Positions 1 to 64,000 of a stretch of DNA of 64,000 nt are shown here, in pieces. This stretch comes from Fimbriimonadaceae bacterium (GTDB lineage: Bacteria > Armatimonadota > UBA10988). Location of the stretch: positions 1 to 64,000 of the forward strand of contig JADZEX010000044.1 of assembly GCA_020850355.1 (NCBI GenBank). Reading direction: 5' to 3'. The notes below the pieces were generated by a model. The model was not told where the DNA came from. It worked only from the letters and a program-made list of their open reading frames with translations, and did no database searches. The position numbers and the translations under genes were made by a program. How positions within the stretch are numbered: the first letter of the stretch is position 1; the number at the start of each line of letters is the position of its first letter.

Positions 1-1
1 C

Positions 2-211
2 AACACCATTCAGAAGCCCTGCATCGCCTACAAGATCCTCGGCGCCGGCCGGATCGACGCCAGGATGGGCTTCGAGTTCGCCTTCGACCACATCAAGCCC
101 GGTGACGTCGTCAACGTCGGCATGCACCGCGGCGACAACGACAACATGGTCGAGGAAAACGCCCGCTTTGTGGAGGGCCTGCTGGGCGCGCGCGAGACCG
201 CCCAGGTCTGA
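2..211 (+). CDS. C-terminal fragment of a conserved hypothetical protein
   Basis: The reading frame is open from the left edge and stops at TGA 209-211, giving the last 69 residues of a protein whose start lies outside the window. The tail contains KPCIAYKILGAGR and later KPGDVVNVGMHRGDNDN. These resemble the end of TIM-barrel-like conserved proteins seen in Planctomycetes and Armatimonadota, in which a KxxxAYKILGAGR strand is followed by a VVxVGM strand. I cannot assign an enzymatic activity. The next gene is convergent and a strong inverted repeat lies between them. Confidence 0.6.
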   Translation, partial: NTIQKPCIAYKILGAGRIDARMGFEFAFDHIKPGDVVNVGMHRGDNDNMVEENARFVEGLLGARETAQV

Positions 212-237
212 GTCCAGGCGCTGCGCTGAGTTCGTCA

Positions 238-283
238 CCGGCCAGGGTCGCAGCACCGTGCGCGGTGCCACGGCCCTGGCCGG
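238..283. terminator. Long bipartite hairpin between convergent genes
   Basis: A perfect 10-bp stem (CCGGCCAGGG 238-247 with CCCTGGCCGG 274-283) encloses a second perfect 6-bp hairpin (GCACCG 253-258 with CGGTGC 263-268). It sits in the 84-bp gap between two convergent stop codons, the expected place for a bidirectional terminator. There is no clear T-run on either side, so Rho-independent activity is inferred from position and stem strength only. Confidence 0.5.
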
Positions 284-295
284 CGCGGTCGACGC

Positions 296-1285
296 TCAGT
301 CGCTGAGCACCACCGCCGCCGCGCCGACGATCCCGGCGTCCTCACCGAGCTTGGCAGGCACGATCTTGTCGACCGGCCAGGGATTCAGCCGCTGCCGGGC
401 CCGCACCGTCTGGCGGATCGCGTCGAACAGTGGCGGCCCGGCCTTGGCGATTTGGCCGCCGATCACGATCAGGTCGGGGTCCTGGTAGTTGATCACGGTG
501 ACGCACCCGACGCCCAGCCAGAAGCCGATCTCGCCCCACACTTCAAGCGCCACGGCATCGCCTGCGGCGGCCGCCTGGGAGATCATCTTGGGCGTCAGCT
601 CGCGCCCGCTGAACGGCTGGATGTAGTCCCACAGGCGGCTCGGACGGCCGGTCTGCAGGCGCTTCCAGGCGGCCCGTAGAATGCCCGCCGTGCCGCAGAA
701 GGCCTCCAGGCAGCCGAAGTTGCCGCAGCCGCACTGCGGGCCGTGCGGATCGACAACCATGTGGCCGAGCTCGGTGCCCTGGTGATGCGCGCCGTAGTGC
801 AGGCGGTGGTTGAGCACCACCCCGCCGCCGACGCCGGTGCCGAGGGTGAACAGCGCCAGGTCGCGCGCGCCGTGTTCCGGGCCGGCGCCGAAGCGGCACT
901 CACCGAGCGCCGCCGCCGAGGCGTCGTTGATCGGCAGCACCGCCCGCTGGAAGCGCTCTTCGAGCGGCGTCACGAGGTTGCTGCCCTGACTGCCCGGGAT
1001 GTTTGGGCTGCCGCTGATCAGGCCCGTGTCGGGGTAGACGGTGCCGGGATAGCCGACCCCGATGCCGCGAAGCTGCGCCGCGCTGAGGCCTGGCTCGGCC
1101 AGCGCCTGCTGCAACGCATCGCCGATCCTGGTCACGAAGTGCGCGAAGCCACGGTCGGCCTGCGATTCGAGTTGGGTGCGATGCACCACAAACCCGTCGG
1201 GCGAGAGAATGCCAACCTTGATGAACGTCCCGCCGATATCCACCCCGGCCACGTAAGGAGCCGACCGATCCACCGCGAACTTCAC
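296..1285 (-). CDS. ROK family sugar kinase (glucokinase-like)
   Basis: This 329-residue protein has the ROK family layout. The N-terminal ATP-binding motif GVDIGGTFIKVG lies at about residues 14-25, GTGVGGG forms the second phosphate loop, and a zinc-binding signature TELGHMVVD...CGCGNFGCLE carries the His and Cys ligands. ROK kinases phosphorylate glucose or related sugars with ATP in the cytoplasm; some family members are repressors, but there is no N-terminal winged helix here, so this is a kinase. The start is GTG at 1283-1285 with an AAGG-type ribosome site upstream. A good sigma70 promoter lies at 1325-1353. Substrate could be glucose, N-acetylglucosamine or another hexose; the sequence alone does not decide. 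Confidence 0.88.
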   Translation of the reverse strand: MKFAVDRSAPYVAGVDIGGTFIKVGILSPDGFVVHRTQLESQADRGFAHFVTRIGDALQQALAEPGLSAAQLRGIGVGYPGTVYPDTGLISGSPNIPGSQGSNLVTPLEERFQRAVLPINDASAAALGECRFGAGPEHGARDLALFTLGTGVGGGVVLNHRLHYGAHHQGTELGHMVVDPHGPQCGCGNFGCLEAFCGTAGILRAAWKRLQTGRPSRLWDYIQPFSGRELTPKMISQAAAAGDAVALEVWGEIGFWLGVGCVTVINYQDPDLIVIGGQIAKAGPPLFDAIRQTVRARQRLNPWPVDKIVPAKLGEDAGIVGAAAVVLSD

Positions 1286-1324
1286 AGTACACCTTCCCGC
1301 AGCGTCTCACCCCAAACGGGCGGC

Positions 1325-1353
1325 ACTCTAGCAGCCACACGGACTCGTGTCAA
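1325..1353 (-). promoter_or_regulatory. Sigma70-type promoter of the ROK kinase gene
   Basis: On the minus strand a perfect -35 TTGACA (1348-1353) is followed by a 17-bp spacer and a -10 TAGAGT (1325-1330). The predicted start of transcription is near 1318, about 33 nt before the GTG start codon. Confidence 0.65.
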
Positions 1354-1407
1354 CGCAGGGAGGGGCCGGGCAGGCGGCTGGTGAAGCGCGCCACGGGAAG
1401 ATCCGTG

Positions 1408-2517
1408 ATGCGGTCCGAACGTCTCGACCTGGCCCAACTGCGGGTCCACCCCCTGGCCCAGCGACGGCACCTGACGCAACTTGAGGCGGTCTTGCTGGAC
1501 CCGGCCGGCGACCCGCCCGCCGTGGCGCCGGCAGCCGCGGAGCAGGCCCGGCGGTGCGTCGCCGCGGTCCGTGCGGCGCGGGCCCGCGGGGCGGCAGTGC
1601 TGCTGATCTACGGGGCGCACCTGTTGCGCAACGGCGCCGGCCGGCTGCTGGGCGAGCTGCTCGCGGCGGGCTGGGTGACCCACCTGGCGACCAACGGGGC
1701 CGGGTCGATCCACGACTGGGAGTTTGCCTGGCAGGGGCTGACCTCCGAGAGCGTCCGCGAGAATGTCGCCAACGGCACCTTCGGCGCCTGGCGGGAGACC
1801 GGCGAGGCGCTCAATCTGGCCTTGCTGGTCGGCGGCGCGGCCGGGCTGGGCTACGGCGAGGCGGTCGGCGCACTGATCGCCGCGGACGGCTTGGAGGTGC
1901 CCAGCGTCGGCCAGCTTCGCGAACGGCTGGCCGCGTTGCCGGACGCCGATCCGCGCTGGGCGGGCCTCGCCGAACTGCTCAGCGCCGCGCAGCGGCACGG
2001 TCTGCCGGTCGGCCACTGGCCGTGCCGCCACCCGTTCAGCGCGGCCTCGCCAGCGGCGGCGGCGTGGCGGCTGGGGCGGCCCTGGACAGTGCATCCGGGC
2101 ATTGGCTACGACATCATCGCCTGCCACCCGTGGTATTCCGGCGCCGCGGTCGGCCGCGCGGCGGCGCTCGATTTCGCCCGCTTCGGGGCGTCGGTCGACC
2201 AGCTCGATGGTGGCGTGGTGCTCTCGATCGGCACGGCCATCATGGGCCCGCAGGTCTTCGAGAAGAGCCTGAGCTGCGTCAACAACCTGCGCCTGGCGGC
2301 CGGTCGGCCGGCGGTCAGCGGACACCGCCTTTACGTGGTGGACCTGCAAGACGGCGGCAACTGGGACTGGACCACCGGCGAGCCGCCGAAGGAGAGCGCC
2401 GCCTACTACCTGCGGTTTTGCAAGAGTTACAGCCGGATGGGCGGCACGATGCACTACGTCCAGGCCGACAACGCGGCCTTCGTGCAGCACCTCTGGGCCG
2501 GCCTCCGCGACGGCTGA
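1408..2517 (+). CDS. Deoxyhypusine synthase-like conserved protein
   Basis: The 369-residue protein has segments typical of the deoxyhypusine synthase fold: a Rossmann-like strand with IYGAHLLRNG, then THLATNGAGSIHDWE, and later a GIGYDIIACHP strand and LSIGTAIMGPQVFEKSL. In true deoxyhypusine synthases the Asn/His-rich loop and a GGG-x-PKH lysine motif transfer an aminobutyl group from spermidine. I do not see the PKH lysine motif, so this is probably a bacterial relative of unknown substrate rather than the eIF5A enzyme. I prefer ATG 1408 over upstream GTG 1381 because GGGAAG lies 7 nt before it. The gene is convergent with the beta-helix gene, with an 11-bp gap. Confidence 0.6.
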   Translation: MRSERLDLAQLRVHPLAQRRHLTQLEAVLLDPAGDPPAVAPAAAEQARRCVAAVRAARARGAAVLLIYGAHLLRNGAGRLLGELLAAGWVTHLATNGAGSIHDWEFAWQGLTSESVRENVANGTFGAWRETGEALNLALLVGGAAGLGYGEAVGALIAADGLEVPSVGQLRERLAALPDADPRWAGLAELLSAAQRHGLPVGHWPCRHPFSAASPAAAAWRLGRPWTVHPGIGYDIIACHPWYSGAAVGRAAALDFARFGASVDQLDGGVVLSIGTAIMGPQVFEKSLSCVNNLRLAAGRPAVSGHRLYVVDLQDGGNWDWTTGEPPKESAAYYLRFCKSYSRMGGTMHYVQADNAAFVQHLWAGLRDG

Positions 2518-2528
2518 GGGCGCGGGCG

Positions 2529-4982
2529 CTACGGCTGCAGGCCCCATTTGGCCAGCAGGTAGTCGCTGATCGCATCGGCCTCCGACGGGCTGAGGGCGCG
2601 GTCGTAGAGCAGCAACTCGGCGATGTCGCCGGCCAGGTATTGGGTGTTGCCGGTGCCCGGACCGAAGACCATCACGCTCCGCAGCGAGTGGCCGTTGGGG
2701 CGCTGGAACTGGTAGAGCTGTGGCGCAAAGACCGCCGGCGTGGCGCCGCCGGGGCGGTTGAGGCACCAACTGGGGCTCTCCCAGTCCTTCTTGCCGGCGT
2801 CGCCGACCCAGGCCCCGCAGATGCGCTGCCAGCTCGGACCTGCCGCGGCCGGCCCGGCGGCCACCACAAACATCGCGACCGCGCCGAGTTCTTCGCGGAG
2901 CGTGCCGATGGGCAGACAGCTCTGGCCGTCGCCACGGACCACCGGCCGACCGTTCAGGGCGGCCGGCACGAGCCGCAGGCCACGCCCCTGCACCGCGCGC
3001 GGGGCGGCGCCGGGGGCCTGGTCGCGCCAGGCCGTGAGGGCTCCGTCGGCCCCACTGACGACGCTGTCGGCGGCCGCGTCGAGCCAGACGCGCAGGCCGC
3101 GGGTGATCATGGTGGCGGCGCTGAGGGGCGGCAGCGGCGCGAAGCTGAGGTCGGCTGGCTGCGGCTGCGGCGCGTCCGGGGGCTGCCAGGTCGCCCCGGC
3201 GGTCCAGCGCGGACGACCGCTCTCGTAGGCCCCAACATCGGGTGCGGCGCCGGCGAACTCGGCGGTCACGCCGGGCACGCTGACTCCGGCGTCAACCGCC
3301 GCCGAGCCGGCCGTCGGCAGTGCCTGGCGGTCCATCGCGCCCACCAGGTTGGCCCGCAGTTCGGGGCCCAGGGCGCCCTGCACAAAGTAGCTCGGCTCGC
3401 TGGGCTTGAGCTTCACGTCGACCAGGTTGTTGAGGATCCGGGTGCCCGCCATGGTTGGCGTGTAGGCCGAGTAGCAGTAGGTCCCGAACGGCTCCCGGCT
3501 CCGCAGAATCGTGTTGTTCGCCACGACGTGCCCCAGCGCGTCGCTGTTGAGGCGGATCCCGCTGCCCGACGAGTTCCAGATCAGGTTGTGGTGGACGATG
3601 AAGTTGCGGCTGAAGTTGTCGAGGTAGACGCCGACGGTCGAGTCGCCGAGGTTGTCGTGGATCCAGTTGTAGGCGATCACGCCGCCCTCGCCGTCGGTGC
3701 CCCAGCAGTAGATGGCGCCGGAGTCGTTGTTGAGCAGGTTGGTTTGCCAGATCTCGCAATGCTCGATGCGGATCTTCTTGCTGCCGTGGTGGCCGATGGT
3801 GTCGCGCCCGGTGCGACCGATGCTACAGCGGGAGATGCTACAGGCCACCGAGCGGCCGTAGTCGACGCCGCTGAGGCTGCTACCGAGGTAGTTCAGGTTG
3901 AACAGCACACAGTCGACCAGGCGGTTGCCCTCGCCCTGCACCCGCAGCCCGGTGGTCGCGGAGTTGCCGATGCTGCACCGTCGCAGCTCGTTGTCGCGAC
4001 CGCTGACCAGGTTGACGGCCGGCGGCACACGGCCCTCGGGGTACTCGCGAACGGCGTCGGGGTAGCGCTGGTGGCAATCCTCCAGCAAGCAGTGCTGCGC
4101 GTCGGTCAGGTCCAGCGCCCCGCCCTCGATCCGCAAGCCGCGGAGTTCGAGGTATTGCCGACCCTTGAGGTTCAGCACCACGCCCCGCTGGCGCACCTCG
4201 AGGCGGTGCGTCGCGGGCGGCTGGCCAGCGGGAGTGCGCAGGTAGAGCCGGCCGGCGGCGGCGTCATCGAACCACTCGCCCGGCGCATCGAGCGCGGCGC
4301 GGCAGCCGAACAGCAGGTACGGATTGCCCGCCACCGGCTTGTAGGGATCGAAGGTGTGGTAGGGGTCCTTGCGCGGCTTCTCGAGGGTTTGGTCGAAGAC
4401 GAACGACTGCCCTGGCTGGTACTGCGTCACGCGGCGCGTGAAGTTGTCCCAGCGGCTGCCGGGCCAGAGCAGCACCAACGCCCCGTTCCAGTCGCCGGCT
4501 GGGAGGTTCGGATCGACCAGCGTGGTGTAGTTGGTGCCTTCGGCGGTGGTCGCCCGTGGCATCTCCATCGGGTCGGCGCTGCGGACGTTGGGCCAGCGGG
4601 CTTCGGGCAACGGCCGGCCGTCGCAGAAGAGCTGCCTGCAGCGCTGCGTCGTGGCCAGCTCCCAGAGCCCGTTGCCGGCGTCGCGCCAGGTGCCGCTCAG
4701 CGGGTCGCTGCCGGTCAGCACCGCGTGGCCGGCCGCCTCGAAGCGGATCGGCTGCCCGGCGGCGCCGTCGCGGGGCGGCGTCACCACCTCGCGGTAGGTA
4801 CCCGCCGCAAGCTGCACCGTGTCGCCGGGCTGGGCGGCGACCGCGGCGCGCTGGATGGTGGCGAACGGCGCGGCGGCGCTGCCGGCCTGGGTGTCGGCGC
4901 CGTTCGGGGCAACGTGCCACACGGCGGCGCTGGCGGGCAGGCAGAGCAGGCACAGCAAAACGTGGGCGGCACAGCGGGGCAT
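2529..4982 (-). CDS. Secreted right-handed beta-helix protein with C-terminal LamG-like domain
   Basis: The protein is 817 residues. A signal peptide (about residues 1-20, LLCLLCLPASAA) is followed by WHVAPNGAD...PFATIQRAAVAAQPGDTVQLAAGTY, the classic start of a parallel beta-helix of the pectate-lyase/DUF1565 type. Many short strand-turn repeats with Asn ladders follow (for example IVHHNLIWNSSGSGIRLNSD). The last 200 or so residues (LRVWLDAAADS...LLLYDRALSPSEADAISDYL) match the concanavalin/LamG fold often attached to such proteins. The likely role is binding or cleaving polysaccharide outside the cell; no catalytic residues could be assigned. GGAG lies 6 nt before the ATG. Confidence 0.78.
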   Translation of the reverse strand: MPRCAAHVLLCLLCLPASAAVWHVAPNGADTQAGSAAAPFATIQRAAVAAQPGDTVQLAAGTYREVVTPPRDGAAGQPIRFEAAGHAVLTGSDPLSGTWRDAGNGLWELATTQRCRQLFCDGRPLPEARWPNVRSADPMEMPRATTAEGTNYTTLVDPNLPAGDWNGALVLLWPGSRWDNFTRRVTQYQPGQSFVFDQTLEKPRKDPYHTFDPYKPVAGNPYLLFGCRAALDAPGEWFDDAAAGRLYLRTPAGQPPATHRLEVRQRGVVLNLKGRQYLELRGLRIEGGALDLTDAQHCLLEDCHQRYPDAVREYPEGRVPPAVNLVSGRDNELRRCSIGNSATTGLRVQGEGNRLVDCVLFNLNYLGSSLSGVDYGRSVACSISRCSIGRTGRDTIGHHGSKKIRIEHCEIWQTNLLNNDSGAIYCWGTDGEGGVIAYNWIHDNLGDSTVGVYLDNFSRNFIVHHNLIWNSSGSGIRLNSDALGHVVANNTILRSREPFGTYCYSAYTPTMAGTRILNNLVDVKLKPSEPSYFVQGALGPELRANLVGAMDRQALPTAGSAAVDAGVSVPGVTAEFAGAAPDVGAYESGRPRWTAGATWQPPDAPQPQPADLSFAPLPPLSAATMITRGLRVWLDAAADSVVSGADGALTAWRDQAPGAAPRAVQGRGLRLVPAALNGRPVVRGDGQSCLPIGTLREELGAVAMFVVAAGPAAAGPSWQRICGAWVGDAGKKDWESPSWCLNRPGGATPAVFAPQLYQFQRPNGHSLRSVMVFGPGTGNTQYLAGDIAELLLYDRALSPSEADAISDYLLAKWGLQP

Positions 4983-5051
4983 CGTCGGCTCCGCCAGCGC
5001 TTTCGCGACCGGCGGCTGAACCTCCTGCTGGGCGGCAACGTCGAAGGCAGT

Positions 5052-5057
5052 TATAAT
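5052..5057 (+). promoter_or_regulatory. Candidate -10 box for metG leader transcript
   Basis: This is the only perfect TATAAT I noticed in the window's intergenic DNA. No convincing -35 hexamer lies 16-18 bp upstream, so the promoter would be weak or activator-dependent. Transcription would begin near 5064, only about 5 nt before the GGAGGAG motif. Confidence 0.4.
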
Positions 5058-5079
5058 GCCCCTGTTTCGGAGGAGTCCC

Positions 5080-5172
5080 GTGACGTGCCGTCCTGAGCTT
5101 CAGGCACCGCGTGAGCCGGCCCGCTGGCCGGCGCGGTGGCGCACGTCCTGCTCGATGCCGCGCCCCAACTAG
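5080..5172 (+). CDS. Possible 30-codon leader peptide upstream of metG
   Basis: GTG 5080 is preceded by GGAGGAG (5069-5075, 4-nt spacing) and opens a frame of 30 codons ending at TAG 5170-5172. The peptide has one internal Met and many Arg and Pro residues, so it is not a methionine-rich attenuator peptide. A GC hairpin (5115-5132) lies inside it. It may be a translated regulatory leader of metG or a chance frame next to a ribosome-site-like sequence. Confidence 0.25.
   Translation: MTCRPELQAPREPARWPARWRTSCSMPRPN
5115..5132 (+). other. GC hairpin in the metG leader
   Basis: GCCGGCC (5115-5121) pairs perfectly with GGCCGGC (5126-5132) around a 4-nt loop. No T-run follows. It could act as a pause or attenuation element inside the leader reading frame. 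Confidence 0.3.
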
Positions 5173-5282
5173 CGGACCATCCTGCCGCCGCCACGCTGCT
5201 GGCTGTCCCGGTTTCTGGCGGGAGTCTGAGCGGCCCCCTGGCTCGGCGTGAGCGGCTTCGGTGACCTCGAAAGGGGTGCCCT

Positions 5283-7370
5283 GTGAGCATCAAACGATAC
5301 CTGGTGACCAGTGCCTTGCCGTACGCCAACGGCCCGATCCACATCGGTCACGTGGCCGGCGCTTACCTGCCGGCCGACATCTACGTGCGCTATCTCCGCG
5401 CCAAAGGCCGCGAGGTGATCTACATCTGCGGCAGCGACGAGTACGGCACGGCGATCACCGAGACCGCCCGCAAGCTCGGCCAGACGCCGCTGGAGGTGGC
5501 CGACCGCTTCCATGCGGTGATCCGCGACGGGTTCGCCAAGCTCGGGATCTCGTTCGACAACTTCAGCCGCACCACGCGGCCGGTGCATACCGCGATCACC
5601 CAGGAGTTCTTCCTGAAGCTCTACCACCAGGGCCTCTTGGAGACTCGCACCACCGAGCAGCTCTTCGATCCGGAGGTGGGCAAGTTCCTGGCCGACCGCC
5701 AGATTCGCGGGACCTGCAACTACTGCGGGCACCTCGACGCGGCCGGCGACCAGTGCGAGAAGTGCGGCAAGGCGATCGATCCGCTGGAGCTGATCGCGCC
5801 GCGCAGCGCGCTCTCGGGAGCCGCCCTGGAGCGGCGCGAGACGACTCACTACTACTTCCCGTTCGAGCAGTTCCAGCCCTGGCTGAGCGACTACATCCAC
5901 AGCCGTGAGGGCTGGCGGCCGCAGGTGGTGGGGTTCTGCCAGGGCTACTTCGGCGAAGGGCTGCGCGCGCGGCCGGTCACCCGCGACCTCGACTGGGGCA
6001 TCCCGGTGCCGCTGCCGGGGCACGAGGGCAAGGTGCTCTACGTCTGGTTCGACGCGCCGATCGGCTACATCTCGTCGACCAAGGAGTGGGCCGAGCAGAG
6101 CGGCCAGCCCGAGAAGTGGCGGGAGTACTGGGGCGACCACGAGGGCACCAAGCTGGTGCACTTCATCGGCAAGGACAACACCATTTTCCACGCCTTGCTG
6201 TTCCCCGCCTGGTGCCACGCCCATGGCGACTATGTGGTCGCCACGGACGTGCCGGCCAACGAGTTCCTCAACCTCGAGGGCCAGAAGTTCAGCACCAGCC
6301 GCAACCACGCCATCTGGCTGCACGAGGTGCTGGAGCGTTGGCCGGCCGACTACTTGCGCTACTACCTCGCCACGATTCTGCCGGAGACCGCCGACAGCGA
6401 CTGGAAGTGGGCCGACTTCAAGGAGCGCATCAACAGCGAGCTGAACGACAACCTCGGCAACTTCGCGCAGCGCACCGTGAAGTTCATCGCGCAATACCTC
6501 GACGGCCAGGTGCCGCCGCTGGGGCCGCTGACCGCCGCCGACCAGGAGCTGCTCGACCGCACCGCGGCGCTGGCCGGTGAGGTTGGTGCGCTGCTGGAGG
6601 CCTACGAGTTCAAGCGCGCGATCCGCCATCTGTTCAGCCTCGGCACGGCCGCCAACGGCTACTTCCAGCAGCAGCAGCCGTGGAAGCTGAAGGCCGACCG
6701 CGAGCGCTGCGGCACCGTGCTGGCGGTTTGCGCGCAGGTCTGCCGCGCCCTGGCGGTCTGCTGCGCGCCGTTCCTGCCGGCGGCGGCGCAGGCGCTCTGG
6801 TGCCGGCTCGGCCAGAGCGGGCAGGTGATCGACCAGCCCTGGGATGCCGCCGCGGCGCCGTTGCCGGTGGGGCAGGCCTTGCCGCCCGACCCACAGCCGA
6901 TCTTCTGGAAGGTCAGTGACGAGCAGATTGCCGCCGAGGTGGCCCGCCTGGGCGCCCCGGCCCCGGAGCCTGCCATGAGCGAACCGACCCCTGCAACTCC
7001 CGAGCCGCCGGCCGCGCCGCCGGCGGTGGCAGCGCCGGAAGGCGTCGCGCTGGTGACCTATGAGCAGTTCCGCGCCACGCAGTTGCGGACCGCCACGGTG
7101 ACCGCCGCGGAGCGCATCCCGAAGGCCGACAAACTGCTCAAGCTGCAGCTCGATGTGGGTGGCCAGCCGCGCCAGATCCTGGCCGGTATCGCCCCCTGGT
7201 TCGAGCCCGAGGCGCTGGTCGGTCAGACTATCATCATCGTCGCCAACCTGGAGCCGCGCAAGCTGCGCGGGGAGGTCAGCGAGGGAATGCTGCTGGCGGC
7301 CACCGCGGACGACGTGCCGGTGCTATTGACCACCGCGCGGCCGGTCCCGTCGGGGCTGGAGGTGCGCTGA
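5283..7370 (+). CDS. metG: Methionyl-tRNA synthetase with C-terminal tRNA-binding domain
   Basis: The protein is 695 residues. It charges tRNA-Met with methionine in the cytoplasm. The class I HIGH motif is at residues 20-23 and the second catalytic signature KFSTS (variant of KMSKS) at about 335-339. A four-cysteine zinc knuckle (CNYC...CEKC) lies near 144-161. A Pro/Ala-rich linker near 545-585 leads to an EMAP-II/OB-fold tRNA-binding domain (about 590-695, ending in KLRGEVSEGMLLAA). This is the dimeric long form of MetRS. The start is GTG 5283 with an AAGGGG motif upstream. It is followed 25 nt later by an ABC-2 exporter operon, possibly in the same transcript. Confidence 0.96.
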   Translation: MSIKRYLVTSALPYANGPIHIGHVAGAYLPADIYVRYLRAKGREVIYICGSDEYGTAITETARKLGQTPLEVADRFHAVIRDGFAKLGISFDNFSRTTRPVHTAITQEFFLKLYHQGLLETRTTEQLFDPEVGKFLADRQIRGTCNYCGHLDAAGDQCEKCGKAIDPLELIAPRSALSGAALERRETTHYYFPFEQFQPWLSDYIHSREGWRPQVVGFCQGYFGEGLRARPVTRDLDWGIPVPLPGHEGKVLYVWFDAPIGYISSTKEWAEQSGQPEKWREYWGDHEGTKLVHFIGKDNTIFHALLFPAWCHAHGDYVVATDVPANEFLNLEGQKFSTSRNHAIWLHEVLERWPADYLRYYLATILPETADSDWKWADFKERINSELNDNLGNFAQRTVKFIAQYLDGQVPPLGPLTAADQELLDRTAALAGEVGALLEAYEFKRAIRHLFSLGTAANGYFQQQQPWKLKADRERCGTVLAVCAQVCRALAVCCAPFLPAAAQALWCRLGQSGQVIDQPWDAAAAPLPVGQALPPDPQPIFWKVSDEQIAAEVARLGAPAPEPAMSEPTPATPEPPAAPPAVAAPEGVALVTYEQFRATQLRTATVTAAERIPKADKLLKLQLDVGGQPRQILAGIAPWFEPEALVGQTIIIVANLEPRKLRGEVSEGMLLAATADDVPVLLTTARPVPSGLEVR

Positions 7371-7395
7371 GCCGCCGCCGGCCGGAGCCGTGGCG

Positions 7396-8376
7396 ATGCC
7401 GCAGATCCGGGTTGAGGACCTCCGCAAGACCTTCGACATCGCCGTGCGCCAGCCCGGGTTGTGGGGCGCCGTCCGGGGCCTGCTGCACCGCCAGGTGCGC
7501 CACGTGCAGGCCCTCGACGGCGTCTCGTTCAACCTCGCGACGGGCGAGCTGGTCGGCTACATTGGCCCCAACGGCGCCGGCAAGTCAACCACCGTCAAGG
7601 TACTGGCCGGCATCCTGGTGCCCGACAGCGGCGTCTGCGAGGTGCTGGGGCGGGTGCCCTGGAACCAACGTGCGGCGCACGTCGCGCAGATCGGTGTGGT
7701 CTTCGGGCAGCGCTCGCAGCTCTGGTGGGACCTGCCGGTGGTCGAGTCGTTCGAACTGCTGCGCGACATCTACCGCCTGGCGCCCGCGCCCTACCGCCAG
7801 ACCTGCGACGAGCTGATCGGCCGGCTGGACCTCGCCGCGCTGCTCGACGTCCCGGTGCGGCAGCTCAGTCTGGGCCAACGGATGCGCTGCGAGCTGGCCG
7901 CCAGCCTGTTGCACCGGCCGGCGATCCTGTTCCTCGACGAGCCGACCATCGGGCTGGACGCGGTCAGCAAGCTCGCCGTGCGCGACTTCGTGCGGCAGCT
8001 CAACCGCGAGCACGGCGTGACGGTGATCCTGACGACCCACGACATGGACGACATCGAGGCGCTCTGTTCGCGCATCATGGTGATCGGCAGCGGCCGCATC
8101 TTGTCCGATGGCAGCCTCGCGGCGCTCCGCGCGAAGGTCAGCGGCGAGCGGCGGCTGATCGTCGATCTTGAGATCCCGGACCTGGCGGTCAGCGACCCCG
8201 AGGCGGCGGTGGTGCAGGTCGACGGACGGCGGGTCGAGCTGCGCTTCGATCCGGCCCGCACCCCGGCGGCGGCGCTGATCGGGCGACTTGCCGCCCGGTA
8301 CCCGATCCACGACCTGTTCGTCGAGCATCCGCCCATCGAGGAGCTGATCGCGCGGCTCTACGAGCAGCAGCGATGA
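7396..8376 (+). CDS. ABC-2 type exporter, ATP-binding protein
   Basis: The protein is 326 residues. Walker A is GPNGAGKST (about residues 57-65), the signature is LSLGQRMRCELA, and Walker B is ILFLDEPTIGLD, followed by the H-loop TTHDMDD. The long C-terminal extension after the nucleotide-binding domain is usual for ABC-2 exporter ATPases of the NatA/DrrA group. ATG 7396 is preferred over GTG 7390 because GGAG (7384-7387) is 8 nt upstream of the ATG. It overlaps the next gene by an ATGA junction, so it is translationally coupled to the two permeases. The cargo is unknown. Confidence 0.93.
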   Translation: MPQIRVEDLRKTFDIAVRQPGLWGAVRGLLHRQVRHVQALDGVSFNLATGELVGYIGPNGAGKSTTVKVLAGILVPDSGVCEVLGRVPWNQRAAHVAQIGVVFGQRSQLWWDLPVVESFELLRDIYRLAPAPYRQTCDELIGRLDLAALLDVPVRQLSLGQRMRCELAASLLHRPAILFLDEPTIGLDAVSKLAVRDFVRQLNREHGVTVILTTHDMDDIEALCSRIMVIGSGRILSDGSLAALRAKVSGERRLIVDLEIPDLAVSDPEAAVVQVDGRRVELRFDPARTPAAALIGRLAARYPIHDLFVEHPPIEELIARLYEQQR

Positions 8377-9164
8377 GGCCCTACCGGGCGATCGCCAGCG
8401 CGCGGTTCCGGCTGCTGCTGCAGTACCGCGCCGCGGCCTGGGCGGGCATCGCCACGCAGCTCTTCTGGGGCCTGATCCGAACGATGGTCTTCGAGGCCTT
8501 CTATCGCTCCAGCAGGGCCCCCCAACCGATGTCGCTGTCCGAGACGATCACCTACATCTGGCTCGGGCAGGCCCTCCTGGCGATTGTCATGTTGGGCGTC
8601 GAGAGCGAGGTCCGCGACACGGTGCGCAGCGGCGCCGTGGCCTACGACCTGTGCCGGCCGGTGGACCTCTACAGCGTCCTGCTGATCCGCAACCTGGCCT
8701 ACCGCGGCGCGACGACAGCCCTGCGCGCGGGGCCGCAGTTGGTCCTGGCGGCCTGCTTCCTAGGGTTGCGGCTGCCGCCTTCGCCGGCGGCGCTGCTGGC
8801 CTTTGGGCTGGCCACGGTGATGGCCCTGCTGCTGGCGTCTGCCTGGGCCAACCTGCTGACGGCGTTGCTCTTCTTCACGGTCGCCGGCGACGGGGTGGTG
8901 CGTCTCGGCACGGTGCTGCCGTGGCTGCTCAGCGGGATCGTGATCCCGCTGCCGTTGCTGCCCGACTGGTGGCAAGCGGTGGCCGGCTGGCAGCCTTTCG
9001 CGGGGCTCGCCGACCTGCCGTTCCGACTCTGGATCGGCCACCTCCCGCCCGCCGCGGTGGGCCAGGTGCTGGTCTTCCAGGCCGCCTGGCTGCTGGGCTT
9101 CGTCCTGCTCGGTCGCCTGCTGCTGGCGCGGGGCCTGCGCCGTCTGGTGGTGCTCGGTGGCTGA
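8373..9164 (+). CDS. ABC-2 family permease subunit (DUF990-like), first copy
   Basis: This 263-residue protein has six or so predicted membrane segments. It opens with a short Arg-rich N-terminus and QYRAAAWAGIATQLFWG, typical of the ABC2_membrane_6 (DUF990) family in which an ATPase gene is followed by two similar permease genes. Its start overlaps the ATPase stop by 4 nt and its end overlaps the next permease by 8 nt. The two permeases would form a heterodimeric channel. Substrate is not predictable. Confidence 0.85.
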   Translation: MRPYRAIASARFRLLLQYRAAAWAGIATQLFWGLIRTMVFEAFYRSSRAPQPMSLSETITYIWLGQALLAIVMLGVESEVRDTVRSGAVAYDLCRPVDLYSVLLIRNLAYRGATTALRAGPQLVLAACFLGLRLPPSPAALLAFGLATVMALLLASAWANLLTALLFFTVAGDGVVRLGTVLPWLLSGIVIPLPLLPDWWQAVAGWQPFAGLADLPFRLWIGHLPPAAVGQVLVFQAAWLLGFVLLGRLLLARGLRRLVVLGG

Positions 9165-9969
9165 CTGGCGCCCGCTCAGCGGCTGGCGGCTGTACTGGCG
9201 GTATGTCGGGCAGTCCTTGCGCGCGCAACTGCAGTACCGCGGGTCGGTGGTGCTGCTGGCCGTCGGCCACTTCCTGATCACCGGCGGCGAGTTCCTGGCG
9301 GTCTGGGCGTTGCTCGACCGGTTCGGCAGCCTGCGGGGCTGGAGCCTGGCCGAAGTGGGCGTGTTCTACGGCCTGGTCAGCATCGCCTTCGCGACGGCCG
9401 AAGCGGTCGTGCGCGGCTTCGATGTGCTCCCCGGCCTGGTCAAGAGCGGGTCCTTCGACCGGCTCCTGCTGCGGCCGCGCAGCGTCACGTTGCAGGTGAT
9501 TGGCCACGAACTGCAGTTGCTGCGGTTGGGGCGCTGGTCGCAAGGGGTGGTCGTGCTGGCCTGGAGCGTCGCGGCGCTGCAGGTCGACTGGACCGTCGGG
9601 CGGGTGCTGCTGGCGCTCTGGACCGTGATCGGCGGCGCCTGCCTCTTCAGCGGGCTGTTCATCGCGCAGGCGGCGCTCAGCTTCTGGACCACCGAGACGC
9701 TGGAACTGATCAACATCCTGACCTACGGCGGCGTCGAGACGGCGCAGTTCCCGTTGAGCGTCTACCGCCCCTGGTTCCGGGCCTTCTTCACCTTCGTCGT
9801 GCCGCTGGCCTGCGTCAGCTACTTCCCCGGCCTGGCCATCGTCGGCCGGCCCCACGACGCGCCGACCGCGCTGCTGGCGACGGCGCCGGCCGCGGGTCTG
9901 CTGTTCCTCGGCGCCAGCCTGCTGTTCTGGCGCCACGGGCTGCGGCACTACACCTCAACCGGCAGTTGA
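9157..9969 (+). CDS. ABC-2 family permease subunit (DUF990-like), second copy
   Basis: The protein is 270 residues and starts at GTG 9157 inside the end of the first permease gene. It repeats the family pattern: an amphipathic N-terminus with LRAQLQYRGSVVLLAVGHFL and about six hydrophobic helices, including FDVLPGLVKSGSFDRLLLRPRS in the first cytoplasmic loop. That loop motif (phenylalanine-aspartate, leucine, leucine-arginine-proline) is characteristic of DUF990 permeases. It closes the three-gene exporter operon and ends 1 bp from the stop of the convergent next gene. Confidence 0.85.
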   Translation: MADWRPLSGWRLYWRYVGQSLRAQLQYRGSVVLLAVGHFLITGGEFLAVWALLDRFGSLRGWSLAEVGVFYGLVSIAFATAEAVVRGFDVLPGLVKSGSFDRLLLRPRSVTLQVIGHELQLLRLGRWSQGVVVLAWSVAALQVDWTVGRVLLALWTVIGGACLFSGLFIAQAALSFWTTETLELINILTYGGVETAQFPLSVYRPWFRAFFTFVVPLACVSYFPGLAIVGRPHDAPTALLATAPAAGLLFLGASLLFWRHGLRHYTSTGS

Positions 9970-9970
9970 T

Positions 9971-10948
9971 TCAGCTCGCTGGCACCGGACAGGCGCGCAG
10001 CTCGTGGCTGCCGTCGGGGCGGACCAGTTCGTAGTAGAACCAGACCGTCTGGCCGACCGTCAGGCAATCGACATAGCGCACCGAGGTGCTGCCGTAAGGC
10101 ACGCCGATCAGCGGTCCCGTCGTGCTGACGCGGGTCCAGTTGCGCAGGTCCAGGCTCTGCGCCAGACCGCACTTCTCTTCGTAGTTCTCGGCCACGCTGG
10201 CGCTGCCGTCGTAGAAGGCGGTGAAGCCCGGCGGCGTGTGGAGGATCGAGTTGATTCGCAGGCAGTAGGCGTCCCAGGCACCGCGTGGGGCGTCGCTGAC
10301 GCCGAGCCACTCGAACTGCTCGCCGTCGGCGCTGACGGCCAGGCCGGTCGACGAGATGGTCAGCCCGGTGTTGAAGATGTCGCCGGTGGCGTGCTTCGTC
10401 GCCGCCTGGTCGGCCGGCACGTCGATGCTCAGGCCGATGCTGGCGAGCAGGTAGGTCAGGCGCCCGACCACAAACAGATAGGGGTCCTTGACGCCCTCGA
10501 TGCCCGGCAGATCGGCGGCGCAGAAGACCTTGCGGCGGGCGGCGAGGTCAAAGCTGGTTGGCGTGTCGGCCGTGACCACGTCGATCCGCCACTGCTCGGT
10601 GGCCGGGTCGACATAGCTGACGTACCAGCGCCAACGCCCGTCGAGGCCCTGCAGGAGGGCACAGCGCTCGATGCTCGGCGAGTCAAGCTGCTCCTTGCGG
10701 ACCTCCCAGAGGTCCTCGAAGTGCAGGCCGTCGGTGCTGACTGCCAGCCGGGTGATCCCGCCGCGGACGGGCCGCGGCTCGCGCAGGCGGTAGGTCAGGT
10801 AGAAGGTCGCGCTGGCCTGGTCGTAGTAAGCGCCCGGTGCGCCGACCCACCAGCCGGAGCCGCTGCCCCGCGGCTCGCGCACGACGGTGCCGGCGAGTGG
10901 ATCGAAGAGCGGCGCGGGGCGGCCGAAACGGCGGCTGTGGGCGGACAT
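9971..10948 (-). CDS. Five-bladed beta-propeller glycosidase-like protein
   Basis: This 325-residue protein has no signal peptide. Sequence features fit a GH43/GH32/GH130-type five-bladed propeller: GAYYDQASATFYLTYR, a DSPSIER segment, EGVKDPYLFVVG, and repeated YxxFYDG/WFYYE strands. Such enzymes hydrolyse or phosphorolyse small plant or host oligosaccharides; I cannot assign the catalytic acids reliably. Longer upstream starts would run into the tRNA gene, whereas ATG 10948 has AGGAGG about 8 nt upstream, so I use it. An extended -10 promoter lies just upstream. Confidence 0.6.
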   Translation of the reverse strand: MSAHSRRFGRPAPLFDPLAGTVVREPRGSGSGWWVGAPGAYYDQASATFYLTYRLREPRPVRGGITRLAVSTDGLHFEDLWEVRKEQLDSPSIERCALLQGLDGRWRWYVSYVDPATEQWRIDVVTADTPTSFDLAARRKVFCAADLPGIEGVKDPYLFVVGRLTYLLASIGLSIDVPADQAATKHATGDIFNTGLTISSTGLAVSADGEQFEWLGVSDAPRGAWDAYCLRINSILHTPPGFTAFYDGSASVAENYEEKCGLAQSLDLRNWTRVSTTGPLIGVPYGSTSVRYVDCLTVGQTVWFYYELVRPDGSHELRACPVPAS

Positions 10949-10973
10949 GGCGGCGATCCTCCTGACGGCCGAC

Positions 10974-10982
10974 AGCATAGCA
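10974..10982 (-). promoter_or_regulatory. Extended -10 promoter for the propeller gene
   Basis: The minus strand reads TGCTATGCT, an extended -10 (TGn plus TATGCT), 26 nt before the start codon. No good -35 is present, which is normal for extended -10 promoters. The same TATGCT hexamer is used at 19416-19421. Confidence 0.4.
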
Positions 10983-11009
10983 CAGCCGCCGCCGCGGGCC
11001 GCCTTGGCG

Positions 11010-11039
11010 TTGACAAGAGGCCTCGCGGCATGGTAGATT
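11010..11039 (+). promoter_or_regulatory. Sigma70-type promoter for tRNA-Thr
   Basis: A perfect -35 TTGACA (11010-11015) is followed by an 18-bp spacer and -10 TAGATT (11034-11039). Transcription would begin near 11046, leaving a leader of about 48 nt before the tRNA. It probably also drives the SLBB gene that follows the tRNA. Confidence 0.65.
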
Positions 11040-11093
11040 ACGGCCTGTTCGGCTGGCCCCGCACCCGCTCCAGGGGCGGTCGACAAAGTCGTC

Positions 11094-11166
11094 GCCAACG
11101 TAGCTCAGTTGGTAGAGCAGCGCACTCGTAATGCGCAGGTCGTCGGTTCGAATCCGACCGTTGGCT
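11094..11166 (+). tRNA. tRNA-Thr (anticodon CGT)
   Basis: A complete cloverleaf can be folded by eye. The acceptor stem GCCAACG/CGTTGGC is fully paired. The D arm is GCTC/GAGC, the anticodon stem GCGCA/TGCGC has loop CTCGTAA (anticodon CGT, reading ACG), and the T stem GTCGG/CCGAC has loop TTCGAAT. The discriminator base is T and the CCA end is not encoded. The gene is 73 nt. Confidence 0.96.
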
Positions 11167-11228
11167 TTCACCCGGTGGCCGCGCGCCTTGCCGCTGGTGC
11201 CCTCGCTTCGCTGAAGGTGAGAACATCG

Positions 11229-14200
11229 ATGCGTCTGGTTGCGACCTGGGCGGTGTTGCTGCTGGCCTTGAGCACCCTGACCGGCGCCGCCGGCGACCGT
11301 CACGATCAGCCGGACCACCGCCCGAACGGCGGCAGCGGGTCGAGCGATCAGCCCGTCACCAAGGTGCCCGACAGCGCCGAGCCACCGAGCCTCGACCCCG
11401 GCGCCCTGCGCCAGCCCGATGGCCCGTCCTACTATCCGCCGCGGCCGTCCCTGCCGGGTGACCAGCCCGGCGTGGCCGCGCTGCTCGACGAGATCGAGAC
11501 CGAGGCGCGCGACGAGCTGCCACTCTATGGGCAGGGCATCTTCCGGCAGGAGATCATCGAGCGCTCGCTCCGCGGGAGCCAGCCCGAGGTGGTGGTGAGC
11601 CCGCCGCCGTCGTACCAGATGGCGCCCGGCGACCAGTTCGTGGTGACCTTCTGGAACCCGCTGGTGCCGCCGAAGCAGGTCGCCACGCAGGTCCAGAACG
11701 ACGGCACCGTCGGCTTCGATCCGATCGGCGTGGTGCAGGTCGGGGGCCTGGCGGTGCCCGACTTCGAGCGCCTGCTGACCACCCAGTTGCGCCGCAAGGG
11801 GCCCAAAGACGCCCAGGTGCGGATCTCCTACTCGAACCTCCACGCGCTCCGGGTGGCGGTGCGCGGCGAGGTGCGGCGAGTCAGCACCGGGGTGGTGGTC
11901 AACGGCTTCGCCACGCTCTTCGACGCACTGGCGGCGGCCGGTGGACCGACGGCCCACGCGGCGGTGCGGCAGATCACGCTGTACCGCGGAACGCAGACGC
12001 AGACCATCGATCTGTACCAGTTCCTGCTGACCGGCGACCCGAAGGCGAACGTCGCCCTGCGGGATGGCGACAGCATCTACGTGCCGGTGGCGACCCGCCT
12101 GGTGGCGGTGGCCGGCGCAGTGGCGCGACCGGCGCGCTACGAGCTGCTGCGCGAGCAGACCATCGTCGAAGCCCTCCAACTGGCCGGCGGCCCGACCGGC
12201 AAAGCCGCCCGGCTGCAGGTGTCGCGGGTGCGGGACTACACGCAGCCGACCAAGTACGACTTCCCGTTGGGCGAGGTGATCGGCCAGAAGGCCGACCTGC
12301 GCGAGGTGGAGCCACTGCGCCAGGGCGACGAGGTGGAGGTGCTGGCCGCGGCGGCCGCGGCCGCCACGGTGCGCGTGGTGGGGGCGGTGGGTCGGCCCGG
12401 CGAGTATGGCTGGGAGGCCGGCCTGACGCTGGCGGCGGCGGTGGCCAAGGCCCAGGGCATCACCCGCGACGGCTTTGTGGGGGTCGGCGCGATCCGGCGG
12501 GTGCGCTCTGATGGCCAGGTCGAGAGCCTGCCGTTCGAGGTCGCCGACCTGCGCGAAGGTGGCGCCGCCGCCAAGCTGGTGCTGCGGCCGGGCGACGAGG
12601 TGGAGATCCTGGCCAAGGAACAGCGCTCGCCAGTGCGCGTCAGCGTGCGCGGCGCCGTCAACAAGCCGGGCGGGTACGAGTCAACCACCGCGCTGACGGT
12701 GGTCGACCTGCTGCGTACCGCGGGCGGCGTGGCCGAGCTGGCCTCGACCCAGGCCGTGCTCTTGAGCACCTCCTCTGGACAGCCGGTCGAGACCCGGATC
12801 GACCTTGCTCCGCTGGCCCGCGGAGCTGAACCGCAGCCGAATCCGGAGCTGCGGAACGGTGACCTGCTGACCGTGCTCTCGTTGTCCGAGCTCGGAGCGC
12901 TGCCCGAAGTTCGTGTCGTCGGGCTGGTGCGGAACCCGGGCGCCTATCCTCTGACGGCGGCGATGACCGTGCGAGATCTGCTGCAGCGCTGCGGTGGCGT
13001 GCTGCCGCGGGCGGCCTCACGGGCCAAGTTGACGCGGGTCGTGGCGGGCAGCGCCGACTTCGAACGGCGGTACCTGGACCTGACGCGGGCGCTGGCCGGC
13101 GGCCCGGCCGACAACCTGCCGCTGCGGGAGGACGACCTGCTGGAGGTGGTCACGGCCGATGAAGCCGCGGTCGCGGCGCCGCGCCAGGTCACCATCAACG
13201 GCCCGGTCGCCAAGCCGGGGCTGTACGGCCGGGCCGTCGGCATGACCGTCGGCGATCTGCTGCGCGAGGCGGGCGGCCTGCGGCCGGAAGCCGACCGTGA
13301 CGTAGCCTTCGTGCTGCGGCAGGAGGCTGGTGGCCAGACGCGCCGCCTGCGGATCAACCCGGCGCGCGCCCTGGCCGGCCAGGCCGAGGACGACCTGGAG
13401 CTGGCCGACCTCGACCTCGTCGAACTGCAGGCCTGGCGTTCGGTGACCATCGAGCCGCCGCGGGTGCGCGTGGCGGGGGCCGTGTACCGGCCGAACGAGT
13501 ACCCGTTGACCGCCGGCATGACGGTCGACGACCTGCTCTTCCTGGCCGGCGGACCGCTGCCAAACGCCTATCTCCCCCGCGCCGAGCTGCAGCGTCGCGC
13601 CCCGGGCGACCGCTTCCGCGTGCTGCCGCTCGACCTCACCGTGAAGCCCCTCCTGCTGCCGCTGGCGGCCGGCGACCAGTTGGAGGTCTACACCCACTCG
13701 CGCGCCACCGTGATTGAGCCGATGGTCTCCATCAAGGGCTTCGTGGCCAACCCGGGGGCCTACGAGCGCGGGATTGGCATGACGCTCTCGGAGCTGGTCT
13801 TCCGCGCTGGCGGGTTGCTCTGCCAGCCCGGATTCACCACCTGCGAAGTGGCCCGCGCCCGGGACACGCGGCCGCTGCTCTTCCGGCCCGACCTGGCGCT
13901 GGCGCTGCAGGGCGACAAGGCGCAGGACCTGGTCCTGGAGGACGGCGACAGCATCATCATCCGGCGCGATGGCGAGTACTTCAAGAGCACGCCCGAGGTG
14001 CTGGTGCGGGGCCGCGTGCGGGTGCCCGGGCTGTACTCGCTGACGGGCAACGAGGATTCCCTGCGGGCGCTGCTGATGGAGCGCGCCGGCGGCCTGCAGC
14101 AGGGCGCCTTCTCGGCCGGTGCGGTGCTCCTGAGGCGGGTCGAAGAAGTGGTCGACCCGGCCGCCGCGACGTTCGTCAATGCCATCTACGACGACCTGCT

Positions 14201-14864
14201 GCAGCGCAAGAAGCAGGCCGACCTGGCCGCGATCATGGCCCGCAGCAACAGCGGCAACGTGCCGGATCAGTTGCCCAACGCCATCACCGACGAGCGGGTG
14301 CTGCCGACCGCGGTGGTGCAGCCGTCGGAGATCATCACGCAGGACCTCGACCAGGCGATGGGGCAGGCTGCCGATGGCGTCGAGCAGTTCACCGGCGGCC
14401 ACCGCGCCGGGCAGACCCGCGGGAGCAACGGGGTGCCAGTCGGCTACGTTCGGGTGGCGATCGACCTCGAAGCGATTCTGAACGGCCAGGCCGACCTCCG
14501 GATGCGACCGCGCGACGTGCTGGTGGTGCCCAACGAGCCGGAGCTGGTGCTGCTGATGGGCGAGGTCGCCAGCACCTCGGCGCAGCAGTATGTGGCCGAC
14601 AAGACGCTCAACTGGTACGTCCAGCGCGCCGGCGGGGTGACCTCCAGTGCCGATGTCAAGGCGGCGTTGGTGATCCGAGCGAACGGCACGGTGGCCCAGG
14701 CCGAGCATCACACGGTGATCCGCCGGGGCGACATGATCCTGGTGCCGGCGCGACCGCTGGAGATCCCGCGCGACCGCCGGGCGATGGAGTCGGTGCAGGC
14801 GATTGCCAGCATTCTGGGTGGCTTTGCGACGACGATGGTGGCGCTCACCCAGGCCTTCAAGTGA
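11229..14864 (+). CDS. Giant polysaccharide export protein with ten SLBB-like repeats
   Basis: The protein is 1211 residues, far longer than Wza-type export proteins (about 360-400). A signal peptide (residues 1-22) and a Pro/Gly/Asp-rich linker precede a Poly_export domain at about 125-205 (YQMAPGDQFVVTFWNP, then VQNDGTVGFDPIG). About ten SLBB-type repeats follow, with a period near 90 residues, beginning near residues 207, 290, 380, 467, 560, 654, 742, 833, 922 and 1105. Each has a V-x-G-x-V-x-x-P-G-x-Y strand and a T-V-x-D-L-L-x-x-A-G-G turn. An insert of about 130 residues separates repeats 9 and 10. The C-terminus has one hydrophobic segment (SILGGFATTMVAL). The likely role is an outer-membrane or periplasm-spanning conduit for exopolysaccharide. 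ATG 11229 is favoured by GAAGGTGAG upstream; earlier in-frame starts lie in the tRNA. Confidence 0.88.
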   Translation: MRLVATWAVLLLALSTLTGAAGDRHDQPDHRPNGGSGSSDQPVTKVPDSAEPPSLDPGALRQPDGPSYYPPRPSLPGDQPGVAALLDEIETEARDELPLYGQGIFRQEIIERSLRGSQPEVVVSPPPSYQMAPGDQFVVTFWNPLVPPKQVATQVQNDGTVGFDPIGVVQVGGLAVPDFERLLTTQLRRKGPKDAQVRISYSNLHALRVAVRGEVRRVSTGVVVNGFATLFDALAAAGGPTAHAAVRQITLYRGTQTQTIDLYQFLLTGDPKANVALRDGDSIYVPVATRLVAVAGAVARPARYELLREQTIVEALQLAGGPTGKAARLQVSRVRDYTQPTKYDFPLGEVIGQKADLREVEPLRQGDEVEVLAAAAAAATVRVVGAVGRPGEYGWEAGLTLAAAVAKAQGITRDGFVGVGAIRRVRSDGQVESLPFEVADLREGGAAAKLVLRPGDEVEILAKEQRSPVRVSVRGAVNKPGGYESTTALTVVDLLRTAGGVAELASTQAVLLSTSSGQPVETRIDLAPLARGAEPQPNPELRNGDLLTVLSLSELGALPEVRVVGLVRNPGAYPLTAAMTVRDLLQRCGGVLPRAASRAKLTRVVAGSADFERRYLDLTRALAGGPADNLPLREDDLLEVVTADEAAVAAPRQVTINGPVAKPGLYGRAVGMTVGDLLREAGGLRPEADRDVAFVLRQEAGGQTRRLRINPARALAGQAEDDLELADLDLVELQAWRSVTIEPPRVRVAGAVYRPNEYPLTAGMTVDDLLFLAGGPLPNAYLPRAELQRRAPGDRFRVLPLDLTVKPLLLPLAAGDQLEVYTHSRATVIEPMVSIKGFVANPGAYERGIGMTLSELVFRAGGLLCQPGFTTCEVARARDTRPLLFRPDLALALQGDKAQDLVLEDGDSIIIRRDGEYFKSTPEVLVRGRVRVPGLYSLTGNEDSLRALLMERAGGLQQGAFSAGAVLLRRVEEVVDPAAATFVNAIYDDLLQRKKQADLAAIMARSNSGNVPDQLPNAITDERVLPTAVVQPSEIITQDLDQAMGQAADGVEQFTGGHRAGQTRGSNGVPVGYVRVAIDLEAILNGQADLRMRPRDVLVVPNEPELVLLMGEVASTSAQQYVADKTLNWYVQRAGGVTSSADVKAALVIRANGTVAQAEHHTVIRRGDMILVPARPLEIPRDRRAMESVQAIASILGGFATTMVALTQAFK

Positions 14865-14877
14865 GCGGGAGCAGACC

Positions 14878-15648
14878 ATGCAGCTCGGGTTGGTGACCTA
14901 CAACCTGGCCAAGGACTGGGACCTCGCCACGCTGCTGACCAACTGCGCGGCCACCGGCTTCGCTGGCGTCGAGCTGCGCACGTCGCACGCGCATGGGGTC
15001 GAACCTGGCCTCAGTGCGGCCGCCCGCCGCGCCGTGCGCGACCGCTTCGAAGCCTCGGGCGTAGTGCTCTGGGCGCTCGGCAGCGTCTGCGAGTTCGACC
15101 ATCCCGAGGCGGCTGTGGTGCGCGCCAACATCGCCACCGCGGCGGAGTATCTGCAACTGGCGGCCGAGGTCGGCGCGGTCGGGGTGAAGGTCCGTCCGAA
15201 CCACCTGCATGATGGCCTCGATCCCGCTGACACCTGCCGGCAGATTGGGCTGGCGCTGCAAGAGGTCGGTCAGGCAGCCGAGGATCTCGGCGTGTTGGTG
15301 TTCCTCGAGGTGCACGGCCGCGGGACCAGCGACCCGCACTGGATCCGCGAGATCCTGGACGTCTGCGAGCATCCCAGCGTCGGCGCCTGCTGGAACTCCA
15401 ACCCGACGCCGCCCGAGGTGGTCGACGGCAGTATCGGCAGCTCCTTCCGGCTGCTGGCTGACGACATCATCTCGTGTCACATCACCGAGCTGTGGCGGCC
15501 CGATTACCCCTACCGCGAGCTCTTCGCCCGGCTCAGTGCCGTGGGCTACGACGGCTTCACGCTCGCCGAGATCCCCGAGTCGCCCGAGCCCCTGCGGCTG
15601 ATGCGTTACTACCGAGCACTCTGGGAGGCGCTCCAACCGGCCGCCTGA
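14878..15648 (+). CDS. Sugar phosphate isomerase/epimerase-like TIM barrel protein
   Basis: The protein is 256 residues. Features of the AP endonuclease 2/xylose isomerase-like superfamily are visible: LGLVTYNLAKDWDL at the N-terminus, GFAGVELRTSHAHG, VGVKVRP, LVFLEVHGRG with a metal-ligand Glu, and a final GYDGFTLAEIPES strand. These are cytoplasmic divalent-metal isomerases of sugars or inositol derivatives; the substrate is unknown. It starts 13 nt after the SLBB gene with GGGAG 6 nt before the ATG, so the two are probably cotranscribed. Confidence 0.82.
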   Translation: MQLGLVTYNLAKDWDLATLLTNCAATGFAGVELRTSHAHGVEPGLSAAARRAVRDRFEASGVVLWALGSVCEFDHPEAAVVRANIATAAEYLQLAAEVGAVGVKVRPNHLHDGLDPADTCRQIGLALQEVGQAAEDLGVLVFLEVHGRGTSDPHWIREILDVCEHPSVGACWNSNPTPPEVVDGSIGSSFRLLADDIISCHITELWRPDYPYRELFARLSAVGYDGFTLAEIPESPEPLRLMRYYRALWEALQPAA

Positions 15649-15664
15649 CGGCCTCGCGGCGAGC

Positions 15665-16297
15665 CTAGAAGGGCTGGCTCCAGAGGTCGTTGACCTGGTC
15701 GTAGGTCTGCAGCTTGACGTGTCCATCGGCGAACAGCACGTTGTAGCGGTAGCTGCCGAACCGGCCGTCGTCGCCGTAGTGCCAGGCGCCGTTGGCGTCG
15801 TTCAGCAGCAACGTCCCAGCCGGGTCACTGAGCTGTGAGGCTCGTTGGCTGTTGAAGGTCAGTGCAGTGCGGTAGCTGTAGCTCATGCCGTAGGTGCGGT
15901 GCATGCTGCTGTTGTTGACGGTCACGTTGGCGATGGGCTCGTAGTTGCAGCCCCAGTCGCTGGGGCAGGCCCAGACCTGGCGGTTGCGCAGGTAGGGGTC
16001 CAAGGCATCGTTCAGGTCGGGCATCGCGGCGATCCGTGCCAGGTACTGCGGCTGGCTGGACCAGATCGCCGAGAAGTGCCGGTCGGCCCAGTCGACGGCG
16101 TTCGGGAAGAACTCCTCGTAGTCGTCGGCGTAGAGCTGGAGGGCGCTGCCCAACTGCTTCAGGTTGCTGGCACACGCCGCCACCCGGGCGCGCTCGCGGG
16201 CTTTGGCGAAGACCGGGAAGAGGATCGCCGCCAGCAGCGCCAGGATCGCGATCACCACGAGCAACTCAACCAGCGTGAATCCGCGTTGCCGCCGCAT
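15665..16297 (-). CDS. Pseudopilin-like protein with prepilin N-methylation signal
   Basis: The protein is 210 residues. [20 protein letters not shown] is a type IV prepilin N-terminus (cleavage after Gly, Glu at +5), followed by the [12 protein letters not shown] helix and a globular C-terminal domain ending in FADGHVK. The family is the DUF1559/H-X9-DG pseudopilin-like group expanded in Planctomycetes and Armatimonadota; it is exported through a PilD/GspO-type peptidase. It diverges from the other two copies in the window ([20 protein letters not shown] in place of their [14 protein letters not shown]). It lies downstream of the SixA-like gene on the same strand. Confidence 0.88.
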
Positions 16298-16326
16298 CGC
16301 GCAGTATCCCAGCAGGCAGTCTACCC

Positions 16327-16357
16327 GCGGCGCCGGTCGGCGAAACTACGGCGCCGC
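16327..16357 (-). terminator. Hairpin after the SixA-like gene
   Basis: GCGGCGCCG (16327-16335) pairs perfectly with CGGCGCCGC (16349-16357) around a 13-nt loop, overlapping the stop codon of the SixA-like gene. There is no T-run, so it may be a weak terminator or an RNA-stabilising hairpin before the pseudopilin gene. Confidence 0.3.
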
Positions 16358-16834
16358 GCCACTGCCGACGAGTCGCAGCGCGCGGGGTGGCAGCAGCATC
16401 ACCAGCAGGCCGCCGCCCTGGCTGCCCCGCCGCAGGTCGATCTGGACCTGCGCCAGCGCCGCTTTCTTCATCTCCACGGCCCCATACTCCACGCCCAGCA
16501 GCCGCTCCACGGCGCCGCTGAGCTGCGGCTCGTGCCCCACCAGCAGCACCACCGCATCGGGCGGCAACTCGCTCAGCGCCTCGAATAGACGGTCCAGCGG
16601 CGCGTTCGCCAGTTCCTCGCGGATGCTGACGCGGTGGCCCGGCAGCACCAGCTCGGCCGTCTCTCGGGCGCGCACCAGCGGGCTGCTCCAGACCGCCGTG
16701 AACTGAACGTCCAAGGCGGCCAGGCCGGCCGCCGCCTGCCGGCACCTGGCGCGTCCCTCCGTGGTCAGCCGGCGGGCCGCGTCGCTGCTGGCGAAGTCTT
16801 CGGCGATCCCGTGTCGTAGGAAGTAGATGTCCAC
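16346..16834 (-). CDS. SixA-type phosphohistidine phosphatase (histidine phosphatase family)
   Basis: The protein is 162 residues, the usual size of SixA. The catalytic RHG motif lies at residues 7-9 (IYFLRHGIAED), followed by Arg of SSPLVRARETAEL and the second catalytic His in LLVGHEPQLSG. SixA removes phosphate from histidine on phosphorelay or PTS proteins. No PTS or histidine kinase gene is next to it, so its partner is unknown. It lies between a secreted glycosidase-like gene and a pseudopilin gene on the same strand. Confidence 0.85.
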   Translation of the reverse strand: MDIYFLRHGIAEDFASSDAARRLTTEGRARCRQAAAGLAALDVQFTAVWSSPLVRARETAELVLPGHRVSIREELANAPLDRLFEALSELPPDAVVLLVGHEPQLSGAVERLLGVEYGAVEMKKAALAQVQIDLRRGSQGGGLLVMLLPPRALRLVGSGAAP

Positions 16835-16890
16835 AGCGGTCCCCAGGCGGTCGGTGAGCCGGCCGCGGCCACCGAAGTCTGACGCGCCGT

Positions 16891-19395
16891 TCAGGGCGCC
16901 AACGCCGTGATCCAGCGCGCCGCTTCCTGTCGCAAGGCGTCGAGGTCAGCCTGGCGGGCATCGAGCCCGCGCAGCCAGGCGGTCGCCGCGGCGGCCTGCG
17001 CGTGCTGCGGCGCGGCGGCCAGCCGCTGCTCCAGCAGGGTCAGGTAGCGCACGTCGTCGACGGCTTCGCGGAAGCCCTCCCAGGCCAGGGTATCCACGAT
17101 GCCGTCGACCGTCGGGTAGGTGAAGTTGTGGTCGCGGTAGGTGAGGTCGTCGAAGTCGTTCCAGACATGGTGGAAGCCGTGCTGGTAGGCGTAGTCCATC
17201 GCGCCGTCGTAGCCGTGCTGCCAGAGCAGCAGGCCGAAGTTGCGGCGGTAGACCGCGGGGTCCTCCAACCCGACTTGCGGGTTGGCGTAGCAGAACAGCC
17301 GCGAACCGACGCCGTGCCACTTCGCCACTTCGGCAGCGTCCGGCGGGCCGGCCAGCACGGCCAGGTTGAGCCGCGCACCGACCTTCTCGAAGGTGCCCTG
17401 GTAGCACGCCACGTAGTTCCGGGCGCCGGCCTCCTGGACGGTCTGCCAGGCGGCCAGTTGCGAGGTCAGGCGCTCGTCGACGTCCTCGTCGAAGCCGTAC
17501 AGGTGGACGTCGCGGTAGCCGTAAGTCGCCAGGCTTTGGCGGAACCGCTCGACGCGCTGCCGCAGCTCCAGCAGCGCCGCTGGCGTGCTCGCGTTGCCCA
17601 CGCCGAAGCCCAGGTCGAAGAACTGGTCGGTCGGCAGGCCAGCCTCGCGCCGCAGTTCCATCGCTTGCGCCCACTGCGGGTTCTGCGGCTGGTAGCTGGT
17701 CGGGTAGGTCACGCCATGGTCCCGCAGGTTGGCCAGTTCGGCGCGCATCTGCGCCACCGACTTGCGGTCCGAGTCGATGGCCGGCCGGTCGTCGGGCGAC
17801 AGCACGCCACGGTAGTAGATGCTGTAGGTCAGTCGCGGTGGCGGCAGCTCAAACGGCTGCACGGTCAGGTTCAGCGGCAACCGCACGTGGCCCTCGGCGT
17901 GGCGCACCAGCAACTCGCCAGAGTAACGCCCGGCGGGTGTCGTCGGCGGCAGCTTCCAGGTCAGCCAGACTTCCTGACACGAGCCAGCCGTCAGATCGGT
18001 CGGCTGCAGCGTCGCGGCGTCGCGCGGGGTGACCTTGGCCAGCGCCGTGCTGTCGGGATCGCTGCAGACCAGATAGCGCGCCGACCCGTCGGCGGCGCTA
18101 CTGCGCAGCTCGTTGCGCTGGGCCGGGCGGTCGACCCGGATCAGGGCCAGGTCGTGCAGCAGCAGTTCCGGCACATACTGCCGGGTGGACGAGGCGGCGA
18201 TGCTGTGCGAGAGGCCCTGGTACCACCAGGCAACCCAGCGCTGGTCGGCGTCACCGGCCAGCGCCAGGCCATCGGCGCGGCGCAGCACGGGCACCTCGAC
18301 GCGGACCTGCCGCAAGTCGCGGAGCGCGTAGATCTGGGCCGCCGCCGCCTCGACTTCGCCGGCCGCCGCGTGGACGGCCAGCTCGCCGCCCACCGGCGCT
18401 TCCAGCAGCGGCTGCGCGTCCGGCGGCCGCGAGCCGGTCGGACGCAGCGTCGGGGCGACCAGACAGCCCTCGCCGCGGGTCAGCGCGGCGGCCATCGCGC
18501 GGACCGTGGCTGGCCCGTGCCGCAGCACCTGCAAAGCCAGTTCGAGTTGCCGCACGTCGGCCGGCGTGGCGGTGCCTTGGGCGGTGAACTTGGCGAGCAG
18601 GTGCTCGGCCCGCTGAGCCGCCTCGCGGACGCTGCTGCCGACCGCGGCCACCGCCGGCGGCAAACCCGCTGGCAGCTCCGCCTGCCGCAACCCTTGCAGC
18701 TCTTGGCGCCAGCCCGCCACCTGGTTGACGAAGGCCGCCTTGGCCGCTTCCCAGCGCTGCCGGGTCGAGTCGCGGTAGGCCGTCAGGTCGGGCACCGCGC
18801 CTTCCAGCAGCAGGTCGTCCAGGTAGACGGTCAGCCGATCGCCGGCCTTGCCGTAGAGGAACAGCGACCAGCGGTCGAGCAGCACGGCGCACTCGTCGCC
18901 GGTCAGGTTGACGGTCCAGTTGGCCAACACGCCGCGCATCCCAGCGACGCCCCTGGCCACCAGATCACCCCGGATGCTGCTGAACGCGGTGCTCGGCGCG
19001 GTGACCTCCCGCAGTGGCGAGCAGCCGGAGTGCGGCGAAGGCGGGTAGACCATGTTGTAGCCCAGCCCGACCCGCGCCCCCGGCGGGGCAGCCGCCAGCC
19101 GCAGTTGCCCAGCGAGCTCCAGCCGGCCGGCCACCGCCAGCGGCAACCGCGCGCCGAAGTAGTAGTAGGAGCCGCTGCCGAGGGTGACGTCCAGCTTCAG
19201 CGACCGTCGCCCGCTGGCGGCGCAGTCGTCGCTCAGGCCCAGGAAGTGGACGGTCGGCGCGGTCCCGTTGTGCGCCCACAGCTCGACCTGCGGCGCCGTA
19301 TCTTCGAAGTCTTGAGCCTGTCGCAACGGCACCAGCGGCAGATCCGCCGCCGCCAGCACGGTGCAGCACAGGGGCAGCAGCCAGAGAAATCGCAT
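16891..19395 (-). CDS. Secreted glycosidase-like protein with DUF4091-type C-terminal domain
   Basis: The protein is 834 residues. A signal peptide (MRFLWLLPLCCTVLAAA) is followed by a beta-rich binding region, a helical insert (about 215-300), an Ig-like region ending in LPLNLTVQPFELPPPRL, and then a TIM-barrel-like region with LYGFDEDVDERL and a C-terminal TLAWEGFREAVDDVRYL segment. That last motif is the hallmark of DUF4091 proteins associated with glycoside hydrolases. The GFDED pair may supply catalytic acids, but this is inference. ATG 19395 has GGAG 7-8 nt upstream and a good promoter; an upstream in-frame start lacks this. The substrate is unknown. Confidence 0.68.
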   Translation of the reverse strand: MRFLWLLPLCCTVLAAADLPLVPLRQAQDFEDTAPQVELWAHNGTAPTVHFLGLSDDCAASGRRSLKLDVTLGSGSYYYFGARLPLAVAGRLELAGQLRLAAAPPGARVGLGYNMVYPPSPHSGCSPLREVTAPSTAFSSIRGDLVARGVAGMRGVLANWTVNLTGDECAVLLDRWSLFLYGKAGDRLTVYLDDLLLEGAVPDLTAYRDSTRQRWEAAKAAFVNQVAGWRQELQGLRQAELPAGLPPAVAAVGSSVREAAQRAEHLLAKFTAQGTATPADVRQLELALQVLRHGPATVRAMAAALTRGEGCLVAPTLRPTGSRPPDAQPLLEAPVGGELAVHAAAGEVEAAAAQIYALRDLRQVRVEVPVLRRADGLALAGDADQRWVAWWYQGLSHSIAASSTRQYVPELLLHDLALIRVDRPAQRNELRSSAADGSARYLVCSDPDSTALAKVTPRDAATLQPTDLTAGSCQEVWLTWKLPPTTPAGRYSGELLVRHAEGHVRLPLNLTVQPFELPPPRLTYSIYYRGVLSPDDRPAIDSDRKSVAQMRAELANLRDHGVTYPTSYQPQNPQWAQAMELRREAGLPTDQFFDLGFGVGNASTPAALLELRQRVERFRQSLATYGYRDVHLYGFDEDVDERLTSQLAAWQTVQEAGARNYVACYQGTFEKVGARLNLAVLAGPPDAAEVAKWHGVGSRLFCYANPQVGLEDPAVYRRNFGLLLWQHGYDGAMDYAYQHGFHHVWNDFDDLTYRDHNFTYPTVDGIVDTLAWEGFREAVDDVRYLTLLEQRLAAAPQHAQAAAATAWLRGLDARQADLDALRQEAARWITALAP

Positions 19396-19415
19396 CGGCC
19401 ACTCCGGGCGCCTGG

Positions 19416-19444
19416 AGCATAGGTCGCCCACGCCGCAGCGTCAA
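19416..19444 (-). promoter_or_regulatory. Sigma70-type promoter for the DUF4091-like gene
   Basis: The minus strand has -35 TTGACG (19439-19444), a 17-bp spacer and -10 TATGCT (19416-19421), 20 nt before the start codon. The -35 overlaps the stop codon of the upstream acetyltransferase gene, so the promoter is embedded in that gene's end. Confidence 0.65.
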
Positions 19445-21072
19445 GAGCGCGCCAGCAGCCGCGCGGTGTGGGCCACCAGCCCCTCAACGCGCAGGTTGGT
19501 GTCGCGGAGTCGCTCCGACAGGGTCCGGGCGATGTTCCGTAGGACCACCACGCCGAGCTCCGGATCCCGTCGACAGAGGTCCTGGAAGTCGGCGCGCCGG
19601 ACCACCAGCAGCCGGCTGGCGGTGGCGCAGACGGCGCCCGCGCTGCGCGGCAGGTCGTCAATCAGGGCCAGCTCCCCGAAGATCTGCCCCGGCCCAACCG
19701 CCGCCACGGGTTCTGCTCGCTCGCCGAGCACAATGTCGACCGACCCCTCGAGGACGATGAACAGGGCCTGGTCGGTCGACTCCCGGGCAAACACCGTCTC
19801 GCCCGCGGTGTAGGGCACCTCGCGACAGACTGCCCGGATGCGGCCAATCTGTACGTCGGTGAGCCCCTGGAAGACCTGCACGCGGCGCGCCACGTCGTCC
19901 AACTCGACGCCGCGGGCGTTGGCGATCAACTGCTCCTCGACCAGTCGCGCCAGCTCGCGACCCTCGTCCACCAGCTCCATGCCGGTGAGACGCACGGGCA
20001 GCCGCAGCTTGACCATCTTGACGACATCCAGCCGCTCGCCCGCTGCGAAGACCATCGACGGGCAGTAGGCTACCGGCACGAACCCGAGACAGGCCAGCGT
20101 CGCCTGGATCCGCGGCTGGTGCGCGGCGACGTCGACCTGCAGATAGGCCGGATCATGCAGCGCCTCGATCTGCGCCAGCCCGAGTTCGAGGATCGCGCCG
20201 CGCGCGCGGTCGTCGACGGCGACCAGCTCAAAGACCCGCACCTTCGAGTCGATGTCGTCGCAGACGTAGCCCAGTCCGCCGACGATGGTCTCGCCGCGCA
20301 GCACCACCAGGTACCGGCCGGCGTGCGCCTTGAGCTTCAGGAAGCCGTACTCCAGGCGCATCCCGCCGAAGACCTCAGGCGTCGCCAGGCGGTCACGGGT
20401 CAGGCGGAGCAGGCGGTAGACCTGTTGGTCCTCGAGCTCGGCCAGCCGCTCGCCGTCGGCGGTCGGGTAGGGCTCGGCGCGGGACTCCACCAGCAGGTCG
20501 TCGTCGAGGCCGCAGGCGCGCAGCGCGAGGGAGCCAATGGCGTGGACCGCCGGAATCACCCGGGGGTTGTTTCGACGGAGCCGCACGGCGTTGCCGAACA
20601 GCTTGGCAACCAGCAGGACACTCTCGCGCCGGTCGTCGACCAGGTAGGCCAACGGCTCCAGCCCGACCGGCGCAAAGCCGCTGCGCACGGCGATCTTCTG
20701 GGCGCCGGGGTGCGCGGTGCGGCACTCCGCGAAGCCGAACTCGATCGCCGCGCTGACGCGCTCGAGGCGGGCCTGCATCAGCTTGCTACCCAGCCCGAGA
20801 CTGCGCGCTGCGGGATGCACCACCAGCCGACCGAACTCGCCGATCAGGTCGTTGCGGTCACCGGCCTCCAGCATCACGGCCGCCGAGCCGAGCACTTGCC
20901 CCTCGTGCTCGGCGACGACCCAGACGATGCCGTCGTCGAAGATGCCGCGCTTGACCCATTGCGCGTCGTAGAACTCCTTGAACGGAAAGGAGTCCCCATA
21001 GGCCGCGCGGTAGAGCGCGATCACGGCCCCGACATCGGCCTCGGCGGCTGCCCGTAGCAGCACCTCGCCCAT
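19441..21072 (-). CDS. GNAT acetyltransferase fused to a cyclic-nucleotide-binding domain
   Basis: The protein is 543 residues. Residues 1 to about 165 form a GNAT N-acetyltransferase (VLGSAAVML, then GRLVVHPAARSLGLGSKLM, the acetyl-CoA loop). A second, weaker GNAT-like region follows at about 215-350 (YLVVLRGETIVGGLGYV). A cNMP-binding domain occupies about 405-525 with the phosphate-binding cassette FGELALIDDLPRSAGAV. The arrangement recalls mycobacterial cAMP-gated protein lysine acetyltransferases, but with the sensor at the C-terminus and an extra GNAT unit. It follows a AAA ATPase gene with a 6-bp gap. Predicted role: cAMP- or cGMP-gated acetylation of an unknown target. Confidence 0.83.
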   Translation of the reverse strand: MGEVLLRAAAEADVGAVIALYRAAYGDSFPFKEFYDAQWVKRGIFDDGIVWVVAEHEGQVLGSAAVMLEAGDRNDLIGEFGRLVVHPAARSLGLGSKLMQARLERVSAAIEFGFAECRTAHPGAQKIAVRSGFAPVGLEPLAYLVDDRRESVLLVAKLFGNAVRLRRNNPRVIPAVHAIGSLALRACGLDDDLLVESRAEPYPTADGERLAELEDQQVYRLLRLTRDRLATPEVFGGMRLEYGFLKLKAHAGRYLVVLRGETIVGGLGYVCDDIDSKVRVFELVAVDDRARGAILELGLAQIEALHDPAYLQVDVAAHQPRIQATLACLGFVPVAYCPSMVFAAGERLDVVKMVKLRLPVRLTGMELVDEGRELARLVEEQLIANARGVELDDVARRVQVFQGLTDVQIGRIRAVCREVPYTAGETVFARESTDQALFIVLEGSVDIVLGERAEPVAAVGPGQIFGELALIDDLPRSAGAVCATASRLLVVRRADFQDLCRRDPELGVVVLRNIARTLSERLRDTNLRVEGLVAHTARLLARS

Positions 21073-21078
21073 CGCGGT

Positions 21079-22725
21079 CTAGGCGGCGCCGGGCTTCGCC
21101 GGCGCTGCTGGTTTGGCGGCGGCACTCGGCGCGCGGGGGGTCATGTCGGGCGGATGGCCGTCCCAGGCCGGCGCCGGGTCGCGGTGGAAGGTGTCGTCCC
21201 AGTCCGGCGGCGCGCCGACGCCCTCCAACTCCCACTCGGCCAACTTGCGGATCCGCTCCTGGTTGGCCTCGTCGGTATAGGCCACGGCGTCGCGCTGGAA
21301 GCCGGCCGGGAACTGCCAGTAGATCCGCTCGAAGGTGGTGTCGGTGATGTGGTCGTCGAGGGTTTCGCCCGGCATCAGGGTGGCGTCGAGCATCACGAAG
21401 ATGTTGCGCGGGTCGCAAGCCCGCAGCACGCGGCCGTCGCGTTCCCACCAGGCCAGCACCAGGTCGCAGTAGTGGTCGATCCGCGCGGTGTCGGTGGCCC
21501 CGGCCTTCTTGGCCTCGAGATGGAAGATCTTGCGCCAGAGCGGAATCGTCGGGCGGTCGACGAGCACCTGATAGAGCAGGCGGCGCTTGAAGGCGTCGTC
21601 GATGATGTCGTCCTTGTTGAGGTTGGTCGACAGGAACAGTCGCTGCTTGTAGGGGATCCGCATCGACGACCCGCCGCCAAACTTGACGATGCTCTCCTGC
21701 GACTCCAGCGGGTAGATGAACTGGTTGAGGATCATGAAATGGCTCTGGGTCTGGCGGCCCAGGTCGTCCATGATGAACACCCCATTGTTGGCCTTGGCCT
21801 GGGGCGGCGCGTCGTAGACCCCGTCGTAGGCGATCTCGAAGTGCTCGACGCGGAACTCGGTGCCGACCACCACCAGCGGGGCGTGGCAGATCAGCCAGCG
21901 CGGGTCGGGCTGCAGCCAGATCGCCCGGCGGTAAGGATCCGCATCGGGCGGCGGGGTCGCGCCAGCGACTTCCTCCTCCAGTTGCTCGTCCCAGATCTTG
22001 TGGAACGCCGGGTCGTAGTAGCGCACTACCCGGCCGTTGAACTCGAAGGCGTAGGGCAGGACGGTCGGCTCTTCGTCCATCAGGCGGTGCAGCCCGCCGG
22101 TGACCAGGGTCTTGCCGTTGCCGGCCGGCCCGTAGAAGAACATGCTGCGCTGGCTGTTGAAGCCTTCCTTGAGCGTCTTCACCAACTCCGGCCGCAGGGC
22201 ATACCCGCCGAACGCATCGACGACTTCGTCTTCAGAGACCCGCCGCGCCCGCTTCGATTGCTGCAGCACCACGGCGCAGTACTGCAGGTAAGGCACGGGC
22301 GCCGGGCCGACGTAGGCGTCCTCCCGCTCGAACTCGTTGCAGATCCGCCGACCTTCGGTCGTCAGGTCGTAGTGCAGCGGCTTCAGGTCAGCGATCAGCT
22401 TGCGGTCGCGGAGGTCACGACCGAGATCGTCGATCACGCCGATGTTGACGCACAACGCCTCCGCGACCTGCTGGAAGTTGAGCGTCCCGCGCTGCTTGAT
22501 GGTCTTCAGAATCAGCGATTCGAGGACCCGCTCGCTGATCCCGGCCTCCTCGAAGGTCTTCGGTTGCGGCGGCCGCGTCAGCTGGTTGGCGATCTCGAAG
22601 GCAGGCTCGCCGTTCTCCGTCGGTGCGACCGGCTCGGTAGTGGTCACGGCAGCGGCACCGCCCTGGTCGGCGGCGGCCCGGCGCCGTTCGCGCTCGGCCA
22701 GCTCTTCAGGCGTTAGAAACCGCAT
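21079..22725 (-). CDS. AAA ATPase with N-terminal winged-helix region
   Basis: The protein is 548 residues. A disordered N-terminus (to about 65) precedes a helical region resembling a winged helix (AGISERVLESLILKTIKQRGTLNF...DLTTEGRRI). The ATPase domain has Walker A GPAGNGKT (about 205) and Walker B VFIMDDLG (about 313), and a Lys/Arg-rich IPYKQRLFLSTNLNKDD segment like sensor 1. Related ATPases of unknown role occur in Chloroflexi, Planctomycetes and Armatimonadota. GGGAGG lies 8 nt before the ATG. The 6-bp gap to the GNAT-cNMP gene predicts a shared operon. Confidence 0.75.
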   Translation of the reverse strand: MRFLTPEELAERERRRAAADQGGAAAVTTTEPVAPTENGEPAFEIANQLTRPPQPKTFEEAGISERVLESLILKTIKQRGTLNFQQVAEALCVNIGVIDDLGRDLRDRKLIADLKPLHYDLTTEGRRICNEFEREDAYVGPAPVPYLQYCAVVLQQSKRARRVSEDEVVDAFGGYALRPELVKTLKEGFNSQRSMFFYGPAGNGKTLVTGGLHRLMDEEPTVLPYAFEFNGRVVRYYDPAFHKIWDEQLEEEVAGATPPPDADPYRRAIWLQPDPRWLICHAPLVVVGTEFRVEHFEIAYDGVYDAPPQAKANNGVFIMDDLGRQTQSHFMILNQFIYPLESQESIVKFGGGSSMRIPYKQRLFLSTNLNKDDIIDDAFKRRLLYQVLVDRPTIPLWRKIFHLEAKKAGATDTARIDHYCDLVLAWWERDGRVLRACDPRNIFVMLDATLMPGETLDDHITDTTFERIYWQFPAGFQRDAVAYTDEANQERIRKLAEWELEGVGAPPDWDDTFHRDPAPAWDGHPPDMTPRAPSAAAKPAAPAKPGAA

Positions 22726-22859
22726 CGAGGCACCCTCCCGACTGAATCTGCAACATGCTTACTCTAACGCAGCCGGCCCGCCGCGAAACCCCTCGGCGGC
22801 GGCCCGGAACTTCGCCCGCCGGGTACAGGTTACCACTCCGCGGGCCCTGGGAGTCCATG

Positions 22860-24884
22860 ATGTGCGAACTCCGCCGCGGCGGTCGCCCGCGGACGGTCGT
22901 CGGCCGGCTCTGGGCCGGCCTGGCACTGCTGCTGCTGGCGGCGCCGCAGTCGCCGGCGCAGGACCTGCCCGCAGTCGCTGGTGCGGCCGACCGCGTCGAG
23001 GCGCCGGAGTTCCCCAGCGGCCTGGAGTGGCTCAACGTCGCGGCGCCGCTGCGGCTGGCGGACCTGCGCGGCAAGGTCGTGCTGCTCGACTTCTGGACCT
23101 CCTGCTGCATCAACTGCCTGCACATCCTGCCGGAGCTGGCCAAACTCGAAGCGAAGTACGCCGACGAGCTGGTGGTGGTCGGCGTCCACTCGGCCAAGTT
23201 CACCGCCGAAGGGCAGACCGCCAACATCGCCCAGGCGATTCGGCGCTACGAGATTGCGCATCCCGTGCTCAACGACCTGGGCTTTCAGGTTTGGCAGCAG
23301 TACCGCGTGCGCGCCTGGCCGACCTTCGTGCTGCTCGGTCCCGACAGTCGGGTGGTCGGCACCCAGGCAGGCGAGCTGACGTTTGAGGACCTCGACCCGC
23401 TGATCGCCGCCCAAGTGCAGCAGGCCAGCGCCGCCGGCACGCTCCGCCGCGGACCGTTGCCGCGCCGTCTGGAGCGCGACCGGGCCCCGCGCAGCGTGCT
23501 GCTCTATCCGGGCAAGGTGCTGGCCGACGCTCCCGGTCGGCGGCTGTTCATCGCGGACTCGACGCATCACCGCTACCTCGTGACCGACCTCGACGGCCGG
23601 GTGCAGACCGTGATCGGATCCGGTGCGCCGGGCTTCGACGACGGTGACTTCGCGACGGCCACCTTCCGACAGCCGCAAGGCGTGGCACTGGTCGGTGCGA
23701 CGCTCTACCTCGCCGACACCGCCAACCACGCCCTGCGCGTCGCCGATCTGACGGCCCGGCGGGTCACCACGCTGGTTGGCACCGGGCGGAAGCCGACCAG
23801 CTCCAACCGCAGCGGCCGGGGCCGGCAGGTCGCGCTGCACTCGCCTTGGGAGGTGCTCCCGTCGGGCGCGCAACTGCTGGTAGCCAACGCCGGGTCGCAT
23901 CAGCTCTGGCTGGTCGACCCGCGCACCGCCGAGGCGCGGCCCTGGGCCGGCAGTGGCCGCGAGGACCTGCGCGACGGACCGCGGCTGAGCCCCGGCAGCG
24001 ACCAGCCCGATCCCGTCCGGACGGCGGCTCTGGCCCAGCCCAGCGGCCTCGCCAGCGCACCCGGACGGGTCTACTTCGTCGACAGCGAGACCAGCAGCCT
24101 GCGCTATGTCGACCTCGCCCGCGGCACGGTCCAGACGCTGGTCGGCCGCGGCCTGTTCGACTTCGGTGCCATCGACGGCCCGTACCCGCAAGCGCTGATG
24201 CAGCACCCGCTGGGCCTGGCGGTGGTCGGCGACAGCGTCTTTGTGGCCGACACCTTCAACTCCAGGATCCGGCGCTTCCACCTGCCCAGCGGCCAGCTCA
24301 ACACGTTCGCCGGGGGCAGCTTGCCGGGTGACAGCGACGGCCTCGGCGCGGCGGCTCGCTTCGACGGACCGGCTGGCCTCAGCGCGGCCGCGGGGCGGCT
24401 CTACGTCGCCGACACCAACAACCACGCCATCCGAGTGGTGGATCTGGCGACGGCCGCAGTCAGCACGCTGCTCTTGCGCGAGCCCGAGCGAGCCCGCCCG
24501 CCGCAGGGCGCCGGACGGCCGCCGCAGACCGTCGTGCTGCCGCCCGCCACGGTGCGGCCGGGCGCCGGCCGGCTGCGACTGCGGGCGCGCCGGCCGGCGG
24601 GCTTCCAACCCAGCCCCTGCGCACCGCTGCGGGTGAGCTTCGCGGAGTCGCCGTTGCTGTCAGGGGCCCGCAGCGGCCCGCTCCCCGCGGACGAACTGCT
24701 GCTGACTTTCGTGGCTGGCCAGGGCCGCCTCGCCGCCGAACTGGATGTCTACCTCTGCCGCAGCAGCGGCCACGGGGCCTGCTTCTTCGAGAGCCTGCGC
24801 CTCGAGCTGCCGCTGACCGTCGCCGCCAGCGCGCCGGGCCACGACCTGAGCCTGACGGTGGACCTGCCGCCGCCGGGTGGTTAG
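22860..24884 (+). CDS. Secreted thioredoxin-like protein with NHL beta-propeller
   Basis: The protein is 674 residues. After a signal peptide (LWAGLALLLLAAPQSPAQ) comes a TlpA/thioredoxin-like domain (about 40-185) with active site CINC in SCCINCLHILPEL. At least five NHL-type propeller blades follow (for example RLFIADSTHHRYLVTDLDG, LYLADTANHALRVADL, VFVADTFNSRIRRFHL). A C-terminal beta-sandwich region (about 560-674) resembles that of human NHLRC2 and bacterial homologues. It is predicted to be a periplasmic oxidoreductase or redox chaperone. I use ATG 22860 (GGGAG 6 nt upstream); ATG 22857 is adjacent. It overlaps the convergent caspase gene by 4 bp. Confidence 0.86.
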   Translation: MCELRRGGRPRTVVGRLWAGLALLLLAAPQSPAQDLPAVAGAADRVEAPEFPSGLEWLNVAAPLRLADLRGKVVLLDFWTSCCINCLHILPELAKLEAKYADELVVVGVHSAKFTAEGQTANIAQAIRRYEIAHPVLNDLGFQVWQQYRVRAWPTFVLLGPDSRVVGTQAGELTFEDLDPLIAAQVQQASAAGTLRRGPLPRRLERDRAPRSVLLYPGKVLADAPGRRLFIADSTHHRYLVTDLDGRVQTVIGSGAPGFDDGDFATATFRQPQGVALVGATLYLADTANHALRVADLTARRVTTLVGTGRKPTSSNRSGRGRQVALHSPWEVLPSGAQLLVANAGSHQLWLVDPRTAEARPWAGSGREDLRDGPRLSPGSDQPDPVRTAALAQPSGLASAPGRVYFVDSETSSLRYVDLARGTVQTLVGRGLFDFGAIDGPYPQALMQHPLGLAVVGDSVFVADTFNSRIRRFHLPSGQLNTFAGGSLPGDSDGLGAAARFDGPAGLSAAAGRLYVADTNNHAIRVVDLATAAVSTLLLREPERARPPQGAGRPPQTVVLPPATVRPGAGRLRLRARRPAGFQPSPCAPLRVSFAESPLLSGARSGPLPADELLLTFVAGQGRLAAELDVYLCRSSGHGACFFESLRLELPLTVAASAPGHDLSLTVDLPPPGG

Positions 24885-27800
24885 GGCGCGGGCGCCGGGT
24901 CGCTGCTGACCAGCCGGAAGCCGACCTCTTCCGGATAGCGCCGCGTCTCGAACCCGTCGCGGTGCGCGAAGAGCAGCTTGTACGGGGGGCACATGAAGTT
25001 GCCGCCACGGGCCACGGCGATCTTCGGCGGGCCGCCGGCCGGTGCATTGACCGGGTCCTCGCTGGGCATCGTCTGGTAGAACCGGCCGTCGTAGGCGTCG
25101 CGGCACCACTCCGAGGCGTTGCCGGCGACGTCCACCAGGCCGTAGGCGTTGGGGTCGAACGAGCCGACCGGCGCCAGCCTGGCGAAGCCGTCGTCGTAGT
25201 CGAGGTACGACCACCAGTGCTTCGGCATCATGTTCTGGAGCTGCATCAGGCAGCGGTCCGCGAAGTTGCCCGCCCCCTGCCCGGGCAAGCTACCCTCCCA
25301 GGCGAACAGCTCGCGCTCGACACCGCCGCGGGCAGCCCGCTCCCACTGCGCCTCCGACGGCAGGCTGCGACCTGCCCAGGCGGCGTAGGCCTGCGCGCCA
25401 AGCCAGGTCACGAAGGTCGCCGGGTGGTTCTCGAAGCCCTTGCGCACCAGGAAGCGGGTGGTCGACTTCTCGATTTCCGGCTCGCAGTTGGCGCCACGCG
25501 CCTCACCCCGGACGACGCACCATTGCCGACGTTCGGCGTCGGTCGGCTTGCGGTCGTTGAGGAACCGCACGAACTGCTGGTTGGTGACCTCGTGGAGGTC
25601 GATCCAGTAGCCGCTGAGCTGCACCTGCCGCTCGGGTGAGAAGCCCCGGAAGCAGTCGTCGTCGAACTTCAGATGGGCCAGCATCAGCGAGCGCTGCGCC
25701 GTTTCACAATCGGCGGCGCTGGCGCCCATGATGAACTCGGCGGCCGGGATCCAGACCTGCGGCATGGCGTCGCTGGGGCAGATGCGGTAGCTCAACGACG
25801 GACGCAGCGCCGCGGCGGGCAGGTAGTCGGGCAGTCGAAACGGCGGCTTCGGCGGCGGCTTAGGTGCCTCGACCACGGCGGGCCTGGGCGCCTCGGGCAC
25901 CTTCTGCAAGGTCACCGCCGGCAGGCTCAGAGGCTGGCCGAGCTGCACCACGAAGGGCTGGTCAGCCGGCAGGTAGCCAGGCAGCTCAAAGCGGGCGCGG
26001 TAGGTGCCGGGCAGCAGCTTGACCATCCCCGGTGCCACCTGCAGCGTCTGGTCAGGCAGGCCGAAGCTCACCTTGGCACCAGGCGGCGCGCTGGTGAATC
26101 GCACTTCGACTGGCGCCGGCTGCAGCTCGAGGCTGGCGCTGGTCAGCTCGTCGGGCCGCACCACCACCTTGGTTTCGCCGGGCAGGTAACCGGCCTGGCG
26201 GCCCGCCACGGGGTACTCGCCGGGCGGCAACTCCAGCTCACAGGGCGCCGTCAGCGGCGGCCGGCCCGGCAGCTCGACGCTGGCGCCAGCCGGTGTCGCG
26301 GTGATCCGCAGGCGACCCAGGACGGCTGCCAGCTCGACCGGCTCGGGCGAGTGGACGCCGGCCGGGGTGGCGGTCAGGGCAAACTCGCTGGCGCGGTACC
26401 CGGGCAGTGCCAAGCGGATGGTGTGCGGCCCGGCAGGCACGGTCAGAGTGGCGGGTGTGGTCCGCTCGGTGTCCTGCCCGTCGAGCAGGATCCGCGCCCG
26501 CGCCGGGACGCTGCTCACGACGACCGTCGCCGGGAGGGCTTCCAGCTTCACGCTGGGCAGCACCGTCGGGCGGTCAGCGGCCGCCGTGACGTTCAGCACG
26601 GCCTCCTTGTAGCCGTCGCGGCGCAGCACCACTTGCCGCTCGAAGGGCACCCCGAAGGTCACCGACTCGGGCGTCCGACGGCCGCTGTCGGTCAGTGCGC
26701 CGGTCGCGTCGCGCAACCAAATGGCGGCGCCTTCGGGCACCGACTGCAGGCGCACCTCGGCCAACAGCGGGTCGAGGCGGAAGGAGGGTGGGGTGACCAG
26801 TTGGCCAGCCCGCACGATCACGGTCTGAGTCGCCGGCCGGACACCGGACGCCCGTACCTCGACCTGATGCTCGCCGGTCGGCAGCACCAGCATCGCAGGC
26901 GTCGACTGGTCCAGCTTGGCGCGGTCGACCCAGATCTCCGCCCCGGCGACGCTGGCGTTGACCAGCACCTGGCCGACCAGGCGGGTCAGGTCGGCCATCA
27001 CGGGGGTCTGTTTGCCGGCCACCAGAGTCGTCGTGAAGCTGCGGTCCTCGTGATCCGGCAGAGTCACCCGCAGCGCCAGCGCGCCGGCTGGGCCGCGGTA
27101 GAGCAGCGGCGTGACGCCGAGGTTGTCGCCGCCCAACCAGACGGTGGCCCCGGCCGGCCGCGACTGCACCAGCGCTTCGGCCGCGGGCGGCAGGGCGACC
27201 GGCTTCGGACCGGGTGGCGGCGCGGTGCGGAGCTTGATGCTGGCGCTCTGCATGCCCGGGTCGAGCGCCAGCTCCAGCCGCTCGGTCTGGTAGCCGGGCA
27301 GCACCACGCTGTAGGTGGCCTCCTCGCCCGCCTCACCGTCGACCTCCAGCGGCGTGGTGCCGAGGAGCTGCCCGGCAGGTTCGTCGGGGCGCTTGCGAAA
27401 GACCTTCGCCGCCGCGGGCGTGACCGTGATCCGCAGCTTGCTCTTCGGCCGTGCCGGCAGCACCACGAACTCCCAGTTACCGCTGACCTTCTCGGCCTGG
27501 GGCAACTGCGACTTCTGTGGGTGGGTCCGGTTCCAGTCCGAGACACCGCCCTGCACTTTGTCGACCAGGCCACCCAGGCGGACCTGACCGTCTGGCGATC
27601 GCGCGCTGTCGAACGCCTGCAGCAGGTAGTGCGCAAAGACGCCCTGGCGCTCCTCGGGAATCTCCCAGGCCCGCTGCCCGACGCTGCAGGCCATCACCGT
27701 GGTGAGGTTCGGCACCAACTCGAGCCTCAGCCGCAGGTCCTTCGAGAAGCCCGCCTCCAGACTGCCGTCCTCGTCTCCTTTGCCGGCTCGCGGGTCGTTG

Positions 27801-28300
27801 CGGCAGGCATCGATCAGCAGCAGCACGTTGGCCGCCGCCAGGCCGGACAGCAGGGCCTCCGCCTCCTTGACCGCCAGGGCCGTCCCCGGCACGTCGTCGG
27901 GGTCGGTGTCGGAGGTCAGCAGGTAACTGGTCTGCTCGAGGCAGAGACCGTGTCCGGAGAAGAACACGATCACCGTGTCGCCGGCCTGCGCCTCGTCGCG
28001 GAGCTTGCGCAGTCGACTGCGTAGCAGCCCGCGGGTGGGGCGCGCGGAGTCGGTCAGCAGCGGGTGCTGTTCGCGCTGCTGCGGCGTGAAGTCGGCCGAC
28101 AGCAGCACGCGGATGTTGCGCTTCGGAATGCCGCAGCGGGCGAACCGCTCGGCGACCGTCAGCGCGTCGGTCGCGGCGAAGTTGAGGTCGGTGATCGAGT
28201 CATGGTCGTAGTTGCTGACCCCGATCGTCAGGACATGGTACTGTCCCGCCTGGGCCCCGGCGACCGCCAACCAGAGCAGCAGACACCAGCGAGTCGACAT
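24881..28300 (-). CDS. Secreted caspase-PEGA-SUMF1 fusion protein
   Basis: The protein is 1139 residues. A signal peptide (about 1-19) is followed by a caspase/metacaspase p20-like domain with the catalytic pair His117 (VFFSGHG) and Cys166 (LLIDACRND). Seven PEGA-like beta repeats span about residues 280-800 (each ending in a GYxxxx turn such as LPGYRASEFAL). The C-terminal 270 residues are a SUMF1/formylglycine-generating-enzyme-type domain (VWIPAAEFIMGA, EVTNQQFVRFLN, SEAQWERAARGG, DVAGNASEWCRDAY, ARGGNFMCPPY). Only the first of the two FGE copper-site cysteines is retained, so formylglycine formation is doubtful. ATG 28300 is chosen for its GGGAG site and signal peptide. It lies 76 nt after hypD on the same strand. 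Confidence 0.88.
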   Translation of the reverse strand: MSTRWCLLLWLAVAGAQAGQYHVLTIGVSNYDHDSITDLNFAATDALTVAERFARCGIPKRNIRVLLSADFTPQQREQHPLLTDSARPTRGLLRSRLRKLRDEAQAGDTVIVFFSGHGLCLEQTSYLLTSDTDPDDVPGTALAVKEAEALLSGLAAANVLLLIDACRNDPRAGKGDEDGSLEAGFSKDLRLRLELVPNLTTVMACSVGQRAWEIPEERQGVFAHYLLQAFDSARSPDGQVRLGGLVDKVQGGVSDWNRTHPQKSQLPQAEKVSGNWEFVVLPARPKSKLRITVTPAAAKVFRKRPDEPAGQLLGTTPLEVDGEAGEEATYSVVLPGYQTERLELALDPGMQSASIKLRTAPPPGPKPVALPPAAEALVQSRPAGATVWLGGDNLGVTPLLYRGPAGALALRVTLPDHEDRSFTTTLVAGKQTPVMADLTRLVGQVLVNASVAGAEIWVDRAKLDQSTPAMLVLPTGEHQVEVRASGVRPATQTVIVRAGQLVTPPSFRLDPLLAEVRLQSVPEGAAIWLRDATGALTDSGRRTPESVTFGVPFERQVVLRRDGYKEAVLNVTAAADRPTVLPSVKLEALPATVVVSSVPARARILLDGQDTERTTPATLTVPAGPHTIRLALPGYRASEFALTATPAGVHSPEPVELAAVLGRLRITATPAGASVELPGRPPLTAPCELELPPGEYPVAGRQAGYLPGETKVVVRPDELTSASLELQPAPVEVRFTSAPPGAKVSFGLPDQTLQVAPGMVKLLPGTYRARFELPGYLPADQPFVVQLGQPLSLPAVTLQKVPEAPRPAVVEAPKPPPKPPFRLPDYLPAAALRPSLSYRICPSDAMPQVWIPAAEFIMGASAADCETAQRSLMLAHLKFDDDCFRGFSPERQVQLSGYWIDLHEVTNQQFVRFLNDRKPTDAERRQWCVVRGEARGANCEPEIEKSTTRFLVRKGFENHPATFVTWLGAQAYAAWAGRSLPSEAQWERAARGGVERELFAWEGSLPGQGAGNFADRCLMQLQNMMPKHWWSYLDYDDGFARLAPVGSFDPNAYGLVDVAGNASEWCRDAYDGRFYQTMPSEDPVNAPAGGPPKIAVARGGNFMCPPYKLLFAHRDGFETRRYPEEVGFRLVSSDPAPAP

Positions 28301-28351
28301 CGCGGCTCTCCCGTGCCGCCGCGCTCCAAGCCGGCGGCTCGCCACGTCCCC

Positions 28352-28366
28352 CCGGGCGTCGCCCGG
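28352..28366 (-). terminator. Small hairpin after hypD
   Basis: CCGGGC (28352-28357) pairs with GCCCGG (28361-28366) around a 3-nt loop in the 76-bp gap between hypD and the caspase gene. A second short hairpin (GCCGCCG with CGGCGGC, about 28316-28338) lies closer to the caspase start. No T-run follows, so read-through into the caspase gene is possible. Confidence 0.25.
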
Positions 28367-28376
28367 CAGCTTGCCC

Positions 28377-29468
28377 TCAGGCCACCTGCCCGCCGTATTG
28401 GTGCCAGATGTAGCAGGTTCCTTCTTGCGACACCATGCATGGCCCGTACGGCCGGAGGGGGTGGCAGGCGCTTCGGAAGAGTCCGCACTCCGGCGGCTTG
28501 ATCTGCCCCAGCATCACCCGGTTGCACTGACAACCGGCTGGCATCTCGGCGGACTCAGCGCTGATTCGGAGGTCGAAGCGGACCCGCGCGTTCAGCTCGT
28601 CGAAGCGCTCCTGCAGCAGCAGGCCGGTGTCCGGCAGCTCGCCGAGGCCGCGCCAGACCGACGGGCGCACGTCAAAGGTGCGCGCCAGCGCCGCTTGCGC
28701 CTTGGCGCTGCCGTGCGGCTTCACCAGCCGGCGGTAGACATTGCCCAGGGCGGCGTTCTCCTGGCGCAGTTGGCGCAGGATTTCGCGAACGGCCAACAGC
28801 AGATCGACCGGTTCGAAGCCGGCCACGATGCAGGGCAGGTCGAACTCCGTGACCAGCGGACGCCAGGCCTCGGCGCCGATTACCACCGACACGTGGCCGG
28901 GCGCGATCAGCGCGTCGACCTCGATCTCGCCGGACCGCAGCAGCAGGGCCATCGCCGGCGGGGTCAGGCGGTGGGCCGTCAAGACCGACAGGTTGGCCGG
29001 CGGCCCGGCCTGCACCAGGGCTGCGGTCGGGGCGGCGGTGGTCTCGAAGCCGACGGCGAAGAAGCAGACCTCGCGGCCGGGATTCTCGCGGGCCTGGCGA
29101 ACGCAGTCGGCCGGCGAGTAGACGAGTTTGATGTCAGCGCCCTGTGCCGCGGCGTCGAGCAGCGAGCCCTCGCTGGTCGGCACGCGGAGCATGTCGCCAT
29201 AGGTCAGCAGCAGCGCGCCGCGGCGCGCCACCGCCAGCGCCTCGCGGACCTCGTGCTCCGGGCAGACGCAGACCGGGCAGCCCGGCCCGGCGATCAGCTC
29301 GACCTGCGGCGGCAGCAGGCTGCGCAACCCCCACTGACTGAGGCTGTGCTCGTGCGACCCGCAGACGTGCATGATCTTGACCGGCGCCTCGACCGGGGCC
29401 AGGCGCTCGATCTCGCGGACCAGCGCGGCGACCAGATCCCGTGACTGGTACTGCTCAAGACTGGGCAT
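28377..29468 (-). CDS. hypD: Hydrogenase maturation protein HypD
   Basis: The protein is 363 residues, normal for HypD. HypD with HypC assembles the Fe(CN)2CO unit of [NiFe]-hydrogenase. Conserved motifs are all present: MHVCGSHEHS, GPGCPVCVCP, GFETTAAPT, APGHVSVVIG, and the C-terminal [4Fe-4S] cysteines in CQCNRVMLGQIKPPECGLF and the later CHPLRPYGPC segment. It overlaps the end of hypC by 14 nt. The expected next gene, hypE, is not present; a caspase-fusion gene follows instead. Confidence 0.95.
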   Translation of the reverse strand: MPSLEQYQSRDLVAALVREIERLAPVEAPVKIMHVCGSHEHSLSQWGLRSLLPPQVELIAGPGCPVCVCPEHEVREALAVARRGALLLTYGDMLRVPTSEGSLLDAAAQGADIKLVYSPADCVRQARENPGREVCFFAVGFETTAAPTAALVQAGPPANLSVLTAHRLTPPAMALLLRSGEIEVDALIAPGHVSVVIGAEAWRPLVTEFDLPCIVAGFEPVDLLLAVREILRQLRQENAALGNVYRRLVKPHGSAKAQAALARTFDVRPSVWRGLGELPDTGLLLQERFDELNARVRFDLRISAESAEMPAGCQCNRVMLGQIKPPECGLFRSACHPLRPYGPCMVSQEGTCYIWHQYGGQVA

Positions 29469-29688
29469 CGGCGTCCCCCGGCTGCAGCTCGTCGAACAGT
29501 GCCCAGGTGCTCTCCGCCTCAGCCTCGTCGAGCACCGTCAAGGCATAGCCGGCATGGATGATCACATGATCGCCCACCGCCACCTCGTCGAGCAGATCGC
29601 GGCGCGCCCGCTGCGTGACGCCGTGCAGCTCGACGACGACTTCGTCAGACGTCACGGCAGTGACCTTCATCGGTACGGCGAGACACAT
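29455..29688 (-). CDS. hypC: Hydrogenase maturation chaperone HypC
   Basis: The protein is 77 residues and begins MCLAVPMKV, the invariant HypC/HupF N-terminus whose Cys2 binds the iron centre and HypD. The rest folds as a small beta-barrel (VGDHVIIHAGYALTVLDEAEA). Its ATG overlaps the stop codon of hypF by one base (TGATG), and its end overlaps hypD by 14 nt, so all three genes are translationally coupled. Longer upstream starts in the same frame would lie inside hypF and are unlikely. Confidence 0.95.
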   Translation of the reverse strand: MCLAVPMKVTAVTSDEVVVELHGVTQRARRDLLDEVAVGDHVIIHAGYALTVLDEAEAESTWALFDELQPGDADAQS

Positions 29689-31961
29689 CAGTGGTTCCCC
29701 AGTGCTGCTGCCACCACCGCCTGCCCGAGGCTGAGACCGCCATCGTTGGGCGGCACACGGCGGTGCACAAGCACCTCGAGACCTTTCGACTGCAACTGGC
29801 TTGCCAGCAGCTCCAACAGCAACAGGTTCTGGAAGCAGCCGCCGCTCAGCGCGACCGTCGCGACGCCCGTGGCGTCGGCCAGTTGCCGACACAGGTCGGC
29901 GGTGGTCTGCGCCAGCCCGCGGTGGAAGCGCATCGCCAAGACCGGCGCTGCGACGCCGGCCAGGCGCTGCTCGACGGCCGCCCGCAGGGCCGGCTCCCAG
30001 TCGATCTGGCGGACCTCACCGGGCAGCAGCCCAAACGGCAGCCGGCCTGCCTCGGCGGGGTCGGCCTGACCCTCCAAAGCGACCGCCGCCTCGCCTTCGT
30101 AGCGGCTCGTGGGGCGGCACCCGAGCAGCGCGCTGAAGGCGTCGAACAGCCGGCCGGCCGAGCTGGTCGCCGGGCATTGCACCTGGCGGGCAATCATCTG
30201 GCGGACGAACGCTGCCCGCGCGGCGTCGGGCCACCAGGCCTCCGGCAGCGGCAGCCCGACCTGCTGCGCCAGCGCCAGGGCGATCCGCCAGCCCTGCCGG
30301 ACCGCGGCCTCCCCGCCGGGCAGCACGAACGGCCGCAGGTGGGCCAGGCGACGGTAGCCGCGACAATCTGCCAGCAACACCTCGCCACCCCAGATGCTGC
30401 CATCGGGGCCCAGCCCGGTGCCGTCAAAGGTCACCCCGAGCACTGCGTCAGCGCGGTCGTGGTCGGCCAGGCAGGCTGCCACGTGCGCGTGATGGTGCTG
30501 CACGGCAATGGTGGGCAGGCCCGCCGCCGCGGCCCGTTGCACGGCGTAGCGCGTGGCCAGGTAGTCGGGATGCAGGTCGTGGGCCAAGACGGCCGGACGC
30601 AAGCCGAAGAGCTGTTCGTAGTCGGCGATGCCGGCCTCGAACGAGGCCAACGCCGGCTCGCTTTCCAGGTCGCCGACGTGCGGCGAGAGGAACGCCTCGC
30701 CGTCGTGCAGCAGGCAGAAGGTGTTCTTCTGGTGAGCCCCGACCGCCAGCACCGTGGCCGGTCGCCGTTGGCTGAGCCGCACTGGCTCGGGCGCGTAGCC
30801 GCGACTGCGCCGCAGTGGCAGCAGGCCGCCCGACCAGGCCACCGCCACACTGTCGTCGCAGCGCCGGGCAATCCGCCGGTCGTGCGTCAGCACCGCCTCG
30901 ACCAGCGGCCCGAGCCGCGCCAGGGCCTCGTCGTCGGCGTACGCCATCGGCTCGTCGGAGAGGTTGCCCGAGGTCAGCACCAGGGGCTCGCCAACCGCCG
31001 CCAGCAGCAGGTGGTGCAACGGCGTGTAGGGCAGCAGCAGCCCGACGCGACGCAGCCCCGGGGCCACCTCTGGCGCCAGATCGTAGGCGGCTCCCTGCGG
31101 CAGTAGCACAATCGGCGCGGCGGGCGAGGCCAGCAGCGTGGCCGCCGCCGGGCTGACCGTCGCCACTGCCCGGGCCGCCGCCAGGTCGGCCACCATCACG
31201 GCCAGCGGCCGGGCCTCGCGCAGTTTGCGCTCCCGCAGTGTTGCGACGGCCGCCGAGCTGCGGGCGCGGCAGGCCAGGTGGTAGCCACCCAGGCCCTTTA
31301 CCGCCAGCACGGCGTCGGACCGCAACAGCTCCGCGGCGGTGGCCAGCGGCGCACCCGGCAGGGGCTCCCCGGTGCCGCTGAGCAGGCGCAGTTGCGGACC
31401 ACAGACCGGGCAGGCGACGGGCTGCGCGTGGAAGCGGCGGTCGCCCGGGTCGTGGTACTCGGCGGCACACGCGGCGCACAGCGGGAACCCGGCCATCGTC
31501 GTCCGCGGCCGGTCATAGGGCACCGCGGTGATGATGCTGAAGCGCGGACCGCAGTGGGTGCAGTTGGTGAAGGCGTACCCGGCGCGGCGGTCGGCGGGAT
31601 CGGCCACCTCGGCGCAGCAGGCCGGGCAGGTCGCCAGATCGGGCAGCACCCAGGCCAGCTCACGGCCCCGGTCGGCGCTGGCGGCAATCAGGAACTCGGC
31701 GTCACCCTGCACCGGGAGTTCACGGACCACCAGCTCGGCGATCTGCCCCGGCGGCGGGAACTCCGCCAGCAGGCGGGCCTGGAAGTGGGCCAGCTCGGCC
31801 GGCGAACCTTCGGCCTCGATCACCGCCCCCTGGCCGTCGTTGCGCACCTCGCCGGACACGCCGCAGGCGCGCGCCAAACGGTAGACGAACGGTCGACAAC
31901 CAACCCCCTGCACCAACCCGCGCAGCCGCAGCTCGCGCCGACTTCGTGGTCCGCTCGTCAT
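29688..31961 (-). CDS. hypF: Carbamoyltransferase HypF
   Basis: The protein is 757 residues, the usual length. HypF makes the thiocyanate precursor of the cyanide ligands of [NiFe]-hydrogenase from carbamoyl phosphate. Domains in order: acylphosphatase (about 1-90, RLRGLVQGVGCRPF), two zinc fingers (CPAC...CTHC, CAAC...CPVC), a YrdC-like domain (AVKGLGGYHLAC) and a Kae1-like domain with the metal motif HHHAHVAACL. ATG 31961 begins directly at the acylphosphatase domain. There is no clear ribosome site, and a -10-like TATGCT lies only 13 nt before the ATG, suggesting a very short or absent 5' leader. Confidence 0.95.
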   Translation of the reverse strand: MTSGPRSRRELRLRGLVQGVGCRPFVYRLARACGVSGEVRNDGQGAVIEAEGSPAELAHFQARLLAEFPPPGQIAELVVRELPVQGDAEFLIAASADRGRELAWVLPDLATCPACCAEVADPADRRAGYAFTNCTHCGPRFSIITAVPYDRPRTTMAGFPLCAACAAEYHDPGDRRFHAQPVACPVCGPQLRLLSGTGEPLPGAPLATAAELLRSDAVLAVKGLGGYHLACRARSSAAVATLRERKLREARPLAVMVADLAAARAVATVSPAAATLLASPAAPIVLLPQGAAYDLAPEVAPGLRRVGLLLPYTPLHHLLLAAVGEPLVLTSGNLSDEPMAYADDEALARLGPLVEAVLTHDRRIARRCDDSVAVAWSGGLLPLRRSRGYAPEPVRLSQRRPATVLAVGAHQKNTFCLLHDGEAFLSPHVGDLESEPALASFEAGIADYEQLFGLRPAVLAHDLHPDYLATRYAVQRAAAAGLPTIAVQHHHAHVAACLADHDRADAVLGVTFDGTGLGPDGSIWGGEVLLADCRGYRRLAHLRPFVLPGGEAAVRQGWRIALALAQQVGLPLPEAWWPDAARAAFVRQMIARQVQCPATSSAGRLFDAFSALLGCRPTSRYEGEAAVALEGQADPAEAGRLPFGLLPGEVRQIDWEPALRAAVEQRLAGVAAPVLAMRFHRGLAQTTADLCRQLADATGVATVALSGGCFQNLLLLELLASQLQSKGLEVLVHRRVPPNDGGLSLGQAVVAAALGNH

Positions 31962-31973
31962 GCCCGCCAGAAT

Positions 31974-31979
31974 AGCATA
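31974..31979 (-). promoter_or_regulatory. Candidate -10 box for hypFCD
   Basis: The minus strand reads TATGCT 13-18 nt before the hypF ATG, the same hexamer as two other promoters in this window. No clear -35 is seen at 16-18 bp. A start of transcription near 31967 would leave a leader of about 6 nt. Confidence 0.3.
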
Positions 31980-32006
31980 GTCGAAGTAATAGACAGTCGG
32001 GTCCAC

Positions 32007-32043
32007 AAAAGCCGACGGCCGGGCGCGGTGCCCGGCCGTCGGC
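32007..32043 (-). terminator. Rho-independent terminator of pseudopilin gene
   Basis: A perfect 14-bp stem (32011-32024 with 32030-32043) around loop GCGGT is followed on the minus strand by TTTT (32010-32007). This is the clearest intrinsic terminator in the window and ends the 32064-32762 gene. Confidence 0.88.
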
Positions 32044-32063
32044 CGCGAAGCTGTCGAGCGGAC

Positions 32064-32762
32064 TCAGAGGTTCGAGTTCCACTCGTTGTCGTACTCGTTG
32101 GCGTTGGTGTTCTTGTCGGTGAAGATCGGCTCCAACTTCGACCACTTGACATGGCCGTCGACGTAGCAGTTGTTCATGCCGTCGTTGTGCCGGTTCCAGC
32201 CGACCTGGCCGCGGTTCTGGGTGAGGTCCATCACACCAGCGCCGATGGAGTAGGGCGTGGCGCCCTCGCCCTCGGCGTACATGATCGTCCCGGCCGGGCG
32301 AGCGACTGCCGACATCGCGCGGCCCTGCGGGCCGGTGCAGTTCTTCGGGGCGCCGCCAGCGATGGTCATGCCCCAACCGTTGATGCCGTAGGCATAGCGC
32401 AGCGTGCCGGTGCTCGGGTTGCCAGCATCGGCGACGTCCCAGAACGAGTTCGGCGTGACCGTCGTGTTGCGCGTCATGCGGTACTGCCGCGAGGGGCAGT
32501 CCATCGTCTGGCTGTTCTTCATGTAGGGCTGCACCAGGTCGCCCCACTTCTGGTTGCCGCGCGCAAACGGCACGTAGATCTCGTCGTAGTCCTGAGCATA
32601 CGACAACGAGGCGATGCCGATCTGCTTCATGTTCGAGGCGCAACTCGACTGCCGGGCCTTCTCGCGGGCCTTGGCGAAGACCGGGAAGAGAATGGCTGCG
32701 AGAATGGCGATGATCGCAATCACCACCAATAGTTCAATGAGGGTGAATCCTCGCTTCTTCAT
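32064..32762 (-). CDS. Pseudopilin-like protein, tandem copy B
   Basis: The protein is 232 residues. [20 protein letters not shown] is a canonical class III-type prepilin leader, cleaved after Gly with N-methylation of Phe. [16 protein letters not shown] and a globular domain follow, with H-X9-DG ([16 protein letters not shown]). It closely matches the next gene upstream over most of its length, so the pair arose by tandem duplication. AGGAG lies 6 nt before the ATG. It has its own promoter candidate (32878-32906) and its own terminator. These proteins are probably surface or secretion-associated; the exact role is unknown. Confidence 0.92.
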
Positions 32763-32877
32763 GTCCTGCTCCTGAACGGGGCCGTGGCCCGGCCCTTTGT
32801 GTAGTGTCTGGTCGCTGCGGTCCGATGGAGCGCTGCGCCGGGGCCGTCACGGGGCACCAGCGAGGGCTCCACGAGAG

Positions 32878-32906
32878 AGCGTAGTGCGTCCAGGGCAGGG
32901 TGTCCA
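32878..32906 (-). promoter_or_regulatory. Promoter candidate for pseudopilin copy B
   Basis: The minus strand has -35 TGGACA (32901-32906), a 17-bp spacer and -10 TACGCT (32878-32883). It lies just downstream of the copy A terminator and would give an untranslated leader of roughly 110 nt. Confidence 0.45.
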
Positions 32907-32931
32907 GGGTGTTAGGAAGACGTAACGTGAT

Positions 32932-32966
32932 CCGGCAGCGCGGGCCCGGCTGGCCCGCGCTGCCGG
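32932..32966 (-). terminator. Strong hairpin after pseudopilin copy A
   Basis: A perfect 15-bp stem (32932-32946 with 32952-32966) surrounds a 5-nt loop, 21 nt after the stop codon of copy A. On the minus strand the following bases are only moderately T-rich. Position and stem length support termination between the two tandem pilin genes. Confidence 0.65.
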
Positions 32967-32987
32967 CTGCGACCTCGGTCAACCGCC

Positions 32988-33680
32988 TCAGGGCCGGTTG
33001 CTGTTCCAGTCGTTGTCGAACTCGGTGGTGCTGCCGCCCAGGTCGGCGGTCAGGGCGTCGATCTTGGCCCACTTGACGTGGCCGTCGACGTAGGCGTTGT
33101 TCATGCCGTCGTTGTGGCGGTTCCAGCCGCACTGCCCCTGGGCGTTCGGCACGTCCATCACGCCAGCGCCGATGGAGTAGGGCGTGGCGCCCTCACCCTC
33201 GGCGTACATCACGACGTTGGCGGGGCGGTTGACGGTGGACATCGCCCGGCCCTGCGGCCCGACGCAGAACTTGGCGGTCGTTGCCAGGCTCCAGGCATTG
33301 ATGCCGTAGGCGTAGCGGTAGGTTGCCGTGCCGGGGTTGCCCGCGTCGGCGACATCCCAGTAGAACGGCGGCGTGCCAGCGGTGTTGAGCGTCACGCGGT
33401 ACTGCCGCGACGGGCAGTCCATGGTTTGCGTGTTCTTCATGTACGGGGTGATCAGGTCGCCCCACTTCTGGTTGCCGCGCGCAAACGGCACGTAGATCTC
33501 GTCGTAGTCCTGCGTGTACGACAACGAGGCGATGCCGATCTGCTTCATGTTGGACTGGCAACTCGACTGACGGGCCTTCTCGCGGGCCTTGGCAAAGACC
33601 GGGAACAGAATCGCGGCCAGGATGGCGATGATGGCGATCACCACCAGCAACTCGATGAGGGTGAACCCTCGCTTCTTCAT
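32988..33680 (-). CDS. Pseudopilin-like protein, tandem copy A
   Basis: The protein is 230 residues with the same prepilin leader as copy B ([20 protein letters not shown]) and near-identical segments such as [18 protein letters not shown] and [11 protein letters not shown]. Differences cluster in the middle and at the C-terminus. ATG 33680 has GGAGG 8 nt upstream; earlier in-frame starts would put a long hydrophilic stretch before the prepilin signal. The family is the DUF1559-like pseudopilin group. Confidence 0.92.
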
Positions 33681-33738
33681 CTGGTAATCCTCCGCCGCGC
33701 AGCGGACTGCGCAGCTCGACGTCTGATCTGTCTGCCAC

Positions 33739-33755
33739 CTGGCCGGCACGGCCAG
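33739..33755 (-). terminator. Hairpin between DUF1080-like gene and pseudopilin
   Basis: CTGGCC (33739-33744) pairs with GGCCAG (33750-33755) around a 5-nt loop in the 162-bp gap between the two minus-strand genes. There is no T-run. It may separate the aldo/keto reductase operon from the pilin gene. I found no convincing promoter in this gap. Confidence 0.25.
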
Positions 33756-33842
33756 CGGCAGTTCGCGGTGGCGGTGTTGCCCCAGGCAGACCACCCCGGC
33801 GACTCGACGCAGCGCGGTGAGGATTGTTCAGTTGTTGCGGAG

Positions 33843-34508
33843 CTATTGCACGGCAGGGGTGCCGGCCACCGCGACATCGTCGAACGCGGCGGTGTCATCG
33901 AACGTGCCGAAACCCACCCGGCCGGCCGGCCAGGCGGTGTCGCGGGCCGTCATCAGCGGCTTTTCGAGATCGTCGAAGAAGACCTCGATCTGGCCATCCG
34001 GCTGGTGTCGCAGACGCGCCGTGTGCCAGCCGTCGGAGAGTCGGGCCTCCGGCTTCTTGGGCGTCTGAAGCGCCGTTCGCTGCTCTCCGTCGACCTTCAT
34101 GATCACGTTGTGAGTGCTGCCGTTGGTGTCGTTGGAGAGGTGGGTGTAGTAGAAGTGAGTGTCGTCTTGCCACCCGAACACCAGCACCACATCGCGGCCC
34201 TTCAGGGTGGTTGGTCGCAGACTCTGCACGCGGGCGGTGAGAGTCGTGTCCTGCAGGCGCTGGTCTTTCAGCAGGACGTACTCGCCCGGCCGCCGGACGC
34301 CCGTGCGGAGGGCGCCCGGCTTGATCAGCGCGAGGTACTGGTTGTCGCCGTCGCGGCGCAGCTCCCAGTTGCTGGCGGTGACGGGTTGCCAGCGGTCCCA
34401 GCCCGCCTGGAAGTCGTCCGCGACGGTGGTCGCGGCCCAGGCGCTGGTCAGGGCCAGGGCGAGCAGCGTCAGACCAGGCGTCCGTCCTGGTACCCGGGGG
34501 TCTGCCAT
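33843..34508 (-). CDS. Secreted LamG/DUF1080-like beta-sandwich protein
   Basis: The protein is 221 residues. A signal peptide (about 1-30, LTLLALALTSAWAA) is followed by a single jelly-roll domain: DDFQAGWDRWQPVTASNWELR, HFYYTHLSNDTNGSTHNVIM, DGWHTARLRHQPDGQIEVFFDD, and the ending AGRVGFGTFDDTAAFDDVAV. This pattern is shared by DUF1080 (3-keto-disaccharide hydrolase) and LamG-type proteins, which bind or hydrolyse glycans. Its start overlaps the aldo/keto reductase gene by 40 nt, so the two are coupled. The DUF1080 link to 3-keto sugars fits an oxidoreductase partner. Confidence 0.72.
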   Translation of the reverse strand: MADPRVPGRTPGLTLLALALTSAWAATTVADDFQAGWDRWQPVTASNWELRRDGDNQYLALIKPGALRTGVRRPGEYVLLKDQRLQDTTLTARVQSLRPTTLKGRDVVLVFGWQDDTHFYYTHLSNDTNGSTHNVIMKVDGEQRTALQTPKKPEARLSDGWHTARLRHQPDGQIEVFFDDLEKPLMTARDTAWPAGRVGFGTFDDTAAFDDVAVAGTPAVQ

Positions 34509-35413
34509 GGCGGAGTCATCCCTTCGGTGGCGATCCGCAGCCGGTCGGCCAGGCTGGCCATCTGGGCGGCGTTGAGAGGCGTGAAGTTGGCGGCCATCTG
34601 AGCGTTCTGATCGAGGTGGGCGACGCTGTCGAGACCGACAATCACCGTCGAGATGCCCTCCAGGCTCATCGCGTAGCGCGGCATGTCGCTGCCCTGCAGG
34701 CCGGCCTGTTGGGCCTGCCGGACCGTCTTCATGGCGACCACGCCGATCTTCTTCTCGCGGGCCAAGGGCAGCAACTGCGTCTCGTAGTCTTTGCCGCGGC
34801 CGCTGGCCGGGAAGACCGTCAGCACCAGGTCCGGGCTGAACCGTCGGATGGCCTCACAGAGCACTGCCGCGCTGGTGTGACCGGTGAAGCCGTAGTTCTG
34901 AATGACGCCCTGGTCGCGCGCCTCGCGTGCGGCCTTGACGCAGCCGGTCTCCATCGCGTCGAGGTTGTCGGCCGGCTTCAGGTCGTGCATGAAGAAGCAC
35001 TGCAGGTGGTCGGTCCCGGTCTCGCGGAGCGTCTTATCGAGCTCGCGCTTGAAGCCGTCGTAGGTCCGCTGGCCGCTCTTGGAGACCAGGATGATCTGTT
35101 CGCGGTGCTTCTTGACCGCCGGCGCGATCATCTGCTGGCTGAGGCCGTAGCCGTTGGCGGTGTCCCAGTAGTTGATGCCATGCACTTCCAGGGCGCGCTC
35201 CAGCACCGCCAGGCACTCTTCGGGCTTGTCCTTGAAGCCTGCCACGAACTGGCTGCCCAGCCCGAGTCCGAGGATGCCGACCTCGAACCCGGTCGAGCCC
35301 AGCGTGCGGCGTTGCACCTTCGGGTCGGCCGCGCCAGCGGCACCGACCAGCCCGGCGGCGGCGACTCCCGCCGCGGCGGCCCGCAGAAAGTCACGTCGAT
35401 CAGTTCGCTGCAT
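34469..35413 (-). CDS. Tat-exported aldo/keto reductase
   Basis: The protein is 314 residues. The N-terminus has a twin-arginine signal (DRRDFLRAAAAG) followed by a hydrophobic stretch. The reductase body begins RRTLGSTGFEVGILGLG. The catalytic tetrad is visible: Asp and Tyr in DTANGYG, Lys in LVSKSGQ and His in FFMHDLK. Such exported AKRs occur widely in Planctomycetes and Armatimonadota; their natural substrates are unknown. The downstream DUF1080-like gene overlaps it, suggesting oxidised sugars as substrates. A promoter is visible at 35455-35484. Confidence 0.9.
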   Translation of the reverse strand: MQRTDRRDFLRAAAAGVAAAGLVGAAGAADPKVQRRTLGSTGFEVGILGLGLGSQFVAGFKDKPEECLAVLERALEVHGINYWDTANGYGLSQQMIAPAVKKHREQIILVSKSGQRTYDGFKRELDKTLRETGTDHLQCFFMHDLKPADNLDAMETGCVKAAREARDQGVIQNYGFTGHTSAAVLCEAIRRFSPDLVLTVFPASGRGKDYETQLLPLAREKKIGVVAMKTVRQAQQAGLQGSDMPRYAMSLEGISTVIVGLDSVAHLDQNAQMAANFTPLNAAQMASLADRLRIATEGMTPPWQTPGYQDGRLV

Positions 35414-35454
35414 GATGTCTTGCGCTCCCAGGGACTTCGTCTTGGCCCCCGTTC

Positions 35455-35484
35455 AATATCGCGCCACGGGCCGGCCGCCGTCAA
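35455..35484 (-). promoter_or_regulatory. Sigma70-type promoter of the aldo/keto reductase operon
   Basis: The minus strand has -35 TTGACG (35479-35484), an 18-bp spacer and -10 GATATT (35455-35460). It lies 42 nt before the start codon. Confidence 0.5.
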
Positions 35485-35574
35485 GCAGCAGGAGAGGGTG
35501 GATGCGCTGCCGTATCGCTCCCTCATGGTGACGACATCGCGCGGTCTGGAGTTCACGCGTCGCCGGAGCCGGCG

Positions 35575-37260
35575 CTGAGCGCCGCCCTGCTGCTGCTGAC
35601 GGGCGCCCTCCCGCTGGTCTGGCCGGCCCCGGAGCTCGATCTCCGGGAGCCCTTCAGCTACTTCAGCCAGCCCACGCTGGTGTTGCCGGTCTGGTCGGCC
35701 GCCTCGCCGGCTGCCAGGCTCAGCCCGCTGCGGGTGACTCCCGACGGCCGCCTGGCCGGCTCGCAGGGCAGCCTGCTGCTGTTGCTGGGCGAACTTCCCC
35801 GGCCGCTGGCTGCGCGGGCCGCCACCTGGCTCGGGCGGGGCGCGCCGCCGCTGGCCTGGGGTGGCCTGGTCGATGACGTCAGCGTGCAGGCGCAGGCGGT
35901 TGGCCAGCCGCTCGAGGCGCTGCCTGGCGAGGTCGGCCTGCTGCGGCTGGTCGCCCGGGCCCGCGTCGCCAGCCGGCTGGTGGTGCGGCTGGCCTGGGTC
36001 GCCGACGGCGGTTGGGGCGCGGCCTGGCCGCTGGCGCAGCCGACGGCCCGGTACACCTTCCACGACGGCTGGCTGAGCCGCGATGGTGCGCTCTGCTACA
36101 CCTTCCCGCTGCTACCGGGACGGACCACGGCGCCGACGCTGGACGAGCCGACCCGCCCGGAGTTCAGCGCCGCCGAGGTGCAGGCCCTGCGGGCCTCGCC
36201 GCTGGGGGTGGTGCGGTACGAGCTGGACCTGGCCCCCGAGAAGCCGCAGGCGCTGGTCTTCCGGATGCCGACCCAGGCGCTCAGCGCAGCGCTGGCGGTG
36301 CCGCTGCTCCGACGCCTCGACTTCGACGAGACCGTCTTGCGGCAGCGCGCCCAGGAAGACGCCTGGCGCGCCACGGCGGCCGCGCTGCAGGTGGCCGAAC
36401 CGAAGGTGGCCGAGACCTGGGCCGCCCTGACGCTGCGCCACCGCGACTGGCGCCCGCCAGCGCTGCCCAGCGCCGCCAGCCTCGCCCAGCGCCCGCTCGA
36501 ACGCGGCCTGGTGCTGCTGCCAGCGGCGGCCGGGCCGGCCTGGCTGAGCCCCTGGCAGACCGCCCAACGCGGCCGCCTCGAGCTGGCGGCGGGCCGCCCG
36601 GCCGCGGCCTTGGCGGCGCTCTATGCGGTGCTGCTGCACAGCACCGCCAGCGGCCAGTTGGCGGACGCCGTGCCGGCCGCCTGGGGCCTCCGCGAGGCGG
36701 GCTACCGCTGGGGAGTGCCGGATGACTCGCGTCCGGCCGCGGCCTGGCTGGCCCTCTTGGGCGAATGCCTGGTGGCCGCGCGCGACGGCCGGCTGGACCT
36801 CGGGACGGCGCTCTCGCCGGCCTGGCTGCAGCCCGGCGCGGTGATTCGCCTGGAGCGTTGGCCGACCGCCGCCGGGCCGCTCGGTTACGAGGTGGTGGCG
36901 ACCGCTGCCGGCTGCCGGGTGCGGTTGTTGCAGCGGCCCTCCGGCGCGCTCCGCTGGCGGCTGCCGTGGTGCTGGCCCGCGGCCAGTGCGAGCGCCGCCG
37001 GACAGCCGTTGCGCGCCACCGCTGGGTGGGTCGACTGGCCGGCCAGCGAGAACGAGTTGGTGGTCGCGGCAGGATCTGCCGAACGCCTCGGCGAACCAAG
37101 CTACGCCGGGTGGTTGGCCGCCTTTCGGGCGCAGTACGCTGAGCGAGCCGCGGCCTGGCAGGCAGACGGTGGGGTCTGGGAGGCGGCGCCAGGGGTGGAA
37201 GACGCCGCCACTCGACGCGTCAGGTACGAGGAGCACAATGGCCGCGTCGGTGACGAGTGA
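35575..37260 (+). CDS. Hypothetical secreted protein with uncertain start
   Basis: I do not recognise the family. The first ATG/GTG/TTG in this frame is GTG 35680, but the frame is clearly coding well before it: LSAALLLLTGALPLVWPAPELDL reads as a signal peptide. CTG 35575 has GGAG 6 nt upstream and would begin this peptide, giving 561 residues. Alternatively the true N-terminus is in another frame (GTG 35498 or ATG 35525, ending FTRRRSRR at TGA 35576-35578) and a one-base frameshift joins them. The body is Ala/Leu/Arg-rich, with beta-rich ends and a helical centre. Its last 23 nt overlap the next gene. Confidence 0.65.
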   Translation: MSAALLLLTGALPLVWPAPELDLREPFSYFSQPTLVLPVWSAASPAARLSPLRVTPDGRLAGSQGSLLLLLGELPRPLAARAATWLGRGAPPLAWGGLVDDVSVQAQAVGQPLEALPGEVGLLRLVARARVASRLVVRLAWVADGGWGAAWPLAQPTARYTFHDGWLSRDGALCYTFPLLPGRTTAPTLDEPTRPEFSAAEVQALRASPLGVVRYELDLAPEKPQALVFRMPTQALSAALAVPLLRRLDFDETVLRQRAQEDAWRATAAALQVAEPKVAETWAALTLRHRDWRPPALPSAASLAQRPLERGLVLLPAAAGPAWLSPWQTAQRGRLELAAGRPAAALAALYAVLLHSTASGQLADAVPAAWGLREAGYRWGVPDDSRPAAAWLALLGECLVAARDGRLDLGTALSPAWLQPGAVIRLERWPTAAGPLGYEVVATAAGCRVRLLQRPSGALRWRLPWCWPAASASAAGQPLRATAGWVDWPASENELVVAAGSAERLGEPSYAGWLAAFRAQYAERAAAWQADGGVWEAAPGVEDAATRRVRYEEHNGRVGDE

Positions 37261-39649
37261 GCCTTGGGTTGAGCGCCTCCTGAACCCGTTCCTGCTGCGC
37301 GAGTTGCGCCGCCAGCAACGGCGCCGGACGTCTTCGTTCGCCGGCCCGCTGGTGCTCTGCGCGTTGACGGTGCTGGGCTTCGTGGCAATCGTTGGCGGGC
37401 TGGCCGTGTTGCAGCTCACCAACCGCCAGCTCGGCGAGGCCGGCCTGCTGCCGACCGACCTGCTGGCCGCCGCGGCCCAGATGCTGGGCACCTGGCTGGT
37501 CGGTGGGGTGGCCTGGCTGACCATCTTCCTGGGCTACTGGCTGGCCACCGGGCAGACCTGGCAGGAGGAGCGCCAGGCGACCATCGAGCTGCTCCTGGCG
37601 AGCCCGATCTCCCGGCCGGCGATGGTCTGGCTGTTGTTGGGCTGGCCGCTCCTCAACATCCTCTTGTATACCCTGCCGCTGTTGCCGCTGCTGGCCCTGC
37701 TGCTGCCGTTCCTGGGCCTGAGTTTCGGAGGCGCGCTGGGGCTGACGCTGATCTTTGTGGTGGTTGCGCTGCTGGCCATGGTGCGGGCTCCGAGCGGGGC
37801 CGGTCAGCGCGCCCGGCGGGCGAGTGCGCGGACCGGTCTGCAGGTTGCGCTGTGGGGCTTCGTGGCGCTCTGGGCGATCCCCCTGGTGGGCTGGCTGGCG
37901 CGGGTCTACCTCGGTCTGGAGGGCCTGGGGCTGGTGCGGTGGCCCTTGGCGCTGCACGCCCTAATGGTCGAGCCGCACCGCTTCTTCGGGGGCGAGGCGG
38001 TGCTCGGGGGGTGGCTGCTGCTGGTCTACGCCCTGGCCCTGCTGCAGCGCTGGCTGGCAGCCTTGCGGCGCCTCGCCGAGGGCACGGAGCAGCAGCCCTG
38101 GCCGGCCGAGGCGGCCGAGCTGCCGCTGCTGGTGCTGCTGCTCTGGTTGGGCTGCGGGCTCTGGTGGGGCCGCGGCACCGCCAGCGATCCGGCGGTGCGG
38201 TTGTGGTTCGGCCTGCACCTGCTCGGGGCCTGCTACCTGCCGTGGCGCTACGGCTGGCCCGAAGGGCGGCAGTGGCTGGTGCTGTGGGCCGTCGGCCCTC
38301 GCTGCCGTTCGCCACTCGCCCTTGCCGCGGCACGGCTGATCGATGTCCTGGCCACGGCGCTGTGGCCAGCGCTGGTCTGGCGGCTGGCGGTCGGCCGCAC
38401 CGGCGGGGCGGCGGTGCCGAGTTGGCAGCCGCTGCTCAACCTGCTGGCGTTGGCGGCCTGCGTCGCCGCCGCCGAGAGTTGGCTGCGGGTGCGGCAGAGC
38501 GACGGCACGGCCAGCGGCGGCCGGTTGCTGCGGCTGGTGACGCTGGCACTGTGGCTGGCGGCGCTGCTGCCGGGCTGCTACGGCCTGCGGTCAGCGGTTG
38601 GCCCGACAGGCTGGACGGCGGCCTTCCTGGCCTGGCCGGCGCCGTTGGGGGCCGTGCTGCTAGGGGGCGGCGGGCTGGCCGCGCTGGGTCGGGCGTGGCA
38701 GACCCAACGGCAGTTGGCGCGGCGCCAGGAGTGCGGTCCGGCCCCCTTGCTGTGGCGCTGGACGCCGCCCCGCTGGCGTGAGAACCCGTTGGTCTGGCGC
38801 GCCGTGCTGGTGATGCAGCGGCGCGGGCTGACGCGAGCCTGGTCGCAAGCGGTGCTGCTGCTGGGTCTGCTGGGCACCGTCGCCGGCCTGCTGGCGCCAG
38901 GACTGCTGGCCGCCGGCGGCCGCGGGCCGGGTGGCACCGTGGGCTGGGCGCTGGCCGGTGCGGCTGAGCTGCTGGGGAACCTGGGGCTGCGGTTCCTGAC
39001 CGGCTGGGGCGTCAGCGGCGGGGCCGCGGTCTGGCTGGGCCTGATCCTCGCCGCTCTGACGGTGGCGACGCCCTGCCTCGTCGCCAGCGCCGCGACACTG
39101 GTCGGGTCAGTGGTCACCGACGAGCGGCAGGCCGGCTCACTCGGCCTGCTGCTGCTCAGCGACCTGCGCGATGCGGAGGTCTCCGAGGGGTTTCTGGTGG
39201 GGCAGCTCTACCCGCTGCTGGAGGCCCTGCTGCTGCTCGACGTGGTCGTCGTGCTGTGGGCTGCGCTGGCGTTCCATCCGCTGGTCTGGGTGGTCAGCGC
39301 CGTGCTGTTGCTGGCCACCAACGGGGCCTTGCTGCTCGCCGGCGGCCTGGCCCTGCTGGGCACCGCGCGCTACCGTGGCCGGGCCAACGGCGCGCCGCTG
39401 GCGATGCTGGCGGTGGTCGGCCCACCGCTCGCGGCGGGGCTGGTGCTGCTGATGGTCCAGAAGGTGGCCGCGGGCTTCGCGGTGAAGCTGCCCGCCGGCA
39501 CGCACCTGACCGTCCTGGCGACCGGCGCCATGCTAGCAGCGGTGGCGGGCGTGGCGGTCTGGACCAGCGGCAGCGGCGCCATCGCGCGGCTACGGCGGGT
39601 CGGTCAGCTCTGGCGCGCGTTCGAGGCGGCGGGCAGTGTCGACCAGTAA
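37238..39649 (+). CDS. Duplicated ABC-2-like multispan membrane protein
   Basis: The protein is 803 residues with about 16-20 hydrophobic segments. It appears to be two ABC-2 permease-like halves in tandem. The first has LLNPFLLRELRRQQRRR before the first helix and QEERQATIELLLASPISRP. The second has RENPLVWRAVLVMQRRGL and TDERQAGSLGLLLLSDLRD. The (Q/D)ERQ(A)xxx-LLLxS cytoplasmic motif is typical of ABC-2/gliding-type permeases. No ATPase gene is adjacent. ATG 37238 has GAGGAG 4 nt upstream and overlaps the preceding gene by 23 nt, indicating coupling. Confidence 0.75.
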   Translation: MAASVTSEPWVERLLNPFLLRELRRQQRRRTSSFAGPLVLCALTVLGFVAIVGGLAVLQLTNRQLGEAGLLPTDLLAAAAQMLGTWLVGGVAWLTIFLGYWLATGQTWQEERQATIELLLASPISRPAMVWLLLGWPLLNILLYTLPLLPLLALLLPFLGLSFGGALGLTLIFVVVALLAMVRAPSGAGQRARRASARTGLQVALWGFVALWAIPLVGWLARVYLGLEGLGLVRWPLALHALMVEPHRFFGGEAVLGGWLLLVYALALLQRWLAALRRLAEGTEQQPWPAEAAELPLLVLLLWLGCGLWWGRGTASDPAVRLWFGLHLLGACYLPWRYGWPEGRQWLVLWAVGPRCRSPLALAAARLIDVLATALWPALVWRLAVGRTGGAAVPSWQPLLNLLALAACVAAAESWLRVRQSDGTASGGRLLRLVTLALWLAALLPGCYGLRSAVGPTGWTAAFLAWPAPLGAVLLGGGGLAALGRAWQTQRQLARRQECGPAPLLWRWTPPRWRENPLVWRAVLVMQRRGLTRAWSQAVLLLGLLGTVAGLLAPGLLAAGGRGPGGTVGWALAGAAELLGNLGLRFLTGWGVSGGAAVWLGLILAALTVATPCLVASAATLVGSVVTDERQAGSLGLLLLSDLRDAEVSEGFLVGQLYPLLEALLLLDVVVVLWAALAFHPLVWVVSAVLLLATNGALLLAGGLALLGTARYRGRANGAPLAMLAVVGPPLAAGLVLLMVQKVAAGFAVKLPAGTHLTVLATGAMLAAVAGVAVWTSGSGAIARLRRVGQLWRAFEAAGSVDQ

Positions 39650-39662
39650 CCGGAGAACGGCA

Positions 39663-40112
39663 ATGCGTGTGTGGCGAGGCCTGGCGGCGGCAACTCTGGT
39701 GGCGCTCGGCGTCCTCGTGGCTGGCTGCGGGGCCGGCCCGGCGAGCCCGTTCTACGAGTTCTTTGGCGGCGGCTCGTCACCGGGCAGCGCCTACAGTGAA
39801 CAGCAGCCGGGGCGCGTGCAGGGGCTGATCGTGACCCGCAACCGCGACGGGCGGGTGCTGATTGTCGGCAGCGCCGCGGAGCTGACCGAGCCGACCACGC
39901 CGTTGCCGGGGGTCACCGTCAGCATCGTCCAACTGGCTTTGACCGGCCAGACCGGGGCCACCGGCACCTACCTCTTCACCGACCTGACGCCGGGCGATTA
40001 CACGCTGCGGATCACCTTGCCGGCGGGGCAAGGCGGCGCGACGGCCGACTTCGCGTTCCGGCTGATCCCGGGCCAGACCCTGGCCGGGCTGCCGGCCGGG
40101 GCCAATCTCTAG
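39663..40112 (+). CDS. Lipoprotein with carboxypeptidase-regulatory-like domain
   Basis: The protein is 149 residues. The lipobox is LVAGC at the end of the signal peptide (MRVWRGLAAATLVALGVLVAGC). A Gly/Ser-rich linker leads to a beta-sandwich of the CarboxypepD_reg/Cna-B type: GRVQGLIVTR, TPLPGVTVSIVQLALTGQTGATGTYLFTDLTPGDYTLRIT. ATG 39663 has GGAGAA upstream. It follows the double permease gene with a 13-bp gap and is likely cotranscribed. Confidence 0.82.
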   Translation: MRVWRGLAAATLVALGVLVAGCGAGPASPFYEFFGGGSSPGSAYSEQQPGRVQGLIVTRNRDGRVLIVGSAAELTEPTTPLPGVTVSIVQLALTGQTGATGTYLFTDLTPGDYTLRITLPAGQGGATADFAFRLIPGQTLAGLPAGANL

Positions 40113-40165
40113 CGCCGGCAGGAGCGGCGGGGCTGGCTGCCGAAGCGCTGGGCGGGAGAAGCCCG

Positions 40166-41020
40166 GTGCTGCTGGCAACGAGTCTGAACGTCCTCTACGA
40201 CTACACCGCCGACATCGACCGCGCCGTCCGGCGGCTGCACGCCGCACGGTTCGACGCCCTCGACTTCAATGGCTGCGACATGCTGCCACTCTGGCGCGGA
40301 GCAGCCGGTGAACTGCACCTGGAACGCCTGCGCGCCGCCGCCGAGGCGGTCGGCCTGCCGTTTGTGCAGGCCCACGGTCCGATGTTCGGGTACTTCGGCG
40401 ACCGCGCGGCCGAGGGCGTGGCCGACACGTTGCGCTGCATCGACTGGTGTGGCCGGCTGCGGGTGCCCTGGATGGTGATGCACCCCGCCAACCTGCCGTG
40501 CGCCGGCGGGCCGGAGGTGCGGCAGGCGGTGCTCGAACGAAACGTCAGCTTCCTCAGCCAGTTCATCCCGGCCCTGGAGCAGCACGGTGTCGGCATGGCG
40601 CTGGAGAACCTCGCCGACACCTTCGGTGGTCAGCGCACTTTCGGCTCGGTGCCCGAGGACCTGATCGACCTGTGCGACGCCCTCGACCATGAGCTGGTCG
40701 GGCTTTGCTGGGACACCGGCCATGCCTTCTTGCAGAAGCTGCCACAGACCTCCAGCCTGCGGGCGCTGGGCTCGCGGCTGAAGGCCATCCATGTCCAGGA
40801 CAACGACGGCCGGGCCGATCTGCACATCCTGCCGTACCACGGGCAGGTCAACTGGGACGAGGTCCTGGCCGGCCTGCGCGCGGCGGGCTACCAGGGCGCC
40901 TTCACCTACGAGGTGCACAACGCGGTGCGCCACCACCCCGACACGCTGCGTGACGAGGCGCTACGGTTGGCGGTGGCCACCGGCCGGCACCTTGTGGCGC
41001 GCTTCGAGCAGGAGGTGTAA
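40166..41020 (+). CDS. Sugar phosphate isomerase/epimerase-like TIM barrel protein
   Basis: The protein is 284 residues. Strand and ligand motifs of the xylose isomerase-like superfamily are clear: RFDALDFNGCDML, WMVMHPAN, GVGMALENLADT with the first metal Glu, GLCWDTGHAF with Asp and His, LKAIHVQDNDG, and GAFTYEVHN with the last Glu. The four metal ligands therefore look intact. Start GTG 40166 has GGGAGAAG upstream. It differs from the 14878-15648 copy, so the two have different substrates. The gap to the preceding gene is 53 bp. Confidence 0.88.
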   Translation: MLLATSLNVLYDYTADIDRAVRRLHAARFDALDFNGCDMLPLWRGAAGELHLERLRAAAEAVGLPFVQAHGPMFGYFGDRAAEGVADTLRCIDWCGRLRVPWMVMHPANLPCAGGPEVRQAVLERNVSFLSQFIPALEQHGVGMALENLADTFGGQRTFGSVPEDLIDLCDALDHELVGLCWDTGHAFLQKLPQTSSLRALGSRLKAIHVQDNDGRADLHILPYHGQVNWDEVLAGLRAAGYQGAFTYEVHNAVRHHPDTLRDEALRLAVATGRHLVARFEQEV

Positions 41021-41122
41021 CCGGCGCCCGATCGCCGACGTCACTGGCCATCGACGGTGGTCCAACCTGCACGCAACGGGCCCGGTGCGACAGGCACGAC
41101 GTCCCGCACGAGGAGAGTGACG

Positions 41123-41641
41123 ATGACGCGACGCAAGCGCTGGCTGTGGGGACTGACGACCTGTGGTGCGCTGGGTCTGCTGGCTCTGTTGGCCGGGCCG
41201 CGAGTGGCCCTGGCGCAAGAGGCGCCCCGCCTGCTGGAGCTGCTGCCCGACGAACTGGCCGACCGGCCGGTGCTGCAGGTGCTGCGCGGCAGTCTGCCGA
41301 AGCTGCTGCGGCTGAAGCGCGAGATGGGGATGCAGCCGGAGCAGTGGACCAAGATCAAGGCGGTCCTGCGGCAGCATGACGCCGAGTTGCGAACCGCCGG
41401 CCGGGCGGTGGCGCAGCGTCACCAGGTGGTCAGCGCGGCGGTCCGGCAGGAGCCGCTGGACGAGCCGGCGGTGCGGCGGGCGGTGGCCGAGATGAACACC
41501 GCGGTGGCCGACCTGGCGATCCTGCGGGCCCGGCTACGCGCCGAGATCAAGCCGCTCTTGACCCCTGCCCAGCAGCAGAAGCTGGAGACCTTCCGGACCG
41601 AGGTCGAGGCCGCGGTGGCCCAGAGCTTCGGGGTCCAGTAG
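41123..41641 (+). CDS. Spy/CpxP-like periplasmic helical protein
   Basis: The protein is 172 residues. A signal peptide (LLALLAGPRVALAQ) is followed by an all-helical Arg/Glu/Ala-rich domain with two LTxxQ-type motifs (MGMQPEQWTKIKAVL and LLTPAQQQKLE), the mark of the Spy/CpxP/ZraP family of periplasmic chaperones and stress sensors. GGAGAG lies before ATG 41123. Its stop codon TAG abuts the ATG of the sigma-factor gene. It is the first gene of a four-gene unit likely devoted to envelope-stress signalling. Confidence 0.78.
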   Translation: MTRRKRWLWGLTTCGALGLLALLAGPRVALAQEAPRLLELLPDELADRPVLQVLRGSLPKLLRLKREMGMQPEQWTKIKAVLRQHDAELRTAGRAVAQRHQVVSAAVRQEPLDEPAVRRAVAEMNTAVADLAILRARLRAEIKPLLTPAQQQKLETFRTEVEAAVAQSFGVQ

Positions 41642-42301
41642 ATGGCCGCCACCTGCTGGCCGACAGCGGGACCCGTGCCGGGCACAGTGCCCGGCACGGG
41701 CTGGCGACTCGACCGGAGCGCCCTGACCCGGCTGCTTTGCGCGGCGGCGCTGCCGGCGGACGAGGCCGCCGACCAGCGCGACGTGCCGTTGGCGCAGGGC
41801 GGCGACCCCGACGCCTTCGAGCGGCTCGTGCGGCGCCATCAGGGGGCGGTCGGTCGGCTGCTGTGGCGCTTCACGCGGGTCCGCGAAGACCACGAGGAAC
41901 TCTTGCAGGAGACCTTTGTGACGGTCTGGCAGCGGCTGGCGCAGTACGACGGTCGCGGCCGTTTCGGCAACTGGGTGCGCCAGGTGGCGGTGCGGCAAGG
42001 CTATGACCACTGGCGGCGGCAGGGGCGCCAACCGGTCGACTACCGCGACGACCTGGAAGAACTGGCCGGCGCGAGCCTTGCAGCGGGTCCCGACCAAACC
42101 GTCGCCGCCGCGGATCTGGTCCACCGGCTGCTGAGTCAGCTCAACCCACGCGACCGGCTGGTGATCACGCTGCTGCACCTGGAGGGCTGCAGCGTCGCCG
42201 AGGCGGCGGCGCTGACTGGGTGGAGCCAGACGATGGTCAAGGTGCAGGCCCACCGGGCCCGCGCCAAGTTGCGGCGGCGGCTGCCCACGGAGGAACGGTG
42301 A
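41642..42301 (+). CDS. ECF RNA polymerase sigma factor
   Basis: The protein is 219 residues as written from ATG 41642. Sigma region 2 is at about 55-125 (FERLVRRHQGAVGRLLWRFTR, then EELLQETFVTVWQRL) and region 4 at about 155-215 (LSQLNPRDRLVITLLHLEGCSVAEAAALTG, the helix-turn-helix). The first 50 residues are unusual for ECF factors and are encoded over a perfect hairpin (41672-41700), so initiation may really be at GTG 41675 or 41687. It is followed, with overlapping codons, by two small membrane proteins, as in CnrH/CnrY/CnrX systems. Confidence 0.88.
   Translation: MAATCWPTAGPVPGTVPGTGWRLDRSALTRLLCAAALPADEAADQRDVPLAQGGDPDAFERLVRRHQGAVGRLLWRFTRVREDHEELLQETFVTVWQRLAQYDGRGRFGNWVRQVAVRQGYDHWRRQGRQPVDYRDDLEELAGASLAAGPDQTVAAADLVHRLLSQLNPRDRLVITLLHLEGCSVAEAAALTGWSQTMVKVQAHRARAKLRRRLPTEER
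41672..41700 (+). promoter_or_regulatory. Perfect hairpin at the 5' end of the sigma-factor gene
   Basis: CCCGTGCCGGGCAC (41672-41685) and its exact reverse complement (41687-41700) are separated by one base, giving a realistic 12-bp stem with a 5-nt loop. Two in-frame GTG codons lie in the stem. Possible roles are attenuation, RNA processing between the Spy-like and sigma genes, or masking of start codons. Confidence 0.45.
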
Positions 42302-42558
42302 TGCCCGCTTGGGAGCACTTCGAGGCCCTCTGCGCCGTGGCCCGCCGCGAGGCGGTGCCGCAGCCGGAGGTGACGGCGGCGGTGCGCCGCCGCCTGGCGG
42401 CGCGGCCGGTTGCAGGGGGCGGCCCGGCCTGGGGCCTGACGGCGGCCCTGTCGGCGGTGGCCGTGCTGCTGGCGGTGCCGGGCTGGCAGGCCTGGCAGGC
42501 GCTCGCCGATCCGCTGCTGGGCCTGACCCTCAGCCTGCAGGCCGGATGGCTGCTGTGA
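42301..42558 (+). CDS. Small membrane protein, candidate anti-sigma factor
   Basis: The protein is 85 residues. A hydrophilic N-terminal 45 residues (likely cytoplasmic) precede hydrophobic segments at about 46-62 and 70-85. Its ATG overlaps the sigma-factor stop codon (TGATG), the usual arrangement for an ECF sigma and its anti-sigma. Size and topology match CnrY-type short anti-sigma proteins, but there is no sequence motif I can name, and no zinc-binding His-Cys pair. Function is inferred from context. Confidence 0.65.
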   Translation: MPAWEHFEALCAVARREAVPQPEVTAAVRRRLAARPVAGGGPAWGLTAALSAVAVLLAVPGWQAWQALADPLLGLTLSLQAGWLL

Positions 42559-43010
42559 GCGCCACGCCCGGTCCACCGCCCGTCGGGCCGAGGCCACGGA
42601 GTCGCCGCGGCGGGCACCGCCTGGCGATCGGCCTGGCCTTCGCGGCGGGCTTGCTGGCCGGATCGGCCAGCGCGGTCTGGCTGGTCCACGCCCGGCTGCA
42701 ACGAGCGGTGCGCCAGCCGGACCAGGCCGTCAGCACGGTGCTGCGGTTCGTCGAACGGCGGCTGGAGCTCGATGCGGCCCAACGCCAGCAGTTCACGGAG
42801 GTGGTCGAGCGGCGCCGGCGAAGGATCAAGGCGATCCGCGCGGAGGCCCAGCCGCGGCTGGAGCAGGAGGTGGAAGGTCTGTTGCAGGAGCTAGACGGCG
42901 TGATACGTCCAGAGCAGCTGCCGCGATGGACGTTGTGCAAGGAGCGACTGCGGGCCTGGCGGCCCGCTCTCCCAGACGCAGATGCCGTGGCAGGCGGTCC
43001 ACGGAATTGA
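42546..43010 (+). CDS. Membrane-anchored helical protein, Spy/CnrX-like
   Basis: The protein is 154 residues. After an Arg/Pro-rich N-terminus, one transmembrane helix (about 25-47) is followed by a helical domain: FVERRLELDAAQRQQFTEVV, Arg-rich helix, RPEQLPRW. This pattern is shared with membrane-anchored heavy-metal-resistance/periplasmic sensor proteins such as CnrX. Only one His lies on the presumed outer side, so the CnrX metal site is not conserved. It overlaps the preceding gene by 13 nt from ATG 42546 (or 4 nt from GTG 42555). Context suggests a sensor that controls the anti-sigma protein. Confidence 0.65.
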   Translation: MAAVSATPGPPPVGPRPRSRRGGHRLAIGLAFAAGLLAGSASAVWLVHARLQRAVRQPDQAVSTVLRFVERRLELDAAQRQQFTEVVERRRRRIKAIRAEAQPRLEQEVEGLLQELDGVIRPEQLPRWTLCKERLRAWRPALPDADAVAGGPRN

Positions 43011-43018
43011 GGTCGTCG

Positions 43019-43213
43019 ATGGGACCACAGCAGGTGACGCAGGACACAGGACGGGTGGTTGAGCCGCGCGGCGAGCCGGCGCGGCGGGCCGAGGCCTTTT
43101 GGCTGACGGTCGGGATGACCGAGTCGAATCCCACGGACTACCCCGCGGAGCGCTCAGGGAGCGAGTCCGTCGGGCTCGGTGAGGTCTACGAAGCGCACAC
43201 CACTGGCCCCTAG
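43019..43213 (+). CDS. Possible small hypothetical protein
   Basis: This 64-residue frame begins at ATG 43019 with GAGG 6 nt upstream and 8 nt after the preceding stop. Its composition (TVGMTESNPTDYPAERSGSE) is balanced, unlike the Arg/Pro-rich shadow frames common in this GC-rich DNA. A 6-bp hairpin (43203-43218) spans its stop codon. No family is recognised. It may be the last gene of the sigma-factor operon or a chance frame. Confidence 0.35.
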   Translation: MGPQQVTQDTGRVVEPRGEPARRAEAFWLTVGMTESNPTDYPAERSGSESVGLGEVYEAHTTGP

Positions 43214-43292
43214 GCCAGGAGGAATCAGACGCCGCGGTGGCGATTAGCCACTGGCCATGACGGGCTCCGCCCGCTGGCCAGGGAGCGGCGCG

Positions 43293-46200
43293 ATGCAGGT
43301 TGGTCGCTGGTTCGGATGGTGTCTGCTCGGATGCTGCCTGTCCCCGGCAGGGGCCGATCCGAGCCTTGCCGACGAGCACCGGCTGTCGCCTGCGTACGTC
43401 ACGCCGGCCACCCGTTGGTTGCGTCCGGCGTCGGCTTCTTCGACACGGGTGTTGTTTTTCTCGCGTTACCAGCACACCATGGGCCGCGAGATGGTGGAGC
43501 TGCAGCAGCGCTTCCCGATCACCGGCGAGGCCGTCTGGTGGACCCGGATCGTCGACACCACCAGCGAGACCTGGCACGGCGGTGCCGACGGCGTGGCACG
43601 GATTCGGCAGTTGCTGGCCCAGCCCTGGGAGGCCTGCGTCTTTCACGGCATCGGGGTCGACAAGCTGCCGGCCGAGCTGCAGTATGCGCTCCTCGAACGC
43701 GTCACCGCGGGGGCCGGCCTGGTGCTGGTCGGTGTCGCCGACGACCGCTTGACGACACGCCGGCGCGAGCCCGTGCCGGGCGACCCCGAGGCGGATCTCT
43801 TCGACCTGCAGCGCGGCCGCGTCGCGCGCCTGCCCGCCACGCCGGTGTTGCCCTACCGCTTTGGCTGGGAGACCGGCTACGACTGGTGGCAACAGCGGCT
43901 CGGGCGGACGGTGCTGTGGGCGGCGGGCAAGCTCCCGGCCGGCCGGCCGCTGGCCTGGCGGCAGGCGCCGGGCAGCAGCGACCAACTGCTGCTCAACGCC
44001 TTGCCGCCGGCCGGCGCCAAACTGACCTGGCGGTTACGGCGAGAGGACGGGCGGTTCTACGGCAGCGGGGTGGGGCAGCCGCGAGCGCAACAACGGGCCG
44101 CCGTGCTGACGCTCAGCCGGCCAGCCGCCCTGCCCGCCGGCCGCTACGCCTGGGAGCTGTTCCTGCGCAGCGAGCGGGAGATGCTGGACTGGGCGGTGGT
44201 GCCCTTCACGGTCGCCTCGCCGCGGACGGTGACGGTCAGCCTGCAGAGCCCCTGGAGCGAGGTCGGCGGCGAGCTGACCGGCACGGTGCAGGTCGGCGGC
44301 AGCAGTTCGGCTGCCGAGCAGTTGGTGGTGCAGGTGATCGACCGGCGCGGCCGGATCCTCTGGCAGACGGCCCCCGCGCCACCCACCGCGGCGGGTGTGC
44401 CGTTCCGGTTCCAGGTGCCCGGCTGGCTGCCGATGCTGGTGCAGGTCCGCGGCGCGCTGCTCACCGCGGCCGGCGAGATCGCCGACGGCAGTGCCACGTT
44501 CAACGTTGTCAAGCGCCGCCGAGGGCAGTTCAACTTCCTGGTCTGGGACACCCCCGCCGGGCCGACCGGCGCCTACGCCGTCGAAGCCCTGGCGCGGCTT
44601 GGGATGACCCTTCAACTGACCGGCGACTCGCTGGGCACGCCGCCACCGGTGTTGGCCGCCTTCGACATTCCGACGGTGCCCTACACCACCCGCATCATGG
44701 ATACCAAGGACGCCAACGGCCACCTGACGCCGGTCTCCTGGAACCACGAACCAGCCGTCGCGGAGTGGGTTGAGAAGCTGGCGCAGCGCTACGCCGGGCA
44801 GCGGCAGCACGGGGTCTTCGTCTACTCGCTGGGCGACGAGACGACCACCCGCGGCAGCGACACCAGCCCGGAGGATCTGGCCGCCTACCGGCGCTGGCTG
44901 CAGGGCGAGTATGGCGAGATCGGTCGGCTCAACGCCAGTTGGGGCGAGACGCTGCCCTCGTTTGAGGCCGTGCAACTGCTCAACCCGGCCGACAGCAGCG
45001 AGGCCGCGGCGCGGCAGGCCGGGCGGTACGCCCGCTGGTACGACCGGCAGGCCTGGGAACGGCACAACTTCCTGCGGCTCTGCGGGCGCTTCGGCGAGGC
45101 CTTCGGGCGGCTCGACCCGGACGCCAAGACCGGCTTCGAGGGCGCCGGCACGTTCCGCGAGGGCGACGACCTGGAGGGCATCATCCGGACCAACGGCTTC
45201 TGGTCACCGTACCCGTCGTCGGCCGATCTGGTGGTCCGTGATGTCGCGCCGCGCGAGTTCCCGCGGTCGAACTGGATGGGCTACACCAAGGACGCCCGCA
45301 CGCTCGGGGCGGCCTGGTGGCGGATGATCGCCAACGGCTGCGACAGCGTCTGGTACTGGCGGTGGGACGGCATCGGGCGGTTCAACGGCGTGCTCGCCCC
45401 GGACCTCTCGCCGCCGGCGCAGATCAGCGACCTGCTGGCCGACACGCGGATCTGCCGCGAAGGCCTCGGCGACCTGCTGTTGCGCTACACGATGCAGTAC
45501 GACGGCGTCGGGATCCTCTACTCAGTGCCCTCGGCGGCGGCCTGCCAGCTCGCCGACGGACCGGGCTACGGGCCCTACGAAGCCGCCCACGAAGCCTGGT
45601 ACCGGGCACTGTTCGGGGTCGGCGCCAATGTCCGCTACGTCACCGACGCCGGGCTGCGCCGCGGGGAGCTGCGCCGGGGCGACCTGAAGCTGCTGCTGTT
45701 GCCGCGCGCCGAAGCGCTGGGCAGCGCCGAGGCCAACGCCGTGCGCGAGTTCGTCGCCGCCGGCGGCACCGTGGTCGCCGACCTGCGGCCGGGGTTGTTC
45801 ACCGATCGCTGCGCGCCGCGGCCGGCCGGCGTGCTCGACGACCTGTTCGGGGTCCGTAGCAGCGCGGGGCCGGTCAGCAAGCCGACCAGCGTGAGCTGGA
45901 AAGCGGCCGGCCAGGGCACGGGCCTGCTGGTCGACCCGCGGCTGGCGCTGGCCGGCGGGCCGGCCCTGGGTCAGACCGCCGCGGGGGCGCCGGTCTGGAT
46001 CAGCAACGCGGTGGGCAAGGGGCGGGCGGTGCTGTTGAACTTCCCGGCCAGCGCGCTGGCCACCGCCCGGCCGACGGGCGTGCTGGGAGCGTTGCTGGCG
46101 CAGAGCGGGCTGTCCGCGGCCAGCCGCCTGACCCGTCCGGCGGGCGCCGTCGGGGAGGTCCAGGTGGTGCGCTGGAGCGACGGACCGGCGCAGCTCTGGC

Positions 46201-46670
46201 TGGTCCGCAGCGACGCCCGCGTGCCGGCCGGGCAACAGGCCACGCTGGCCCTTGGTGCGGCGCGGCGGGTTTTCGATCTGCGCACCGGCCGCGATCTGGG
46301 GGTCGTCAAGAGCCTGACGGTGCCGCTGCGAGCGGGGTCGGCGGCAGTCTACGCGGCGCTGCCCGACCTCTTGCCGCGGGCCAAGGCGAGCATCACGCCA
46401 CTCTCCGCGGCGCGGGGCAGCGTCCCCGAACTACGGGTCAGCCTCAGCCCCAGCGCCGGGAGCGGGGCGGTCTACCTGACGGTCGCCAAACCCGACGGCA
46501 GCGCTGCCGACTGGCTGCAGCAGGTGGTCGTGGTGCCGGCCGGCCAGACCGTCAACGTGCCGCTGCCGCTGGCGCTCAACGACCCGGTTGGGGTCTGGAA
46601 GGTGCGGCTCCGCGAGTTGTTCACGCAGGCCGTCAGCGAAGTGCCCTTCACGGTGCTGGGGAAGCCCTGA
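43293..46670 (+). CDS. Secreted GH42-like beta-galactosidase family protein
   Basis: The protein is 1125 residues. A signal peptide (WFGWCLLGCCLSPAGA) and a large beta-rich N-terminal region precede a TIM barrel from about residue 405: RRGQFNFLVWDTPAGPTGAY, FVYSLGDETTTRGSDTSPEDL, FRRWL-like segment, GFEGAG, and WYWRWDGIGRFNG. A trimerisation-type domain follows (LLLLPRAEALGSAEANAVREFV with AAGGTVVADLRPG), the usual layout of GH42. The Glu of SLGDE is a candidate acid/base. It is longer than typical GH42 enzymes because of N- and C-terminal beta domains. GGGAG lies 5 nt before ATG 43293. It ends in a 23-bp overlap with a convergent gene. Confidence 0.72.
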   Translation: MQVGRWFGWCLLGCCLSPAGADPSLADEHRLSPAYVTPATRWLRPASASSTRVLFFSRYQHTMGREMVELQQRFPITGEAVWWTRIVDTTSETWHGGADGVARIRQLLAQPWEACVFHGIGVDKLPAELQYALLERVTAGAGLVLVGVADDRLTTRRREPVPGDPEADLFDLQRGRVARLPATPVLPYRFGWETGYDWWQQRLGRTVLWAAGKLPAGRPLAWRQAPGSSDQLLLNALPPAGAKLTWRLRREDGRFYGSGVGQPRAQQRAAVLTLSRPAALPAGRYAWELFLRSEREMLDWAVVPFTVASPRTVTVSLQSPWSEVGGELTGTVQVGGSSSAAEQLVVQVIDRRGRILWQTAPAPPTAAGVPFRFQVPGWLPMLVQVRGALLTAAGEIADGSATFNVVKRRRGQFNFLVWDTPAGPTGAYAVEALARLGMTLQLTGDSLGTPPPVLAAFDIPTVPYTTRIMDTKDANGHLTPVSWNHEPAVAEWVEKLAQRYAGQRQHGVFVYSLGDETTTRGSDTSPEDLAAYRRWLQGEYGEIGRLNASWGETLPSFEAVQLLNPADSSEAAARQAGRYARWYDRQAWERHNFLRLCGRFGEAFGRLDPDAKTGFEGAGTFREGDDLEGIIRTNGFWSPYPSSADLVVRDVAPREFPRSNWMGYTKDARTLGAAWWRMIANGCDSVWYWRWDGIGRFNGVLAPDLSPPAQISDLLADTRICREGLGDLLLRYTMQYDGVGILYSVPSAAACQLADGPGYGPYEAAHEAWYRALFGVGANVRYVTDAGLRRGELRRGDLKLLLLPRAEALGSAEANAVREFVAAGGTVVADLRPGLFTDRCAPRPAGVLDDLFGVRSSAGPVSKPTSVSWKAAGQGTGLLVDPRLALAGGPALGQTAAGAPVWISNAVGKGRAVLLNFPASALATARPTGVLGALLAQSGLSAASRLTRPAGAVGEVQVVRWSDGPAQLWLVRSDARVPAGQQATLALGAARRVFDLRTGRDLGVVKSLTVPLRAGSAAVYAALPDLLPRAKASITPLSAARGSVPELRVSLSPSAGSGAVYLTVAKPDGSAADWLQQVVVVPAGQTVNVPLPLALNDPVGVWKVRLRELFTQAVSEVPFTVLGKP

Positions 46671-47217
46671 GCGGCACCGCGGCGAGCAGGTCCGCCGGCA
46701 GCTCGCTGGGCTGCGGCTCCAGCACCAGGACCGCCAGCAGGGCGCCGTCGGGCGTCTCGCCGACCGCCATCGCGCCGCTCAGCAGTCCCCGCTCGCCCTC
46801 GGGCCAGGTCATCGTGACCGCGGCCTGTTGCCCTTGTCGCAGCCCTGCCCGACGCCACGGCTGCGCGGTGCCAGCCCGGCTGCCCGGCCCGTCGACCGAT
46901 TTCCGAAGCTGTTGCCAGAGCCATTCAAAGGGCGCCTGCGCGGTCTGCCGGCGGAGCCCGGCCGCTTCCTGTGCGCTGAGGCGACTGAGCAGCAGCAGCG
47001 GGGCGGCGGCGCCGCGGGGCAGATAGAGCGTGCTGTGTCGCCGGTCGCTGTCGAGCGCTGCCGGCTGCGGGGCGATCACCCAATCGGGCGGCAGCCAGCC
47101 CGGCGCATCGGCCGCGGTCGGCAACGGCGGCTGGCCCTGCACCACCGGCGGCGGCGGCGGGCTGCAGGCCACCAGCGCCAACAGGCTGCCCAGGAGGATG
47201 GCTCTAGCGGCGTTCAG
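46648..47217 (-). CDS. Lipoprotein of unknown function, probable CTG start
   Basis: The protein is 189 residues. A lipobox LVAC ends a signal peptide (LNAARAILLGSLLALVAC), followed by a Pro run and a beta-rich domain without recognised family. No ATG, GTG or TTG lies at the right place. CTG 47217 is preceded by GGAGGAG with 4-nt spacing, and the frame upstream of it would overlap the preceding lipoprotein gene. I therefore propose a CTG start. The end of the upstream lipoprotein overlaps it by 14 nt, so they are coupled. It is the last gene of a five-gene minus operon. Confidence 0.68.
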   Translation of the reverse strand: MNAARAILLGSLLALVACSPPPPPVVQGQPPLPTAADAPGWLPPDWVIAPQPAALDSDRRHSTLYLPRGAAAPLLLLSRLSAQEAAGLRRQTAQAPFEWLWQQLRKSVDGPGSRAGTAQPWRRAGLRQGQQAAVTMTWPEGERGLLSGAMAVGETPDGALLAVLVLEPQPSELPADLLAAVPLRASPAP

Positions 47218-47926
47218 GTCGCTCCTCCGCAGGCTGGGCAGGGGCCCGTGGTGGCGGGCTGGCGTCCGCGGGCGTGGCGGCCTTGGCGGGCTCCGGGGCC
47301 GACCTGAACTCGACCTGGTCCAGCAGCCGGGCGGCATCCTCCAGGCCGGCCGCATCCGGCGCCTTGCTCAGCAGCACGTAGCAGCCGCCGCGGACAGCTT
47401 CGGCGACGTACAGCTCGCCAACCACCGCGCCGAAGTCGGGGTCCTGCCCCGCCACGCGCACGCGCCAGCCGTAGAGCAGGCCGACCGCCGTCCAGTCCTG
47501 CTCGCTGGCAATCGTCGGGGGCTTGCCATCGGGAGTCTGCAAGAGGCCCTTCTTAAGCTCGTCGGCCAGCGCCCGCACGGCCTTGCGGCCGCGGGTCAGC
47601 AGCACCCGTTGCTGCATCTCCTGCCAGGTGCTGGCCGGCAGCGCCCCGACCAGCAGCGCGGGCAGCGCCCCGTCGGCGGCCCGGAAGGCCACCGCGGCAT
47701 CGTCGACGCCGAGGTCGAAGCCGGCGGTGGTCGGCACTTCCTCCCAGCCGGTCGGCAGCGCCAGGGTGATCCCGACCTTCGGGTAGTCCCGTGACGGGGC
47801 CGTGGTCGCCGCGGCACTGGCCGGCGGCGTCGGCGGGGCGCTGGCGACCGCCGGCGGCTCCTGCACGGCCCGTCCGCAGGCCGTCAGCAGGCCAAGGCCC
47901 AACCCGATCAGGCGTCGCAGACGCAC
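47204..47926 (-). CDS. Lipoprotein of unknown function
   Basis: The protein is 240 residues. The signal peptide LRRLIGLGLGLLTAC ends in a lipobox (LTAC). An Ala/Pro/Thr linker leads to a compact domain (KVGITLALPTGWEEVPTTAGFDLGVDDAAVAFRA, later GELYVAEAVRGGCYVLLSKA) that I cannot name. The C-terminus is Pro/Ala-rich. GTG 47926 has GGAGGG 6 nt upstream and lies 2 nt after the MFS stop codon. Both lipoproteins contain a long beta-rich domain and may be partners at the membrane. Confidence 0.78.
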   Translation of the reverse strand: MRLRRLIGLGLGLLTACGRAVQEPPAVASAPPTPPASAAATTAPSRDYPKVGITLALPTGWEEVPTTAGFDLGVDDAAVAFRAADGALPALLVGALPASTWQEMQQRVLLTRGRKAVRALADELKKGLLQTPDGKPPTIASEQDWTAVGLLYGWRVRVAGQDPDFGAVVGELYVAEAVRGGCYVLLSKAPDAAGLEDAARLLDQVEFRSAPEPAKAATPADASPPPRAPAQPAEERPERR

Positions 47927-47928
47927 GG

Positions 47929-49188
47929 CTAGCCCTCCAAACGGCGGCCTCGCCGCTGGATCACCACCAACAGCGGCACCGCCAGCAACGATGATAGCAG
48001 ACCGCACCCCAGGCGCCAGTAGAGCGGCGCAAAGGCGTCCCGCGCGATCAGCGCCTGGCCCGGCTGGACCAGGGCATCGACCCAGCCGCCGACCGCCTTC
48101 GGAGCGACCGCGCTGAAAGCGCCGACGATGCACAGCACCAGCGCGTAAGCCCGGCCGCGCAGCCGGGCCGGCACCCGCTCCAGCAGCGCGGCCTCGAAGA
48201 TCGGGAAGTTGGCCAGGAAGAACATCCCCTGCAGGACCAGCGCAACTTGCGCCGGGCCGGGCGAGAGCAGCGGGATCAGCAGCCCGCAGAGGGCGGTCGC
48301 GACCAGCGTGCCGGCCCACCACCAGAGCCGTTGCCCGCGGTCGCTGAGGTGGCTGAAGAGCGGGTTGCTGACCAGTGAGATCAGCCCTTTGTAGCCCAGC
48401 AGGCTGCCGACCGCGCCAACCGACAGCCCGAACCCGGCGCCCCGCTGCAGGAACAGCGAGTTGAGCGACTCGAACCCCAGCCCGCCGAAGTCGCGGGGGA
48501 TCAGCAGCAGTCCCAACGCGGCGATCGCCACCACCAGAGCCGCTTTGTCGCGCCCGCGGATCGCGGCGCCACCGCCGGCTGGCTGCGGCAACTCGGGCTC
48601 CGCGGTGGCCAGCAGGTAGACCACCGCCAGCAGCACGGCCACGAGGCCTGCCTCCCAGACCGGCACGCGCCACGCCGCGGCGTTCCAGAGCGGCGCCTGA
48701 AAGCCGGCGAGTTCGGCCCGCCAGCCAGCGAAGCGCGGCCCGCCGTAGAAACCGACTGCCGCCCCGATCGCCACCAGTCCAAAGGCCCGGCCGACCGCCT
48801 CGGGGTAGAGCCCCGGGATCTGCCGCGCCGCGACCGGGTGATAGGCGGCGGCGCCGATCCCGGCGATCACCAGCCAGAGCCGCGCCTGCGGCAGGCTGTT
48901 GGCGCTGGCCAGCCCCAGCAGCCCGAGCCCGTGGACGACCAGACCCCAACCGGCGATCAGCCGCCCCGGCGCGCGGTCGGTCAGCGCTCCGAAGGCCAAG
49001 GTTGCGCCGGCGAAGGTCACGCCCAGCCAGGTGTTGAGCGCCGTGATGGGCTCGACGCCCGGCAGGCCGAAGTCCTGCTGCATCGCCACAATCAGCGGTG
49101 TCAGCAACGACAGCAGCGCGTGGCAGAGCATGTGCAGCACGCTCAGGAAGAACAACACCACCGACCGCCGGCGCCGCCACTCGACCAC
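47929..49188 (-). CDS. MFS transporter
   Basis: The protein is 419 residues with 12 predicted membrane helices. It shows the family's cytoplasmic loop pattern, for example FAGATLAFGALTDRAPGRL between helices 2 and 3 (G-x-L-(S/T)-D-R type). The start GTG 49188 is 3 nt after the MATE stop with GGAG about 9 nt upstream. Its place between a MATE exporter and two lipoproteins suggests an export or uptake role coupled to cell-surface chemistry, but no substrate can be inferred. Confidence 0.88.
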   Translation of the reverse strand: MVEWRRRRSVVLFFLSVLHMLCHALLSLLTPLIVAMQQDFGLPGVEPITALNTWLGVTFAGATLAFGALTDRAPGRLIAGWGLVVHGLGLLGLASANSLPQARLWLVIAGIGAAAYHPVAARQIPGLYPEAVGRAFGLVAIGAAVGFYGGPRFAGWRAELAGFQAPLWNAAAWRVPVWEAGLVAVLLAVVYLLATAEPELPQPAGGGAAIRGRDKAALVVAIAALGLLLIPRDFGGLGFESLNSLFLQRGAGFGLSVGAVGSLLGYKGLISLVSNPLFSHLSDRGQRLWWWAGTLVATALCGLLIPLLSPGPAQVALVLQGMFFLANFPIFEAALLERVPARLRGRAYALVLCIVGAFSAVAPKAVGGWVDALVQPGQALIARDAFAPLYWRLGCGLLSSLLAVPLLVVIQRRGRRLEG

Positions 49189-49191
49189 GGT

Positions 49192-50532
49192 TCAGATCTC
49201 CCGACGTCGCCAGTGGCCGGCCTGGAACAACCAGGTCTGTCCCAACGCGCCCGCGCAGGTCATCGTGCCGATGGAGACCCAGACCCCGACCGGCCCCCAC
49301 TCCAAGTAGCGAGCCAGCAGCCACGCGAGCGGGATCCGGCCGAGCGTTACCGCCAGGTCCACCAAGGTCGGTGCGGTCGTCTCGCCCGCCCCAATCTGGG
49401 CGTTCCGCAGGACGCACTCGCAGCCGCCAATCACCTGCACCGCGGCCGCCACGCGGAGGTACTGCGTGCCGTACCGCAGCACGTCCGGGTCGACTGGGTC
49501 CATGAAGAAGCGCAGGCAGTGCGGCGCGAAGGTGCCGTACAGCAGGGCCACCGGCAGCAGCACGAGGCAGGCGAAGCGGAGCACCTGCCAGGCCGCCCGG
49601 GCCGCCTGATCGGGCTGTCCGGCGCCGACGTTCTGGCCGACCAGGGTGCTCGCCGCGACGCCGAAGCCGACGCACAGGAAGAACGGCAACCCCTCGATGG
49701 TGTGGCCCAACCCGAGCGCGGCCACCGGGGCCGACCCAAAGGGCGCCAGGATCCGCACCAGGGCGACGTAGACCGAGCTGAAGACCGTGCCAGCGAGCGC
49801 TGGCGCGAGCCCCAGCCGCAGCAGCCGCCACCACTGCGCCACCTGCAACGGACCCGGCGCCGCCACCTCACGGCGGCGGTGCAACCCGGCCAGCACCAAC
49901 ATGCCGACCAGTTGCACTCCCACCGTGACCAGCGCCGCGCCGCGCACGCCGAGCGGCGGCAGCCCGCCCCAGCCTTGGATGAACAGCGGCGCCAGCACGG
50001 CGTTGGCGGTGACGGTGACGAGGGCCACCCGGAACGGCGTGACGGTATCCCCTTCGGCTCGGAAACAGGTCTCCAGGGCCATCCCGACATAGCTCACCGG
50101 CAGGCCCAGGAAGAGCACCGCGAGGTACCCCGCGGCGACGGCCTGGACGTCGGGCTGCAGGTTCTGAAAACCCAGCACCCAGTGCCGGGCCGGCAACGCC
50201 ACGGCCGCCGAGCAGGCGCCGAGCAGCAGGGCCAGGCTGATCCCATGCCGCATCGCGCTGGCGTGCGCGGCGTGGTCGCCGGCGCCCACCGAGCGCGCCA
50301 CCAGGGCCTGCAGGCCAGTGTTGAAGAGCGCCGCCCAGGCATAGATCAGCCAGACCAGGAAGTTGGCGGCGCTGACCGCGGCGAGCGAGACCGCCGCCCC
50401 GTCGAGGCGGCCGATCCAGTACTGCGCCACGGCGTGATTCGTGAAGCGCAGCAGCAGCGCCCCCATCGCCGGGAGGGCCAGCCGCCAAACGGCTTGCGGC
50501 AGTGGCAGTTCCAACAGCCCGACGCGCTTCAC
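49192..50532 (-). CDS. MATE family efflux transporter
   Basis: The protein is 446 residues, about 12 membrane helices in two similar bundles. Diagnostic stretches include WRLALPAMGALLLRFTNHAV, NTGLQALVARSVGAGD, and in the second half GQNVGAGQPDQAARAAW. MATE proteins export cationic compounds or lipid-linked sugars using H+ or Na+. The start codon is GTG. It follows the UDP-sugar dehydrogenase gene by 31 bp, so a polysaccharide-related cargo is possible but unproven. Confidence 0.92.
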   Translation of the reverse strand: MKRVGLLELPLPQAVWRLALPAMGALLLRFTNHAVAQYWIGRLDGAAVSLAAVSAANFLVWLIYAWAALFNTGLQALVARSVGAGDHAAHASAMRHGISLALLLGACSAAVALPARHWVLGFQNLQPDVQAVAAGYLAVLFLGLPVSYVGMALETCFRAEGDTVTPFRVALVTVTANAVLAPLFIQGWGGLPPLGVRGAALVTVGVQLVGMLVLAGLHRRREVAAPGPLQVAQWWRLLRLGLAPALAGTVFSSVYVALVRILAPFGSAPVAALGLGHTIEGLPFFLCVGFGVAASTLVGQNVGAGQPDQAARAAWQVLRFACLVLLPVALLYGTFAPHCLRFFMDPVDPDVLRYGTQYLRVAAAVQVIGGCECVLRNAQIGAGETTAPTLVDLAVTLGRIPLAWLLARYLEWGPVGVWVSIGTMTCAGALGQTWLFQAGHWRRREI

Positions 50533-50563
50533 TGGGTGCTCACCCCGTTAGCGTACCACGGCG

Positions 50564-51874
50564 CTACAGCTTGACCACCGTGCCACCGGCGCTGGTGGCG
50601 GCCAGGGCGTTGCGGGTGTCGACCAGCAGCCGGGCGTGGCGGCGGATCCAGTCCCAGTCGTAGGCCCGGTGATCGGTCACCACCACCACACAGTCGACCG
50701 CCCGCAAGAGCGGCTCGGTCAGCTCGCTGCGCTGCCAGTGGTGCCCTTCGGCGCGGACTTCGGGCACGTACGGGTCGTGGTAGAACAGCTCGGCGGCGCG
50801 CTCCTCGAGCAGCTCCAGGATGTCCAGCGCGGGGCTCTCGCGGATGTCGGCGACGTTGGGCTTGTAGGCCACGCCCAGCAGCAGGATCCGCGAGCCGCGG
50901 ATGGCCTTGCCCTGCCCGTTCAGCGCGTCGGCGATCTTCGAGACCACGTGGCGCGGCATGTTGCTGTTGATGGTGTCGGCCAGTGCGATGAAGCGCGCCT
51001 CGTAGTCCAGCGCGCGCAGCTTCCAACTGAGGTAGAGCGGGTCGATCGGAATGCAGTGCCCGCCGAGCCCCGGCCCGGGCGTGAAACGGGTGTAGCCGAA
51101 CGGCTTGGTCGCCGCGGCGTTGATGATCTCCCAGACATCGAGCCCGAGGTGGTCGCAGATGATGGCAATCTCGTTGACCAGGCCGATGTTGACCGCCCGG
51201 AAGGTGTTTTCGAGCAGCTTGACCATCTCGGCGGCGGCCGGACTGCTGACCGGCACGATGCTCTCGACCGCGGTCTGGTACAGGGCTGTGGCCACTTCCA
51301 GACAGGCCGGCGTACAGCCGCCCATCACCTTGGGCGTGTTGTGCGTGGTCCAGGTCTGGTTGCCGGGATCGACCCGCTCGGGCGAGAAGGCCACAAAGAC
51401 GTCGCGGCCGACGGTCAGTCCACGCTCCTGCAACCGCGGCACCAGGATCTCGGTGGTGGTGCCAGGGTAGGTGGTCGATTCGAGCACCACCAGCAGGCCG
51501 GGCCGCGCATGCTGCGCGACGACGTCGGCGGCGGCGACGACGTACGAGATGTTGGGGTCCTTGGTCTTCCGGAGCGGCGTCGGCACGCAGATACTGACAG
51601 CGTCGACCGTCGCCAGGGCGCTGAAGTCGGTGGTCCCGCTGAGCCGGCCCGTCGCGACCAGGTCGGCGACGGTCGCGGCGGGCACATCGTCGATGTAACT
51701 CTCACCCCGGTTGAGCGCCGCGGTCTTGGTCGCGTCGACGTCGAAGCCAACCACGGTCAGCCCGGCCGAGGCGAACTCGGCGGCCAGCGGCAGACCGACG
51801 TAACCAAGGCCGATCACCCCAACCCGCAGGCTGCGGTCGGCGATCTGCTGCAACAGGGCGGTGCGATGCTCCAC
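50564..51874 (-). CDS. Nucleotide sugar dehydrogenase (UDP-N-acetylglucosamine/UDP-ManNAc dehydrogenase type)
   Basis: The protein is 436 residues. The Rossmann motif GLGYVGLPLA (about 19-28), CVPTPL, the substrate-domain motif FSPERVDPGN and the catalytic cysteine in GPGLGGHCIPIDP are all present. The family oxidises UDP-HexNAc to the uronic acid with 2 NAD+, for capsule, O-antigen or exopolysaccharide. The LSWKLR segment after the catalytic loop fits the WbpA/WecC group better than UDP-glucose dehydrogenase. GTG 51874 has GGGAG 8 nt upstream. It is the first gene of the five-gene operon. Confidence 0.93.
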   Translation of the reverse strand: MEHRTALLQQIADRSLRVGVIGLGYVGLPLAAEFASAGLTVVGFDVDATKTAALNRGESYIDDVPAATVADLVATGRLSGTTDFSALATVDAVSICVPTPLRKTKDPNISYVVAAADVVAQHARPGLLVVLESTTYPGTTTEILVPRLQERGLTVGRDVFVAFSPERVDPGNQTWTTHNTPKVMGGCTPACLEVATALYQTAVESIVPVSSPAAAEMVKLLENTFRAVNIGLVNEIAIICDHLGLDVWEIINAAATKPFGYTRFTPGPGLGGHCIPIDPLYLSWKLRALDYEARFIALADTINSNMPRHVVSKIADALNGQGKAIRGSRILLLGVAYKPNVADIRESPALDILELLEERAAELFYHDPYVPEVRAEGHHWQRSELTEPLLRAVDCVVVVTDHRAYDWDWIRRHARLLVDTRNALAATSAGGTVVKL

Positions 51875-51914
51875 GCGGCGAACTCCCAACGGTGGCGGTG
51901 TGCAGGACCTCGAC

Positions 51915-51943
51915 AGGCTACCACGCATGGTGCGGAGCGGCAA
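51915..51943 (-). promoter_or_regulatory. Promoter candidate for the UDP-sugar dehydrogenase operon
   Basis: The minus strand has -35 TTGCCG (51938-51943), a 17-bp spacer and -10 TAGCCT (51915-51920), 40 nt before the GTG start. Confidence 0.45.
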
Positions 51944-51995
51944 GGCCGGCAGGATCCGCGCCGCGCGGGCCGAAGCTGGACCGCGGGAGCGCGAC

Positions 51996-53807
51996 GTGGA
52001 CGCGGTGGTGGCGGCGCTAGCGACGGTCCGAGCCAGCCTCACGCCAACGGCCTTGGCCGCCCAACAGGCGGCCTGCGTGGCCCTCCCGCTGGCGGCCCGC
52101 CGGGCGCAGTGGGAGCAGTTCCTGAACGACCAGGCCGCGCCGCTGGCCCGCGCCCTGCACGACGCCGCGGCCGCCGCCACGGGTCCGGACTGGTCGGAGC
52201 ACGACTTCGACAGCTACCATTGGGAACGTTGGCGACGCCACGAGTGGAGCGTCGTGACGCCCTTCGCGCTGCTCACCGTGGCGACCTCGCCGATCGTTCC
52301 CCTGGCGGTCGCCGAGCGGCTGCTGGCCCTGCCGGAGCGGCCGGCCGGCGACCGGCGACCGGCTGCCGAACTGCCCCGCGGGCGTTGCTACCGCCGGGCC
52401 TGGCTGACCCAACAGCGCCCCTTGACCCTGGTGGCCGAGCTGGCGGTACGCTTCGCGGCCGCTGGCGGCAGTGGGTTGCTGGTACCCTTGCAGGTCCGCC
52501 TCCGGCAGCTCGCCGCGCCGGAGCGGGCGGCGGTCGAGCTGCGCCTGGCGGTGCTCCAGGGCGCCACCGCGGAGCTGCCGGAACTCGGCCGCCGCGTGCT
52601 GGATGCCGCCGCGCGCGACGAGCTCGGCCGCCGGGCGCCGCTGCTGCAGCGGATTCTGGACGACCACCAGGCCTGGCCCGACGGCACGCAGGTGCGCCTG
52701 CTGGCGGCCGCGCGCGGGATCGCCGAGTTGGCCAGTCCGCACCTCGCCAGCAACCCGTTGGGCGCTGCGACGGCCGCCCTGGCCGCGGCGCGCGGCGCCG
52801 AGGTGGAGGACCTTGTGGTGCTGGTCGAGCGCGCCGGGGATCTGCGCCTGCAGGGCTGGGCTGCCTGGGAGGCGCTGCTGGCCAGTGTCGCCGCGGCGCT
52901 CCGGGAGATGGCCGGCGCCTTCGGCCTGCCGGCGGTGCGGCAGGCGGTCGAGCGGCTGGCGCCCTACAGCTACAGTTTCCCGGATCTGCCAGCCCGGCTG
53001 TTGCTGGCCGGCGCCGACGGGTTGCGCAGTCCGGAGCGCAGCGCTCTGGCCCACGAGGCCCTGCACGCGGCGCGGCAACTGGCGCCGTCCGCGGCGGCCG
53101 CCCGGATTGAGGTGCAGGCGGCCCGCTGGCTGGCCGAGGCAGGCGCCGAGGGCGGCTACACCGAGCTGCGCACGACAGCCCAGCGGCTGGTCGGTCAGGG
53201 TGCCGGACGGTGGGCGGCACCTGCGCTCCGCGAGGCGGCGGCGGCGCTGGCCGACCTTGACCGCGGCGACGGCGAGGGGCTGGCGACCGCCCTCACGGCG
53301 GCCGACGCGCTACGCGATCCAGCGGCCCGCTGGCAGGCTTACCTGACCCTCGCCAGTGCTGCCAAGGTGAGCCCCGAGATCGCCCGCCAGGCGGCGGAAC
53401 GGGCACGACGCGCGGCGCGCCGCTGGCTACTGCGGTCGCCGCCGCTGGACGAGTTCGAGCCACTCCTGACCGCCCTCGTCGCGCGGCTGCCGGGCGGTCC
53501 GCAGCATCCGCTCGCGGCGCGCCTCGTGCGCCTGGCGACCGCGGCTGGCGACGATCCGTTGGGCGGCCGGGCGTCTTACGCAGCCTGGGCCGGCCTGCCA
53601 GCGCTGGCGGCCGAACCAGACGCCCTCCACGCGGTCGCGGCGTCCCTCGCGACGCTCGGCGAGACCTGGTGGCGGTTGCCGCTGCTGGCGCTGCTGGGGG
53701 ACGCGACGTGGCGCTGGCTGCAGCACTGCCGCGACCAGCTCGACGGCAGCCTGGCCGCGGGCGTCGAGCCCGGCGCCGCGGCTACTCCTCTGGACCGACC
53801 GGATTGA
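51996..53807 (+). CDS. Hypothetical all-helical protein
   Basis: The 603 residues are strongly alpha-helical and Ala/Leu/Arg-rich, with several helix-turn-helix pairs reminiscent of HEAT or TPR arrays (for example AYSYS-rich middle and AWAGLPALAAEPDALHAVAASL). No signal peptide or catalytic motif is visible. GTG 51996 has GGGAG (51985-51989) 6 nt upstream and is preferred to an earlier ATG at 51927. It overlaps its convergent neighbour by 26 bp. I do not recognise the family. Confidence 0.72.
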   Translation: MDAVVAALATVRASLTPTALAAQQAACVALPLAARRAQWEQFLNDQAAPLARALHDAAAAATGPDWSEHDFDSYHWERWRRHEWSVVTPFALLTVATSPIVPLAVAERLLALPERPAGDRRPAAELPRGRCYRRAWLTQQRPLTLVAELAVRFAAAGGSGLLVPLQVRLRQLAAPERAAVELRLAVLQGATAELPELGRRVLDAAARDELGRRAPLLQRILDDHQAWPDGTQVRLLAAARGIAELASPHLASNPLGAATAALAAARGAEVEDLVVLVERAGDLRLQGWAAWEALLASVAAALREMAGAFGLPAVRQAVERLAPYSYSFPDLPARLLLAGADGLRSPERSALAHEALHAARQLAPSAAAARIEVQAARWLAEAGAEGGYTELRTTAQRLVGQGAGRWAAPALREAAAALADLDRGDGEGLATALTAADALRDPAARWQAYLTLASAAKVSPEIARQAAERARRAARRWLLRSPPLDEFEPLLTALVARLPGGPQHPLAARLVRLATAAGDDPLGGRASYAAWAGLPALAAEPDALHAVAASLATLGETWWRLPLLALLGDATWRWLQHCRDQLDGSLAAGVEPGAAATPLDRPD

Positions 53808-55371
53808 CGATCCGCAGATCGTCGATCTCGATGCTGATCGGCCGGCCGTGGGCGCTGGCCAGTTGGACACCCTTGACCCGCGCCCAGTCGAGTTGCGGGC
53901 CGGCCGTCTTGAGCGCCCGCAGCGGAATCCGGATGGTGTTCCAGGCGTTGCCGACTTCGCCATACTGATTGACCATCGCCAGCGCGACGTTGGGCTTGTC
54001 AGCGTCATCGAAGAGCCCGATCCGGAACACCTCGCCGCCGACGCTGCCGCGCACGGCGAACTCCAGGCGGCCGTTGCGCAGGTAGGGCCGCTCGTCGCTG
54101 AGTTCCCACTGCGGGCGCCCGAGGCGGGCCACCCACCAGGCGAAGCCGGCCTCTTTGATGGCCAGCCGGAGCACCGCGCCACTGCGATCCCCGGCCGCCG
54201 CCGGCCCGACTGGCAGACGGCCGCCCGGGGCCAGCACGAAGCTCTCGCGCAACTCGGCGTCGTCGAAGGCGCGCTCGCCCTGGTTGGTGGCCCAGGTCGC
54301 CTGGAAGGCGGAGTGCTCCCAGCCCACCGTGCCGGCTGGGGCGTCGGTGTAGAAGAACGAGACTGGCAGCATCGGCCGTGCGTCGTCGGGCAGCCGCACC
54401 GTCGCCCCGCCGCCCGGCGTCGCGGGGCGCGGACCGGCCACCGGCGGCGTCGACTGCGCCGGTTGGGTCGGCGGCTGGGCGGGCTGGGTGGGCGCCACGG
54501 TGGCCTGCACGGTCGGCGGGCTGGCGGTGGCCGCGACGGGGCTGGTGGCGGCGCTGGCCGGCGGTTCGACGGCGGTCACCGGCGCGGCGCTGGCCCCGTC
54601 CCCGGCCGCGCTGCGCGGCGCCGTGGCGACCGCGCTGGTGGCCGGCGCGGTGGTCGGTGGCTGGGGCCCGGCCGGCGCCGTCGGCAGCGTCGTGGGCGGG
54701 CGCTCGGCAACGGTGGGAGCGGGCGGGGCCTCCAAGATGGTGCGGGTCGCGTAGGGATCGTGCGGGCCGGGCTCGATCCGGACCTGGTCCACGTCGAGGC
54801 TGAGCGGCACGGCGCGCACGCTGGCGAGCTGGACCATCGCCAGGCGGGTCAGGTCGAGGTCGGGCGCCAGGGCCAAGAAGTCGTCGAGCGGCACCCGGAA
54901 GAGCGTCCAACCGGCCTCGAGGCGGCCGTACCGGCTCAACGGCAGCCGCACGTTGTGCCGCGGCACGGCCCGGTCGAGCAGGCCGATGTCGACCAGTTCG
55001 CCGCCACTGGCGCCGCGCAGGGCGAGGCTCAGGCGGCCGTCGGCGAGGTCACCGCGGGCGACCTGGTAGGCCGGAATCGGCAGGTTCGCTTCCCACCAGC
55101 CAACCCCGTCGCCGAGCACGCTGAGCCGCACCTGCACGCCCTGCCCGCCCAGCGGACGCTCGGCCACCAGCGGCAGCGTGTCCTGGGGTCCCAGCACCGC
55201 CAGCCTGGCAGCCGTCAGCGCATCGAGTTGGCGGTAGCCGGCTGCGGCGCCGCCGCCCAGGCGCAGCAGCGAGCCGTGGTAGACGGCAGTGGCGGGCAGG
55301 TCATCGAAGATCACCACCGGTGCCGCGGCCAGTTGGCTCACGCAGAGGGCCCAGACCCAGGTCCAGCGCAT
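53782..55371 (-). CDS. Secreted protein with two carbohydrate-binding-like domains and a PTA-rich linker
   Basis: The protein is 529 residues. After a signal peptide (WVWALCVSQLAAA) comes a beta-sandwich domain (about 20-225), a long Pro/Thr/Ala linker (about 240-330) and a second, similar domain (about 345-529). Both share the sequence pattern L-x-x-G-R-L-x-x-A-(V/L)-R-G-x-x-G-G-E and end in a substrate-facing strand with VQLAS and a DD/DQ(L)RI tail, like CBM11/CIA30-type glycan-binding modules. No catalytic residues are seen. GGGAG lies 6 nt before ATG 55371 and a promoter is present. Confidence 0.7.
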   Translation of the reverse strand: MRWTWVWALCVSQLAAAPVVIFDDLPATAVYHGSLLRLGGGAAAGYRQLDALTAARLAVLGPQDTLPLVAERPLGGQGVQVRLSVLGDGVGWWEANLPIPAYQVARGDLADGRLSLALRGASGGELVDIGLLDRAVPRHNVRLPLSRYGRLEAGWTLFRVPLDDFLALAPDLDLTRLAMVQLASVRAVPLSLDVDQVRIEPGPHDPYATRTILEAPPAPTVAERPPTTLPTAPAGPQPPTTAPATSAVATAPRSAAGDGASAAPVTAVEPPASAATSPVAATASPPTVQATVAPTQPAQPPTQPAQSTPPVAGPRPATPGGGATVRLPDDARPMLPVSFFYTDAPAGTVGWEHSAFQATWATNQGERAFDDAELRESFVLAPGGRLPVGPAAAGDRSGAVLRLAIKEAGFAWWVARLGRPQWELSDERPYLRNGRLEFAVRGSVGGEVFRIGLFDDADKPNVALAMVNQYGEVGNAWNTIRIPLRALKTAGPQLDWARVKGVQLASAHGRPISIEIDDLRIVNPVGPEE

Positions 55372-55388
55372 CGTCCGCTCCCATCGCG

Positions 55389-55417
55389 ATCCTAAACCAG
55401 CCGGGAGCGTTTGGCAA
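55389..55417 (-). promoter_or_regulatory. Sigma70-type promoter for the two-domain binding protein
   Basis: The minus strand has -35 TTGCCA (55412-55417), a 17-bp spacer and -10 TAGGAT (55389-55394), 18 nt before the ATG. The MFS gene at 55494 is divergent; I see no matching promoter on the plus strand. Confidence 0.55.
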
Positions 55418-55493
55418 CCGGCAGGAAACCGGCGCGGCACTCCGAAGACGCGATCCACCGGCCGCCGGCGCCGGACGAGCCAGGAGCGACACC

Positions 55494-56882
55494 GTGAGCG
55501 AAGTGCGCGAGCTGCCGTACAACCCCCAACGTCTGTTCGTGGCCAGTTGCGTCGCACTGATCACGACGGCGATGACCTTCTCGATCCGCTCGGACATCCT
55601 CTCGGCGTTCGGCGCCGAGTTTCAGTTGACCCACCAGCAGGAGGGCTACATCACCCAGCTCGGCCTGTGGGGCTTCCCGATTGCCATCATGTTGGTCGGG
55701 CCGCTCTGCGACAGCATCGGCATGGGCCTGCTGCTGAAACTGGCCGCGGTCGGGCATGTCCTGGGGGTGGTTGGGGTGATCCTCTCGCCCAGCGTGGGCT
55801 TCCCGATGCTGCTCGCCGCCAATCTCCTGCTCGGGCTCGCCAACGGCACCGTCGAAGCGGTGATCAACCCGCTGGCGGCCACCGTCTACGCCGACCAGAA
55901 GACCCACCGTCTGAACGTGCTGCACGCCTTCTGGCCCGGCGGGTTGATCATTGGTGGGTTGCTGGCCTTCGCGATCACCAAGATCATGGGTGTCGACCTG
56001 CCGAACCCGGATCCGGCGACCCTGAGCCTGAGCTGGAAGCTCAAGATGGCCACCATCATCGTCGGCGCGGTGGCCTACCTGGTGTTGATCGCCGGGCAGC
56101 GCTTCCCAGCCACGGAGCGGGTCCAGTCGGGTGTCAGCACCGGCGACATGTTCCGCGCGGCGCTGGCGCCAGGCTTCCTGTTGCTGACCTTCTGCATGTG
56201 TCTGACGGCGATCACTGAGCTGGGGCCCGACCAGTGGGTTGGTTCGGTGCTCACCAAGACTGTCGGCATCCAGGGCGTGCTGTTCCTGGTCTACACCTCC
56301 GGTCTGATGTTCCTGTTGCGCTTCTTCGCCGGACCGCTGGCGCATCGGCTGTCGCCTTTCGGCCTGCTCTTGGGCGCCGCGGCGCTGTCGGCGGTCGGGC
56401 TCTTCCTGCTCAGCGGCAGCACCACCGCGGGCGCGGCGTTTGTCGCGGCGACGGTCTTCGGGCTGGGCAAGGCCTACTTCTGGCCAACCATGCTGGGAGT
56501 CGCCGCCGAGCGCTATCCGCGCACCGGGGCGCTGGGCCTGGCGCTGATGGGCGCGGCGGGGATGATCGCCGCCGGGGCCGCCGGGCCGACGATGGGGGGA
56601 ATCTACGACCGCGGCACCGTCTCGGCGTTGCCGGCGCCGGTGGCGCAGGTCGTGGTGGTCGACGGCAAGTTGGACGCCGAGCGGGTCAAGGCCGCGCCGA
56701 CCGAGACCCAGCAGGCCGTCGAGGCCGCTGGCAAGCAGGGCGCCGCGCTGGCCTTCAAGTCGGTGGCCGTCCTGCCGCTGGTGCTGGTCCTGCTGTTCGC
56801 CGCGCTCTACATCAGCACCAGGCGGGGCGGCGGCTACCAGGCGGTGAAGCTGGAGGCCGACGAGGGCTCGCCGCCAAGCTGA
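55494..56882 (+). CDS. MFS transporter
   Basis: The protein is 462 residues with 12 predicted membrane helices. Family features include GPLCDSIGMGLLLK in the 2-3 loop and FLLRFFAGPLAHRLSPFG (G-x-L-x-x-R type repeat) in the second half. A periplasmic or cytoplasmic insert (about 380-420, AQVVVVDGKLDAERVKAAPTETQQ) is unusual for MFS proteins. GTG 55494 has AGGAG 7 nt upstream. It is transcribed divergently from a glycan-binding-like protein, which suggests sugar transport, but this is inference. Confidence 0.9.
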   Translation: MSEVRELPYNPQRLFVASCVALITTAMTFSIRSDILSAFGAEFQLTHQQEGYITQLGLWGFPIAIMLVGPLCDSIGMGLLLKLAAVGHVLGVVGVILSPSVGFPMLLAANLLLGLANGTVEAVINPLAATVYADQKTHRLNVLHAFWPGGLIIGGLLAFAITKIMGVDLPNPDPATLSLSWKLKMATIIVGAVAYLVLIAGQRFPATERVQSGVSTGDMFRAALAPGFLLLTFCMCLTAITELGPDQWVGSVLTKTVGIQGVLFLVYTSGLMFLLRFFAGPLAHRLSPFGLLLGAAALSAVGLFLLSGSTTAGAAFVAATVFGLGKAYFWPTMLGVAAERYPRTGALGLALMGAAGMIAAGAAGPTMGGIYDRGTVSALPAPVAQVVVVDGKLDAERVKAAPTETQQAVEAAGKQGAALAFKSVAVLPLVLVLLFAALYISTRRGGGYQAVKLEADEGSPPS

Positions 56883-56913
56883 ACCGCGCGCGCGGATGGA
56901 GGGAGTCACGTCG

Positions 56914-57485
56914 ATGCGCCAACGCGGCTGGCGTCGGCCGGGCCTGGGTGGCCGGCTGCTCGGTAGCGTCGTCGTCAGCCCGGGCTGCGGCTCTGCGTGG
57001 GCAGCTCACCCGACCGCTTCGGGCCGGCCCGACTGCTGGCCAAGTCGGCCGGCGTGCCGAGTGCGGTGAAGCTGCCGTCGGGCGAGTTGCTGCTGGCGCT
57101 GCAGTGGTTTCCGGACCGCGCCTCGCGGGCCTGGGACCGCGTCGCGGTGATCCGCTCAACCGCCGGCGGCGGGACCTGGAGCACGCCGCAGCCGATCGTC
57201 GTGGCCGGGCTGCCCGCCACCGACCAATGGCCGTTTGACCCGACGCTGGCCGGCGGCCGTTGGAGGTTGAACGCTTTCGAGCAGTTCCGGGCGGTCGGCA
57301 ACGCGGTGGCCAGTTCCGTCTCGCGGGAAGGGTTGGCCTGAACTCGCCAGCCCGGCGGGCGGCTGCGGGCGAACGCCGACGAGCAGGTCACCGACCCGTG
57401 GGTGATCCGCTGGCAGGGCGGCTGGAGGATGTACTCCAAGGTCAATCCGCCGCCGGCCGCGCCGAGCCGACCGGCGCCAAGATAA
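56914..57485 (+). pseudogene. Decayed secreted sialidase-like beta-propeller protein
   Basis: Remnants lie in two frames. ATG 56914 (GGAGGG upstream) opens a signal-like N-terminus in one frame, which ends at TGA. The body continues in another frame as VPSAVKLPSGELLLALQWFP, DRVAVIRSTAGGGTWSTPQPIVVAGLP and DPTLAGGRWRLN, matching Asp-box/sialidase-type propellers. An in-frame TGA at 57339-57341 interrupts it. The frame then resumes (TDPWVIRWQGGWRMYSKV) to TAA 57483-57485. It is also far too short for a full propeller, so internal deletions are likely. Confidence 0.72.
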
Positions 57486-57504
57486 CGGTTAGGAGTTGGC
57501 CCAG

Positions 57505-58584
57505 ATGTCGTCTGTTACGGGGCTGCTGGCGCTGCTGGGACTCGGGCTGTTGGTCGGCGGGGCGGAGCTGCTGGTGCGCGGGGCGGCCGGGCTGGCGCGG
57601 CGGCTGGGCGTACCCACGCTGGTGATCGGCCTAACGATTGTCTCCTGGGGCACGGCCTCGCCCGAGGTGGCGGTAACGCTCCGCTCGGCGCTCGGCGGGT
57701 CCGCCGACCTGGCCGTCGGCAACGCTGTTGGCAGCAGCATCTTCAACCTGTTGGTGCTGCTCGGTCTGGCTGCGGTGGTGGCGCCCTTCCACGTCCGACG
57801 GCAGGTGATTCGGCTGGATGTGCCCGTCCTGATCGGCGCCGCCGGGGCCGTCGCACTGCTGGCGCGGGATGGTCGGCTCAGCACGGCCGAGGGTGTGCTG
57901 CTCTGCCTGGCCTTCCTGGCGCACAGCGCCTGGCTCTTCCGGCGCGGCGAGGTGGAGCCCGAGCCAGCGGTGTCGGGCTCGCCGGTCTGGCAGGATCTGC
58001 TGCTGCTGGCGGTCGGCCTGGGGCTGCTGCTGCAAGGCGCCGCCTGGCTGGTTGCGGGCGCTCTGGCCGTGGCGCGGGCCCTGGCGGTCAGCGAAGCGGT
58101 GATCGGGCTGACCGTGCTGGCCGCGGGGACGTCCTTGCCGGAAGTGGCGACGGCCCTCGCCAGTGCCCGGCGCGGCACTCCGGAACTGGCCATCGGCAAC
58201 GCCCTGGGCAGTTCCATCTACAATCTGTTGCTGGTGCTCGGTCTGACGGCGGCCGTCTGCGGTGGCATCCCGGTGGCGCTCGGGGTCCTGCACTTCGATC
58301 TGCCGTTTCTGCTGGCCGCCTGCCTGGCCTGCCTGCCAGTCTTCTTCGCGGCGGGCGGCATCACCCGCGCCGAGGGGCTGGTGATGCTGGGCTACTACGT
58401 GCTGTACGTAGTCTGGCTGCTGCTCGCGGCGGCTCGCCACGACGCACTGCCGGCCTTCAGCGGCGTGATGCTCGGCTTCGTGGTCCCGCTGACGGCGATC
58501 GGCGTCGGCTACAGCGTCTGGGCGACCTGCCGCGCGGAGCGCCAGCCTACGGCTGCCGCACCAGAATCACCCGCGCCACGCTGA
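57505..58584 (+). CDS. Na+/Ca2+ antiporter of the CaCA family
   Basis: The protein is 359 residues with ten or so membrane helices in two inverted repeats. Each repeat has the alpha motif: WGTASPEVAVTLRSAL and AAGTSLPEVATALASA. Each is followed by GNAVGSSIFNLL or GNALGSSIYNLL. These are the ion-binding segments of K+-dependent/independent Na+/Ca2+ exchangers (YrbG type). ATG 57505 has AGGAG 9 nt upstream. It overlaps the convergent DUF4838 gene by 38 bp. Confidence 0.94.
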   Translation: MSSVTGLLALLGLGLLVGGAELLVRGAAGLARRLGVPTLVIGLTIVSWGTASPEVAVTLRSALGGSADLAVGNAVGSSIFNLLVLLGLAAVVAPFHVRRQVIRLDVPVLIGAAGAVALLARDGRLSTAEGVLLCLAFLAHSAWLFRRGEVEPEPAVSGSPVWQDLLLLAVGLGLLLQGAAWLVAGALAVARALAVSEAVIGLTVLAAGTSLPEVATALASARRGTPELAIGNALGSSIYNLLLVLGLTAAVCGGIPVALGVLHFDLPFLLAACLACLPVFFAAGGITRAEGLVMLGYYVLYVVWLLLAAARHDALPAFSGVMLGFVVPLTAIGVGYSVWATCRAERQPTAAAPESPAPR

Positions 58585-60832
58585 TGGCGTCCGCGTCGCC
58601 GGGTTGCGGGTGCGGGAACCAGGGCCCGGTCAGCCGCACCTGGGCCCAGGCTTCGTAGCGGCCCGGCGGGGCGTCGACATCGGCCTGGATCACCCAGCTC
58701 CAGAAGAAGTAGATGTAGCAGGTCGCCGTCAGCTCGACCGGCGCGAGCTTCAGCCAGTGGTAGCCCGGCCCGGTGAACTCCGTCGCCGGCACCGTCGTGG
58801 CGGCGACGGTCTGCTTGCTGGCGGTGTCGTAGAAGCCCCAGGGCAGGCCGCGCTCGGCGTTGACGCGGTACTCCTCGCGCCGCTGGTCGGCGGTCGTGTC
58901 GCTCATCAGCAGGCGCGCGGTGACGCCCAGCTCGGCCAGCGGATCGGCCACCACCTTGGCCTGGTTCGCCCACAGCCGGAAGCTGTCCGGCGTGAGGTCG
59001 ATCAGTCGCTCGCGCGGCAGGCCGGCGAAGCGCGCCGGCAAGGGGGCGCGGGCTGGGATCTTGGCAAGGCTCTGCAAGATGGTGGCGTGTTGCTGCGCGA
59101 ACTGCTCGCCGCGCGGCCCGCCCATCCGACGGGTCGCCTCGGCCTGGATCACCGCCGTCGCCCGCGCGGCGACTGCCGCCGGATCGAGTTCCACGGCGGC
59201 CTCGCGGTTGAGTTCCCGCCAGCGATACAGCGTCGCGCGGTCGAGCGGCAGCCGGGCGTGGCGCAACCGGGCCAACCGCACCGCGTCCCCGCCAACCAGA
59301 CGTTCCGCCCGGTCGAACAGCGCCTGCGCCGCGGTGACGAACTCGCGGTCGAGGTAGCGCAGCGCCTTGGCCCCGCCAAACGCCGAGACCCGCGCCGGCG
59401 TCCGTACCACGGCCTGTTCCAGCAGCGTCAGGTACTCTCGGACGAGCGGGCCCGCAGCGCCGTAGAAGCCGTCGGTGAAGTCGGTGATCAGCGCTTCGGG
59501 GTCCTGGTAGGGGTCCTCCAGCAGCTTCATCTGGACCCAAGTCTTGAGATCGCGCAGGTCGCCGGTGACCGGGTACTCGTGCTCGACGAACATCCCGGTG
59601 GTGCGGTGTTCCAGCAGGAAGCGGTAGTCGGGGGCCATCGTGCGCAGGCTGGGGTAGGGCAGACCGTGGTGATCGCCGTAGGTCACGGCGTAGTCCCAGA
59701 CCCGCAAATGCGGCGCGATGGCGGCCCACTGCTCGACCAGGTCGTGGAAGTGCTGGTTGTTGGGGTGCGACAGCGGCTGGGCCTGGTCCGGATCGTTAAG
59801 GTCGCAGAGCCGGATGATCACGTTCTGCCGCGGGCGCAGCGTCTTCGGCGGGGTGATCGTGTACTGGTAGGCCAGAGTGTCGATGAAAGCCCAGGGGAAA
59901 TCGTCCTTGACCGCGTCGGCGATGGCGTTGACGCAGTCCAGCAGCGGGCCCATCTCGCTGCCCTCACGTTGCACCAGCGCCGTGCAGGTGGGGCACTCGC
60001 ACTGACCGTACCAGTCGTTCTGCGAGACGCTGTAGACCGCGGGCGGCGGCACCCCGGCGCGCTCCGCCGCGGCCGCCGACTGCGCCATGTGGTCGCGCAC
60101 CTTGGCAATCAGCGCGGCTCTTAGCGCGGGGTTGGTGAGGCAGAGCTGCGACTGCTCGGCCTGGCGCTTGCCGCCGCGCAGGGAGTACCACTCCGGATGT
60201 GCCGCGAAGTGCTGCCCGGGTGGGAAGTAGAGGTTGAAGGTGTGCACATGGTACGGCGGCCCGTAGGCCAGCGTGCCGCCGTGCTCGCTGCGCAGGCCGC
60301 TGAAGTGGCCGTTGACGCGATTGCGGGCTTGAAAGACCTTCGGCTCCGGCAACTCGTCGTAAATATCGCGGTAGTCGAAGCGCGGGGCGCCGGCGCGGTC
60401 GAGGAGGCCGACACCCAGCTCCGGGCGGCGTGGCACGAACTCGTCCCAAGGCGTCCACCAACGGACGCCGACTTCGTGCTCCAGGAACTGGTAGACCCCG
60501 TAGAGCGTGCCGCGCGGGCGGCCGCCGCAGATCAGCAGCGAGCCGTCGACGGTCACGTAGCGCCAGGCCTCGGCGCCCGGCGGCAGCAGGCCGCGCCGTT
60601 TGGCGACGGTGGTCGGGCCCACCAGGATCGCCGGCCCCGCCGGAGCGGCGGGCTCGTCGACTACCCGGAAGGTGGCGCCCGCCGCGCGGCCGAGGTAGTC
60701 GGCCAGCTCCTTGGCGGCCGTCCGTTCACTGGGAATGGCGTCGGCCGCGACCACGATCGGGGGCACGGCCTGTCCTTGCCGCGCCAGGGTGATGGCCTCG
60801 GGGGCCAGGAGGACGACAGCCAGCCAGAGCAT
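58547..60832 (-). CDS. Secreted DUF4838 (glycosidase-like) protein
   Basis: The protein is 761 residues. A signal peptide (LWLAVVLLAPEAITLA) is followed by the GH20/GH67-type N-terminal domain motif, PSERTAAKELADYLGRAAG, then GRPRGTLYGVYQFLEHEVGVRWW, which is diagnostic of DUF4838 and related alpha-glucuronidase-like families. A TIM-barrel region contains NDWYGQCECPTC with Cys pairs. The C-terminal 200 residues are helical then beta-rich. The substrate is unknown; plant or host polysaccharide is likely. GGAG lies 6 nt before ATG 60832. Confidence 0.84.
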   Translation of the reverse strand: MLWLAVVLLAPEAITLARQGQAVPPIVVAADAIPSERTAAKELADYLGRAAGATFRVVDEPAAPAGPAILVGPTTVAKRRGLLPPGAEAWRYVTVDGSLLICGGRPRGTLYGVYQFLEHEVGVRWWTPWDEFVPRRPELGVGLLDRAGAPRFDYRDIYDELPEPKVFQARNRVNGHFSGLRSEHGGTLAYGPPYHVHTFNLYFPPGQHFAAHPEWYSLRGGKRQAEQSQLCLTNPALRAALIAKVRDHMAQSAAAAERAGVPPPAVYSVSQNDWYGQCECPTCTALVQREGSEMGPLLDCVNAIADAVKDDFPWAFIDTLAYQYTITPPKTLRPRQNVIIRLCDLNDPDQAQPLSHPNNQHFHDLVEQWAAIAPHLRVWDYAVTYGDHHGLPYPSLRTMAPDYRFLLEHRTTGMFVEHEYPVTGDLRDLKTWVQMKLLEDPYQDPEALITDFTDGFYGAAGPLVREYLTLLEQAVVRTPARVSAFGGAKALRYLDREFVTAAQALFDRAERLVGGDAVRLARLRHARLPLDRATLYRWRELNREAAVELDPAAVAARATAVIQAEATRRMGGPRGEQFAQQHATILQSLAKIPARAPLPARFAGLPRERLIDLTPDSFRLWANQAKVVADPLAELGVTARLLMSDTTADQRREEYRVNAERGLPWGFYDTASKQTVAATTVPATEFTGPGYHWLKLAPVELTATCYIYFFWSWVIQADVDAPPGRYEAWAQVRLTGPWFPHPQPGDADAISVARVILVRQP

Positions 60833-60850
60833 CGGGGTCTCCGCGGCGCG

Positions 60851-60893
60851 GCTTCGGGGCAAGCAGCCGGTCTCCTGCCGCCCACCCCGAAGC
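60851..60893 (-). other. Inverted repeat between DUF4838 and YceI genes
   Basis: GCTTCGGGG (60851-60859) and its reverse complement CCCCGAAGC (60885-60893) flank a 25-bp loop in the short gap between the two minus-strand genes. It could end the YceI transcript or be a regulatory RNA hairpin. No T-run follows. Confidence 0.3.
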
Positions 60894-60907
60894 GGCGCGC
60901 AGCGCGG

Positions 60908-61552
60908 CTACCCGGGCAGCTTCGGCTTCTCGGTCGAGCAGAACAGGCGCACTTCAACCTGCTGCCGGTTGGCGATCTTCTTGACGGCCGGCGGTGGGAG
61001 CTGCAGGCCGAAGTCGGACCGCAGCAGGTCGAACCTGGCGATCACCCGAATCACCTCACCGGGCAGCCGGCTGGCGGTGTCGGCGTTGTTCGGCAGCCGC
61101 GTGACGCTGAGGGTCACCGGCAGGTCGACCTTCACGCCGCGCAGTTCCAGGGTGCCGACTACGTCCAGCTCGACGGTCTCGCCCGTCAGCAGCGCCGTCG
61201 GCTGGGCCGGCGACTTGATCTTCTTCAGCTCGAAGCGCACCGCCGGGTGGGCGCGGGCGTTCAGCCAGGCCTCCCCGCGCATGTGCTCGTCGCGCAGCGG
61301 CAGACCGGTGCTGAGGCTGTCGACCGGCACCTCGAAGCGCGCCACCGGGTCGCGCAAGAGGTTCTCGGGGTCCACCTGCACCTCGCCGGTGACCTGCTGC
61401 GAGCGGGTCACCATGTACTCCAGCGGCGCGTCCGAGATGATCGTGATGACGTCCCGACGGGCCGGGTCGTCGGCCAGGAACACCATCCTATCGGCTGCCA
61501 GAGCGGCCATCGCGACCGTCACCAGCGCTGCCCAGAGGGTCACAGAGCGCAT
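60908..61552 (-). CDS. YceI family periplasmic lipid-binding-like protein
   Basis: The protein is 214 residues. A signal peptide (TLWAALVTVAMAALA) is followed by a YceI-like lipocalin-fold domain: VDPENLLRDPVARFEVPVDSLSTG, RDEHMRGEAWLNARAHPAVRFEL, VVGTLELRGVKVDLPVTLSV and the closing FDLLRSDFGL. These proteins bind isoprenoids or similar lipids. ATG 61552 (GGAG 6 nt upstream) is preferred over the adjacent ATG 61555 with 3-nt spacing. It is divergent from the lyase-like gene and 75 bp upstream of the DUF4838 gene. Confidence 0.88.
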   Translation of the reverse strand: MRSVTLWAALVTVAMAALAADRMVFLADDPARRDVITIISDAPLEYMVTRSQQVTGEVQVDPENLLRDPVARFEVPVDSLSTGLPLRDEHMRGEAWLNARAHPAVRFELKKIKSPAQPTALLTGETVELDVVGTLELRGVKVDLPVTLSVTRLPNNADTASRLPGEVIRVIARFDLLRSDFGLQLPPPAVKKIANRQQVEVRLFCSTEKPKLPG

Positions 61553-61591
61553 CATCTTCTCCAGCCTACAGTGTGCGTCCGGCCGCCCGTC

Positions 61592-61620
61592 TTGACAGCC
61601 AACGCCGCGGCTGGTACCCC
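61592..61620 (+). promoter_or_regulatory. Weak promoter candidate for the lyase-like gene
   Basis: A perfect -35 TTGACA (61592-61597) is followed by a 17-bp spacer, but the -10 would be TACCCC (61615-61620), a poor match. The call rests on the -35 and its position 21 nt before ATG 61641. Confidence 0.3.
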
Positions 61621-61640
61621 TGCGGCCAGCGGAGATGCTG

Positions 61641-64000
61641 ATGCGGCGATCCGGTTGGGGCGCGTTGCTGGCGCTGCTGGTCCTACGGCCGGCGATGGCG
61701 GTGACCCCGCCCGGTCTGGTGTTCGAGGCGGAGGCGGTCTGCGAACCGACCACGGCCTGGCAACTCAACCGCGACAGCGGCGATCGCTGGAAGCTCTGGA
61801 CCACCGAGGAAGAGATCGCCAAGAAGCGCTCCGGCGAGGCGGTGCTGGCCTCGCCGACCGTGTCCGCCGACCGCGCCACGCCGGAGGCCGGCGCCCCGCC
61901 GCTGCACGCCCGGGTGCCCTTGCCGGCCGGCATCTACCGGGCCTGGATCTCGGCGCCGGGCCGGCCGCTGGCTTACTCGCGCAACGGCCGCGACTGGACC
62001 CGTTACGAAGGTGGTGAGTGCGACCTGGGCCTGGTCGAGGTCGGCGCCGCTGGCTTCGAGCTGTGGGTCGACGACCGCTTTGCGCATCCCCCCGGCAACC
62101 CCGGCCCGGGCTACTTCGATTACCTTCGCTTCCAGGCCCTGCCACGCGGCGCTGAGCAGTTCCAGCGTGCGGTCCCATGGGCCAGCTTCCCGGGTCAGAG
62201 CGGCCCGGCGGTGCGGCGGCTGCTACCGGCTGACTGGCGTCTGACACAGTTCGAGACCGAGGGCAGCACCCTGCGGACTGGTGCCGCCGGCGCCACCGCC
62301 GAGCATACCGTCCGGACCGCCGGCCAGGCCTGGCTGGCGATCCAGATGATCGACGACGCCGACGGCACCGAGCAGTTGGAGGTGCAGCTCAACGGCCGGG
62401 CGCTGGGTGTCGCCGTCGGCGAGCAGAACACCGACCAACTGGCCTGTTTCCTGCTCCGCCCACCGCTCGACCTGCGGGTGGGCGACAAGCTGACCCTGCG
62501 AACACAGACCGCCGTCGGGATGTATCGCATCGCGCAGGTGGTGCTGGCCCCGCAGCCGATCACGCCGCCAGCGGCAGCGCTGGGCGACCTGGCCGCCTGG
62601 AGCCCGCGGCCCGGCGAGGTCCACCTTTGCTGGACCTCCACGGTGGCACTCGAAACTGGCCAGGCCGAGCTGCGGCGGGGCGAACAGGTGCTGCGACAAG
62701 AGCTGCGGGGCAACCGCGCGCGGAACCACCGGCTGATCTTCCGCGGGCTGCCACCCGGGGTGAGCTGCACCGCCACGGTGCGCTCGGGTGACCTGACCGC
62801 CGGGCCGCTGGAGCTGTCGACCAGCCCGCTGGTCAGCGCCAGGCCGACCACGCCGGCGAGCGTCGAGCTGACCGTCAGCGAACCGACCAGCCAGCCGCGC
62901 CGCGGCTGGGCCACCACCGTCGGGGTCCCCTTCGCCCGCGGCGCGTTGCAGCAGACCGCCGATCTGGCCGTCCGCGACGCCGCCGGCCAGGTTCGCGGTC
63001 GCGGCGGCGAGGTGGTCTCGCGGTGGCCCGACGGCAGCCTGAAGTGGGTCGCGGTGACCTTCGCGGCGGATACCAGCGTTGGCCAACCGACGGCCTACCG
63101 CCTCGTGGCCCAGCCTGCCGGCGCCGCAGCGGAGGCCTGGCTGCGAGTCACCGAATCCGCGGCGGCCTGGCAGGTCGACGCGGGCGGGCTGGCCTTCGAG
63201 CTTGGCAAGCAGGTGCCGGCGCTCTTCAGCAAGCTCGCCGCCGACCGCAATCGGGACGGCGCGCTGACCCCCGACGAACAGATCGCCGCCACCCCGCTAG
63301 GCGCCAACGTGCGCCTGGAGAATGGCGACCAGGTCAACTTCACGCTCGGCCCGCCCAGCACACTCGACGTCGAGCGGCTGGCACCGGACCGCGCGGTGAT
63401 CCGCTTCGCCGGCCGCCTGCGCAGCGCCGGCACCGAGCCGGGGTGGGGCTATCTGGTGCGGCTGACCCTCTGGCCGCGGCAGCCCCAGATGGCGGTCAAC
63501 CTGTCGCTGCTCAACGACGAGCCGGCGCCGCGCTTCCGGGCGATCCGGGCGCTGGCGCTGCGGGTGCCGCTCGAGGCAGTTGGCGGCGTCAAGGGCAGCC
63601 TGGATGGCGGGCCGCTGGTCGCCGTGCCCGACGCCGAGGGGCTGTGGGCGCAGCAGGACCAGGACAACCTCTACCGTCGGCGCGGCGCTGGCGGAGAGGA
63701 GCGCGGCCAGCAGGGCGTTGGGGTGGCCGTCGCCCAGGACGACCGCTGGCGCGTCAGCGTCGCCATGAAGGACTTCGTCGAGGCCTATCCCAGCGGCTTC
63801 GCCGTCAAGCCTGACGGGGTGCATGTCCGCCTGCTGCCCTGGCTGCCGGCCAATGCCTACGCCGACGAGGCCGACCCGCAGACCTGGCTACGGCTGTACT
63901 CCTGGTGCCGTGACGGGCAGTACCTGCTGAAGGCCGGGCAACTGGTGCAGAAGGAGATCCTGGTCCGCTGGGACGACCCGGCGCAGGCGGCCGATCCGGT
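61641..64000 (+). CDS. Secreted exo-rhamnogalacturonan-lyase-like protein, C-terminally incomplete
   Basis: The frame starts at ATG 61641 (GGAG 6 nt upstream; an ATG at 61635 touches the site) and stays open to the window edge, giving at least 786 residues. A signal peptide (LLALLVLRPAMA) precedes a galactose-binding-type region (about 20-340). The segment near 410-460 (TVGVPFARGALQQ, then RWPDGSLKWVAVTF) is the RIFT-barrel signature of PcRGLX/YetA exo-rhamnogalacturonan lyases. A dockerin/EF-hand-like Ca2+ loop DRNRDGALTPDE follows at about 533. The likely role is pectin side-chain degradation. The C-terminus lies outside the window. Confidence 0.75.
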   Translation, partial: MRRSGWGALLALLVLRPAMAVTPPGLVFEAEAVCEPTTAWQLNRDSGDRWKLWTTEEEIAKKRSGEAVLASPTVSADRATPEAGAPPLHARVPLPAGIYRAWISAPGRPLAYSRNGRDWTRYEGGECDLGLVEVGAAGFELWVDDRFAHPPGNPGPGYFDYLRFQALPRGAEQFQRAVPWASFPGQSGPAVRRLLPADWRLTQFETEGSTLRTGAAGATAEHTVRTAGQAWLAIQMIDDADGTEQLEVQLNGRALGVAVGEQNTDQLACFLLRPPLDLRVGDKLTLRTQTAVGMYRIAQVVLAPQPITPPAAALGDLAAWSPRPGEVHLCWTSTVALETGQAELRRGEQVLRQELRGNRARNHRLIFRGLPPGVSCTATVRSGDLTAGPLELSTSPLVSARPTTPASVELTVSEPTSQPRRGWATTVGVPFARGALQQTADLAVRDAAGQVRGRGGEVVSRWPDGSLKWVAVTFAADTSVGQPTAYRLVAQPAGAAAEAWLRVTESAAAWQVDAGGLAFELGKQVPALFSKLAADRNRDGALTPDEQIAATPLGANVRLENGDQVNFTLGPPSTLDVERLAPDRAVIRFAGRLRSAGTEPGWGYLVRLTLWPRQPQMAVNLSLLNDEPAPRFRAIRALALRVPLEAVGGVKGSLDGGPLVAVPDAEGLWAQQDQDNLYRRRGAGGEERGQQGVGVAVAQDDRWRVSVAMKDFVEAYPSGFAVKPDGVHVRLLPWLPANAYADEADPQTWLRLYSWCRDGQYLLKAGQLVQKEILVRWDDPAQAADP

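Follow-up and report, generated by a model that had tools for sequence, protein, structure and literature searches.

A single gene in the window, the 64,000-nucleotide stretch of Fimbriimonadaceae DNA analysed here, encodes a caspase domain fused to PEGA repeats and a domain of the SUMF1 (formylglycine-generating enzyme, FGE) fold, behind a start that resembles a signal peptide. Most discussion of bacterial caspases treats them as proteases of death or stress in the cytoplasm. The locus raises the question of what a caspase built in this way might do outside the cytoplasm, and whether it is the unusual system for which the original prediction saw it as the best candidate.

Gene, caspase domain and PEGA array

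The open reading frame (ORF) runs on the minus strand from an ATG at 28300 to a stop codon at 24881-24883. An alternative in-frame GTG at 28345 would give an ORF of 24881-28345, longer by 15 residues, and is the less likely start, because GGGAGAG lies just upstream of the ATG and the ATG yields a clean signal-peptide-like beginning. The third-position G+C content of 0.91 indicates a real coding gene, and composition and codon use are uniform along the whole ORF. Pfam matches to Peptidase_C14 (aa 23-271, 5.2e-16), PEGA (8.4e-47) and FGE-sulfatase (aa 888-1131, 1.7e-45) all exceed their gathering cut-offs; together with hydropathy and sequence, they confirm that signal-peptide-like start, caspase, PEGA and SUMF1 parts belong to one 1139-residue chain, as had been proposed. 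The features are as follows, with the main basis for each.

24881-28300, minus strand: coding sequence of the probably exported caspase-PEGA7-FGE-like protein, 1139 aa, ATG start at 28300
28306-28312, minus strand: Shine-Dalgarno-like GGGAGAG, 5-11 nt upstream of the ATG (sequence)
28247-28300, minus strand: predicted signal peptide, aa 1-18, cleavage between AQA and GQ (sequence and hydropathy)
27452-28243, minus strand: caspase (Peptidase_C14) domain, aa 20-283 (Pfam, AlphaFold2 fold, alignment)
28166-28168, minus strand: Asp45, aligned with S1-pocket Asp95 of T. brucei MCA2 (Asp in 66/66 relatives)
27950-27952, minus strand: catalytic His117 (His in 66/66 relatives)
27803-27805, minus strand: catalytic Cys166 (Cys in 66/66 relatives)
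27662-27664, minus strand: Glu213, probable second acidic S1 residue, Asp211 of MCA2 (weak alignment; Glu in 63/66)
27251-27442, minus strand: PEGA repeat 1, aa 287-350 (family PEGA model)
27005-27175, minus strand: PEGA repeat 2, aa 376-432 (family PEGA model)
26798-26974, minus strand: PEGA repeat 3, aa 443-501 (family PEGA model)
26558-26761, minus strand: PEGA repeat 4, aa 514-581, the weakest at 14 bits (family PEGA model)
26363-26533, minus strand: PEGA repeat 5, aa 590-646 (family PEGA model)
26132-26317, minus strand: PEGA repeat 6, aa 662-723 (Pfam and family PEGA model)
25919-26110, minus strand: PEGA repeat 7, aa 731-794 (family PEGA model)
25811-25918, minus strand: proline-rich linker, aa 795-830 (sequence; low pLDDT)
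24908-25639, minus strand: FGE/SUMF1-fold domain without the FGE cysteine pair, aa 888-1131 (Pfam, FGE alignments)
24989-24991, minus strand: Cys1104, aligned with Cys336 of SUMF1; the position of its partner Cys341 is Leu (FGE alignment)

The predicted catalytic pair is intact: His117 lies within SGHG and Cys166 within DACRND, and GHG and DACR are invariant in an alignment of 66 relatives. With these relatives as the alignment, AlphaFold2 returned a caspase fold for the domain (pLDDT 93.4, pTM 0.91), so that the p20 fold, as predicted, and the His-Cys dyad of Peptidase C14/orthocaspases are both present. The best matches of this model in the PDB are MALT1 (1e-13) and metacaspases, at ~13-18% identity, and a Geobacter caspase homologue. 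As regards a p10 domain of metacaspase type, which orthocaspases lack, a profile comparison matched metacaspases over p20 only, and MALT1 over positions 2-196. The model of the full-length protein is of low quality, with a pLDDT of 67 and much of the FGE part below 50, and the fold search was made without it. The S1 pocket has been described for T. brucei MCA2 (PMC6426788). Acidic residues stand at two of its positions, Asp45 by direct alignment and Glu213 through a weak alignment only, and their conservation makes an Arg/Lys preference at P1 likely; the metacaspase S1 residue Cys92 has no counterpart, Ala42 being aligned there.

The "about seven" PEGA-like repeats of the original prediction number exactly seven. 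They lie in tandem and score 14-77 bits with a family-derived PEGA model, all above the best of 200 shuffles of the region (7.6 bits). Pairwise identity among them is 17-33%, which marks the array as old. The literature describes PEGA as a repeat found in proteins of the cell surface (PMC2447325).

The protein is probably a Sec-exported Arg/Lys caspase with a PEGA stalk and a ligand-binding FGE-fold tail that aims or gates the protease. Sec would deliver it to the periplasm or beyond, where the N-terminal domain would act as a cysteine protease cutting after Arg or Lys. The seven PEGA repeats could form an extended stalk, and the FGE-fold domain, its FGE active site lost, may bind a protein, glycan or peptidoglycan ligand and thereby aim or gate proteolysis. 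Swappable tails (PEGA, FGE, TPR, PD40, beta-helix) on one exported caspase core would allow paralogues to address different targets.

Recurrence, exchange of tails and predicted export

The gene is not a one-off, but one member of a family of caspases with predicted export in Armatimonadota and a few other phyla. The window genome alone has five C14 matches and a partial one on contig C71, and its architectures include caspase-PEGA-FGE (C64), caspase-STN-FGE (C12, the STN match being weak), caspase with a beta-helix (C46) and PEGA-FGE without a caspase (C49). A draft genome of the same family (G002, Armatimonadetes bacterium NC_groundwater_318_Ag_B-0.1um_71_9, JACPDV; 6.9 Mb, 72% complete) has 23 C14 matches, with tails comprising two PEGA+FGE, nine PEGA, and also TPR, PD40 and FGE alone. 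Two caspase-3xPEGA-FGE genes occur in G032, and the caspase-PEGA-FGE order extends to relatives belonging to other families of Armatimonadota and to a Candidatus Poribacteria MAG; a Planctomycetaceae MAG has caspase-PEGA. The search for the same architecture in other Armatimonadota, which had been suggested as a check, was thus successful. At the start of C71 (3-1438 of L051), a caspase-PEGA-FGE paralogue is cut by the contig end and is apparently frameshifted inside FGE, giving two overlapping ORFs. The caspase count of G002 represents a lineage-specific expansion.

In a tree of 110 caspase-domain rows (quick IQ-TREE search), PEGA+FGE and PEGA-only proteins are scattered, with at least 6 changes of each forced by well-supported (starred) branches. 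The caspase core has therefore recombined with tails repeatedly. This pattern bears on the main rival to a ligand-directed protease, namely an envelope housekeeping protease that carries out constitutive processing or maturation, with structural PEGA and FGE parts and no sensing or gating. PorK/GldK, whose solved chains were matched, are examples of FGE-fold domains that serve a structural purpose in the envelope; however, a single relative has as many as 23 caspases and tails are heavily swapped, which fits diversified targets better, and the housekeeping role seems rather unlikely. The family behind the gene is more interesting than the gene alone, and the view of this gene as the best candidate for an unusual system gives way to that of one member of a wider caspase family with swapped tails.

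In the N-terminus, MSTRWCLLLWLAVAGAQA followed by GQ, sequence and hydropathy point to an h-region and an AxA site, and no lipobox is present in the sequence at the AQA/GQ cleavage site. A hydrophobic stretch (11 residues with mean hydropathy >= 2.0) directly precedes the caspase in 81/105 relatives as against 6/475 control segments; among the 24/105 relatives without one, several are cases in which the motif search missed the protein start. Export is therefore predicted to be usual for these caspases, and it is the norm for the DACR(N)(D/E)P caspase group by this measure rather than a peculiarity of the window protein. The proposed export signal accordingly holds as a prediction, although export as a special trait does not, since it is predicted to be general in the group. 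A survey of 2012 had already marked numerous N-terminal helices as probable signal peptides (PMC3501461). The window protein's role is best placed, by inference, outside the cytoplasm. The alternative of a cytoplasmic programmed-death effector, in which the hydrophobic start is no signal peptide, would agree with much of the bacterial-caspase literature on cytoplasmic death or stress roles (review PMC5756287), but it is improbable given the hydrophobic start with its AxA site, a start conserved across relatives, and the description of PEGA as a cell-surface repeat.

Upstream of the gene are three hydrogenase maturation genes.

28377-29468, minus strand: hypD, upstream neighbour; linkage to the caspase not conserved
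29455-29682, minus strand: hypC, preceding hypD
29688-32006, minus strand: hypF, preceding hypC

The end of hypD lies 31-76 nt from the caspase start, so co-transcription is possible. A functional link to hydrogenase maturation was considered and rejected, as related genomes have other genes after hypD (hypE in G002), none of them a caspase; the conserved neighbours that had been looked for were not found in related genomes. In the window, no hypE adjoins hypD in the hypF-hypC-hypD group (28377-32006); in that place, a hypE-like gene is present in a relative of the same family (L174). Downstream, the convergent gene of a thioredoxin-NHL protein overlaps the caspase gene by 4 nt. No candidate for the caspase substrate was found. 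At 32064-33794 of the window, two DUF1559/prepilin-like genes lie in tandem, and their N-termini are almost the same.

The FGE-fold domain and its variable loop

By sequence profile, the C-terminal domain has the FGE fold and matches solved FGE structures; in that search the first few residues of the query differed from the protein, and the matches used all begin beyond these residues, apart from two FGE matches whose stretch starts at residue 12. The copper cysteine pair (336/341) is not present, as Leu replaces the partner of Cys1104, and the pair occurs in 0 of the 59 relatives with a readable tail. In an alignment of 69 domains, few columns vary as much as that of Cys1104 (Ser, Asn, Asp, Tyr and others, with Cys in only 3), which is flanked by near-invariant RGG, Arg1114 and GFR anchors. 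With one of the two copper cysteines lost and the site hypervariable among relatives, identity as a formylglycine-generating enzyme is very unlikely on sequence grounds, and the domain resembles a scaffold that carries a variable loop instead. The proposed SUMF1 domain thus stands as a fold and not as a probable working FGE.

It could still be supposed that the domain is a working enzyme, generating formylglycine on sulfatases or acting as an EgtB/SenA-type oxidase, with the caspase processing its product or the sulfatase. The strong FGE-sulfatase score and the retention of Cys1104 at the Cys336 position would suit such a role. However, in addition to the lost and hypervariable cysteine site, scores with the EgtB, SenA and GldK models fall far under their cut-offs, and no sulfatase genes occur among the scanned neighbours of the gene, all of which makes a working enzyme highly improbable.

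The scaffold reading is illustrated by a member of another Armatimonadota family (G081). Its locus (L243:3647-10731, contig C2) has a caspase ORF and, directly after it, an ORF that contains three PEGA-FGE units; a further three FGE units are spread over the next two ORFs. The caspase ORF is either separate or cut from the next ORF through a frameshift in the draft genome. The six FGE copies are mostly conserved and strongly divergent between RGG and GFR (dN/dS ~2.9 vs 0.32 elsewhere), which looks like the variation expected of a binding surface under diversifying selection. This variation resembles a DGR variable region. A DGR there is no more than a possibility: no reverse transcriptase was found in that genome (98% complete), the surroundings of the locus yielded no template repeat, and high GC3 alone favours NNC codons. 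The FGE tail of the window protein is a single copy, so diversification is seen only in the relative. DGR diversification of the window gene was rejected: the only reverse transcriptase found in the genome lies next to a CRISPR array and cas2, and the gene has a single-copy 3' end. That reverse transcriptase, with a cas2-like gene and ~37-nt repeats spaced ~73 nt at a contig end, belongs to C95 of the window genome (L066:13148-15183), an RT-CRISPR locus in Armatimonadota.

A broader and much more tentative possibility is that Armatimonadota and some other phyla possess an exported receptor-protease repertoire, in which one caspase core with exchangeable FGE-fold recognition tails, hypervariable in some lineages, would tell apart ligands outside the cytoplasm, such as surface molecules of phage, rivals or kin, and set off limited proteolysis at the envelope. 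A chimera created in assembly or binning from separate genes for the caspase and FGE parts, the join raised as a counter-explanation in the original prediction, might be suspected in a draft genome of 117 contigs, but its probability is negligible since the same fusion recurs in independent genomes and contigs and the ORF is uniform in composition and codon use.

Relation to known systems

With a group mostly predicted to be exported, its catalytic residues invariant and its tails often swapped, caspase proteolysis would be placed at the envelope, and the long-standing puzzle of frequent caspase-SUMF1-like fusions becomes testable. The SUMF1 part would be a binding scaffold, judging from its residues, and not the sulfatase-modifying enzyme speculated on in 2012. 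The fusions themselves are known, as the original prediction stated: metacaspase/FGE-sulfatase proteins have been published (PMC3501461, PMC4933709, and MaOC4 in PMC5756287), and the 2012 survey counted 33 among 671 sequences (PMC3501461). These likewise have an N-terminal C14 caspase and a C-terminal FGE-sulfatase domain, are widespread, and domain swapping had already been suggested for them; the window protein differs in the seven PEGA repeats between the two. PEGA is not mentioned in the text of that survey (PMC3501461), and literature searches found no publications pairing PEGA with metacaspase, or metacaspase with Armatimonadetes.

Several other systems share individual parts. MALT1 paracaspase and metacaspases (PDB 3uo8, 4af8, 7qp0) have the common caspase fold, the HG/DxCR (MALT1) dyad context and acidic S1 residues, whereas the window protein is bacterial, probably exported, and without death or Ig domains. 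Cyanobacterial DGR variable proteins with orthocaspase N-termini join a caspase to a C-type-lectin-like variable domain (PMC7517822); unlike these, the window gene has no DGR reverse transcriptase or template repeat. PorK/GldK, a T9SS ring lipoprotein, is a comparable FGE-fold envelope protein, but the window protein scores 80.4 against an equivalog cut-off of 350 bits, lacks a lipobox at the cleavage site and has no visible T9SS context.

A parallel to the C-terminal part is the OCTIN superfamily. The 2018 OCTIN paper described many bacterial FGE-like proteins without catalytic cysteines and with extended N-termini, which in some of them comprise caspase, kinase, DinB or PEGA domains (PMC5915273). 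The window protein similarly has the FGE fold without the cysteine pair, but its single chain, probably exported, carries both a caspase and an array of seven PEGA repeats ahead of the FGE part. Fusions of a caspase with FGE are thus known, as are FGE proteins that lack the cysteines and are extended by caspase or PEGA, and the combined caspase-PEGA7-FGE array is a variant of them.
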